Below, piece by piece: positions 1-41,188 of a stretch of DNA of 41,188 bases; the first letter of the stretch is position 1; each line of letters opens with the position of its first letter. The notes under the pieces were generated by a model. That model saw only the letters and a program-made list of their open reading frames with translations. It ran no database searches and was not told the DNA's origin. A program made the translations under genes and the position numbers. Source of the stretch: a virus; the IMG/VR virus record IMGVR_UViG_3300023180_000132, positions 1 through 41,188 of that record; one strand, 5' to 3'.

Positions 1-1
1 T

Positions 2-1849
2 CTTAGAAAAGCAATTGCACACGATAACGAATACATTGCACTTGACAGTGAAACTACTGGTCTATACCCTCGTGATGGGTATATGCTTGGTATTTCTCTA
101 TGCTACGATGGCAGCACTGCCGCCTATTTAGATACTTCTGTCTTTGATGAAACTACAGAAGATCTTATGCGAGAGCTGTTCGCCAAGAAAACTGTAGTAT
201 TTCACAATGCCAAATTCGATATCGCATTCTTTGAGTATCACTTCGATGTTAAATTTCCAAACTTCGAAGATACAATGCTGCTTCACTATTTGATAGATGA
301 GAATCCGGGCACACACGGACTCAAGCAGCTTGCTATCAAGTACACTGATTATGGTGATTACGAGAAGCCAATGTATGATTGGATAGATCAGTATCGCAAA
401 GAAAACAAAGTGCTCAAGAATGACTTCTGCTGGGAATGGATTCCCTTTGACGTAATGAAAGTCTATGCAGCAATGGATGCTCTAGTTACTTTTATTATCT
501 TTGAAAAGTTCAAGAAGATCAAGCAAAATCCTAAACTCAAAGCAGTTTATGATAACTTACTCATTCCAGGTACTCGATTCTTGATAGGTATTCAAGACAA
601 TGGTGTGCCTTTTGATGCAGAGCGTCTGTCATTTGCACAAGAACTCATGCAGCAAGATATAGACAAAGCAATTTCTACATTGTATGAAAATCCTGCAATA
701 GAAAAATTCGAGGCTATAAATGGTAAAGATTTTAACCCTAATTCTACTGTGCAACTCCGTTCTCTTCTGTTTGACTTTCTTGGTCTTAACCCGGTTGGAA
801 AAAAGACTGGAACAGGAGCAGACTCGACGGATGCAGAAGTACTCAACATACTTGCAAGAGAATCTGAAGTACCTGGACTTATCTTGGACATACGTCAAAA
901 GTCCAAAATTAAAAATACTTACTTGGACAAGATCATACCACAGCTTGATAGAGACTCTCACCTCAGGACTGGATTTAATTTACATGGCACAACTAGCGGT
1001 CGGCTTAGCTCTAGCGGTAAGCTTAATATGCAGCAAATTCCTAGAGATAACCCTATAGTCAAAGGCTGCATCAAAGCATCTGAAGGTAACAAGATTGTTG
1101 CTATGGACTTGACTACTGCTGAGGTTTATGTTGCAGCTAAACTTGCACAGGATGAAGCACTCATGGATGTGTTTCGTTCTGGTGGAAACTTTCACAGTAC
1201 AATTGCTAAGACTGTATTCAAGCTACCTTGTGCTGTAGAAGAAGTTGCAGATCTATACAGTACCGAACGTCAGGCTGCTAAAGCTGTTACCTTTGGCATT
1301 ATGTATGGTGCGGGTGCTAAGAAGATTAGTGACGAAGTGACTAAAAGTTCTGGAACAATATTCACTAAGAGTGAAGCACAAGAAGTCATCACTGACTATT
1401 TCAACACTTTTCACAGCCTGAAAAAGTGGATTACTTACAATGAACGATTCATCGAACAGAATGGGTTTATCTACAGCTTTTTTGGTCGTAAACGGAGATT
1501 ACACAATGTCCATTCCACGGATAAAGCTATCCGAAGCCATACGATTCGTTCTGGTCTCAACTTTTTGGTTCAGTCTACTGCTTCTGATATCAACCTTCTT
1601 GGTGCAATAGATGCTCACAACCACATAGAACAAAATGGTATCAAAGCAAAAATATTTGCACTTGTACACGACTCAATTCTTGCAGAAGTTGTTGAATCAG
1701 ATATTGAAGATTACTGTGAGACACTGAAGCATTTTGTACAGTTAGATCGTGGTGTAAGTATTTCTGGTGCTCCAGTTGGATGTGACTTTGAGATAGGTGA
1801 AGACTACTCAATGGGTAAGTTTAGCAAACAGTATGGTTCGAACAATTAA
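2..1849 (+). CDS. polA: Family A DNA polymerase with 3'-5' exonuclease (5' end outside window)
   Basis: Replicative phage polymerase of the Pol I/T7 gp5 class. The frame is open from base 2 without a start, so the gene begins before the window; the ATG at 83 lies inside the exonuclease domain and is not the start. The 615 visible residues carry ExoI (ALDSETTG, catalytic Asp at 44-46 and Glu at 50-52), ExoII (FHNAKFD) and ExoIII (YAAMD). The polymerase part has TSGRLSSSGKLNMQQIP, motif A with Asp and Glu in DLTTAEV (Asp codon 1106-1108), motif B RQAAKAVTFGIMYG with Phe at the nucleotide-selectivity site, and motif C VHDSI. Motif C reads HDS where Pol I has HDE. No 5'-3' nuclease domain is visible; a separate exonuclease gene lies downstream. 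The 3' end overlaps the next gene. Confidence 0.95.
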   Translation, partial: LRKAIAHDNEYIALDSETTGLYPRDGYMLGISLCYDGSTAAYLDTSVFDETTEDLMRELFAKKTVVFHNAKFDIAFFEYHFDVKFPNFEDTMLLHYLIDENPGTHGLKQLAIKYTDYGDYEKPMYDWIDQYRKENKVLKNDFCWEWIPFDVMKVYAAMDALVTFIIFEKFKKIKQNPKLKAVYDNLLIPGTRFLIGIQDNGVPFDAERLSFAQELMQQDIDKAISTLYENPAIEKFEAINGKDFNPNSTVQLRSLLFDFLGLNPVGKKTGTGADSTDAEVLNILARESEVPGLILDIRQKSKIKNTYLDKIIPQLDRDSHLRTGFNLHGTTSGRLSSSGKLNMQQIPRDNPIVKGCIKASEGNKIVAMDLTTAEVYVAAKLAQDEALMDVFRSGGNFHSTIAKTVFKLPCAVEEVADLYSTERQAAKAVTFGIMYGAGAKKISDEVTKSSGTIFTKSEAQEVITDYFNTFHSLKKWITYNERFIEQNGFIYSFFGRKRRLHNVHSTDKAIRSHTIRSGLNFLVQSTASDINLLGAIDAHNHIEQNGIKAKIFALVHDSILAEVVESDIEDYCETLKHFVQLDRGVSISGAPVGCDFEIGEDYSMGKFSKQYGSNN

Positions 1850-2324
1850 AACCCTATCTTCTATACAGTTTCCTGTCTATTTACTGCCTTCCTCCGATTG
1901 GGAGGTAGTAGATGGGCTTCTTCTCATGGAAGGAAAAATCTTAGACGATAGAAACATGACCGGAGACAGTTTAGGAGTAAGAAGGCTTCAGACTGAGTTC
2001 GCTTTATTTCCTCTGCCTACTCTTGTGTGGGATATTGTAGGAATAATCAAACAACGAACAAATTATTTCATAGATAGTGCAGGAATTCCGTTCATCTATG
2101 AAAAAACAAAGACAGTATCACTAAAGTACGAAAAAATACTAAAAGTAGAAAGAAAAGGTATAGCAAGTATTATACGATTGCATGGAGTAAAAAACGCATT
2201 AAAAGTAATAAGACCTCCAGAACCTGGAATGTCTTGGGCGGGTGTACTATTTCTTAATAAGTACCCTTGGGTAGTCTATGACTTCTCTGAAGAGAAGAAA
2301 AAAGACACTTGGAGAAAAGTGTAA
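1833..2324 (+). CDS. Conserved-looking phage protein of unknown function
   Basis: About 163 residues, beginning MVRTIKTL. I chose the ATG at 1833, which overlaps the polymerase gene by 17 nt. A GTG at 1797 would add 12 residues but deepens the overlap. I recognise no family. The protein is basic with alternating beta-like and charged stretches, has no clear membrane segment or catalytic motif, and ends in a lysine-rich tail (EEKKKDTWRKV). Its stop codon overlaps the ATG of the PhoH-like gene (TAATG), so it is co-translated with replication genes. A role in replication or early takeover is inferred from context only. Confidence 0.7.
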   Translation: MVRTIKTLSSIQFPVYLLPSSDWEVVDGLLLMEGKILDDRNMTGDSLGVRRLQTEFALFPLPTLVWDIVGIIKQRTNYFIDSAGIPFIYEKTKTVSLKYEKILKVERKGIASIIRLHGVKNALKVIRPPEPGMSWAGVLFLNKYPWVVYDFSEEKKKDTWRKV

Positions 2325-2986
2325 TGGCAAGAAAAAATAGGTTAATAGCAGCAGCAAATTTGAATCTACAGGAGATAGAACCTCTAACACAGAATCAGCT
2401 ATTAGCATTTGAAGCCGACAATAATTTAGTGTTACATGGAGTAGCAGGTACAGGCAAGAGTTTTATTTCTTGCTATTTAGGATTCGATGACATTCTAAAG
2501 AATGAAAAAGAAAGAATAGTCTTAATCAGAAGCGCAGTACCTACTAGAGATATTGGATTTTTACCCGGGAACGAAAAAGAAAAAGCGTCTGTATACGAAG
2601 AGCCTTATAAAGACATTTGTATAGAGTTATTTCAGCGTGGAGACGCTTATGAAATACTGAAAACAAAAGGTATATTCTACTTTATGACTACCTCTTTTAT
2701 ACGAGGAGTTACTTTGAGAGACGCAGTTGTTATAGTTGATGAGTGTCAAAATATGTCTTTTCACGAGCTAGATTCGATTATAACTCGAATTGGAGAAAAC
2801 TGCAAAGTAGTCTTCTGCGGAGACTTTAGACAGACAGACTTAGACAGAAACGGATTAAAAGATTTTCTTCGCATACTTAAAGCTATGTACGAAGAGTTCA
2901 CTCTAATAGAGTTTGAAATAAAAGATATAGTACGAAGTGACTTTGTCAAGAAATACATTACAGCCAGGACAGACTTAGGTATATGA
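2324..2986 (+). CDS. phoH: PhoH-like P-loop ATPase
   Basis: PhoH-family ATPase, 220 residues. Walker A is GVAGTGKS (residues 39-46). The RSAVPTRDIGFLPG segment, Walker B VIVDECQNM and the sensor-like KVVFCGDFRQTDL are typical of the family and resemble the ATPase half of SF1 RNA/DNA helicases. The ATG at 2324 is preferred over the TTG at 2309 because GGAGA at 2311-2315 is well placed and the ATG overlaps the previous stop. PhoH proteins are common in marine phages. Their biochemical role in infection is unsettled, and phosphate regulation is not demonstrated for phage copies. The gene is coupled by ATGA overlap to the helicase that follows. Confidence 0.9.
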   Translation: MARKNRLIAAANLNLQEIEPLTQNQLLAFEADNNLVLHGVAGTGKSFISCYLGFDDILKNEKERIVLIRSAVPTRDIGFLPGNEKEKASVYEEPYKDICIELFQRGDAYEILKTKGIFYFMTTSFIRGVTLRDAVVIVDECQNMSFHELDSIITRIGENCKVVFCGDFRQTDLDRNGLKDFLRILKAMYEEFTLIEFEIKDIVRSDFVKKYITARTDLGI

Positions 2987-4266
2987 AAGCCGTTCTAAGC
3001 AATCGAATTTATATGGATTGCGATGAAGATTTGCAAAGAGAGATCGATAAGGAGCTTACTTATCGTATACCTTCGCACGACCCAAAAGAACCGCCCTTCG
3101 TCATAAAAAATATGGGAATAATTAGAAAAAATCTAATCACTATTCCCATAGGCAGACAAGATTTAATACCTTCAAACTATGAAATTATAGACAAACGATA
3201 CTTAGAACCAGTTGAATTTCCTGAGTTTAAGTTTGATCTACGAGACAGCCAAGCAGAAGTATACAATGATATACAAGACAATGCTATTATCAATGCTTGG
3301 GTAAGTTGGGGTAAAACCTTCACGGGGTTGGCTATAGCCGGAAAACTTGGACAGAAAACACTGGTTGTAACACATACCGTGCCTCTGCGAAACCAATGGG
3401 CAAAGGAAGTAGAGAAAGTTTATGGATTTACTCCAGGTATCATTGGTAGTGGTAAGTTTGAGACAGATACTCCAATTGTGATAGGCAACACTCAGACATT
3501 ATATAGAAACATTACAAAGATAAACAAGATGTTTGGCACAGTTATACTGGACGAGATGCACCATGTAAGCAGTCCAACTTTTTCCAGAGTCATAGACACA
3601 AACTATGCGCGCTATAAAGTAGGATTGTCTGGAACAATTGAACGAAAAGACGGAAAGCACGTTGTATTTCGTGATTATTTTAGTTCAAATGTGTATAAGC
3701 CACCTAAAGAAAACTTTATGCAGCCTTCTGTGCAGATTTGGAAATCTGAAATACGATTTGTAGACGGTACGCGCATACCGTGGGCAAATAGAGTGACTGC
3801 TCTCGCAAATAATGAAGAATATCGACACAGTATTGCCATGATTGCATCCGCATACGCTCAAAAAGGACACAAAGTGTTGGTAGTAAGCGACCGAGTAGGC
3901 TTTTTGAAGTCATGCGCCGAACTGAGTGGCGAAAAAGCAGTATGTGTTACGGGTGAGGTTCCGCATGAGGAAAGAGAAACGCTAATAAATGAGATTTTAA
4001 GTGGTCGTAAGTCCATTTTATACGGAACTCAAGCAATTTTCTCTGAAGGAATCTCAGTAAACAACCTAAGCTGCCTGGTATTAGGTACTCCTATCAATAA
4101 TGAGCCCCTTCTTACTCAGTTGATAGGCAGAGTTATACGAAAAGAAGAAAATAAGTTAAGTCCTGTAATTGTAGACGTTCATCTGAAAGGAAATACTGCC
4201 AGTCGGCAAGCTTCCAACAGAATAGGCTATTACATGAAGCAGGGTTACCAGATAAAAGAGCTGTAA
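2983..4266 (+). CDS. SF2 DNA helicase (UvsW/RAD25-like)
   Basis: ATP-dependent helicase of 427 residues, about the size of a T4 UvsW-type branch-migration helicase. An N-terminal accessory region (1-80) precedes a Q-motif-like FDLRDSQAEVY. Motif I is WVSWGKT (106-112), motif II DEMH (190-193) and motif III SGT (216-218). The C-terminal RecA lobe has GEVPHEER, an EGISVNNLSCLVLGTP motif V and QLIGRVIRKEE as motif VI. Motif I lacks the usual first glycine of GxGKT. The ATG overlaps the PhoH stop as ATGA. Neighbouring gp46/gp47-like genes make a role in recombination-dependent replication or fork remodelling likely; this is inference. Confidence 0.88.
   Translation: MKAVLSNRIYMDCDEDLQREIDKELTYRIPSHDPKEPPFVIKNMGIIRKNLITIPIGRQDLIPSNYEIIDKRYLEPVEFPEFKFDLRDSQAEVYNDIQDNAIINAWVSWGKTFTGLAIAGKLGQKTLVVTHTVPLRNQWAKEVEKVYGFTPGIIGSGKFETDTPIVIGNTQTLYRNITKINKMFGTVILDEMHHVSSPTFSRVIDTNYARYKVGLSGTIERKDGKHVVFRDYFSSNVYKPPKENFMQPSVQIWKSEIRFVDGTRIPWANRVTALANNEEYRHSIAMIASAYAQKGHKVLVVSDRVGFLKSCAELSGEKAVCVTGEVPHEERETLINEILSGRKSILYGTQAIFSEGISVNNLSCLVLGTPINNEPLLTQLIGRVIRKEENKLSPVIVDVHLKGNTASRQASNRIGYYMKQGYQIKEL
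3111..3150 (+). other. Long imperfect hairpin inside the helicase gene
   Basis: TATGGGAATA (3111-3120) pairs perfectly with TATTCCCATA (3141-3150). Inside it ATTAGA (3121-3126) pairs with TCTAAT (3132-3137) around an A5 loop, leaving a 3-nt CAC bulge. The 16 base pairs lie about 130 nt after the start codon. There is no T-run, so it is not a terminator. Function unknown. Confidence 0.5.
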
Positions 4267-4277
4267 AAAAATAACAC

Positions 4278-4306
4278 TTGACAGTAAAGATAAAGTTTGA
4301 TATAAT
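4278..4306 (+). promoter_or_regulatory. Perfect sigma70 promoter with extended -10
   Basis: TTGACA (4278-4283), a 17-nt spacer and TATAAT (4301-4306) match both consensus hexamers, and TG at 4298-4299 adds an extended -10 (TGaTATAAT). Transcription should begin near 4312-4314. It lies between the helicase stop and the next gene and would boost the SSB and recombination genes. The ATG of the next gene starts at 4307, directly after the -10. Confidence 0.85.
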
Positions 4307-4726
4307 ATGTTGTTATACGATTGGAAAAAGATATTTAAGTATAGTAAAGGCACTCCCTCCGAGGCTTTTCTTATATTTAAGACTCATGCCGAAAAACCTC
4401 TACCAAAGAATAAATTCGATCCAGTCTATAAATATTCTAATATTAACTTTTCGGGCGAGAGCTTTCTAGTACATCCTGACGTACTGTTAGCTAACGCTCA
4501 CAAGTATACACACAGAGAACTTTGTGTGTATCTTTCTCTAGCCAGTATTCGTTCTCTGTCTGATTTTGCTATAGGCAGAGAGACTTGGCTAGATATGATA
4601 TATGTTGACTCAGAATCTGAGTTAATAAATGAAGAAATTAAAAACAGTAGTCTACTTTATGTAGAGAATAACAGGCTCTATTTTCTATATGAAGAAGTCC
4701 CAAAGGAGAAATTACAATGGCATTAG
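4307..4726 (+). CDS. Phage protein of unknown function upstream of SSB
   Basis: A 139-residue protein beginning MLLYDWKKIFKYSKG. I cannot assign a family with confidence; the look (YDWKKI start, GESFLVHPDVLL core, helical middle, aromatic end) resembles small conserved proteins found next to gp32-like genes in T4-related phages, which is a memory-based impression. The ATG touches the -10 box of a consensus promoter and has no Shine-Dalgarno sequence, so transcripts from that promoter would lack this start. No other in-frame ATG occurs before about residue 97. It is probably translated from read-through mRNA starting further upstream. The end overlaps the SSB start by 10 nt. Confidence 0.7.
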   Translation: MLLYDWKKIFKYSKGTPSEAFLIFKTHAEKPLPKNKFDPVYKYSNINFSGESFLVHPDVLLANAHKYTHRELCVYLSLASIRSLSDFAIGRETWLDMIYVDSESELINEEIKNSSLLYVENNRLYFLYEEVPKEKLQWH

Positions 4727-5346
4727 CATTTAATCAAACAAAGGGTGAAGCCCAAAAGTCTAGCATCGTTACTTATCAGTACAGAGACGGAGACAACAGA
4801 GTTCGTCTGGTAGGCGATGTACTTGCTCGGTATGTATACTGGGTTACTGGAGAGAACAACAAGAACATTCCTCTTGAGTGTCTTTCTTTTGACAGGAACG
4901 AAGAGCGTTTCAATAACAAAGAGAAAGATTGGGTTCGTGAATTTTACCCTGATCTGAAGTGTGGCTGGAGCTACGCAATGCAATGTATTGACAATGGAGA
5001 AGTCAAAGTCATAAACCTAAAGAAGAAGCTGTGGGAGCAAATCCTTACTGCAGCAGAAGACTTGGGTGATCCTACCGATCCAGATACAGGCTGGGATGTT
5101 TGCTTCAAGCGAGTAAAAACAGGTCCACTGCCTTACAATGTAGAATATCAACTACAGGCTTTGAAGTGCAAAGCAGCTCCCATCAGCGATGATGACAAAG
5201 GACTGCTTGTAAATCTAAAGTCAATGGACGATGTAATGCCTCGTCCAACTCCTGATGCTCAGAAAGAGTTGTTAGATCGACTTCGTTCTGCTCCTTCAGG
5301 CGATGAAATTGATGAAACTCTTGAAGATGAGTTTAATGTTGCATGA
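4717..5346 (+). CDS. Single-stranded DNA-binding protein, T4 gp32-like
   Basis: Probable replicative SSB, 209 residues. The core resembles the OB-fold region of T4 gp32 and its relatives: NGEVKVINLKKKLWEQI followed by a long insertion and WDVCFKRVKTGPLPYNVEYQL. A basic N-terminus (cooperativity region in gp32) and a strongly acidic C-terminus ending DEIDETLEDEFNVA, the usual protein-interaction tail of SSBs, support this. C51, C98 and others do not form an obvious zinc ribbon. A good RBS (GGAG, 4705-4708) precedes the ATG. The gene sits immediately before the gp47/gp46-like pair and couples to it by ATGA overlap. Confidence 0.8.
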   Translation: MALAFNQTKGEAQKSSIVTYQYRDGDNRVRLVGDVLARYVYWVTGENNKNIPLECLSFDRNEERFNNKEKDWVREFYPDLKCGWSYAMQCIDNGEVKVINLKKKLWEQILTAAEDLGDPTDPDTGWDVCFKRVKTGPLPYNVEYQLQALKCKAAPISDDDKGLLVNLKSMDDVMPRPTPDAQKELLDRLRSAPSGDEIDETLEDEFNVA

Positions 5347-6302
5347 TATTATTCACCGCAGATTGGCATATAAAACTGGGACAGAAAAATGTCCCAGTTG
5401 CTTGGGCAAAGAATAGATACAATCTGTTCTTTCAAAAGATCCAAGAAATAGAGCAGGAGTGTTCACTTCACATTATCGGTGGAGATCTATTTGATAGAGT
5501 GCCAACTATGGAAGAATTGGAACTTTACTTCTCGTTTATTCGGGGAGTAAAGATTCCTACTATAATCTTTGATGGTAATCATGAAGCAACAAAAAAGAAT
5601 TATACTTTCTTCTCTCAACTAAAGCAAGTAACCAGAGACATAAACCCTTTAATTCATGTGGTAGATATATCATATGTTGACGAAGGCTATGGCTTTGGAA
5701 TACTGCCATATAGAGAACTTCATAAGAAAGGAAGTATAGAAAAGTTTGATACAAGTAAGCCTTTGTTTACTCATGTTCGAGGTGAAATACCTCCTCATGT
5801 AAAGCCGGAGGTAGACTTAGATAGATTTAGCGAGTTTCCTGTAGTCTTTGCTGGTGATTTACACTCTCACTCAAACACACAGAGAAATATTGTATATCCA
5901 GGTAGTCCAATGACTACTTCTTTTCATAGAGCAAGGGTCGAAACGGGGTATCTACTGATTGATGAGACCAGTTGGAATTGGATGTGGGAAAGGTTTGAAC
6001 TTCCACAACTAATTCGTAGAACTGTGAGAAGTCCTGAAGAAATGGTAGAAACTGAATACGACCACACTATCTATGAGATAGAAGGCGATATACAAGAACT
6101 AGCAAATGTGGAAAACTCCACTCTTTTAGACAAAAAAGTTATAAAACGATCTTCTGAAGCATCGTTAATTATAGAAAAAGAAATGACAATCGAAGAAGAG
6201 TTGGCAGAATATCTAAGATATATTCTATCGCTAAAAGAAGAAAACATTTCAAATATTTTAGGCACATATAATGATTACTCTCAAGCAGTTGAAATGGAGT
6301 AA
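5343..6302 (+). CDS. SbcD/Mre11-like recombination nuclease subunit (T4 gp47-like)
   Basis: Calcineurin-type metallophosphoesterase, 319 residues, expected to be the Mn-dependent nuclease partner of the downstream SMC-like ATPase. Metal ligand motifs are in order: ADWH (D7, H9), GGDLFD (D48), DGNHE (N79, H80), FTHVRGE and the C-terminal GDLHSH. The last third, from about residue 235, is helical and acidic as expected of the region that contacts the ATPase coiled-coil base. In T4 this complex resects DNA ends to start recombination-dependent replication. It overlaps the SSB gene by 4 nt and the ATPase gene by 32 nt. Confidence 0.93.
   Translation: MILFTADWHIKLGQKNVPVAWAKNRYNLFFQKIQEIEQECSLHIIGGDLFDRVPTMEELELYFSFIRGVKIPTIIFDGNHEATKKNYTFFSQLKQVTRDINPLIHVVDISYVDEGYGFGILPYRELHKKGSIEKFDTSKPLFTHVRGEIPPHVKPEVDLDRFSEFPVVFAGDLHSHSNTQRNIVYPGSPMTTSFHRARVETGYLLIDETSWNWMWERFELPQLIRRTVRSPEEMVETEYDHTIYEIEGDIQELANVENSTLLDKKVIKRSSEASLIIEKEMTIEEELAEYLRYILSLKEENISNILGTYNDYSQAVEME
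5374..5399 (+). other. Perfect 10-bp hairpin near the SbcD-like start
   Basis: AACTGGGACA (5374-5383) and TGTCCCAGTT (5390-5399) form a perfect stem with a GAAAAA loop, 31 nt after the ATG. No T-tract follows. It could affect translation of the SbcD-like gene or serve in mRNA processing; this is inference. Confidence 0.5.
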
Positions 6303-8073
6303 CTGTTTCAGCTACGGAGCTGATAACGAGTTATTTCTCAATGATAGTACACTGACACAGATAATAGGAACTAACGGGGTAGGCAAGTCGTCTATCCCGT
6401 TAATTATTGAAGAAGCACTTTTTAATAAAAACTCGAAAGGAATTAAGAAGGCAGATATACCCAATAGACACACTGATAGTGGCTATAGTATATCTTTGTC
6501 TTTTTCAAAGGATTCTTCTGAGTATGAAATTATAATAAACAGAAAGACTAACATAAAGATAAATCTCATAAAGGATGGCGAAGACATATCAAGTCATACT
6601 GCCACAAATACTTACAAAACAATTCAAGAGATTCTAGGGCTAGACTTCAAAACATTTAGCCAGTTGGTCTATCAACATCCAAATAGTAGTTTGCAGTTTT
6701 TAACAGCAACAGACACAAACAGAAAAAAGTTTCTGATAGATCTTTTGCATTTAGAAAAGTATGTAAATTTATTTGAGATATTCAAAGCTGCTTCACGAGA
6801 TTCAGTAAACAAGCTGACAGAAGTAGATGCAAAAATTAAAACCATAGAAAAATGGTTAAATGATAATAAATTGGAAGATACTACCATACTTCCAACACTA
6901 AAAATAGAAATTGATACGGATGAAGATGAGAAAGAACTACAGACTTTAATAGTAGAACTTGAAAATATTTCCGAAAAAAATAAAAAAATCAATAAGAATA
7001 ATCAGTATAAAAAGATGCTGTCTGAGATAAATATTTCAGAGGCTCATGCAATAAAAGCTGAAGGCGTTATATCTTATGATTCTTTACAGGAAGAAGCAGG
7101 TAGCTTACAGTCTGATATAAATGCTTCAGAAAAGCTACTTACTAAACTTTCACAGCTTGGAGATCATTGTCCTACCTGTGAACAGGACATAGACAAGGAG
7201 TTTAAAGAAACTTTAATTTCTGCGGAGCAGGAAAAGATAGCGAAAGCTAAAACGAGATTGACAGATGATATTCAAAGAGAAATTAGAAGCATTAAACAAA
7301 ATAACCTGGATTACCAAAACAAAATCCGTATTGAAGAAGAGTGGACAAATCTGTATAAGAGTATTCAAAAGGATTTACCTGACAGTCCTCTGGATCATGA
7401 AGAGCTTAGTAGCCGCATACTGGGAGTTCGTGTACGAATACAAGACGCAAAAGAGCAAATATCAAAGATCTCTGCAGAAAACGAAAGCAGAACAAAAAGA
7501 AACACAAGAATCCAAGTAATTCTTGAACAAACTGATAATTTTACTTCAGAGTTAAATGACTGTAAAGAAACTTTAGATGAAGTAAAAGAGATCAATACAC
7601 ACTTAGAAATACTGAAAAAAGCGTTTAGTACAAACGGTCTTTTAGCTTACAAGATTGAGAATCTTGTAAAAGAGTTAGAAGAGCTAGTAAATACTTATTT
7701 GGCAGAGCTTTCTGATGGTAGATTTACTTTAGAATTTGTAGTATCAAATGATAAACTAAATGTTGTCATTACAGATGGAGGACATACAGTAGATATTCTT
7801 GCTCTTAGCTCAGGAGAGCTTGCAAGAGTAAATACTGCTACTCTTATAGCAATTCGCAAGCTCATGAGCAGTATCTCTAAGTCTCGGTTAAACATACTAT
7901 TTTTAGATGAGGTAATAAATGTATTAGATGAAGCTGGCAGAGAAAAGCTAGTTGAAGTTCTTTTACAAGAAGAAGAGTTAAATACCTACATTGTAAGCCA
8001 CGGATGGACACATCCTTTATTGGAAAAGATAGAAATAGTAAAGAATGGAAACATTAGTGAATTAGAAAGGTAG
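6271..8073 (+). CDS. SbcC/Rad50-like SMC ATPase (T4 gp46-like)
   Basis: Recombination endonuclease ATPase subunit, 600 residues. Walker A is GTNGVGKSS near the N-terminus and a QLVYQ motif fits the Q-loop. Two long coiled-coil arms flank a zinc hook CPTC (C300, C303) almost exactly mid-protein. The C-terminal half has the ABC signature LSSGELARVN, Walker B LNILFLDEVINVLD and the H-loop IVSHGW. The size matches phage gp46 rather than the roughly 1000-residue bacterial SbcC. With the overlapping upstream gene it should form an Mre11-Rad50 type end-processing complex. Confidence 0.95.
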   Translation: MITLKQLKWSNCFSYGADNELFLNDSTLTQIIGTNGVGKSSIPLIIEEALFNKNSKGIKKADIPNRHTDSGYSISLSFSKDSSEYEIIINRKTNIKINLIKDGEDISSHTATNTYKTIQEILGLDFKTFSQLVYQHPNSSLQFLTATDTNRKKFLIDLLHLEKYVNLFEIFKAASRDSVNKLTEVDAKIKTIEKWLNDNKLEDTTILPTLKIEIDTDEDEKELQTLIVELENISEKNKKINKNNQYKKMLSEINISEAHAIKAEGVISYDSLQEEAGSLQSDINASEKLLTKLSQLGDHCPTCEQDIDKEFKETLISAEQEKIAKAKTRLTDDIQREIRSIKQNNLDYQNKIRIEEEWTNLYKSIQKDLPDSPLDHEELSSRILGVRVRIQDAKEQISKISAENESRTKRNTRIQVILEQTDNFTSELNDCKETLDEVKEINTHLEILKKAFSTNGLLAYKIENLVKELEELVNTYLAELSDGRFTLEFVVSNDKLNVVITDGGHTVDILALSSGELARVNTATLIAIRKLMSSISKSRLNILFLDEVINVLDEAGREKLVEVLLQEEELNTYIVSHGWTHPLLEKIEIVKNGNISELER

Positions 8074-8077
8074 TTTA

Positions 8078-8527
8078 ATGGTTGACTCACGAGCTAAAGG
8101 AGCTAGAGGAGAGTATTTAGTCAGAGACCTACTTCGAGAACAGACAGAACTAAAGTTTGAAAGAGTCCCTGCTTCAGGTGCTTTAGAGTATTTGAAAGGA
8201 GACTTGTATGTTCCGAATGAAAGAAATAGATTCTGCATAGAAGTAAAAAACTATGCAGATTCTCCTCTCTCTGATAAGATGTTTACGCAAGAAAAAACTA
8301 ATAATTTAATTAGATGGTGGAATAAAGTAGTATTACAGGCAAAGAATGGTAACCAAGAACCTCTACTGTTCTTTAAGTATAATAGATCTAGGGTGTTTGT
8401 TGTAACTGAACTTAAACCCAAGCATTGCTCCAAATATTTCTTTATTTCTTGGCTAAAATGTTATATAATATTAGCTGATGAATGGCTAGAAAAAGAAGAA
8501 ATTGAGTTTATAAATTATGGCATTTGA
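8078..8527 (+). CDS. Hjc-like Holliday junction resolvase / PD-(D/E)XK nuclease
   Basis: A 149-residue nuclease of the archaeal Hjc / restriction-endonuclease-like fold. It opens SRAKGARGEYLVRDLL (catalytic-site Glu E12), followed by FERVPASGAL, KGD (D42) and IEVKNY (E55, K57), matching the E...D...ExK active-site pattern. Like family members it has a basic N-terminus. Its position after the gp46/gp47-like pair and before the 5'-3' exonuclease suits resolution of branched replication or packaging intermediates. An AAAGG sequence lies shortly before the ATG. It overlaps the next gene by 11 nt. Confidence 0.85.
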   Translation: MVDSRAKGARGEYLVRDLLREQTELKFERVPASGALEYLKGDLYVPNERNRFCIEVKNYADSPLSDKMFTQEKTNNLIRWWNKVVLQAKNGNQEPLLFFKYNRSRVFVVTELKPKHCSKYFFISWLKCYIILADEWLEKEEIEFINYGI

Positions 8528-9356
8528 CTTTTCAGAAAAACTTATCGATAGTGACCAAAGTGCAACTCTTATTGTAGATGCACTTAATTTAGCGTTCAGA
8601 TGGAAACATCAAGGACGAACAGACTTTTGTTCAGATTATATTAGAACAGTCCAGTCTCTTGCCAGGTCTTATGACTGTGGTAATGTAATTATTGCTGCAG
8701 ACTGGGGCAATTCTACCTACAGAAAAGAAATCTGTGAGGACTACAAACAGAATCGTAAAGATAAATTTGCAGATCAAACAGAAGAAGAGAAAGAAGCCTT
8801 TGAGCAATTTTTTCTTGAATTTGAAAGAACTCTTGATGAACTTGCAGAAAGCTATACCGTTCTTCGATTCAAAGGTGTAGAGGCAGACGACATTGCTGCA
8901 CATCTAGTAAAGAATAAATCGAAGTATGGATTAGAAAAAATCTGGCTGATTTCTAGTGACAGAGACTGGGACTTGTTAGTTCAAGATGACGTAAGTAGAT
9001 TTTCTTATGTTACTCGTAAAGAAGTTCGATCAGACAACTGGAATGAACACTACGATGTAGAGCCAGAAGATTATATCTCGCTCAAGTGCCTTACTGGCGA
9101 TAAAGGTGATAATGTTGCAGGTATTCCTGGCATTGGCCCTGCAAGAGCAAGTAGCCTTATTAAAGACTATGGCAGTGCAATGGATATTTATGACGCTTTG
9201 CCTATCAACAGTAAGTATAAATTCATACAAAATTTAAATAATAGTGGGGATCAAATACTGATAAACTATCAGTTAATGGATTTAATAGCTTTTTGTGATA
9301 ATGCTATAGGAGCTGATAATATATCAGAAATAGAAGGGAGAATGTTAAGTGCTTGA
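8517..9356 (+). CDS. 5'-3' exonuclease / flap endonuclease (FEN family)
   Basis: Structure-specific 5' nuclease, 279 residues, related to T7 gp6, T5 D15 and the Pol I N-terminal domain. Acidic metal-site motifs appear in order: IVDALN, IAADWG with YRKEICEDYKQNRK (the basic arch segment), GVEADD, SSDRDWDLLVQ and TGDKGDNVAGI. A helix-hairpin-helix GIPGIGPARAS follows. It would remove RNA primers and flaps, replacing the 5' nuclease domain not seen in the polymerase. The ATG overlaps the resolvase gene, and its end overlaps nrdA by 8 nt. Confidence 0.93.
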   Translation: MAFDFSEKLIDSDQSATLIVDALNLAFRWKHQGRTDFCSDYIRTVQSLARSYDCGNVIIAADWGNSTYRKEICEDYKQNRKDKFADQTEEEKEAFEQFFLEFERTLDELAESYTVLRFKGVEADDIAAHLVKNKSKYGLEKIWLISSDRDWDLLVQDDVSRFSYVTRKEVRSDNWNEHYDVEPEDYISLKCLTGDKGDNVAGIPGIGPARASSLIKDYGSAMDIYDALPINSKYKFIQNLNNSGDQILINYQLMDLIAFCDNAIGADNISEIEGRMLSA

Positions 9357-11121
9357 GTTAGATTATAACAGAGATAGTTATTTGTCGGAGTTTAGTATAA
9401 AAACTCTAAATGACAGATATATGGTAGAAGCAGAAAATTCTCCTCAAGATGCATTTGCACGGGCAGCTACTGCATTTGCAGACGATGAAGAACACGCACA
9501 GCGTTTGTACGACTATGCCAGTAAGTTGTGGTTTATGTTCTCTACTCCGGTTCTGAGCAATGGAGGAACTACTCGAGGGCTTCCAATTAGCTGCTTTCTA
9601 AACTATGTAGATGATAGTAGAGAAGGAATTACTGGACACTATACAGAAAATGCTTTTCTCTCCTCTGTTGGTGGTGGCATCGGCGGGTGCTGGAACGGGG
9701 TCAGGAGCGTAGGCTCGAAAACGAGCAATGGCTCCGAAAGTACGGGAGTGATTCCGTTTCTAAAAGTTGTGGATGCAGAAATGCTTGCTTTCTCTCAAGG
9801 CGTAACACGTCGAGGAAGCTATGCTGCATACCTAGATATGTCTCATCCAGAAATAGAAGAATTTCTCGATGTTCGCAAACCAACAGGTGGAGACATTAAT
9901 CGTAAGTCTATCAACTTACACCATGCAGTTGTAGTTCCTGACAGATTTATGCAATTGATTGAAGGTGCTACAATGCAGGAAGGATTTGATGATAGTTGGA
10001 ACTTGATCGATCCTCACACAAACCAGGTTGTAAAAACCGTATCTGCAAAAACATTGTGGGTAAAATTGATTCAAAATCGTGTGGAAACAGGCGAGCCGTA
10101 CATTATGTTTGAAGATACTGTACAAAATGCTCTTCCCTCTTTTCAGAAGGAATTAGGGCTAAAAGTACATCACTCAAACTTATGTTCGGAAATAACCTTA
10201 CCAACGGACAAAGATAGAACAGCAGTATGTTGTCTGTCAAGTGTAAATCTTGAAGAATACGATCAGTGGAAAGACAATGAAATGTTTATTCCTGATCTTA
10301 TTCGTATGCTTGACAACGTACTCACTTATTTTATAGAAAATGCTCCTGATAGCCTTCACCGTGCTCGATTCAGTGCTTGGAGAGAGCGAAGTATCGGTCT
10401 TGGAGCAATGGGATTTCATGCTTATTTGCAGCGACATAACATTCCTTTTGAGAGTGCCATTGCAAAAAGCAGAAATATGCAAATGTTTCGGAGAATAAAA
10501 GATGAAGCAGTTAGAGCTACAAAAGATCTTGCTATTAGTCGTGGAGAATGTCCTGACAGTTCTGGCAATGGTGTGCGCAACAGCCATTTATTGGCTATTG
10601 CTCCTAATGCTAGCAGCAGTATTATTTGTGGCAACACTAGCCCAAGCATTGAACCTTACCGCGCTAATGCATTTGTACAAAAAACTAAGACAGGCAGCTC
10701 GCTTCTCAAAAACGAATATCTAGAAAATACTCTTGATGACATTGGAATGAATACGGACGAAGTATGGAAAAGTATTATTACAAATAACGGTTCTGTGCAA
10801 CATCTCGAATTCCTCGATGATTATACAAAAGACGTTTTCAAAACCGCTGTAGAGATAGATCAACGGTGGGTAGTGGAGTTTGCAGCAGATCGACAAGAAT
10901 ATATTTGTCAAAGTCAGTCTCTCAATCTATTCTTTCCTGCTGATGTGTCAAAGCAAGAGCTTCACGCTCTACACATGATGGCTTGGAAACGAAAAGTAAA
11001 GACTTTGTACTATTTACGAAGTGAAGCTATCAAGAGAGCAGATAAAGTATCAGATGAAGCTCTTCGACAAATGATTTTTGACTCTATAGATGACAATGCT
11101 TGTCTGGCGTGTGAAGGATGA
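9349..11121 (+). CDS. nrdA: Class I ribonucleotide reductase large subunit
   Basis: Reduces ribonucleoside diphosphates to deoxy forms with NrdB. The start is GTG at 9349 with GGGAG at 9336-9340. Active-site residues are visible: C82 (LPISCFLNYV), N277-L-C279-S-E281, C294 (AVCCLSSVNL), the tyrosine pair in KTLYYLRSEAI, and C-terminal C585-x2-C588 for thiol regeneration. Specificity-loop regions GGIGGCWNGVRSVG and SQGVTRRGSYAA are present. At 590 residues it is shorter than E. coli NrdA and lacks the N-terminal ATP-cone, so dATP inhibition through that domain should be absent. No glutaredoxin or thioredoxin gene is visible nearby. Overlaps the methylase-like gene by 4 nt. Confidence 0.95.
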   Translation: MLELDYNRDSYLSEFSIKTLNDRYMVEAENSPQDAFARAATAFADDEEHAQRLYDYASKLWFMFSTPVLSNGGTTRGLPISCFLNYVDDSREGITGHYTENAFLSSVGGGIGGCWNGVRSVGSKTSNGSESTGVIPFLKVVDAEMLAFSQGVTRRGSYAAYLDMSHPEIEEFLDVRKPTGGDINRKSINLHHAVVVPDRFMQLIEGATMQEGFDDSWNLIDPHTNQVVKTVSAKTLWVKLIQNRVETGEPYIMFEDTVQNALPSFQKELGLKVHHSNLCSEITLPTDKDRTAVCCLSSVNLEEYDQWKDNEMFIPDLIRMLDNVLTYFIENAPDSLHRARFSAWRERSIGLGAMGFHAYLQRHNIPFESAIAKSRNMQMFRRIKDEAVRATKDLAISRGECPDSSGNGVRNSHLLAIAPNASSSIICGNTSPSIEPYRANAFVQKTKTGSSLLKNEYLENTLDDIGMNTDEVWKSIITNNGSVQHLEFLDDYTKDVFKTAVEIDQRWVVEFAADRQEYICQSQSLNLFFPADVSKQELHALHMMAWKRKVKTLYYLRSEAIKRADKVSDEALRQMIFDSIDDNACLACEG

Positions 11122-11714
11122 GAGTACTCGTAGCTTGTGAATTTAGTGGAACAGTAAGAGATTGTTTCATTGCTCTTGGGCATGATGCAATCTCTTGCGA
11201 CCTACTTCCTACGGAGGCACCCGGGCCCCACATAGAAGGAGACTGTTTAGAGCCTCTTTACAATGAAACTTGGGATTTAGTGATTGCACATCCTCCTTGC
11301 ACTTACATAGCTGCAAGCGGATTGCATTGGAACAAAAAACAGCCTGAAAGAGAAAAGAAAACAGAAGCTGCATTACAGTTCATAACCGATATATGGAACG
11401 CTCCTGTAGAAAAAATGTGTATAGAAAATCCAGTTGGATGTATAAATACTCGACTTGACTTTATGCCAAGACCTCAGTATGTGCAACCATATGACTTTGG
11501 TGAAAATGCAAGCAAGAAAACAGGGCTCTGGCTTCGAGGACTGTCTCCACTCACTAAGACTGAGTACATTCCAGGTCGAGAAGTAAATGGGAAGATGCGA
11601 TGGGATAATCAGTCTGATAGTGGGCAGTCAAAACTTGGTGGCGGCAGTGGACATGAGAGAAGTATTACCTATTTTGGTATAGCGGCTGCAATGGCAGAGC
11701 AGTGGGGAATTTAA
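11118..11714 (+). CDS. C5-cytosine DNA methylase-like protein
   Basis: A 198-residue protein with reduced C5-cytosine methyltransferase motifs: motif I-like VLVACEFSGTVRDCF with a following acidic D28, motif IV AHPPCTYIA with the candidate catalytic C61, and motif VI ENP (E103-N104). The C-terminus (GHERSITYFGIAAAMAEQWG) looks like a motif X equivalent. It is much shorter than typical C5 methylases (over 300 residues) and has no recognisable target-recognition domain. It lies between nrdA and nrdB with overlaps on both sides, so it could act on phage DNA or on a nucleotide; the substrate is unknown. Proteins of this kind are common in phages and usually annotated only as DNA methylase. Confidence 0.75.
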   Translation: MRVLVACEFSGTVRDCFIALGHDAISCDLLPTEAPGPHIEGDCLEPLYNETWDLVIAHPPCTYIAASGLHWNKKQPEREKKTEAALQFITDIWNAPVEKMCIENPVGCINTRLDFMPRPQYVQPYDFGENASKKTGLWLRGLSPLTKTEYIPGREVNGKMRWDNQSDSGQSKLGGGSGHERSITYFGIAAAMAEQWGI

Positions 11715-12673
11715 TGAATCTACTTGAAGAAAGACAATATTACAAACCTTTTAATTATCCGTGGGCATTTGAGCATTACAAAACTCAACAGCATATGCAT
11801 TGGCTGCCGAGTGAAGTAAATCTTGCGGATGACTTAAGAGATTATCGTGAAAAACTGACTCCAGAAAATAGAAATCTTATCAATTCTATTTTTCGATTTT
11901 TCACGCAAGCAGACGTAGATGTGTGCTGTGGGTATGCAAAACACTATCTGCCTACTTTTAAACAGCCAGAAGTACGAATGATGCTTGCTGCTTTTGCAAG
12001 TATGGAAGCGGTACATCAAGAAGCCTACTCTTTATTGCTAGAAACTCTTGGATTTGACGATGATGAATATCAAAAATTCACAGAACATAAAGCAATGATG
12101 GATAAGCATGAGTATCTAAGCGACTTTGGAATGGATAATCCTATGAATATTGCAAAAACAATGGCAATATACAGTGGATTTACAGAAGGAGTGCAACTCT
12201 TTAGTAGTTTTGCGATTCTACTGAATTTTCCTCGTCACAATCTTATGAAAGGTATGGGACAGATTGTAACCTGGTCTGTGCGAGATGAAAGTCTGCACGT
12301 TGAAGGCATGAGTCAACTGTTTCGTACTTTTGTAAAAGAAAATCCAGAGGTATGGAATGATGATCTTAAATATCAAATCTACTGCGCTGCAGAAAGAACT
12401 GTGGATTTAGAAGATGCTTTTATTGATCTTTGTTTTGACGGTGCTGATGTACCAGATCTTACAGCGGAAGAAGTAAAAGAATATATTCGATACATTGCAG
12501 ATCGTAGACTTTTAGGTCTTGGAATGAAAAAGATTTTCAATAGTGAGAAGAATCCACTTGGGTGGCTAGACTATATGCTTAACGGAGTCGAGCATACAAA
12601 CTTCTTTGAAAATCGAGCTACAGAATATTCTCGTGCAAGTACAACAGGAAACTGGCAAGATATATTCAAATAA
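11714..12673 (+). CDS. nrdB: Class I ribonucleotide reductase small subunit
   Basis: Diiron-tyrosyl radical subunit, 319 residues from the ATG at 11714, which overlaps the methylase stop (TAATG) and has a GGGGA RBS; a GTG at 11702 is less likely. All metal ligands are seen: D67, E98, H101 (SMEAVHQEAY), E158 (FTEG), E192 and H195 (RDESLHVEG), with the correct spacing. The radical tyrosine Y105 is present four residues after H101, so this is a tyrosyl-radical enzyme and not a Phe-type class Ic. The C-terminus (TGNWQDIF) should dock on NrdA. It is the last gene of the plus-strand arm, followed at once by a terminator. Confidence 0.95.
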   Translation: MNLLEERQYYKPFNYPWAFEHYKTQQHMHWLPSEVNLADDLRDYREKLTPENRNLINSIFRFFTQADVDVCCGYAKHYLPTFKQPEVRMMLAAFASMEAVHQEAYSLLLETLGFDDDEYQKFTEHKAMMDKHEYLSDFGMDNPMNIAKTMAIYSGFTEGVQLFSSFAILLNFPRHNLMKGMGQIVTWSVRDESLHVEGMSQLFRTFVKENPEVWNDDLKYQIYCAAERTVDLEDAFIDLCFDGADVPDLTAEEVKEYIRYIADRRLLGLGMKKIFNSEKNPLGWLDYMLNGVEHTNFFENRATEYSRASTTGNWQDIFK

Positions 12674-12675
12674 AG

Positions 12676-12703
12676 AAAAGCCCGCTTAGTGCGGGCTTTT
12701 TAT
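12676..12703. terminator. Bidirectional intrinsic terminator between convergent arms
   Basis: AAAAGCCCGC (12676-12685), loop TTAGT and GCGGGCTTTT (12691-12700) form a GC-rich stem flanked by A and T runs on both sides, so it can end transcription from either strand. It lies 2 nt after nrdB and overlaps the end of the minus-strand adhesin gene. Confidence 0.93.
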
Positions 12704-15700
12704 TAAACTACTCTTATTTTTAAGTTATTTCCCGTTAATGCTGTAATCCTGACCTTATTCTGGGCAGGAGCGTCATAGTCGTAATCAGTACCCAGTATCG
12801 CGCCTTTATTAAGTACATTGGCATCGTAGTTAATAGACACACCGTCACTAGATGGAACCGTAGACCCACTGGTTAGGTTAAATACTATGGCAAGGTCTAG
12901 GTCATTACCCAGTGTAAAGTGGTTAGCGTCAGATACAGCGTCTAGCTGAGTCTTGTTCATTAGGTTTGGATAAGATGTAGTGCTTGTGCTGTATTGATAT
13001 ATTGAGTCAGTATCAAGGGTATACATCTTTGTTCCATTATTGTTAAAGAGAAGTCCATACGGGTTTGTTGCTTGAGATGCAAAAGAAAACTCTACAGAAT
13101 CAGATGTTCCAGTTGATATGTCATATGCTGTGCTTAATGAATATTGTTGAACCTTATCATTAGAGTTTCCTGTAATGAAAAATTTAGTTCCATCACTATT
13201 AAACTTCATATCATACGGATTAGGGACTAGCCCGCCTACGGTAAGACTTTTAGATGCATATGATACTGTTGATACATCCCACGCAGTTGATAATGTATAT
13301 TGGTAAACAGCCGATGTAGAACCACCAGCATTGTTCGCTGCATACATTTTTGTTCCATCAGGACTAAACAATAGTCCAGTAAAACCAAAACTAGCAGTTA
13401 CTTGAGTTCCAGTATTAAAACTTACGGAATCATAGCTTGCCGTACTTAAATCAAATGCCGTTGACAGTGAGTATTGAAGTACTTTTTTGTTATCAGCATC
13501 GCCAACATACATTTTTGAACCATCAGATTTAAATTTTACACTGTATGCATTTAATGATTGACTACTCACAGAAAACGATGTGCCAGAATCAGACATTGTT
13601 GACACATCATAGGCGCTGCTTAAATCGTATTCATAAACAAGGTCTGTGTTTGGAGCTACTAAAAATAATTTAGTACCGTCTGAATTAAAATCCGCACCTC
13701 TTGCAGACGCAGGTCCAGTATTCCAAGAAAAAGTTGTTGAATCGTAACTTGCCGCACTTATTTGATAGCCATTTACCAAAGTTGCACCTTCCATAGCCTC
13801 CTGCAAAGCATTCAACTCTGTGTTGGTAGTCGCGTTAGCCCAAGTAGTAGACGCATAAGTACCATTGGAGTTGTACTGCCAAGTGCCTGAGTTGTTACGG
13901 ACAATAGACCGTATGCCATCAGTGTTATCGGCAATCTTCCAAGTAGCTCTATCGTCTGTTGAGACTGCGTAGTAAACACTTCCATCACCAGCAGCTTCAT
14001 CTGCGGTCATAGAGTTAATGTCAGTCCAGTAGGTAGAGTCCGTGGAGTTTGTGGTGTGGACTGCGTGGTAGCCTGTTAATACAGCCTCTGTGCCAATACT
14101 GTAATCATTGACATCAGTACCGCTGTAATCTGCTATAAATATATTTTGCCCATCTGGTTTTAGAAATAAAGCTGTAGGAGTAGATACATTAGAAGAAATA
14201 TTTTTTGTTTTGTTAGAATATGATGCCGTGGAAAGATCAAAACCAGTGGTTAATGTATATTGAAATATATCGCCCGGCTCTGAAACATACACCGTTGTTC
14301 CGTCTGAGTTGAACGCTAAACCATACGCATTAGTCATTTGTGAGGACAAAGAAAAAACTCTAGTATAAGTTGCAGTATCTACTCTAAATGCTGTAGATAA
14401 AGCATATTCTAAAATTCTTATACTACTGTTATCTGTTACAAACATCTTAGTGCCGTCTGAATTAAATTTAATGTCGTATGGCTGTGTTGTATAAGTAGAA
14501 ACGCTAAAAGTTCTCTCTAAGCTAATAGTATTTATGGCATACGCAGTAGTTAAAGAATATTCATACACAGTATTACTAGAATAACCGAGCATATAAAATT
14601 TTGTGCCATCATTATTAAAAATAATTCCTGCTGGAATTGAATCTTGTCCTCCAAGCCCAGCATAAGTAGTATAACTTGCAGTAGAAATATCCCACGCAGT
14701 TGATAAATCAAACTGAACCACATCATTATTACTATCAAATGTCACATACATCTTAGTGCCATCTGGTTTAAATGTAACTCCAACCAAGGTAGATCCTCTT
14801 GCTGAAACATCATACGCTCGGTTGTATGATGCAGTAGATATATCTCTTTCATTTAATAGTCCACCACTCAACTGCAAATCACCATCAGTCGTGTTATACA
14901 CAACGCCATACATCTCCCAAGAGCCTGAAGCTACTTGAGCGTATGAAGTGGGTGCTGTGGTTTCAGATATTGCGCCAGCAGTAGAAGTTAGAACAAACAC
15001 ACCACTGTTAGCTTCAATGGTCTTACCTACGTCAGCAGATGCGAATGAGCCTGTGCCTAAGGTTAAACCTGTTATTGCATTAGTGTATTCGTATACGACA
15101 GTACTTGTCGTAACATACAAACGCGAAAAGTCACTTGGAAAAAATATCCCAAATACTCCTGAATTAAGTGTTTGTGATGTCTTATTATCAAAACTTAAAC
15201 CTGATACGTTGTATGCTGTTGAAGTGCTAAACTGTTTTATATTGTTGGAGGTTGTTGCAACATAAAATTTTGTTCCATCAGAATTTATTGCCAAACCTCT
15301 AGCAGTAGCGTTTGCAACAGTTGACGAAATGTTTATACCTGAATTATAAGATGCTGTAGAAATACTCCACGCTGTACTTAAATTAAATTTCCATATATAC
15401 GTTGTGGAAGTTAATCCTACAAAAAATAAAGAAGTTCCGTCAGTGTTAAAAGCAATAAAATGAGTATTACCGTATCCTGAAATTGTTTTTGTTGCTGTAT
15501 GTGATGCCGTACTAATATCCCAAGCAGTGCTTAAAGAATATTGGACTACCTTGTCGTCACCACCAAGATAAAATTCTGTACCATCAGGCTTAAAAAATAT
15601 GCTTTTTGGGTCAGCAGTTTGAGAACTTACATCAAACTGTTGAGTATACGTTGCTGTGCTTAAATCATATGCAGTGCTTAACGCATATTCTAAAATGACA

Positions 15701-16287
15701 TCATTAGAATCTCCGCAAACAAACATTTTAGTTCCGTCACTGCTTAATACTGCTCCTTTTGCATTAGAGTCTTGGCTAGAAACAGTCACGCTATTTGCAC
15801 TTGTAAAAGTAGAATCTACATTATCAGAAAAACTAAAATCCAAAGTAGTCGCAGGAGCAGAGTCCAAACGTGTGTAATTCTCTGTAGTAGAATTAACGTC
15901 CCAGCTATTATTTGTTGTTCCCGTCTGCGCTACTTCTTTAGTCACGCCCACAACAGGAGACACAACGTTACCTGACAAGGTAATTGTGGCTACTTCACCG
16001 CTTGTGAATGTCTTGGTCAGAGAGCCAGAAGTTACTGAGATGTTGTCTAGCTGTGTTTGGATATTCGAAGTAACGCCATCAACATAGTTAAGCTCTGCTG
16101 TAGTTGCTGTAACTCCATCTAAAATATTAAGTTCTGTTCCAGTTGCAGTAACGCCATCAAGGATGTTGAGTTCTGCTGTAGTTGCAGTAACTCCATCTAA
16201 AATATTAAGTTCTGTTCCAGTTGCAGTAACGCCATCTAGAGCGTTTATAACCGCTGCGCTGTCTGCTATGTCTCTTGGTTTTCCCAT
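12703..16287 (-). CDS. Adhesin/tail fibre protein with 15 propeller-like repeats
   Basis: A 1194-residue candidate receptor-binding protein. The N-terminus (GKPRDIADSAAV) resembles that of the Gly-rich fibre upstream, followed by four 13-residue LDGVTATxxELN repeats. The body holds about 15 units of some 50 residues, each with SDGTKMYV, a Q/E-Y strand and LSTAYDISTASY, in three groups of five separated by inserts of roughly 80 and 115 residues. Units of this type look like beta-propeller blades. The second insert (STDDRATWKIADNTDG to LNALQEAM) and the C-terminus (residues about 1090-1194, ending NLKIRVV) are distinct modules. RBS AGGAGA precedes the ATG. Host binding is inferred from position and architecture. 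Confidence 0.8.
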   Translation of the reverse strand: MGKPRDIADSAAVINALDGVTATGTELNILDGVTATTAELNILDGVTATGTELNILDGVTATTAELNYVDGVTSNIQTQLDNISVTSGSLTKTFTSGEVATITLSGNVVSPVVGVTKEVAQTGTTNNSWDVNSTTENYTRLDSAPATTLDFSFSDNVDSTFTSANSVTVSSQDSNAKGAVLSSDGTKMFVCGDSNDVILEYALSTAYDLSTATYTQQFDVSSQTADPKSIFFKPDGTEFYLGGDDKVVQYSLSTAWDISTASHTATKTISGYGNTHFIAFNTDGTSLFFVGLTSTTYIWKFNLSTAWSISTASYNSGINISSTVANATARGLAINSDGTKFYVATTSNNIKQFSTSTAYNVSGLSFDNKTSQTLNSGVFGIFFPSDFSRLYVTTSTVVYEYTNAITGLTLGTGSFASADVGKTIEANSGVFVLTSTAGAISETTAPTSYAQVASGSWEMYGVVYNTTDGDLQLSGGLLNERDISTASYNRAYDVSARGSTLVGVTFKPDGTKMYVTFDSNNDVVQFDLSTAWDISTASYTTYAGLGGQDSIPAGIIFNNDGTKFYMLGYSSNTVYEYSLTTAYAINTISLERTFSVSTYTTQPYDIKFNSDGTKMFVTDNSSIRILEYALSTAFRVDTATYTRVFSLSSQMTNAYGLAFNSDGTTVYVSEPGDIFQYTLTTGFDLSTASYSNKTKNISSNVSTPTALFLKPDGQNIFIADYSGTDVNDYSIGTEAVLTGYHAVHTTNSTDSTYWTDINSMTADEAAGDGSVYYAVSTDDRATWKIADNTDGIRSIVRNNSGTWQYNSNGTYASTTWANATTNTELNALQEAMEGATLVNGYQISAASYDSTTFSWNTGPASARGADFNSDGTKLFLVAPNTDLVYEYDLSSAYDVSTMSDSGTSFSVSSQSLNAYSVKFKSDGSKMYVGDADNKKVLQYSLSTAFDLSTASYDSVSFNTGTQVTASFGFTGLLFSPDGTKMYAANNAGGSTSAVYQYTLSTAWDVSTVSYASKSLTVGGLVPNPYDMKFNSDGTKFFITGNSNDKVQQYSLSTAYDISTGTSDSVEFSFASQATNPYGLLFNNNGTKMYTLDTDSIYQYSTSTTSYPNLMNKTQLDAVSDANHFTLGNDLDLAIVFNLTSGSTVPSSDGVSINYDANVLNKGAILGTDYDYDAPAQNKVRITALTGNNLKIRVV
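16088..16243 (-). repeat. Four tandem 39-bp repeats (two 78-bp higher-order units)
   Basis: Four consecutive 39-bp units at 16088, 16127, 16166 and 16205 encode LDGVTATGTELNI or LDGVTATTAELNI. Units 1 and 3 are near identical, as are 2 and 4, so a 78-bp pair was duplicated. Related units occur in the 217-residue fibre protein gene. Confidence 0.85.
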
Positions 16288-16288
16288 C

Positions 16289-16318
16289 TTATTCTCCTGG
16301 CTCAGTTGGCCAAATCAT
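16289..16318 (-). pseudogene. Nine-codon remnant of a tail-fibre assembly chaperone C-terminus
   Basis: The gap before the adhesin gene reads in frame as MIWPTEPGE followed by TAA. WPTEPG matches exactly the C-terminus of the intact chaperone gene at 18858-19355 (TVTWPTEPGA). In both places this stretch carries the GGAG Shine-Dalgarno of the fibre gene that follows. It is best explained as a scar of fibre module exchange. Confidence 0.65.
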
Positions 16319-16849
16319 TCATACAGCTTTGTAGTCAAAATTTACATTAAATGCCAAAACTAACCTATTAGCTTTATGCTTGTGTTTTGTAACGCAATGC
16401 TCTAAAAAAGACGGAAATAAGATTATATCTCCCTCTTCTACAGAGATTTTGCTAGTTTTATTCCATCTAAAAGTCAAATTGTTTTTTGCTGTAGGAAGCT
16501 TCACATACATCACACCAGAAAACATGGAATCGCCGTGAATGTGCCAATCGTGAAAATCTCCTTCTTCATACCATTGAAACCATTGGCTAGTAATATTCCA
16601 AAAATTAAACTGTTTGAGTTCGTTTCTGCATAATTCGTTTAGAAACTTTTGCACATAGGGAAATGCTTTATCCCAATATTCAGTGTTGTTTTGAATAACG
16701 CCATAATTCAGTCGCGTTATCTTTTGATCATCATCTTGCAAACTCCATCTTGGTAATTTTTCAATAGACTCAAGAATTTCATTCTTTGGGTACTCTGGCA
16801 TATTGGACTTGTAAACAGGTATGCCAGATACGTTTAAGAGCTGGGCCAT
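16319..16849 (-). CDS. 2OG-Fe(II) oxygenase-like protein
   Basis: A 176-residue predicted non-haem iron, 2-oxoglutarate-dependent dioxygenase of the type common in marine phages. The metal triad is visible as HIHGD (H105, D107; H103 is an alternative) in the typical context GDSMFSGVMYVKLP, and the distal H151 in FPSFLEHCV. R162 (NRLVLAFNV) fits the 2OG carboxylate-binding Arg. The ATG at 16849 overlaps the Gly-rich fibre gene by 16 nt; a TTG at 16861 is less likely. Enclosed between two fibre genes, it may hydroxylate a fibre protein or modify another target; this is inference. The gene lacks any transit or membrane segment. Confidence 0.8.
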   Translation of the reverse strand: MAQLLNVSGIPVYKSNMPEYPKNEILESIEKLPRWSLQDDDQKITRLNYGVIQNNTEYWDKAFPYVQKFLNELCRNELKQFNFWNITSQWFQWYEEGDFHDWHIHGDSMFSGVMYVKLPTAKNNLTFRWNKTSKISVEEGDIILFPSFLEHCVTKHKHKANRLVLAFNVNFDYKAV

Positions 16850-18855
16850 ATCAATACGCAACCTTTTTTACCGTCACCGCTCGGCCCAAATGAACTCCTG
16901 CCACCGCCACCTCCAGCACCATATAGTCCACCATCTCCCCCCGAACCATCACCGTAGGACCCATCATTATATCCATTTGTCCCACCTGCGCCACCGGAAA
17001 AGCTTTGAGATCCTACAGTAATCGAGCCACCTCCAACACCACCGCCAGCTCCTCTAGATGACCCAACCGTACCATTACCACCACCACCACCACCAGCTAG
17101 TGCTAGATGCGCCTTGCCTCCTCCACCAGTTCCTTGCCAATCGTTTCTAGTTGTTGTCGCTCCTGGTGCTCCGCCATTTCTGTTACCTAAATAATCTTTA
17201 CCGTATGTGCCACCAGCACCACCCGTTCCGCCATTAGAATTAACTTCACCACCATCACCACCACCAGCAGCACCTCCACCACCACAGCCCCAACTACCGC
17301 GACCATTACCTCCAGCACCACCAGCCTGGCTAGACACTGTAGTTATACCCGAACCAGAGGTGGAGATAGTCCCACCAGCACCACCTGTTGTGCTTGAAGA
17401 TGTTGCTCCAGCACCACAAGTCACCGACCATCCTGTAGAGCTAATAGAGCTAGAGCTTGAAGTAGCTGCTAAATTGGTGTTGTTCCATTCATATCTTCCG
17501 CCCTGTCCTACCGTCACGTTGATAGTATCGTTACTGCTGAAAGTGTATTTGCCGCGAAAATACGCACCACCTCCACCTCCACCGGAAGCACCGCTTTGTG
17601 CTCCAGAGCCGCCGCCTCCAATCACTATGAACTCGTATGTAGTACCAGATACAGCCGCATAGGTATCATTTCCGACAGTTGAGAATAACTGTGGTGGTTG
17701 CGTGATAGTCACACTAAAAGCCTGCGCTGCCGTTCCACCTTGCGCGTCTGTTGCAGTTATTGAGAATGAATTTGAACCAGCTACACTTGGCGAACCACTG
17801 ATCGTACTACCACTCAGCGTCATTCCAGTAGGCAGACTGCCCGATGTAACTGAATAAGAAACCGACTGACTTTCTGGGTCGGTTGCTGAAAGGCTAATGC
17901 TAGAGCTTGTTCCTTCAACAAAACTGAATGACGTTGTTTGACCACTCCACGAAGGAACAGCATTTGTTATGACAATAGAAAACTGGCGCGTTGAGGTGTT
18001 ATTTGCAGCATCAGTTGCTTGGACTGTAAACGTATATGTTGTGGTAGCTACAGCCGTGTCACCAGTTCCAGAAATTGCTCCAGTAGATGTGTTAAACGTA
18101 AAACCCGAAGGAAGAGAACCGCTGATAATAGAGTAATTGCTTATTGCTCCGTCATCAGGATCTGTCGCTGTGACAGTCGCAGAACCAGAACCATCCCAAC
18201 TTGATGTTGTGATTATTGTTCCGGAGGCTGTTTGCCACGCGGGAACACCACCAGCATCTATAGCATCAGAAAGTTCGCCAATTAATCCAGCAGGATTAGT
18301 AACTCTTATACTGTAAGGCTCGTTACTAACAGGCAGATCAGTAGCGGTTGTAAAAGTAATGCTGGTGATTGAGTTAAAGGTCGTTGTTGCTGTGGTGTAA
18401 GTAGTGCCATCTTGACCAATTAACTTTACAGTGCTTCCTGACTCAAAGAATGCTCCGGTTATCGTGAAACTTGACCCAGATGTGCCATCGAACGACGTTG
18501 GAGATACTGATGTTATTTGAGGAGCATTATCGATAACAGTCCAACCGTTTACTGTATAACCCTCGAATTTGGAAAGCGTAGTGTTATAACGCAACTCACC
18601 AAGACTTGCACTTGCGCTACGTTGGGCAGTCGTACCAGTGGGAATCACGATACCATTGCCGTTTATGTTTCCAACTACACCGTTATCTACCTTTATAACG
18701 ACCTTACCACCAGAGCCACTGTCTTCAATCGAGAGAACAGTGTCCCCCTGAGAAATCTCAGTAATTCCTCCAGAAAGTTCGCTTGCTGAGATTACCCCAT
18801 CTGCGAGTACCCCGTCTGTTGATATAACATCTGCTAAATCACGTGCTTTACTCAT
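16834..18855 (-). CDS. Tail fibre with Ig-like domains and glycine-rich tip
   Basis: A 673-residue fibre or adhesin. The N-terminus MSKARDLADVIS is a docking-type start shared in style with the last adhesin, followed by a GTTAQRSASASLGELRYN segment. An IPT/TIG-like domain (PQITSVSPTSFDGTSGSS, about residues 112-200), two putative Ig (He_PIG-like) domains with SGSLPSGFTFN and SGSLPTGMTLSG, and a long Gly-rich C-terminal domain (about 400-673) ending GCVLIWPSS follow. Gly-rich tips of this class can fold as polyglycine-II sandwiches in known phage adhesins (S16 gp38). The SD (GGAG) lies in the end of the chaperone gene, 3 nt upstream of this start, suggesting the chaperone serves this fibre. 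Confidence 0.85.
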   Translation of the reverse strand: MSKARDLADVISTDGVLADGVISASELSGGITEISQGDTVLSIEDSGSGGKVVIKVDNGVVGNINGNGIVIPTGTTAQRSASASLGELRYNTTLSKFEGYTVNGWTVIDNAPQITSVSPTSFDGTSGSSFTITGAFFESGSTVKLIGQDGTTYTTATTTFNSITSITFTTATDLPVSNEPYSIRVTNPAGLIGELSDAIDAGGVPAWQTASGTIITTSSWDGSGSATVTATDPDDGAISNYSIISGSLPSGFTFNTSTGAISGTGDTAVATTTYTFTVQATDAANNTSTRQFSIVITNAVPSWSGQTTSFSFVEGTSSSISLSATDPESQSVSYSVTSGSLPTGMTLSGSTISGSPSVAGSNSFSITATDAQGGTAAQAFSVTITQPPQLFSTVGNDTYAAVSGTTYEFIVIGGGGSGAQSGASGGGGGGAYFRGKYTFSSNDTINVTVGQGGRYEWNNTNLAATSSSSSISSTGWSVTCGAGATSSSTTGGAGGTISTSGSGITTVSSQAGGAGGNGRGSWGCGGGGAAGGGDGGEVNSNGGTGGAGGTYGKDYLGNRNGGAPGATTTRNDWQGTGGGGKAHLALAGGGGGGNGTVGSSRGAGGGVGGGSITVGSQSFSGGAGGTNGYNDGSYGDGSGGDGGLYGAGGGGGRSSFGPSGDGKKGCVLIWPSS

Positions 18856-18857
18856 GA

Positions 18858-19355
18858 CTAAGCTCCAGGTTCAGTCGGCCATGTCACAGTGTGTGGAAAC
18901 CCTGCTTGTTCTGGTACATCTCTCAGTGCTTGTCGATAAGTGCTCCATTCTGCTGTCATTGTCACATCAGAAAGAGCCATCCAATCACTTTCCTTTAATT
19001 TTGTTTCTCGTTCCGCTCGAACAGAGTCTGCTGCATCTGCGTCTAAACGTGTTTGATATGCAGCCTCGTGCTCTGCCTTCGTAGTAGTAACGCCGTCTTC
19101 CGTAGTATCGGAAAACATATCTCGTTCTACCCAAGCCTGTACCCAATTGTTGTTTGAGTCCTGCTCTACCCCATTACGCACAACTACCTTGTAATCACCA
19201 GTAGTATCTGGCTTGGGTGTTTCAAATACTGGATCAATGCCTAGAGTTTCATAGACGTTGCTATTCCACACCTTTGGCAAAGAAACATTTGGATTGAGTT
19301 TGCGGATTTCGCCTTGATTTTTGACTTCTCCGCTTGAACGTACTCGAAATTCCAT
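18858..19355 (-). CDS. Tail fibre assembly chaperone
   Basis: A 165-residue protein whose C-terminal third (KLKESDWMALSD, WSTYRQALRDVPEQ, FPHTVTWPTEPG) matches the phage tail assembly chaperone family seen beside fibre genes in many phages. Such proteins help trimerise or attach fibres and are not usually in the virion. The N-terminal half (IRKLNPNVSLPKVWNSNVYETLGI) is the usual variable part. RBS AGGAGA is present. It is followed after 2 nt by the Gly-rich fibre, its likely client. Its last six codons recur as a remnant at 16289-16318. Confidence 0.85.
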   Translation of the reverse strand: MEFRVRSSGEVKNQGEIRKLNPNVSLPKVWNSNVYETLGIDPVFETPKPDTTGDYKVVVRNGVEQDSNNNWVQAWVERDMFSDTTEDGVTTTKAEHEAAYQTRLDADAADSVRAERETKLKESDWMALSDVTMTAEWSTYRQALRDVPEQAGFPHTVTWPTEPGA

Positions 19356-19367
19356 AATTTTCTCCTA

Positions 19368-21320
19368 TTATGCTATTGCTAAAAATATGTATGCGCCGCC
19401 ATTGACATTTATTGACCCTGACGCTGAACTTGTCACTGTAAATCCACTTGAAAGCGGATCAACATAATCTGTAGTAGTGGTTTCTGCGCCGGTTTGACTT
19501 AGCAGAATGAAAGGATCATTGCCTGATACTATGCCTCTGACACTATCGTACAAATACCAATATCCAGAAGCGTCTGATCTTCTTATCAGAATAAACCTAG
19601 CGCCAGTGGTAAACCCGCAATCCACATTTAAGTCAGAACCTGTACCCGTATAACTCCCAACCTTACTTACGCCAGGTAAAGTGGCAAACAGATAGTGTAT
19701 TGCTTTGCCCGTTGTTGAGGGCCACCAATACGTTGAATAACTTGTTGTGGTTATATCCTGATAGTATCCATTGCCAGTAGCAGTTTGAGGCCCGGCTGAA
19801 CTGTTAAGTTTTAGGTTCTGATTAACTTTCCCATCTGTGTTTTTTGTCAGGTCTTTATGAAACACAAAAAAGTCACCGTTGGCGTCCAATCTTTTTCCTA
19901 ACATCATTTCTGGCACAACACCAAGGTCATGCTCGCCATTCACAGTGTAGCTACTTATGTTTTCTATACTTGTGTCAAAAAATCCTGGTCTTCTTTTGAA
20001 GCCATACAAAGTTGAACCAACCAAGGTACTCGCAAGCCAACCTGGGTTTTGTTTAGGGTTATAAAACAACGGCGCATTGCTTGTAGCTGAGTTTTGATTA
20101 GAAGTAGAAACTCCTCGGGATGACGTTGTGATATTTCCTGACGTTGAATAGGATTCCGTTACCTTTGTTAGGAACTGCATAAATATCGGCTGAGACAGTG
20201 AGGAACTATTAACTCTCTGCGTATTCAAAACGACATCTGCACGGGTGTTGGAATTATTGTTACTTGCAGTCATAACTGGGTAACTAAAAGTGTAAGGAGT
20301 CGAAACAATCTGAAGGGCATCAGAGCCGGTTTCGGGTGGCTTCATTGGCTTGCGTATAGCGACATAGATGTGTGCATCACCAGAATCATTTACAAGATCA
20401 ATAGCATTGAAACCGTTTGTTTTTAACTCGAGCGCATTAGTTTGATTTTCGTAGTCATTCAAATTAGGTATTAAGTGCTTGTCATTTCCGCTCAAATCGT
20501 AAATGCCGCGCATTGAGTCCCAGATGTACCAATTTGAATTGCTGTTAGCAGTAATTTTTTTAATGAGCAACCATTGCGGCTCCCAACCTATATATACTTC
20601 TTTGGTATTCCCACCACCATTACCGTTATAAGTTCCACAATGTATTATTGGCTTGTCTTCATTTTCGCCAAATCTTTGGTCATCGTGAGCAAATATATAA
20701 AAAACATATGTCCCGGCCGAGCCAGAGTGACCGAATGATGTACTTGTCACATTGTTTATAGCGGGCGAACTGTCTTGGCCAATGTTTAGATCAAGATAAA
20801 CTAAATTGCCAGAAGGAATGCTCCTGTGCCAAACAAACCAATTTTGCGCATTATCCACTCTCTTCCTGATTATCATGCCAGGAGTCGAGTCTAAGTCATG
20901 AGAAACAGTACCCGTAGTTCCAGAAAAAGTTTGCTCAACAACTGTAAAAAATCCGGGTTGCTTACGGAATGTCCAAGCAGCGAGTGCGGAATTGCTATAA
21001 TTGACATCGTTGTCACTGCCGACAGTAAATCCATTGCTGTTGAAAGAAGTAAGATGCTGCGTCCTAGATGATTCAGCGTTGCTACTGTTTGCGGACAGCA
21101 TTTTATTAGCGCCACGTTCTGTGTCAGCAATTTGATGCCAATAAGCAACTTCCCTGTCTTTTATCCAAACCATCCCTCCTTCGCCATCAAGATCAATATT
21201 GTTGACGATATTTTGAGACGATCCGCTACCTTTGTATAACGTCGTGGTGAAGAGGTCATCCACATAGACGGCTTCACCAGTTGCGTTACCTGCTGCTGCT
21301 TGTATTAGCTTTTTACTCAT
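19368..21320 (-). CDS. Large tail fibre-like protein with repeated modules
   Basis: A 650-residue protein starting MSKKLIQAAAGN; the ATG at 21320 overlaps the previous stop (TAATG), so an upstream extension to 21356 is not used. It carries about three copies of a module of roughly 200 residues marked by FRKQPGFFTVVE / FKRRPGFFDTSIE, HDLDSTPGMIIRKR / HDLGVVPEMMLGKR, YIWDSMRGI / YLYDSVRGI and SGF. The end GAYIFLAIA is typical. Modules of this kind recur in marine phage tail proteins and are, as far as I know, of undefined function. A lectin-like or structural fibre role is inferred from the neighbourhood. Confidence 0.75.
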   Translation of the reverse strand: MSKKLIQAAAGNATGEAVYVDDLFTTTLYKGSGSSQNIVNNIDLDGEGGMVWIKDREVAYWHQIADTERGANKMLSANSSNAESSRTQHLTSFNSNGFTVGSDNDVNYSNSALAAWTFRKQPGFFTVVEQTFSGTTGTVSHDLDSTPGMIIRKRVDNAQNWFVWHRSIPSGNLVYLDLNIGQDSSPAINNVTSTSFGHSGSAGTYVFYIFAHDDQRFGENEDKPIIHCGTYNGNGGGNTKEVYIGWEPQWLLIKKITANSNSNWYIWDSMRGIYDLSGNDKHLIPNLNDYENQTNALELKTNGFNAIDLVNDSGDAHIYVAIRKPMKPPETGSDALQIVSTPYTFSYPVMTASNNNSNTRADVVLNTQRVNSSSLSQPIFMQFLTKVTESYSTSGNITTSSRGVSTSNQNSATSNAPLFYNPKQNPGWLASTLVGSTLYGFKRRPGFFDTSIENISSYTVNGEHDLGVVPEMMLGKRLDANGDFFVFHKDLTKNTDGKVNQNLKLNSSAGPQTATGNGYYQDITTTSYSTYWWPSTTGKAIHYLFATLPGVSKVGSYTGTGSDLNVDCGFTTGARFILIRRSDASGYWYLYDSVRGIVSGNDPFILLSQTGAETTTTDYVDPLSSGFTVTSSASGSINVNGGAYIFLAIA

Positions 21321-21973
21321 TATGCGAGAGCCTGTCCTGCTGTGAAGCCGTACCAAGTAGTACCGCCGTCATGTGTAATAAATACAAAGTAATCAACCGC
21401 ACTCGCAGTTGCCGTAAGTGTGGGTGCTGTAGCCGCTGGCCAATCAACTGCTGCAGGCCAAGTCACTGTAAATCCTGAAGCACTTGCATCTTGTACTAGT
21501 TTCAAGGTAAATGAAGAAGACTTGCCACTAGCCGCTGGGTTTGAAAAAGTAAACGTGGTGTTCTCAGTTAGTGTGTGAGAAAAGTTCGTACCATCTTGAA
21601 GATTACAAGTAGTAGCATTAGAGCTTGAAGTGACTGCTGTGTACTCTTCAGATATACCGTTATCAAAGATTACTACACCATTAGCGTCTGCTGTGACGAC
21701 TTTGGAGGCTTCTGTAGTTCCTAAAGTTGTAATATCATTGTAATTTAGTTCTGTAGCGGTTGCAGTAACACCATCTAGTATATTGAGTTCTGCTGTAGTA
21801 GCAGTGACTCCATCCAATAAATTGAGTTCTGTCGCAGTGGATGTTACGCTTAGATCACTTAATGAAGATACAGTACCAATACCTGATCGTGGCAAAGTTA
21901 CAGTAGTATCCCCAGATCCATCTTCTGGGTTTACAGTAATACTACCACTTGCTGAGACTAGTTTAATTCCCAT
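21320..21973 (-). CDS. Short fibre-like protein with LDGVTATxxELN repeats
   Basis: A 217-residue protein. After an N-terminal VSASGSITVNPEDGSGDTTV segment it has about 2.7 copies of the 13-residue LDGVTATxxELN repeat found also in the 1194-residue adhesin, then a beta-rich C-terminal domain (NTTFTFSNPAASGKSSSFTL to THDGGTTWYGFTAGQALA) typical of marine phage structural proteins. RBS AGGTGA precedes the ATG. Probably a fibre or tail-decoration component; no enzymatic motif is visible. Confidence 0.75.
   Translation of the reverse strand: MGIKLVSASGSITVNPEDGSGDTTVTLPRSGIGTVSSLSDLSVTSTATELNLLDGVTATTAELNILDGVTATATELNYNDITTLGTTEASKVVTADANGVVIFDNGISEEYTAVTSSSNATTCNLQDGTNFSHTLTENTTFTFSNPAASGKSSSFTLKLVQDASASGFTVTWPAAVDWPAATAPTLTATASAVDYFVFITHDGGTTWYGFTAGQALA
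21744..21835 (-). repeat. Partial array of 39-bp repeats related to 16088-16243
   Basis: Between two and three imperfect 39-bp units encode ELNLLDGVTATTAELN and ILDGVTATATELN, the same unit found in the adhesin gene 5.6 kb away. Approximate boundaries. Confidence 0.7.
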
Positions 21974-21983
21974 AATTATTCAC

Positions 21984-22826
21984 CTATAAAGATTTTCCTG
22001 CGCTGTAGTATTTAACCTCTAACAGTGAGTTAGCAGGAATTGTTAACAAAACACCGTCATTTATTGATGTGCCTGATCCAGTAAAATAATGAGTATCTGC
22101 ATCAAGCGTAGTATTTGTAGTTACAGCATCACTATTATATCGATCTGTAGCTACTTCTGCCCAACTAGTATTTGTACCATCTGTTGTTAAAAAGTATCCT
22201 GAGTTACCAGTTTGAGAAGGGACTGCTGAAGAAGAAGAATACGTGCTAAAAGCTTCTATAACTATAGAGTCTCCTGAAGCTGCTCCTGAAGATAATACTA
22301 CAGAAGTTCCATTTGTAGCTGTATATTCTGTAGAATCTAGTAAAAGCACGCCATTAAGATACACATTTACAAATCCAGCAGTATAATCAGCAGAAAAAGT
22401 AGTTTGAGATGCAGTAGCTGTATAAGAATACTTAGTGTAAGCATTTTGCTGTAAATTTGCTACATTCCAAGAGATTGCTTCAAAAAGATCTCCTGAAGCT
22501 GCTCCGCTTGCCAATACTATAGAAGATCCGTTTGTGGCAGTGAAGTCAGATGTATCAAGTTTTACACCATTTAACCATACATCTACATACCCTACAGCAT
22601 ACGATACAGAAAAGGTAGTTTGAGAAGATGTAGCAGTATAAGAATATTTAGTATATGCACCAGAAGCAGCACCGCCTATTTCTACAACAGAGGCAGTACC
22701 GTCATCTTTTTTGATATACATTTTGCCATCATAGGTATTGATAGCAACTTCCCCCAACGCCAGATCAGACGTTGAGGGAGCAGCACCCTGGGTTGCAGAG
22801 CGTTTTAATTTAACTGTTTGTGCCAT
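21984..22826 (-). CDS. Fibre-like protein with duplicated beta module
   Basis: A 280-residue structural protein. The N-terminus (VKLKRSATQGAAPSTSDLAL then GEVAINTYDGKMYIKKDDG) is a docking-type module also present in the 513-residue protein. Two consecutive copies of a domain of about 65 residues follow, each beginning AYTKYSYTAT and containing QTTFS, VYLNGVxL, TATNGxSxVL and SGAASGD. The C-terminal part ends LLEVKYYSAGKSL. A good RBS (AGGAG) precedes the ATG. A tail fibre or collar role is inferred. Confidence 0.75.
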   Translation of the reverse strand: MAQTVKLKRSATQGAAPSTSDLALGEVAINTYDGKMYIKKDDGTASVVEIGGAASGAYTKYSYTATSSQTTFSVSYAVGYVDVWLNGVKLDTSDFTATNGSSIVLASGAASGDLFEAISWNVANLQQNAYTKYSYTATASQTTFSADYTAGFVNVYLNGVLLLDSTEYTATNGTSVVLSSGAASGDSIVIEAFSTYSSSSAVPSQTGNSGYFLTTDGTNTSWAEVATDRYNSDAVTTNTTLDADTHYFTGSGTSINDGVLLTIPANSLLEVKYYSAGKSL

Positions 22827-22843
22827 GTGGCTCTCCTAAAAAT

Positions 22844-22857
22844 TGCGTATATACGCA
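22844..22857. promoter_or_regulatory. 14-bp perfect palindrome between fibre genes
   Basis: TGCGTATATACGCA is fully self-complementary and lies in the 48-bp gap between two fibre genes. On the minus strand it is followed by ATTTTTA, so it could be a weak terminator hairpin, a protein-binding operator or an mRNA element. Only the palindrome itself is certain. Confidence 0.5.
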
Positions 22858-22874
22858 GGAGTTAAATGTTTATA

Positions 22875-24416
22875 TTAGTAGGTGCCTCCATCTATAGTAG
22901 CTAAGCTAACTGCTCCACTACTTACAGAGAATTCTGTGCTATTGAAAGATGCTACACCTTTATTTAGAGAAGTGGCATCCTCTACAGCGAGAGTTATTCC
23001 TCCTGCTGCATTTGTGATTGTCATTGCTTCACCTGCTGTTAGGGTAGCAAGTTCCATATCTCCATTTGCAGTATGACCAATTAAAAGTTGTCCATCTGTA
23101 GGAGCAGAACCGTCAATAGAAGTAATCGAGCCTGCAAGACCCAATCCATTAATATCTAAGTCTCCTTTAGTACCTGAAAATACTTCTGAAGAGTTAGTAG
23201 CATCTGGAATAAAAGTAAATTTACCTGTTGAATCATCAAAACCAAAGAAACCTACTTTAGCTGCTGAACCTGTATGATATCGAAATTCAATACCGCGATC
23301 TTTATTATCGTCTGAAGTAGGAGCAGTGTCTCCACCAAGAGTAAAAATAGGATCATCTAAAGTAACCGTAGTAGAGTTAACTGTAGTTGTAGTACCATTT
23401 ACAGTCAAGTTTCCTGCTACTGTCAAATTATCATCAACTTCAACAGTGCCTCCAGCGGAATCAAGTACAAGATTTCCACTTGAAGTATCAATTTCATTTA
23501 CTGCACTCGCACCTATTTGAATATTATCAACTGTTACTTCTGTAAGTCCTGCAAGAGTAGTAGAAGTGCCTCCCAAAGATATAGAAGTTGAGCCAACCGT
23601 TAAAGAACTATTAGCCAGATTTCCATTAGGAAGTGCTCCAGTTACATCAGTAGTCAGATCAACTTGTCCTAAAGTAATTTGCTGACCACTAAGAGTTAGA
23701 TAATCGTAAGAGCCTGCAAGAGTAACATCTGTAGAATTATCTGTTCCTGAAGCATCGACTCCTATAAGAGTACGAACTTCTGCTGCTGTAATTCCAGTAT
23801 AAAGAGCAGGGGTACCTGAATTATCATAAATTGCAGGAGTATTACCAGAGTAAGCAATAGAAACTTGGTTATTAGACACCGTAGTGGTAATATCAGTACC
23901 GCTAGCAAAGGTTAAAGTTTCTCCAGTGCTAAAAGTGTCAGTATTTGGAGTACCTTGATCATCAGAAAGAGTAAAACTGCCTGAAGGAATCGCAGCCCAA
24001 GAAAGCTGTCCAGATCCATTAGTCTTCAAGTACTCATCTGCAGAACCATCTGCTTGTGGCCAGTTTACTCCATCAAGAACCAAATCGCCTGTTCCATTTG
24101 GTGTTAGTGTAAGATCTCCATTTGTATCTGTAGAAATAATTGCATTTCCATTAAAATTCAAGTTATCTACATTAAAATTATCAATCTTACTACTCGCATC
24201 TACTACAAGAGCGCTGCTGGCTGTAAGAGTACCTGCAGTATGATCGAGCATATCGACATAGAGCTTACCTCCAATTGCATCAATATCCCCTGTGGTGCCA
24301 CCAGGACGACCTATAAATAGCTTATTACTATTTGCAGAATAGGCTAATTCTCCATTTGCCAAAGACGTTGGAGCCGCAGTACTCGTACTTCTTTTAATCT
24401 TAAGTGTTGCTGTCAT
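22875..24416 (-). CDS. Tail fibre-like protein
   Basis: A 513-residue beta-rich protein. It opens with LKIKRSTSTAAPTSLANGEL and NSNKLFIGRPGG, the same docking module as the 280-residue neighbour. Short heptad-free beta repeats follow (GNLTVNGTTTTVNSTTVTLD, SGNLVLDSAGGTVEVDDNL), a pattern of triple-stranded beta-helix fibres. The RGIEFRYHTGSAAKVGFFGF segment and the C-terminal SLNKGVASFNSTEFSV are widespread in marine phage fibres. RBS AGGGGA precedes the ATG. No enzymatic domain seen. Confidence 0.78.
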   Translation of the reverse strand: MTATLKIKRSTSTAAPTSLANGELAYSANSNKLFIGRPGGTTGDIDAIGGKLYVDMLDHTAGTLTASSALVVDASSKIDNFNVDNLNFNGNAIISTDTNGDLTLTPNGTGDLVLDGVNWPQADGSADEYLKTNGSGQLSWAAIPSGSFTLSDDQGTPNTDTFSTGETLTFASGTDITTTVSNNQVSIAYSGNTPAIYDNSGTPALYTGITAAEVRTLIGVDASGTDNSTDVTLAGSYDYLTLSGQQITLGQVDLTTDVTGALPNGNLANSSLTVGSTSISLGGTSTTLAGLTEVTVDNIQIGASAVNEIDTSSGNLVLDSAGGTVEVDDNLTVAGNLTVNGTTTTVNSTTVTLDDPIFTLGGDTAPTSDDNKDRGIEFRYHTGSAAKVGFFGFDDSTGKFTFIPDATNSSEVFSGTKGDLDINGLGLAGSITSIDGSAPTDGQLLIGHTANGDMELATLTAGEAMTITNAAGGITLAVEDATSLNKGVASFNSTEFSVSSGAVSLATIDGGTY

Positions 24417-24426
24417 TTAATATCCC

Positions 24427-24807
24427 CTAAAAAGCTCCGGCATCTAAAGTATCCGAATCTCCTCCTGCGGCTCCCAATAAAATTGGGACCCAATCAAATA
24501 CTCCCGTACTTACTTCTCTATAAACATAAAACTGCTCTGTAGAAGTATTATACCAAATATCTCCTTCTTCTAAATTGTCTCCAGTTGGTTCACTAGAAGA
24601 TCTAAAATTTTGATCTGCTAATTCTTGCAAAGCTCCTTCTAAGGTTGTAGAAGAAATAGTTCCATATGGAGTAACACTCACAGAAGAAGCAGTAACTGAA
24701 GATGACGAAGAAGGAAGTGCTACAGTTGATACTGTAACATCTCTTGTTCTATCCGTAATTGTAACTGAACGAGTAGGATTACTAACTACTACTGAAGTAA
24801 CTGCCAT
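24427..24807 (-). CDS. Small structural protein, paralogue 1
   Basis: A 126-residue protein, paralogous to the gene just upstream. Both have a beta-rich N-terminus containing ITDR, a TLEGALQELADQNF / TLQSALEHLADQSF helix, a GDxWYxTxxEQxYVYRE strand pair and a TGVFDWVPI end, then a short DSDTLDAGAF tail. Start and stop overlap its neighbours (TAATG). Position at the start of a fibre operon suggests a virion or baseplate adaptor; function unknown. Confidence 0.72.
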   Translation of the reverse strand: MAVTSVVVSNPTRSVTITDRTRDVTVSTVALPSSSSSVTASSVSVTPYGTISSTTLEGALQELADQNFRSSSEPTGDNLEEGDIWYNTSTEQFYVYREVSTGVFDWVPILLGAAGGDSDTLDAGAF

Positions 24808-25154
24808 TAAAAATTGCCTGAGTCAAAAGTATCACTGTCGGAATCTCCAAATATTATAGGAACCCATTCGTACACTCCTGCGCTTGTTTCTCTATAAACG
24901 TATAATTGTTCGTCGTCTGTATCGTACCAAGTGTCTCCCTCAGAGAGAGAACTACCAGACGGTGCTTCTGTAGTTTTAAAACTTTGATCTGCTAAATGTT
25001 CTAATGCGGATTGTAGTGTTCCACTAGAAATAGTATTGTAAGCATCTACAATTATATTTGTAGAGCTAACAACACCAGAATTATCAACTATAGCAAAATT
25101 TAAAGCAATAGTAGACGTCTCATTTCTATCAGTAATTACTACTGAAAAAGCCAT
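24807..25154 (-). CDS. Small structural protein, paralogue 2
   Basis: A 115-residue paralogue of the downstream gene, sharing ITDR, SALEHLADQSF, GDTWYDTDDEQLYVYRE and YEWVPIIFGDSDSDTFDSGNF. The pair arose by tandem duplication and has since diverged in the N-terminal half. TAATG overlaps join both to neighbours. Function unknown; probably a tail-tip or fibre adaptor. Confidence 0.72.
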   Translation of the reverse strand: MAFSVVITDRNETSTIALNFAIVDNSGVVSSTNIIVDAYNTISSGTLQSALEHLADQSFKTTEAPSGSSLSEGDTWYDTDDEQLYVYRETSAGVYEWVPIIFGDSDSDTFDSGNF

Positions 25155-25492
25155 TACCGAGTAATCTCTCTTGTAACGGAAGCAGAGCCTTGAATAATTC
25201 TTTGAACGATAGCATCGGCTGCAGTATAAATTTCTAAATCGTAATAGTAAGACCCCTCACTGATGCTTGAAGTAGTAGAGTTATCTAACTCCATTTTAAT
25301 TGTTCCTGCAGAAGCACTTACTACCGTGCAACTAAAAGTTGCTGTAGCAGAAGTATCTTCTTTTGTTCTTCTAAGTTGAGCACGAGCTGAGTACCCTGTT
25401 AAGTCAAAAGCAGCATCATTCTCTTTTACTGCTAAGTCTAAAACAAAGTCTGTTCCCTGATCGATTGTTATATTATAAGTACCGGCACTCAT
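25154..25492 (-). CDS. Ig-like structural protein (possible baseplate/fibre adaptor)
   Basis: A 112-residue beta-sandwich-like protein: TYNITIDQGTDFVLDLAVKE, FDLTGYSARAQLRR, a central SASAGTIKMELDNSTTS and a final GSYYYDLEIYTAADAIVQRI strand. This layout resembles the small immunoglobulin-like proteins of tail baseplates and upper fibre proteins, but I cannot assign a named family. It is the first gene after the fibre-operon promoter, with GGAG at 25501-25504 and only about 14 nt of leader. Confidence 0.72.
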   Translation of the reverse strand: MSAGTYNITIDQGTDFVLDLAVKENDAAFDLTGYSARAQLRRTKEDTSATATFSCTVVSASAGTIKMELDNSTTSSISEGSYYYDLEIYTAADAIVQRIIQGSASVTREITR

Positions 25493-25512
25493 GTAAACGT
25501 CTCCATGGTAAA

Positions 25513-25541
25513 ATTATAGCAAATGACACATACTTAGTCAA
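25513..25541 (-). promoter_or_regulatory. Sigma70-type promoter for the fibre operon
   Basis: On the minus strand TTGACT (25541-25536), a 17-nt spacer and TATAAT (25518-25513), with TG two bases before the -10 (TGcTATAAT). It lies in the only sizeable gap of the tail arm (25493-25551) and directs transcription toward 25492. Confidence 0.8.
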
Positions 25542-25551
25542 GAAATATTTT

Positions 25552-25761
25552 TTAGGTGGTATATGGGTAAGCATATCGCTCATACAATTCGTCCAGGTAA
25601 GACATAACCGCTTCATCGTTCCTATAGTCATCTTCTGAACTTGTAAAAGTTTGAAACTCATACTCCACAAATTCTGGGTGTTCTTTATACGCAGAAACTC
25701 TATAAGAAGTACCAGAGATTCTATGGGCTTTAAATGACACCAAATGATTTAAATTTAACAT
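25552..25761 (-). CDS. Small protein of unknown function
   Basis: A 69-residue, acidic and tyrosine-rich protein (EHPEFVEYEFQTFTSSEDDY, YLDELYERYAYPYTT). The ATG follows the stop of the Calx-beta gene by 1 nt and has no clear RBS, so it would depend on re-initiation. No family recognised. Reasonable as a real gene because the reading frame fills the space exactly up to the fibre-operon promoter. Confidence 0.55.
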   Translation of the reverse strand: MLNLNHLVSFKAHRISGTSYRVSAYKEHPEFVEYEFQTFTSSEDDYRNDEAVMSYLDELYERYAYPYTT

Positions 25762-25762
25762 A

Positions 25763-27733
25763 TTAGTTTGATATTATAGCAGTAGCCCTTATTGTAAAAT
25801 TATAAGGTCCGCTTTCTGTTCCGAAGCTATCTGTAAAATAGAAAGCGGCATTAATAGTCCAATCTATTTCAGACGATGAAGGAGCACTTTCTGCATATAC
25901 TTCTGAAGTAACTTCCATATAAGAACCTCGAGAAGTTCCAACACTATAACTCGTATTATCTGCAAGAGCACTATAGCCGGGGGACGTTCCCGTAGTAGAA
26001 CTTGTTGCAGGAGATGTTCCTCCACTTGTAGGGCCACTTCCTCCTGTAGCTGCTATTCTATAAGAGCTTAAGTTGCTTCCGGGGGCCGAGACTGTATAAG
26101 CTGCTGCAGGATTTCCACTGTTTGTCTGTAAAGAACCAAAGCTTCCATCTCCATCATCAACTCCGTCAAGAGTTACTGTAATTCCAGAACTTGAACTTGT
26201 AACTAAAATGTGTGTCTGTGCTACTGCTAGTAGCTCTGCACCTGAAGTGTTCCCTGTAATATAAGTTCTATAAGTAGTAGTTCCTGTAGTAACGCTTGGA
26301 CCTCCTACGTTTATAATATTTAGATTGGCAGTATCTTGTATAGTTCCTGAAGTGCTTCCAGTTCTTAGCTGAAGAGTTAAAGTTTCTGTACTTTCCGTAT
26401 ATGCTGAATCAAAAAGAGCAGATACACTGAAGCTGCCCGTATTACTACTTATAGTAAAAGATCCACTATCAGTAATTATGTCATTTCCTGGATCGCTTGC
26501 AAGACTCCAATATAATGTAGTTCCGTTTGATACATTTGTAGTATTTACTGTAATTGTAGAAGATTGTCCTTCTGTTACATTGTACGAAGCTGCACTAAAA
26601 TCGAATGTAGGAGCTGTAGAAGTATCGTTAATTGTAACAGACGTAGATGCTTGACCATTATTTAAAGCTATGTTAAATGTTTCTGTTCCTTCTGTGGTGG
26701 CATCTTCGGTAACATTGAAAGTAAGAACATCATTATTTGTTACACTTCCTGTTAAACTTGCACCATTAATATCAGCAGAACTAACTCCTGAAATTGTATA
26801 CGCAAAACTTCCACTTTGATTCGTAGTGAAAGTAATTGTAAAAGATCCTCCCTCATTTACAGAAGAGGTACTACGAGTCAAAGCATATGAAGGAGTAACA
26901 GAAGTATCATTAATTACAACAGCGAGTACTCCAGTGCCAATAGTAGGATCGAAACCGCTCACACTGGGACTACTAATTGTGCAAGAAACTGTTTCGCTTC
27001 CTTCTGTACTATTATCTGCAATAGTTGATACTGTTACAGTATTTGATGTTGTGCTATTGCTAAATGTAAAGGATCCTGACGCTCCACTTGTAGTATAGTC
27101 TGTACCTCCTCCAGTTGCAGTTCCTCCTAAACTAAAATTTACTGTACCTGAAATTGCTGCTGTTGCAGTCGCATAAAACGTAAAAGCACTTCCTTCATTT
27201 ACAGATGTTGTGCTTCTTGCTACATTAATTGTAACCGGAGTAAGAGAAGTATCCAATACAGAAAAGGCTTGAGTAAGAATTGTACTACCGCCATAACTTA
27301 CACTAAGAGTATAATTTTCTGTTCCTTCTGTAGTGGCATCATTTTTTGTTGTAACTGAAAAACTACCTTGACTAGTTGCAGAGATTGTTCCCGTGCCGCT
27401 TACTGCATTAAAATCTGCTGTAGTTCCGTTAATACTCCAGCTAAAACTTCCGCTTGTAATAATGTCATTTACATCTTCAAATTGAAAAGTACGTGTAACT
27501 CCTTCATTCATAGAAGTATAAGTTTGTACCCACTGCCAAGACTCAGCAGTTGCTGCGGCTCCGTAAAAATCAGTAAGACTTATTTCTCCGCTTGTAGGAA
27601 CGGCAGCGTTTGTACCTGTATTTGGAACAAGACTTCCTCCTCTGTAAAACTCGCTCAGAGAAGAAGATCCTGTATCTCCAAATTCAGTTTTGAGATCTTG
27701 AATGCTTATCGCACCACTACTTTGAAGAGCCAC
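25763..27733 (-). CDS. Calx-beta repeat tail protein
   Basis: A 656-residue virion protein. The N-terminus (SSGAISIQDLKTEFGDTGSS, LSEFYRGGSLVP, TSGEISLTDFYGA) is a widespread marine phage module. About four Calx-beta-like domains follow (residues about 65-470), each with VNEGxxxTF and TEGTExxTxxL calcium-site-like sequences: DATTEGTENYTLSV, DNSTEGSETVSCTI, DATTEGTETFNIAL and SAYTESTETLTLQL. The C-terminal 180 residues are a separate beta domain. Ca-dependent rigidity or adhesion is inferred from the domain family. The start overlaps the tail-tip gene by 17 nt. Confidence 0.82.
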   Translation of the reverse strand: MALQSSGAISIQDLKTEFGDTGSSSLSEFYRGGSLVPNTGTNAAVPTSGEISLTDFYGAAATAESWQWVQTYTSMNEGVTRTFQFEDVNDIITSGSFSWSINGTTADFNAVSGTGTISATSQGSFSVTTKNDATTEGTENYTLSVSYGGSTILTQAFSVLDTSLTPVTINVARSTTSVNEGSAFTFYATATAAISGTVNFSLGGTATGGGTDYTTSGASGSFTFSNSTTSNTVTVSTIADNSTEGSETVSCTISSPSVSGFDPTIGTGVLAVVINDTSVTPSYALTRSTSSVNEGGSFTITFTTNQSGSFAYTISGVSSADINGASLTGSVTNNDVLTFNVTEDATTEGTETFNIALNNGQASTSVTINDTSTAPTFDFSAASYNVTEGQSSTITVNTTNVSNGTTLYWSLASDPGNDIITDSGSFTISSNTGSFSVSALFDSAYTESTETLTLQLRTGSTSGTIQDTANLNIINVGGPSVTTGTTTYRTYITGNTSGAELLAVAQTHILVTSSSSGITVTLDGVDDGDGSFGSLQTNSGNPAAAYTVSAPGSNLSSYRIAATGGSGPTSGGTSPATSSTTGTSPGYSALADNTSYSVGTSRGSYMEVTSEVYAESAPSSSEIDWTINAAFYFTDSFGTESGPYNFTIRATAIISN

Positions 27734-30700
27734 GCTTTAGTTCCTCTATTTCTTCTTTCAAGTCTTTGATTGCTTCAATCAAAAGCGGTACCAGTTTTTC
27801 ATACCGAACTGCAAGCATATCATTTTCTCGTTTTGCTACAGCTTCTGGTGCGACTTTTAATACTTCTTGTGCGATTACACCGATGTCGTGCATTCCTTCA
27901 TAGGGAGATACGTGATTCCAATCGAACTCATATCCTCCTAGTTGAGTTACTTTTTCAAGTGAGTTTTCGATCGGAGTAACGTTGTCCTTCATTCTTCGGT
28001 CAGAACTGTAGAAGGCGGTAACATCACCAGTTGCTGTAATTGCTCCGGTAACTGTTAAAGCCCCCGAATTTATAGTACCGCAAGTTATGTTTCGAGAGGA
28101 ATTTACAAAAGTAGAATTTCCTATTTTTATAGTACCATCATTTGCAACTGAAAAGGTCTCTGTAGAAGAGCCTCCAAAACCTTGAAATAAGTAGCTAGCA
28201 TTACATACTGTTAAATAGTTTGTTCCTCCAAACCCATAAGTTCCACTATTTCCATATGAAAAACCCGCGGCTTGTCCTGCATCTGTTACAGAAGCGAGTC
28301 CAAAAGAATCTGTGTCACTTCCGGTATATTGACAGAATAGAGCAGTACAGTCTCCAGCATGACTAGAAACAAATTTAGCAGTAGTATCATAGCTAGTACC
28401 ACCGATACTAAGACCTGTGGTGGCTAGAGCAAAGGTATGATTGCTTTCAGAGAATGAAGTGCTAGAGTTCAGAGCTTGGAGACTAATAGTCCCTGTAGTA
28501 ATATTACCACCATCAATAGTAGTAATTGTGGAACCATCTAATTGAAAGTCTCCCGAACTAAAAGTTACAAGTCCTTCAAAGTTATGTCCAAGAGTTACCG
28601 ACCCAAAAGTAACACTGTTTGTAGTATCGGTATCAGATGTTTGCTGCGCTGTCCATCGCGCATAGTAGTATTGGCCACTTGCGCCTGCTCCCATCTCTGG
28701 AGGACTTTGTTGCCAGCCAGAGTTCATTCCTGAAATAGCTCCAGTTGACCAAGTTAATGTACCGCTTCCAGGGCCTGAAGGTGCCGAAGTAGTTGCAGTA
28801 TTATAATATACGTAACCTTCTGCAAATCTTAATCCATCATCTCCAGTTGCTCCAGGCGCTCCATCAGCTCCTGCAGTAGACTTACTAAAAGTTTGTTTTA
28901 CTGTTCCACTTGTAGTTCCTTCTAGATTAAGAGTATAAGTAATAGTGGCATTTGTGCCAGTCATATTACTGTGATCTCCAATCGTATATTGTGTGCCAGC
29001 TACACTTGGAGTACCTGCAGTAATTCCACTTGCACTTACACTAACAGAAAATTGATCTGTAGTTGGAGTACCACTTACACTATTTAATTGAGTGCTTCCT
29101 CTATAAACTTCTATATCTGTTCCAGACCCTGAGTAGCTAGTAACAGTTCCGGAGCTGTTCGCCGTAAAAGAATGAGCAGAGTTTGTAACAATTACTGTAT
29201 AGCCATCAATACCATCATCACCATCTGCGCCTTCAGCAACATAGAATATTGATATAGTATCAAATGCAACTTCTGTAGTAGAATCCGCAGCTTCCGAAAC
29301 TCCTACACGAATTGTTAGAGGGTTTCCTGCCCATCCTGTTGTACTTGAAGGTATACTATAAGTAAAAGTATCCGTGTCTCCAGTGCCGTCTGTATAAGAA
29401 GTTTCGTCTGTGATTCCATCTCCTGTAAACTTAAAATAAGGATCTGTAAAATTTGAAGCAGTCGCTGTAAAAGTAAGCGTACCACTAGGAGAAGGATTTG
29501 ATGTAGTTCCGTCTGTAGCTGTTTCATATACTACAGAATAATCGTCTGAGGTGAGACGAACAAGCTTACCTGCAGCTCCTCCTGCACCGTCTTGTACAAA
29601 AGGAATTGTAATATTTGCACTGCTTTGTTTGTCTGTATTACTTTCATCTAGTTCTTCTGCAACTGTAACAGTAAATGCTAAATCTGTGGCAGAATAAGTG
29701 CTTACTTTATCAAGAGTTTTAGTTGCTACAAAATTTGTTCCCGCTGAAAAAACTGTATCAGCAGATTGTGATATTTCAGAGTTTGTAAAGCCCGCTCCGG
29801 TAAATTTAAATACAGGATTTTTATATCCAAAAGCTGTAGCAGTAAGAACTACATTTGTGTAGCTTGTTGTTAAGGTGCCACTGCTGTCAAAATTAAAAAA
29901 CGTTGGGTCCGCAGTAATAATTACACTTCGAGGTAGTTTTCCTAAGTCAGGGTTTATATTGAGACTTACAGGAAAGTATCTGAATGTTCCACTATCATTT
30001 CGTATTTGTGCGATTACTGCGTCTTGATCTTTATCAAACTTAAAAGTGTTTTCATACGCGGTCGTCCCCGCAGAAATTGCAGTAGTAAAGCTTTTATCAA
30101 TTCTTACATCTGTGTCTGAGGCTACATAGATAACTCGAGCAGCTTGAGTGCTGCTAAACTTAATAATATCCCCAACCGTTAACTCGCTAGAAAAAGATGT
30201 AGAAGATCCTACTACTCGATTAGAATTTGCTGCGACACTTACAGTTCCTGTCAGCGCTGTCCAGTTGCTTGTATGAGTTGTATTTCCCGTTCCTGCATCA
30301 TAAAAATATCCGTAACCTAAATCATCATCTCTATAGTATTTTATCAAAGTTAAAGGATCGGAAGCATCTGCATCAAACATTACATAATGAGAGGAAAGCT
30401 GTTTCTCTATCTCATTTGTAATTGCAGAAAAATTTACAGAAGCAATATTCGAGCAGTCTTGAGTATATTCAGACGCAGGACTACCATCAAATTCTTTGAC
30501 GAGTTGAGGATCTCCTGCAGGAGAAATAAAGTATTCTTTATCTTCAAAAGTAAAAGTTCCTGTAGAGGTTATAAAAGCAGGGGAAGAAACAGTTGCTCCT
30601 AGAGCCATACCAAATGCTCGTGGTATTGCTTGTCGAGCAGGATCTTCGATTGTAAAAGTAGTTTTTGTTTTTTCAGACATTTTTCCATTTATAGAAACTG

Positions 30701-33700
30701 TCTGAATTCCTACAGTAAATGTTCCTACAGGTAAATCATATGCAATTAAACTTCTTCGTTCCTTTGAAACTTTTAGAGACGCAGGAAAGCCTGGAATATT
30801 TGCACTAACTAAGTAGTAGTCTACGTACCTATACTCTGTGCTTACATTATCTCCTGCAAATGTAGGAGTGTCCCAGTAAAAAATTATATCATTGCTAACA
30901 ATTCCTGAATTAAGATCGCTAACATGAGCATAGACGTTTGTAGGTGCAGGTATTACATCAGTTGCTCCAGGATTAGAAAAAAGTGGATCTGTAGTAGATA
31001 ATGTAAAATCAGCATCTACAGAATCATATTTCTCATTATAAAACTCTACTGCAGTGATTCCATATTCATTCTTGCTTTCTTCTGCTATACTAAGAATTTT
31101 ATACATTTTCTTAGATCCAAGCACCTCTACTCCGCCTATGGTTTCTCGTAATAGCCATAAGCTTTCAGCAGTTGGAGCAGTTGTAAAAGCACTCGCAGAA
31201 GAAACTGTTAAAGAAGATACAGTTCCGGGAGAAGTAGTAACTGTTCCAGTTTCTACGTTTGTATATGGCTTCCAGGTAATATCTACATAGTTTCCACTAT
31301 CATCAACAATATTTGAAGCCTCTGAATCAGTATCAATAGTAGATATATCAATAATATCGCCTCTACTGTATGATGTGCTTCCTATTGTTGCAGAGTCCTG
31401 TGCGAGAGTAGCTACAGAGTCTGTAAAACCAACGGTCAGTTCATATGTAGATCCAGAATTAAGAGTTATACTTCTATCTAAAGGTATAGAAGTAGTTGTA
31501 GGTGTTCCTGTATTACTTACTCGTCCGCTATATTTTAGATTGCCCGGATGTCTATCAGAGTCTTGTACATTGATTATATCTCCGGGCGCAAGAAAAGCCG
31601 CATTGATTGCAGTCTTAAAGCTGACGATTTCGGTTTGATTTACCGCAGTCCATAACTTCCAGCGACCGTAACGAAGAGCTTGTCCTTCTGAAGTTGCTCC
31701 ATAAGCTGTTGCATTTTCAGAAATAAGTCTGCCCGTTTTTATTATATTTTGACGGTCTTCTACTATAAGATTTTCAAGTTTGTAATTAGCATCTGGATTA
31801 TTCCAAGTTACAATTATTTGATTTGCACGAGTCTTGCTACCCGTAGTTTCGTAGGAAAAAGCTCCATCTATAACATTAGCTTTTGAAAAGTTATATACAG
31901 GATCTCCTGGCTGATCTATAACAGTGTAGATCTCTCCATCAAGCCAATAGATCATGCTTCTAAAGATAGAAGCTAAATCTTTTACAACTTTGTACGCATC
32001 GGTTGCTTTTGTAAGATATACATTGGTAGTAAATCGAGGTTCTGTACCTCCATTTCCATCATCTACCATTTCGTCACAATATCTAGCAATTCTATAAAGT
32101 GCGTACTTATCTATATCGGTTTCTGCTAACCAATCTCCTAACCCGTAACGATTATTAGTAAGAATATCGTAAAAAATCCAAGCAGGATTATTCGTATAAA
32201 CTTTATCTGCACGAAAGTTTCCATCCCAGTCTTGATATGTGCTTTCTATAGAACCATTGCTTACATTTCTTTTGTAAGAAGGTGCATTATCTGTTTCTGT
32301 ACTTTCTTCTCTTGTAACATAGTTGGAAGGTACTTTTACTTTTAATCCCTTACAGTGATAAGTACGAGTAGGAAGCTGTTGAAAATCTCTAGAGTTTAGT
32401 CGTATCTTTGCCATCGCTGTCAAAGGATAAGTAAGATTTTCTTTTATAATTGTGCTTAACGAAGTAATACTGCCCACAGATTGAGTTGTATAGTTTTGAT
32501 TCCAAGTATTTGTTTGTGCATTATAAGCAAGATTACTGTAAGTTGTTCGAGTAATCTTAAGTTTAAAATCTGTAAAAGGCTGATATTTCTTTAGATCTAT
32601 AACATGATTAAAAGTAAGAGGAGCATTAGATCTTCCTTGATGTTCCCAAGTATCTGTTATTTCTTGATAACTTCCAAAAGATCCATTTTGTTCAATTGCT
32701 ATATAAGCTGTATATCGGGCTGTAGCTTCTGTTTGCTCGCCTTTTTCATTTCTATTCCAAAGTTGTGGATACGAGAAAGTAACTCGTATTTGATCTGCCT
32801 GCTCTATCTGTGCCTGAGTCAAATTAAATCCTGCAGCTCCTGTTGTATACTCTCTTGTGGCATTTGAGCTATCTTCTAATGAACAGGCAGTGTCATTATA
32901 AGTTGTACAAGTAAGATCTATACTTGTATTCGAAGGAGTATTTGTTATTGCTGTTACGCCAGGCCCAGTATTACCAACCTCAGTAAATGAAGGTTGAGTA
33001 AGTTGTCCTGTACGAAATTGTACGGCAAAACTATCATACTTAGAACCTTGAGATAGTGAATCTTCTAAAGAAGTTTTACCATAATCTGTACTTACAAAAT
33101 CACATTTATAGGTTCCAGTATTTCCAGCAAAGTTAGATGAAAGTGTTAAAGATGTTTCGTTTGCAGCTACAGAAGCGACTTGGAGTTTACCATCTAAAAC
33201 AACCGTATAGCTTCCACTTGTCAATGCAGGATTTAAGTCTGACCCAGAAAAAGGAGTACAGACAGCCACAGTGCTAGAGGTAAAAGTTTGTACATATCCT
33301 TGAAAAACAGTTGTAGAGTTCGAATCAAGTAGGCGAATTACAGGAACAATACTCGGATTATTTGGATTGTATACATAGTTAGAAGCAAAAAAGGCGCTGC
33401 TTGCGGTAATAGTTACAGATTTGGTATTTGATAAACTTGAAAGAGCAACTGTAGCACTTTTAGTATCTAAAGCTCTTATTACAATATATTTACTTCCGTT
33501 ATCTGTATCTGCTTGAATTGATTTTGTGTAATTATTCTTATTTATCGTTACTGAAGTGCTTCCATTTGTAAATGAAAAAGTAACAGGAGTCTTTGATGCC
33601 TGTATAAATGCTTGTTTTGTTAGCTGACTCGGATCGTCATTTAAGAATACAGACTCCCCTCCATCTACTAATCCATAAATAGGGCCTTCAGAAATAATAT

Positions 33701-34544
33701 CAGTAAATACAGCTTCTTGAAAGTTAGAAGGAAGATGTTCAACTTCTCCGAAATTTATAGGAGAGCTGGCAATAGAAGTGGGGCCTTCACCTACAAGCAT
33801 TGCATCCATTGCTCCATCAGTTTGAGGCATACCTCCGAGTTGAGAAGTTACAACAGGATCTTGATAAAGTCCTCCATCAAATACATTACCTGCGTCATCC
33901 ATTTCTTCTATAGAAGAACTTACTCTTGTATTTTCTCCCACTACTTCAAAAGAAACTGGATGTCCTGGAACGCGTAGCTCTCCATAAAGAAGAGGTATGG
34001 GCATACCTTCTACAATGTTTCGTTGAGACCCGTTAAATAGATAGCCTTCATCTTCTTCATCTACAGAAGGATCAGGAGCCATGAGTTGCTGAATACCAGT
34101 AATTGCTAAATTTACAGCAAGACTTGCGGCTGTAAGTGCTGCGAATGCTTGTAGTCCGGCAGCCGTTGAACCTGCAGTTGCTCCAAAAGCTGTTCCGCTC
34201 ATTAAAGCGCCTATACTACCTGGCATAGCAAACATTAAGGCTGCAATTGCTACTGCGGTGAGAATTTTTGCACCGCCAGACTTAGATCCAGAAGCGACTG
34301 GAGTAATTACTACATCACCTTCTCGTAAAGGAAGTAAACATTCTAAAGGAGTTTCAACTTCATTACTGCCTACTTCAATATGAAAACCTATATCTGCTTC
34401 TGCACAAGCTATAAGATACTTTCTTAATTCTGGATTATTTGCTTGAATAAGACGTAAAGCATCTCGAACACTCTCTCCATGAAAAGAGTGCTTTCTTCCA
34501 AATTTTAGTCCAATTTCTCCTTCGAGATAAATATTACGTTTCAT
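27717..34544 (-). CDS. Giant tail-tip host specificity protein: gpI + gpJ + fibre + S74 chaperone
   Basis: A 2275-residue central tail-tip protein. Residues 1-150 look like lambda gpI (LKFGRKHSFHGESVRDALRL, a GDVVITPVASGSKSGG stretch and a hydrophobic Ala-rich segment at about 95-150). A gpJ-like body follows, with LLYGELRVPG, the repeated long beta segments and GRWKLWTAVNQTEIVSFK. Near 1195-1300 is an FnIII-like domain. Later parts are beta fibre modules with a short collagen-like GADGAPGATGDDG. The last 95 residues form a peptidase S74 intramolecular chaperone starting SDRRMKDN at about S2181, expected to self-cleave after trimerisation, and a coiled-coil end. It overlaps gpK by 11 nt. Confidence 0.9.
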   Translation of the reverse strand: MKRNIYLEGEIGLKFGRKHSFHGESVRDALRLIQANNPELRKYLIACAEADIGFHIEVGSNEVETPLECLLPLREGDVVITPVASGSKSGGAKILTAVAIAALMFAMPGSIGALMSGTAFGATAGSTAAGLQAFAALTAASLAVNLAITGIQQLMAPDPSVDEEDEGYLFNGSQRNIVEGMPIPLLYGELRVPGHPVSFEVVGENTRVSSSIEEMDDAGNVFDGGLYQDPVVTSQLGGMPQTDGAMDAMLVGEGPTSIASSPINFGEVEHLPSNFQEAVFTDIISEGPIYGLVDGGESVFLNDDPSQLTKQAFIQASKTPVTFSFTNGSTSVTINKNNYTKSIQADTDNGSKYIVIRALDTKSATVALSSLSNTKSVTITASSAFFASNYVYNPNNPSIVPVIRLLDSNSTTVFQGYVQTFTSSTVAVCTPFSGSDLNPALTSGSYTVVLDGKLQVASVAANETSLTLSSNFAGNTGTYKCDFVSTDYGKTSLEDSLSQGSKYDSFAVQFRTGQLTQPSFTEVGNTGPGVTAITNTPSNTSIDLTCTTYNDTACSLEDSSNATREYTTGAAGFNLTQAQIEQADQIRVTFSYPQLWNRNEKGEQTEATARYTAYIAIEQNGSFGSYQEITDTWEHQGRSNAPLTFNHVIDLKKYQPFTDFKLKITRTTYSNLAYNAQTNTWNQNYTTQSVGSITSLSTIIKENLTYPLTAMAKIRLNSRDFQQLPTRTYHCKGLKVKVPSNYVTREESTETDNAPSYKRNVSNGSIESTYQDWDGNFRADKVYTNNPAWIFYDILTNNRYGLGDWLAETDIDKYALYRIARYCDEMVDDGNGGTEPRFTTNVYLTKATDAYKVVKDLASIFRSMIYWLDGEIYTVIDQPGDPVYNFSKANVIDGAFSYETTGSKTRANQIIVTWNNPDANYKLENLIVEDRQNIIKTGRLISENATAYGATSEGQALRYGRWKLWTAVNQTEIVSFKTAINAAFLAPGDIINVQDSDRHPGNLKYSGRVSNTGTPTTTSIPLDRSITLNSGSTYELTVGFTDSVATLAQDSATIGSTSYSRGDIIDISTIDTDSEASNIVDDSGNYVDITWKPYTNVETGTVTTSPGTVSSLTVSSASAFTTAPTAESLWLLRETIGGVEVLGSKKMYKILSIAEESKNEYGITAVEFYNEKYDSVDADFTLSTTDPLFSNPGATDVIPAPTNVYAHVSDLNSGIVSNDIIFYWDTPTFAGDNVSTEYRYVDYYLVSANIPGFPASLKVSKERRSLIAYDLPVGTFTVGIQTVSINGKMSEKTKTTFTIEDPARQAIPRAFGMALGATVSSPAFITSTGTFTFEDKEYFISPAGDPQLVKEFDGSPASEYTQDCSNIASVNFSAITNEIEKQLSSHYVMFDADASDPLTLIKYYRDDDLGYGYFYDAGTGNTTHTSNWTALTGTVSVAANSNRVVGSSTSFSSELTVGDIIKFSSTQAARVIYVASDTDVRIDKSFTTAISAGTTAYENTFKFDKDQDAVIAQIRNDSGTFRYFPVSLNINPDLGKLPRSVIITADPTFFNFDSSGTLTTSYTNVVLTATAFGYKNPVFKFTGAGFTNSEISQSADTVFSAGTNFVATKTLDKVSTYSATDLAFTVTVAEELDESNTDKQSSANITIPFVQDGAGGAAGKLVRLTSDDYSVVYETATDGTTSNPSPSGTLTFTATASNFTDPYFKFTGDGITDETSYTDGTGDTDTFTYSIPSSTTGWAGNPLTIRVGVSEAADSTTEVAFDTISIFYVAEGADGDDGIDGYTVIVTNSAHSFTANSSGTVTSYSGSGTDIEVYRGSTQLNSVSGTPTTDQFSVSVSASGITAGTPSVAGTQYTIGDHSNMTGTNATITYTLNLEGTTSGTVKQTFSKSTAGADGAPGATGDDGLRFAEGYVYYNTATTSAPSGPGSGTLTWSTGAISGMNSGWQQSPPEMGAGASGQYYYARWTAQQTSDTDTTNSVTFGSVTLGHNFEGLVTFSSGDFQLDGSTITTIDGGNITTGTISLQALNSSTSFSESNHTFALATTGLSIGGTSYDTTAKFVSSHAGDCTALFCQYTGSDTDSFGLASVTDAGQAAGFSYGNSGTYGFGGTNYLTVCNASYLFQGFGGSSTETFSVANDGTIKIGNSTFVNSSRNITCGTINSGALTVTGAITATGDVTAFYSSDRRMKDNVTPIENSLEKVTQLGGYEFDWNHVSPYEGMHDIGVIAQEVLKVAPEAVAKRENDMLAVRYEKLVPLLIEAIKDLKEEIEELKRGSSK

Positions 34545-35226
34545 ATCTATATATTCCAGTTAAGTACCTTTTCCAAAGAGGGTACAAATTTTCTCTGCAT
34601 GAAAGTCTATTGACTGCATGGTGAAAAAATATATCGTTTCCTAAATAAATTCCACAATGATTTCCTACTAAAGACCCCATTGTAAATATTAGTAAATCAT
34701 TGGGAAGTAAATTGTATACTTTTGTAAATCCCCATTCTTTTATATGCTCATCTGTAAAATAGTCGTGTCCAAGTTTCCACCAATCATCAACATATGGAAG
34801 TAACCTTTTAGGCAACTGTATATCTAGTTCTTCATTATAATAATCACGACAGGCTTCTAAACAGTCGAACTTACCAAACTCATACTCTCTCCCAATTAAA
34901 GCATTTACTTTTATTTCTGGTTCGAGTATATTTAACTCCATACTTGGGTAGCTAAATATGTAATATGGTACTCCTAAAGAATTACAGTATTTTTTATCGT
35001 TCTCACTAGCTTCGTTTGTATATTCAACGTGATCATGAACTATAGCAAATATATCAGCTTTTCTTTTTACAGAAATATAATCATTTGGATCAAGAATAAA
35101 ATCTTCATCTTCTGTTGCTAAATTCTTACAAGGAAAATATTGTTTCTTTCCTTTTACTATTCCAATTACACCACAAGCCTCTTTTGGATACTCATTACTA
35201 AAATGTTCTCTAATCTCTTCTATCAT
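34534..35226 (-). CDS. Lambda gpK-like tail protein: JAMM + NlpC/P60 peptidase
   Basis: A 230-residue two-domain protein. The N-terminal JAB/MPN metalloprotease domain has E16 and a perfect H64-x-H66-x7-S74-x2-D77 zinc motif. The C-terminal NlpC/P60 domain has the catalytic C122 (FDCLEACRDYY) with H190 (GNHCGIYLGN) and H202/H203. In lambda the protein is needed for tail-tip assembly and the second domain resembles peptidoglycan endopeptidases. It may cut cell wall during DNA entry. ATGA overlap with gpL and 11-nt overlap with the gpI/gpJ gene keep the lambda order. Confidence 0.92.
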   Translation of the reverse strand: MIEEIREHFSNEYPKEACGVIGIVKGKKQYFPCKNLATEDEDFILDPNDYISVKRKADIFAIVHDHVEYTNEASENDKKYCNSLGVPYYIFSYPSMELNILEPEIKVNALIGREYEFGKFDCLEACRDYYNEELDIQLPKRLLPYVDDWWKLGHDYFTDEHIKEWGFTKVYNLLPNDLLIFTMGSLVGNHCGIYLGNDIFFHHAVNRLSCRENLYPLWKRYLTGIYRYET

Positions 35227-36233
35227 CTAAACTTCTTGCTGCCTATAAAGGCCCCAAAAGGTAAGGGTTTTGCTGTGTCTTTGTTTGTAGTTGGAACTTG
35301 ATTTGCGCTTGCAGCACTATAGGGAACATATTGAAATCTGCATTTGCAAGAGTCTAGTGTCTTTCCGCATATGTCGCCCTTCTCCCAATAGCTAGAACTT
35401 GTAGACGGTGTATTTCCTGTTCCTGCAATAATACATTTCCATACAGTTGTTTGTGTTCCATCATTATATTCTACATAATCTTCTACAGAGTATGCTGTAG
35501 AAGCATTATAGACTGAATACTCAAAATAATCTGTTCCGGCAGATCCCCAAGAACCCATATTAGCACTTCCGGAGGGAACTATGGGTTCATTATCTTGTGT
35601 AAAGTAAGCTTTATGAGTATTTACTCCTCCGCTTCCATCTGCATAGGACACTAAACTATTTTTATTCCAAATACATCCACCTTTTTCACTAAGCGAGTAC
35701 CCTTGATATTGCCAAGAACAATACTTTCCAATTACTTGACGATTCGGTATTTTAATTCCTGAAAGATCAAAAGGAGCAGCAAGTTCATATGTAACTGCTA
35801 CATTATTCTCACCAGAGATTCTATCGAGTATAAATTTCTTTATAGGAAATTCTACAGGAGGTGAAGCGTCTCCGCTTTCTCCATATAAATACTTTTTAAG
35901 AGTTGTTCTTTTTGTTAGTCGTTCTCCAACTAAGTCTTCAGGTCTTACATTTCCAATTGCAGAAGAAAATACATTTGTTACATTGGCTACCGTAAGAGTA
36001 GGACGATTTATTGCTCCATCCGCAGACATTTCTACTCCGTCCATTTCAATAGGAAAAGCTGTATAAGTTCTAACTGTATACGGACTTGTTCTATCTCGAA
36101 ATTGAACAGTTGTTAAATCTTCTTCAAGTCCAGAATGAAAATATAGAGTAGAGCTGCCGACCACAAGTTCGTATAGCTCTACTAATTCACTTCCTGGATC
36201 CTGAAGTTGTACTGAACTGATTAGTTCACTCAT
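35223..36233 (-). CDS. Lambda gpL-like minor tail protein with inserted carbohydrate-binding-like domain
   Basis: A 336-residue tail-tip protein. The N-terminal ~165 residues (LVELYELVVGSSTLYFHSGL, ITRPT-like INRPTLTVAN) and the C-terminal KPLPFGAFIG match the gpL family. Cysteines C172, C187, C289 and C296 correspond to the iron-sulphur ligands of lambda gpL, the last two again seven residues apart. Between C187 and C289 is an insertion of about 100 residues with YNASTAYSVEDYVEYNDG, VWKCIIAGTGN, P-rich turn and YWE, which looks like a small chitin-binding/CBM5-12-like domain. It caps the tail tube together with gpM and gpK. Confidence 0.88.
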   Translation of the reverse strand: MSELISSVQLQDPGSELVELYELVVGSSTLYFHSGLEEDLTTVQFRDRTSPYTVRTYTAFPIEMDGVEMSADGAINRPTLTVANVTNVFSSAIGNVRPEDLVGERLTKRTTLKKYLYGESGDASPPVEFPIKKFILDRISGENNVAVTYELAAPFDLSGIKIPNRQVIGKYCSWQYQGYSLSEKGGCIWNKNSLVSYADGSGGVNTHKAYFTQDNEPIVPSGSANMGSWGSAGTDYFEYSVYNASTAYSVEDYVEYNDGTQTTVWKCIIAGTGNTPSTSSSYWEKGDICGKTLDSCKCRFQYVPYSAASANQVPTTNKDTAKPLPFGAFIGSKKFR

Positions 36234-36610
36234 GCTTCGTATACTCTTCTAAAAGTTGCTGATGCAGAATAAAAATCATCGTAAGAATAGTTTTGTGCAA
36301 AAGTATCACAAACTACTTTGATTGTAGTTTCTCCGCCGTTATTGCTATCTGGAATTGTATAGCTAAATGCAGTTGTTCCATTTAAGGAACCTAAGTATCC
36401 TGTAATATCATCTATCTCTTCTTTTGTACGATTATTAAAAGTAACATTAAATATTTCATCAATAGAATTAATTCCATCTGCTATACGTTGTTCATACCCA
36501 TCACCAAAACGAGCAACTAATACTCTAGGCGTAGACTGTCTCTGAAGCCCTCTATCAGGTAAAATGTCTCTGCTTCCATAAGTAGAAGTTGTTGTAAATC
36601 CAAGTGCCAT
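36230..36610 (-). CDS. Lambda gpM-like minor tail protein
   Basis: A 126-residue protein of the phage minor tail protein family, with family features PRVLVARFGDGYEQRIADGI near residue 28, FNVTFNNRTKEEIDDITGYL and a final FRRVYEA. The family forms the distal ring between tape measure and gpL. It is coupled by TAATG to the tape measure gene and by ATGA to gpL, keeping the lambda order H-M-L-K-I/J. Confidence 0.9.
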   Translation of the reverse strand: MALGFTTTSTYGSRDILPDRGLQRQSTPRVLVARFGDGYEQRIADGINSIDEIFNVTFNNRTKEEIDDITGYLGSLNGTTAFSYTIPDSNNGGETTIKVVCDTFAQNYSYDDFYSASATFRRVYEA

Positions 36611-39600
36611 TATGCTGCTCCATAGGGGCTAAGTATTCCGCCGGATCGTTTTTGATTTTGAAGTTCTAGTTGTACTGCTCGTGCAACAGCTTTTCCAATA
36701 TCTGCTCCTTGACCATTCTGGTCTACATTTGTAGAAGCGTTTCCTTGATTATCAATCGCTACATTTACAGTAACATTATTTTGTTGATTTGTTCCGCTCA
36801 TTTGAACAGGAATAGACTTTCCGTCCGGTAACGGAACTACTGCTTCTGTGCCGTGAAGAGTTACAGGATAACCACTATTAGGCCCTCTTGCAATTCCTCC
36901 GACTCCATAGGACATTTTTCTTCCTTCTGAAAATACACCGCCATTTCTTGCTACTCCCGCCGTATTGATACTACTAGCAGCATCTAAACTTCCAAAAGAA
37001 GGCGGAAGAGTTGGTCCTGCAGGCAACAGGAAAGAGCTAACTGCTCTAAATACCATCATTTTAACTATCATTTGAGCAATATCTCGTAAGATATTTAAAG
37101 CCATATCAGCAAATGCTTGTTTAACAGATTTAGTTCCATCAATTATACTTGTTAAGCCATTACTGATATTATCAGTTATAGATGTAAATATTTGCTGCTT
37201 ATTTTCTAGTAAAAGCATTAGTTCTTGCTGGGCAGTAATCTCATTCAACAAATTTTCTTGATCTATTAAACTTAGCTCTACACCTTGTTTTTTAAGATCT
37301 ATCAACTTTTCCTCGAAGGCTTGTTGAATAGGATTAAAAGATATTGCATTTATTTTTGCTTGTGTCAGCTCATTTTCTGCTTTGACAGAATTAATTGTAG
37401 AATCAGCAATTCTTTCTTGTATATTTAATTGTTGATTAAGAGTTGCTATTCTCTGTAACGCTGCTACTTCAGCAGCTTCATCTGCTTGAATTTGATTAGG
37501 ATCAGAAAATTCTCGCCTAGATAGTCTTATTCTAGCTGCTTCTAACTCTTGTGATGCGACTAATCTTTGAGCTTTTAAAGCTCTTATCTCATTTTCTCTT
37601 TGTTGCCTAGCTTGAGTAAATCCAAAAGAAACAATTCCAGATTCTATTCTTAGTCTTTGCAGTTGCAAAGCATTCAGTTGCTTTGTAGCAGCTAATTGAT
37701 CGTATTTATTTTTTAGAAGCCTTTCTTGAGTGTCTAGTTGGTACTCTTCCATCTCTTGACGCATTTCATCTAAGAAATTTTGATCTTCTACTACTCCTAA
37801 TCTTTCTTCTGCTAAAGCGAGTTCTCGTTCTGCTCCGAGCAGGCGTACATCTTGAGCATCTACTCCTTGCTGACGAAGCCCTTCTAATTTTGCTTCTGCT
37901 CCGATAATTGCTTGACGAGCTTGTAATACCTTATTATCTCTTGCTAGAGCTTTTGTTTGTAGATTAATTTTCTTATCTTCAAAAGTTATACCTAGAGTTG
38001 TTTGCTTTAAAATTTCTCTTTCGTTTCTTAACTGAGTATCTTGATTTTCTAATAGTGTCTGACGTATTCGGGCTAAATTAGTAAAATTTGTAACGTTAGT
38101 TACTACTGTCTCATTTAAAGCATCTAATTGCTCTTGCTCTCCTAATCCTTGACGCACAAACTCTTTTACTTCATCTGTAGCTGTTTCTATTTTTGCTAGC
38201 TCCGAATCTATTCTTTTTTGGGCCGCATTTAAAACAGTTACAGATTCTTGTAGCCTTGATTGACTGGTCTGTAAAACTTGGTCTACAATAGTAGCAGTTG
38301 GGGTTCCAATAAGTTTTTGTAAATCTGCTGTAAGCTGTTCTTGAGATCTTACCAAATTTTGACTAGCTTGAGAGGCTTCTATATATGAATTAGAAAGTTT
38401 AGTAAGTTCTGCTATTTGAGCTTCTGTTAAATCTGCTCCAGATTCTAAGGAAGTTAGTAACGGCTGAAATTCTTTATCTATTTTTACTAATTCTGATGCA
38501 ATTCCTGATAAAGTTGCAACAGCTTCTGTACTGCTTCTATCTATTTCATTAATGTCGAGAGCGAAATTTAATACATCTGCTGTTGCAAGAGCATTGCCTA
38601 AACTCTCCACTTCTTGACGTAAGGACATTATACCTAAATCTCTTCCTTGTCGAGACCTGGATAGTTCCTCTTCCAAGCTACTATACTTTCCTAAAACTCT
38701 TTCTGTTTGAAGCGCTAATTCATCATTGCCTTCTTTCACTTTGTTAAAAAACTTTTCTTGTATAAAGTTGTATGCTTGGACTGCAAAATCTTTTATGAGA
38801 AAAAGAATTCCAATAAAAGAAATTGCTTTAAAAGCCTTATCAACAGCCTTTGCTGCAAAAGCACTTGCTGTTGCAATTCCTCTCATCGCACCTTTCCAAG
38901 CTGTGCCCACTCCCGCACTTGCTATCTTTAAAACACCTCCGGTTGTTTTCCAATGCCTTTTAATTGTATCTGTGGCTTTTTTACTATTATTTACAATATT
39001 ATCCAGATCTGCTTTAATTCTTTGCTTCGCTCTTGGGTCTATTCCCTTAAAAGCTCCGGTTTCTTTTTCAAGACTTGATCTCAGCCCTACCGCTTGTCTA
39101 AGGCTTATTTGTTCTCCCGATTGAAGTTGTGCTCCCGCACTTCCTTTTCTAAACTCTAATCCCTGAAGTCTTTTTTGTAATTTTGATACTGATTTTTGTT
39201 TTGTAAATTCCGCCTCAGTAACAGAGGTTAATTTCTTTAAGTTTGCAGCAGACTCTTGATAAGCTTCCTTTTGTTTTTTAGCTGCTTCAGTAGCAGAGGT
39301 TCCCCAATCTTCCAAATTTGGTATAATAGATTTTACAATAGGAACTGCAAATAAAGCTAAGGCCGCAACTAAAGCGCCTGTATTTTTGTTTAAAAATTGA
39401 AATACAGGGGTAAGACCTTCTGTAATTCCCCTTCTTAAAGTGTTTAGCAGTTCGTCAAACGAACGAGTAAATTGATTTAATGCAAAAGCATCAGGATCCA
39501 TTACCTCTTCTAAAGCTGAAAATTTTTGCTCTGCCTGCGTTAAGACTTCATTTACAACTGCTTGACTTTTTTCAAATGTTGTAAGTTGAGAAACAGGTTT

Positions 39601-40233
39601 TCCTATTGCAGCAGCATAATTTCTAGTTGCAGTATCTAAACGTAGTATAATACCTAATTCATCTAAAAGTTCTGGTTCTGCCTTTGTAACACCTCTCACT
39701 AGACGATTGAAAGAGTCTGTTAAATCTCTTCCTAAAGCAAGAGAAACATTTTTTGCAGCAGTTCCTAACTCTGTTAATTGGCCAGAAGTTAGTCCTGCTG
39801 CTGTTCCTATTGCTGCAGCTCTAGCTGCTTCTGAATATTTTAATTGTCCTTCTGTTGCCTCTACAAGGGCATTTGAAATAGTTTTATATCCTACTCCAGT
39901 AGTTAAAGTTAATGCTTCTTGGCCGCGAATAAGGTTTGTAAAATCAAAAGCATTTTGTAAAAATTGAAATGCTGCCGTAACCGCAAATACTTGAGCTGCA
40001 AGAGTTGCATAGGCAGGCACAAGTCCTCCACTAATTCCTTGTGCCATTTTTGAAAAGTTTTTAGTTGAATTAGAGGAAGTACGAGCAGCACCTTTTAAAT
40101 TACGATCTGCAGTTTGAGCACCTTTAGCAGTTCTTTCTAATCCTTCTCCTGCTGCTTTTGCTTTCTTGCCAAGAACAGATAGATTACCTTGATCGTCTAT
40201 CTTTACTTTTATATTTATCGTATTATCAGCCAT
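36610..40233 (-). CDS. Tape measure protein
   Basis: A 1207-residue tail length determinant. Hydrophobic segments near residues 75-95, 281-297 and 470-485 (FIGILFLIKDFAV) could insert in the membrane during ejection. Residues about 500-1010 are long, helical and Gln/Glu-rich coiled coil. The C-terminus has LHGTEAVVPLPDGKSIPVQM, a classic mark of tape measure proteins. By the lambda rule (about 0.15 nm per residue) a tail of some 180 nm is expected; this is a rough inference. The start overlaps the stop of the frameshifted chaperone gene (TAATG). Confidence 0.95.
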   Translation of the reverse strand: MADNTINIKVKIDDQGNLSVLGKKAKAAGEGLERTAKGAQTADRNLKGAARTSSNSTKNFSKMAQGISGGLVPAYATLAAQVFAVTAAFQFLQNAFDFTNLIRGQEALTLTTGVGYKTISNALVEATEGQLKYSEAARAAAIGTAAGLTSGQLTELGTAAKNVSLALGRDLTDSFNRLVRGVTKAEPELLDELGIILRLDTATRNYAAAIGKPVSQLTTFEKSQAVVNEVLTQAEQKFSALEEVMDPDAFALNQFTRSFDELLNTLRRGITEGLTPVFQFLNKNTGALVAALALFAVPIVKSIIPNLEDWGTSATEAAKKQKEAYQESAANLKKLTSVTEAEFTKQKSVSKLQKRLQGLEFRKGSAGAQLQSGEQISLRQAVGLRSSLEKETGAFKGIDPRAKQRIKADLDNIVNNSKKATDTIKRHWKTTGGVLKIASAGVGTAWKGAMRGIATASAFAAKAVDKAFKAISFIGILFLIKDFAVQAYNFIQEKFFNKVKEGNDELALQTERVLGKYSSLEEELSRSRQGRDLGIMSLRQEVESLGNALATADVLNFALDINEIDRSSTEAVATLSGIASELVKIDKEFQPLLTSLESGADLTEAQIAELTKLSNSYIEASQASQNLVRSQEQLTADLQKLIGTPTATIVDQVLQTSQSRLQESVTVLNAAQKRIDSELAKIETATDEVKEFVRQGLGEQEQLDALNETVVTNVTNFTNLARIRQTLLENQDTQLRNEREILKQTTLGITFEDKKINLQTKALARDNKVLQARQAIIGAEAKLEGLRQQGVDAQDVRLLGAERELALAEERLGVVEDQNFLDEMRQEMEEYQLDTQERLLKNKYDQLAATKQLNALQLQRLRIESGIVSFGFTQARQQRENEIRALKAQRLVASQELEAARIRLSRREFSDPNQIQADEAAEVAALQRIATLNQQLNIQERIADSTINSVKAENELTQAKINAISFNPIQQAFEEKLIDLKKQGVELSLIDQENLLNEITAQQELMLLLENKQQIFTSITDNISNGLTSIIDGTKSVKQAFADMALNILRDIAQMIVKMMVFRAVSSFLLPAGPTLPPSFGSLDAASSINTAGVARNGGVFSEGRKMSYGVGGIARGPNSGYPVTLHGTEAVVPLPDGKSIPVQMSGTNQQNNVTVNVAIDNQGNASTNVDQNGQGADIGKAVARAVQLELQNQKRSGGILSPYGAA

Positions 40234-40616
40234 TAGCCTTTAACATTATGGGTGTAGTTTTTTCCACCGCTTTTTGACTTACGTTCGTCTGCTTTACGCT
40301 TTCTTTCTGCCTCTTCGAATCTGTAATTCATTAATATTCTTTCATATGCCTTCATAAAGTATAGGACTTGTTTTCTATCCTCTACTGCATATGTGGAAAA
40401 TAGTAGGTCACATCCTGACCAGTCCTTTCCCATATAAGAGCCTGACATTCCTTCCCAAACATCTGAGAGAAGATTAAACATAAAAAATGCCACTTGCACC
40501 TCGCCAGGAAAATCTGACTCGGTAAGCGGCATCTTTTGGGGGTCAGGCTCTTCGCCTAATTGCTCACATACAGATAAATATTTATCTATATTAAAGTTTG
40601 AGTTCTGTTCTCTCAC
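40233..40616 (-). CDS. Tail assembly chaperone T-region, made by -1 frameshift from the upstream gene (G-T fusion 40233-41083)
   Basis: The frame is open from 40233 to 40672 in -1 relative to the upstream gene. The only candidate start is a GTG at 40616 without an RBS, so independent translation is unlikely. Translating across the slippery site gives a 283-residue fusion: 141 residues of G, then YWEQVERVQDLLARYVREQ and the rest (142 residues). The T part has a C40-free acidic middle and a basic tail (EAERKRKADERKSKSGGKN) as expected for binding the tape measure. In lambda gpGT links the tape measure and major tail protein and is not in the virion. Confidence 0.82.
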   Translation of the reverse strand: MREQNSNFNIDKYLSVCEQLGEEPDPQKMPLTESDFPGEVQVAFFMFNLLSDVWEGMSGSYMGKDWSGCDLLFSTYAVEDRKQVLYFMKAYERILMNYRFEEAERKRKADERKSKSGGKNYTHNVKG

Positions 40617-40621
40617 ATAGC

Positions 40622-40667
40622 GAGCAAGTAGGTCTTGAACTCTTTCTACTTGCTCCCAGTAAAATTT
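40622..40667 (-). promoter_or_regulatory. Programmed -1 ribosomal frameshift signal (slippery heptamer and stem-loop)
   Basis: On the minus strand A AAT TTT (40667-40661) is an in-frame X XXY YYZ heptamer (zero-frame Asn-Phe). After a 5-nt spacer a perfect 10-bp stem GAGCAAGTAG / CTACTTGCTC (40655-40646 with 40631-40622) closes a 14-nt loop. The zero-frame stop TAG (40648-40646) is inside the stem. Confidence 0.9.
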
Positions 40668-41083
40668 TCTAAGTCACCTACTGTTTCTGTTACCCAAGTA
40701 TCAAATACATTAGAGTTTTTCATTAACAATTCTGCATTTTCTTGAGTAAAAGGCAGTTGATCATTAGCATCTTGAGAAGAAACATCCACCAAAAGAAACT
40801 CTTCTAAGTATGAATATTTAAACCCTGACCACGTTTTGATAACTGCTTTAACGTATTCTTTTAAAAACTTATCTTCGTCTAACTCTTCTTCAGGCTGACG
40901 AGTTTTCTTATTAAATTTTGTTGTTACGCACTTCTTTCGAAGTTTTACCAGTTCATCTCTTCCAAGATAACACAAATCAACAGTTAGACCATCATACCCA
41001 GGAAAATCTATTGTTACTGTTTTGCTTGGAGTCATAAGACTCGCGAGTGATACTGGTTCCTTTTTTACTGCTGCCTCTGTCAT
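40646..41083 (-). CDS. Tail assembly chaperone, gpG-like
   Basis: A 145-residue protein, acidic overall, beginning MTEAAVKKEPVSLASLMTPS with a YDGLTVDLCYLGRDELVKL segment typical of tail assembly chaperones. Position between a presumed major tail protein (outside the window) and the tape measure gene supports the role. AAGGA RBS at about 41092-41098. The last codons carry the slippery site that yields the longer G-T fusion. It likely coats the hydrophobic tape measure before tail tube assembly. Confidence 0.82.
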   Translation of the reverse strand: MTEAAVKKEPVSLASLMTPSKTVTIDFPGYDGLTVDLCYLGRDELVKLRKKCVTTKFNKKTRQPEEELDEDKFLKEYVKAVIKTWSGFKYSYLEEFLLVDVSSQDANDQLPFTQENAELLMKNSNVFDTWVTETVGDLENFTGSK

Positions 41084-41104
41084 TCAAAAAATCCTTCTTC
41101 AGTT

Positions 41105-41131
41105 AAAAAAGTAGGGAGGCCGATACCTCCC
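41105..41131 (-). terminator. Terminator-like hairpin in the leader of the tail assembly genes
   Basis: On the minus strand GGGAGG (41131-41126), loop TATCGG and CCTCCC (41119-41114) are followed by TAC and T6 (41110-41105). It starts only about 6 nt after the expected transcription start of the promoter at 41144-41172, so it is either an attenuator or a partial terminator for transcripts arriving from the major tail gene. Confidence 0.7.
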
Positions 41132-41143
41132 CACGTTCTTTAT

Positions 41144-41172
41144 AGTATAATTCAAAACACCATAAATGTCAA
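41144..41172 (-). promoter_or_regulatory. Sigma70-type promoter for the tail operon
   Basis: On the minus strand TTGACA (41172-41167), a 17-nt spacer and TATACT (41149-41144). Transcription should start near 41137, giving a leader of about 54 nt that contains the hairpin at 41114-41131 before the chaperone gene. Confidence 0.82.
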
Positions 41173-41188
41173 GAATTATTTTTTATGT

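Follow-up and report, generated by a model that had tools for sequence, protein, structure and literature searches.

The G/GT pair of phage lambda is the closest described relative of the locus reported here. Its -1 frameshift was reportedly described by Levin in 1993 and by Xu, Hendrix and Duda in 2004, and takes place on a heptamer that we take to be GGGAAAG. The lambda-type frameshift itself is already well known in phages. In lambda, the two products are balanced at about 30:1 (PMC5009743). A second group of -1 signals, typified by E. coli dnaX and IS911, carries a Shine-Dalgarno (SD)-like element upstream of the heptamer and a hairpin 4-10 nt downstream of it (PMC3711429, PMC4066793). Stimulatory hairpins are expected to start 4-10 nt past the motif, to have a G-C closing pair and to require an unfolding dG of at least 7.6 kcal/mol (PMC4066793). 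The R_RR.U_UU.Y class of slippery motifs, which includes A_AA.U_UU.U, has been described as unexpectedly shifty in E. coli (PMC4066793).

We analyzed a 41,188-bp record of an uncultured virus, here called the window at its full length, in which all junction elements are read 5' to 3' on the minus strand (Table 1). The original prediction was of a lambda gpG/gpGT-like -1 frameshift between two tail chaperone frames, and it is supported by homology, tail context, and conservation. The upstream (G-like) and downstream (T-like) proteins match the tail assembly chaperones phrog_313 (E 1.8e-12) and phrog_3914 (E 2.1e-17), respectively. The next gene downstream of T on the same strand encodes a lambda-type tape measure protein, which we propose to be the client of the chaperones; tail genes resembling gpM, gpL, and gpK of lambda come next. 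The sequence itself shows the layout of the junction, its homology and conservation, the selection acting on the hairpin, and the absence of an initiation signal for T. On this basis we assign a probability of about 0.95 to a lambda G/GT-type programmed -1 frameshift that joins two tail-assembly-chaperone frames upstream of the tape-measure gene.

Table 1. Features of the chaperone junction and its surroundings in the window.
Feature	Position	Strand	Basis or remark
Upstream (G-like) cistron, 145 aa	40649..41083, ATG at 41083	minus	ORF; zero-frame stop codon 40646-40648
Downstream (T-like) segment, 142 aa after predicted -1 slippage (YWEQVERV...)	40236..40661	minus	stop codon 40233-40235
Slippery heptamer A_AAT_TTT	40661..40667	minus	in frame in 91/91 distinct junctions
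Spacer ACTGG, 5 nt	40656..40660	minus	sequence reading
5' arm of predicted stimulatory stem, GAGCAAGTAG	40646..40655	minus	contains zero-frame stop TAG
3' arm of predicted stimulatory stem, CTACTTGCTC	40622..40631	minus	covariation and synonymous-recoding test
14-nt loop, AAAGAGTTCAAGAC	40632..40645	minus	GAGTTC (40642-40637) within loop
SD-like AGGTGA	40674..40679	minus	6 nt upstream of heptamer
Non-conserved GTG, T start a gene finder would pick	40614..40616	minus	judged unused
GAACTC, possible pseudoknot partner of loop	40600..40605	minus	p 0.03 in the window's subclade
Tape measure protein gene	36610-40233	minus	phrog_3779 E 4.5e-48, phrog_1538 E 9.7e-13; weak Tape_meas_lam_C
Sigma-70 type promoter TTGACA-17-TATACT, chaperone/tape-measure genes	41144..41172	minus	11/12 match
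Terminator-like hairpin, then TTTTTT	41111..41134	minus	-17.2 kcal/mol, z -4.6; between promoter and SD

Around the heptamer the zero frame reads ..GAA AAT TTT ACT GGG AGC AAG TAG, and the positions foreseen for the zero-frame A AAT TTT, the 5-nt spacer, the 10-bp stem, the 14-nt loop, and the stop inside the stem are exact to the base. The T frame was also correctly placed as opening 6 nt before the heptamer, being closed by a TGA at 40676-40674 and open from 40673. The G reading frame (41083-40646) overlaps this open frame of the -1 register by 28 nt, and the fusion of 283 residues comes out as 141 + 142 with the junction ..GDLENF-YWEQVERV... The rarity of the heptamer was dropped as evidence because the 13,398 codons of the window genes hold 9 in-frame copies of AAATTTT. 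The heptamer goes beyond chance because it is sited in the 28-nt overlap and is conserved in all 91 distinct junctions, one of them as TTTTTTT. Searches of the window returned no Rfam match and no tRNA gene.

In the mechanism that we propose, most ribosomes would stop at the TAG (40648) and yield the 145-aa chaperone. A minority would pause at the hairpin, which opens with its 5' arm 5 nt beyond A_AAU_UUU, and the SD-like AGGUGA upstream may assist the slippage. Both tRNAs would then move back by one base, the Asn tRNA from AAU to AAA and the Phe tRNA from UUU to UUU, and the slipped ribosomes would read on through the T frame to give a minor 283-aa G-T fusion. The slippage itself, its efficiency, and the roles of both products are inferred: coating of the tape measure protein would fall to the short form, and recruitment of tail-tube subunits to the fusion.

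Two IMG/VR scans provided 159 loci that encode both proteins, with 91 distinct junctions among them. The original prediction had named the loss of both heptamer and overlap in relatives, in advance, as evidence against it. Both are kept in 159/159 loci, where T lies in the -1 frame and overlaps G. The in-frame heptamer of the 91 distinct junctions is AAATTTT in 90 and TTTTTTT in one (L142), a substitution that leaves the site slippery, and the zero-frame stop lies 12 nt past the heptamer in 85 junctions and 21 nt past it in 6. A Vibrio phage query added twelve deeper relatives with a T identity of 31-46%, and these also keep AAATTTT and the -1 overlap. An error of sequencing or assembly within a single gene could in principle mimic the overlap, as A/T runs are prone to single-base homopolymer errors, which are frequent there. 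However, the identical frame relation is present in 159 contigs from many samples and in a bacterial MAG; such conservation rules out an artefact, the chance of which we regard as negligible. A scan of bacterial genome contigs gave one match, L321 (contig NZEU01000016.1). It belongs to a Porticoccaceae MAG, and both the heptamer of the window and a stem are present. This match hints weakly at a marine gammaproteobacterial host, and the contig may be a binned phage contig.

A different reading is that T has a translation start of its own at the GTG (40616), or is reached by reinitiation after termination at the G stop; the heptamer and hairpin would then be by-products. The GTG is in the T frame and only 30 nt past the G stop, and coupled reinitiation is common in phage operons. 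However, an SD accompanies the first T start codon in 0/44 lineages, as anticipated for a downstream frame without an RBS, compared with 41/42 lineages for G (in the window AAGGA, 41096-41092, minus strand). The first T start codon falls at median residue 42, inside conserved domain sequence, and T residues 17-42, which precede it in about half of the lineages, are under purifying selection (pN/pS about 0.3). The GTG itself has no SD, the usual codon at its position in relatives is GTA, and a start there would cut away a conserved segment of T. The heptamer, kept in every distinct junction, also speaks against this reading. An independent start, having neither an SD nor a conserved start codon, was rejected and is highly improbable.

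The hairpin provides a second line of evidence for the frameshift. The perfect 10-bp stem of the window has a folding energy of -13.2 kcal/mol (z -3.63) and is one of 6 perfect inverted repeats (arms of at least 10, loops of 3-20) in 41 kb, compared with 0-2 in shuffles. In a recoding test, the protein was held fixed, the synonymous codons after the zero-frame stop were redrawn, and the fold stabilities were compared. The mean z was -2.41 over 44 lineages, all 44 of which fell below the null mean and 70% of which reached p < 0.05. The combined Fisher p is about 4e-29, uncorrected for shared ancestry, and such combined values overstate independence because the sequences share ancestry. The same test on control regions 90-270 nt downstream gave a mean z of -0.48 to +0.09. 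Weak hairpins occur in a few lineages (L142, L049, L060, L063, and L026).

The original prediction had proposed relatives as a check on the stem, and this comparison was favorable. The longest stem sits in the register of the window in 75/91 junctions. In an alignment of 70 sequences with a stem in this register, the covariation of the named stem is 0.213 versus 0.117 for shuffled sequences (0/500 as high), with two-sided changes at 6 pairs, and slid registers score 0.045-0.097. Where the standard stem is lost, a stem is in most cases rebuilt in another register (L018, L065, L131, L137, L145, and L161). The 3' arm is shifted by a few nt in L018, an CCCGAATA-type arm farther downstream does the pairing in the L065/L131/L137/L161 group, and in L145/L150 a stem of 11 bp encloses a 21-nt loop. 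That replacement stems arise in other registers is the best reason to think that structure matters here, and not sequence alone. According to these sequence comparisons, selection maintains the hairpin over and above the encoded protein.

The hairpin could nevertheless serve mainly in mRNA stability, attenuation, or start-codon hiding, with the heptamer alone sufficient for slippage. Relatives with GGGAAAC or a +1 frame, described below, have no consistently selected hairpin, and the protein pair can therefore be produced without such a structure. Against this, in most lineages a distance of 5 to about 10 nt separates the heptamer from the start of the hairpin, and selection on the hairpin tracks AAATTTT, with a mean z of -2.41 and -2.08 in two AAATTTT sets and a z of -1.5 to -3.5 in AAATTTT freshwater loci, compared with +0.33 in +1 loci. 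We therefore consider a purpose other than frameshifting to be very unlikely.

It is also conceivable that the stimulator is not a plain hairpin but an H-type pseudoknot, in which the loop GAGUUC would pair with the downstream GAACUC. Six perfect pairs are formed in the window and its nearest relatives, the best pairing has p 0.03 against synonymous recoding in the subclade of the window, and in L018, read by eye, the partner is GAGCTC and the pairing is retained. However, with 44 lineages tested, a p of 0.03 in a single one is unremarkable, and chance pairing is likely given the repeat GAACAGAAC. Across the 44 lineages no conserved loop-downstream helix and no excess of loop-downstream pairing were seen (combined p about 1), and the pseudoknot was rejected as a general stimulator. 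We regard it as an unlikely, though not negligible, form of the stimulator, and the plain hairpin is preferred. Upstream of the heptamer, AGGTGA is present in 20/30 lineages that encode V-G-D, compared with 11% expected from codon usage, mainly through the choice of GGT. The motif is not universal, and it includes the stop (TGA) of the -1 frame; by analogy with dnaX, it may act as an upstream stimulator. The original prediction did not mention the SD-like AGGTGA, the stem covariation, or the possible pseudoknot, nor that some relatives switch both signal and direction.

This switch is seen in two groups of relatives. Some freshwater-type IMG/VR relatives carry GGGAAAC, placed one codon ahead of where AAATTTT would lie (L295, L298, L299, L306, L308, L309, L312, L313, and L317). 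They share with the window the homologous pair, the -1 frame, and the overlap, but differ in the position of the heptamer and in a hairpin that is mostly without consistent selection. The AAATTTT loci L293, L294, L302, and L311 fall in one clade with them, and sister AAATTTT loci have a selected hairpin. The second group comprises the Demerecviridae (T5-family) loci L163-L172, L267-L292, L318-L320, and L322-L324. Among these, L267, a 121,750-bp isolate record in IMG/VR, presumably represents T5 itself. Both G and T of this family are homologous to the pair of the window, and the change of frame falls at the same invariant Phe codon. Unlike in the window, T overlaps in the +1 frame, no heptamer is present at the site, the recoding test saw no selection on a hairpin (mean z +0.33), and the records inspected annotate two separate genes. 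TTT_CGT or TTT_CGA, near the end of the first frame, is found at the invariant Phe codon in 42/42 T5-family loci. From the G stop to the T start of the annotation there are 20 codons, which are under strong purifying selection when read in the +1 frame (pN/pS 0.14, compared with 2.0 and 8.7 for the others), and the annotated T starts that were checked have no clear SD.

UUU_CGU is the published +1 site of influenza PA-X, with the P-site tRNA moving from UUU to UUC (PMC3498833). The chaperone of phage Sugarland has been described as lacking a predicted frameshift signal, like that of T5 (PMC6256483). A -2 slip would reach the same frame in the T5 relatives, but it was set aside, since tRNA-Phe would need to re-pair on CUU or ACU, and a +1 slip (UUU to UUC) is preferred for this reason. 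In a tree of 50 joined proteins, which has some long branches and a midpoint root, as few as 3 changes account for the three signals, and a 100/99 branch sets the +1 group apart on one side. We consider it likely that the orthologous chaperone pair keeps its fusion while the signal is swapped between A_AAU_UUU with a hairpin, G_GGA_AAC, and UUU_CGU/CGA, and that T5 makes its GT by a +1 slip at the same Phe codon. T5-type chaperone genes are also present in PQ773600, OR848532, and MG065692, which are labelled as Corynebacterium, Listeria, and Campylobacter phages, respectively; either the hosts are possibly mislabelled or the records contain contaminating sequence.

The surroundings of the junction contain further candidate signals. 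A promoter match of at least 10/12 is found in 39/40 lineages. The terminator-like hairpin of the window begins within about 10 nt of the promoter and ahead of the chaperone SD, and its position relative to the promoter varies among lineages, some having it downstream and others upstream. It is possibly an attenuator or a 5' stabiliser. Elsewhere in the window, AAAAGCCCGC at 12676-12700 is a perfect 10-bp inverted repeat with a 5-nt loop, located between convergent genes that end at 12673 and 12703, and is probably a bidirectional terminator.

The comparison shows that the signal of a lambda-type frameshift is conserved in well over 100 relatives. The annotation of a large group of uncultured marine phages is thereby corrected, as otherwise a wrong T start would be assigned and the fusion missed. 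The hairpin represents a clear case of an RNA stimulator that is kept, and repeatedly re-registered, through selection at synonymous positions. When predicted -1 sites of E. coli and mobile elements were surveyed, hairpins seemed relevant in one phage cluster only (PMC4066793), and a well-supported hairpin is for this reason of some value. The part likeliest to surprise a specialist is the comparison with T5, as T5 and its kin appear to use a +1 shift at UUU_CGU for the same pair despite their description as signal-less. If this is true for T5, the G/GT pair and its ratio are what is conserved in tail assembly, and not the slippage mechanism.

Compared with the known systems, the locus has the overlapping chaperone frames, the position directly upstream of the tape measure gene, the conserved heptamer, and the T frame without an initiation signal that characterize lambda G/GT (reviewed in PMC5009743). 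The heptamer is of the canonical X_XXY_YYZ form, the direction is -1, and a short G and a long GT are predicted, as in lambda. Unlike in lambda, the heptamer is AAATTTT and not GGGAAAG, and a strong covarying hairpin lies 5 nt downstream. In having a heptamer with a downstream hairpin, and perhaps in its SD-like element, the locus resembles the dnaX and IS911-type signals, although the gene and the heptamer are different, and the AGGTGA, which is not universal, is only 6 nt from the heptamer, at the near end of the 6-17 nt expected for such an element. With a start 5 nt past the motif, a G-C closing pair, and 13.2 kcal/mol, the hairpin has the properties expected of a stimulator (PMC4066793), and its conservation by covariation places it with the hairpin-stimulated -1 PRF of the dnaX/IS911 class.
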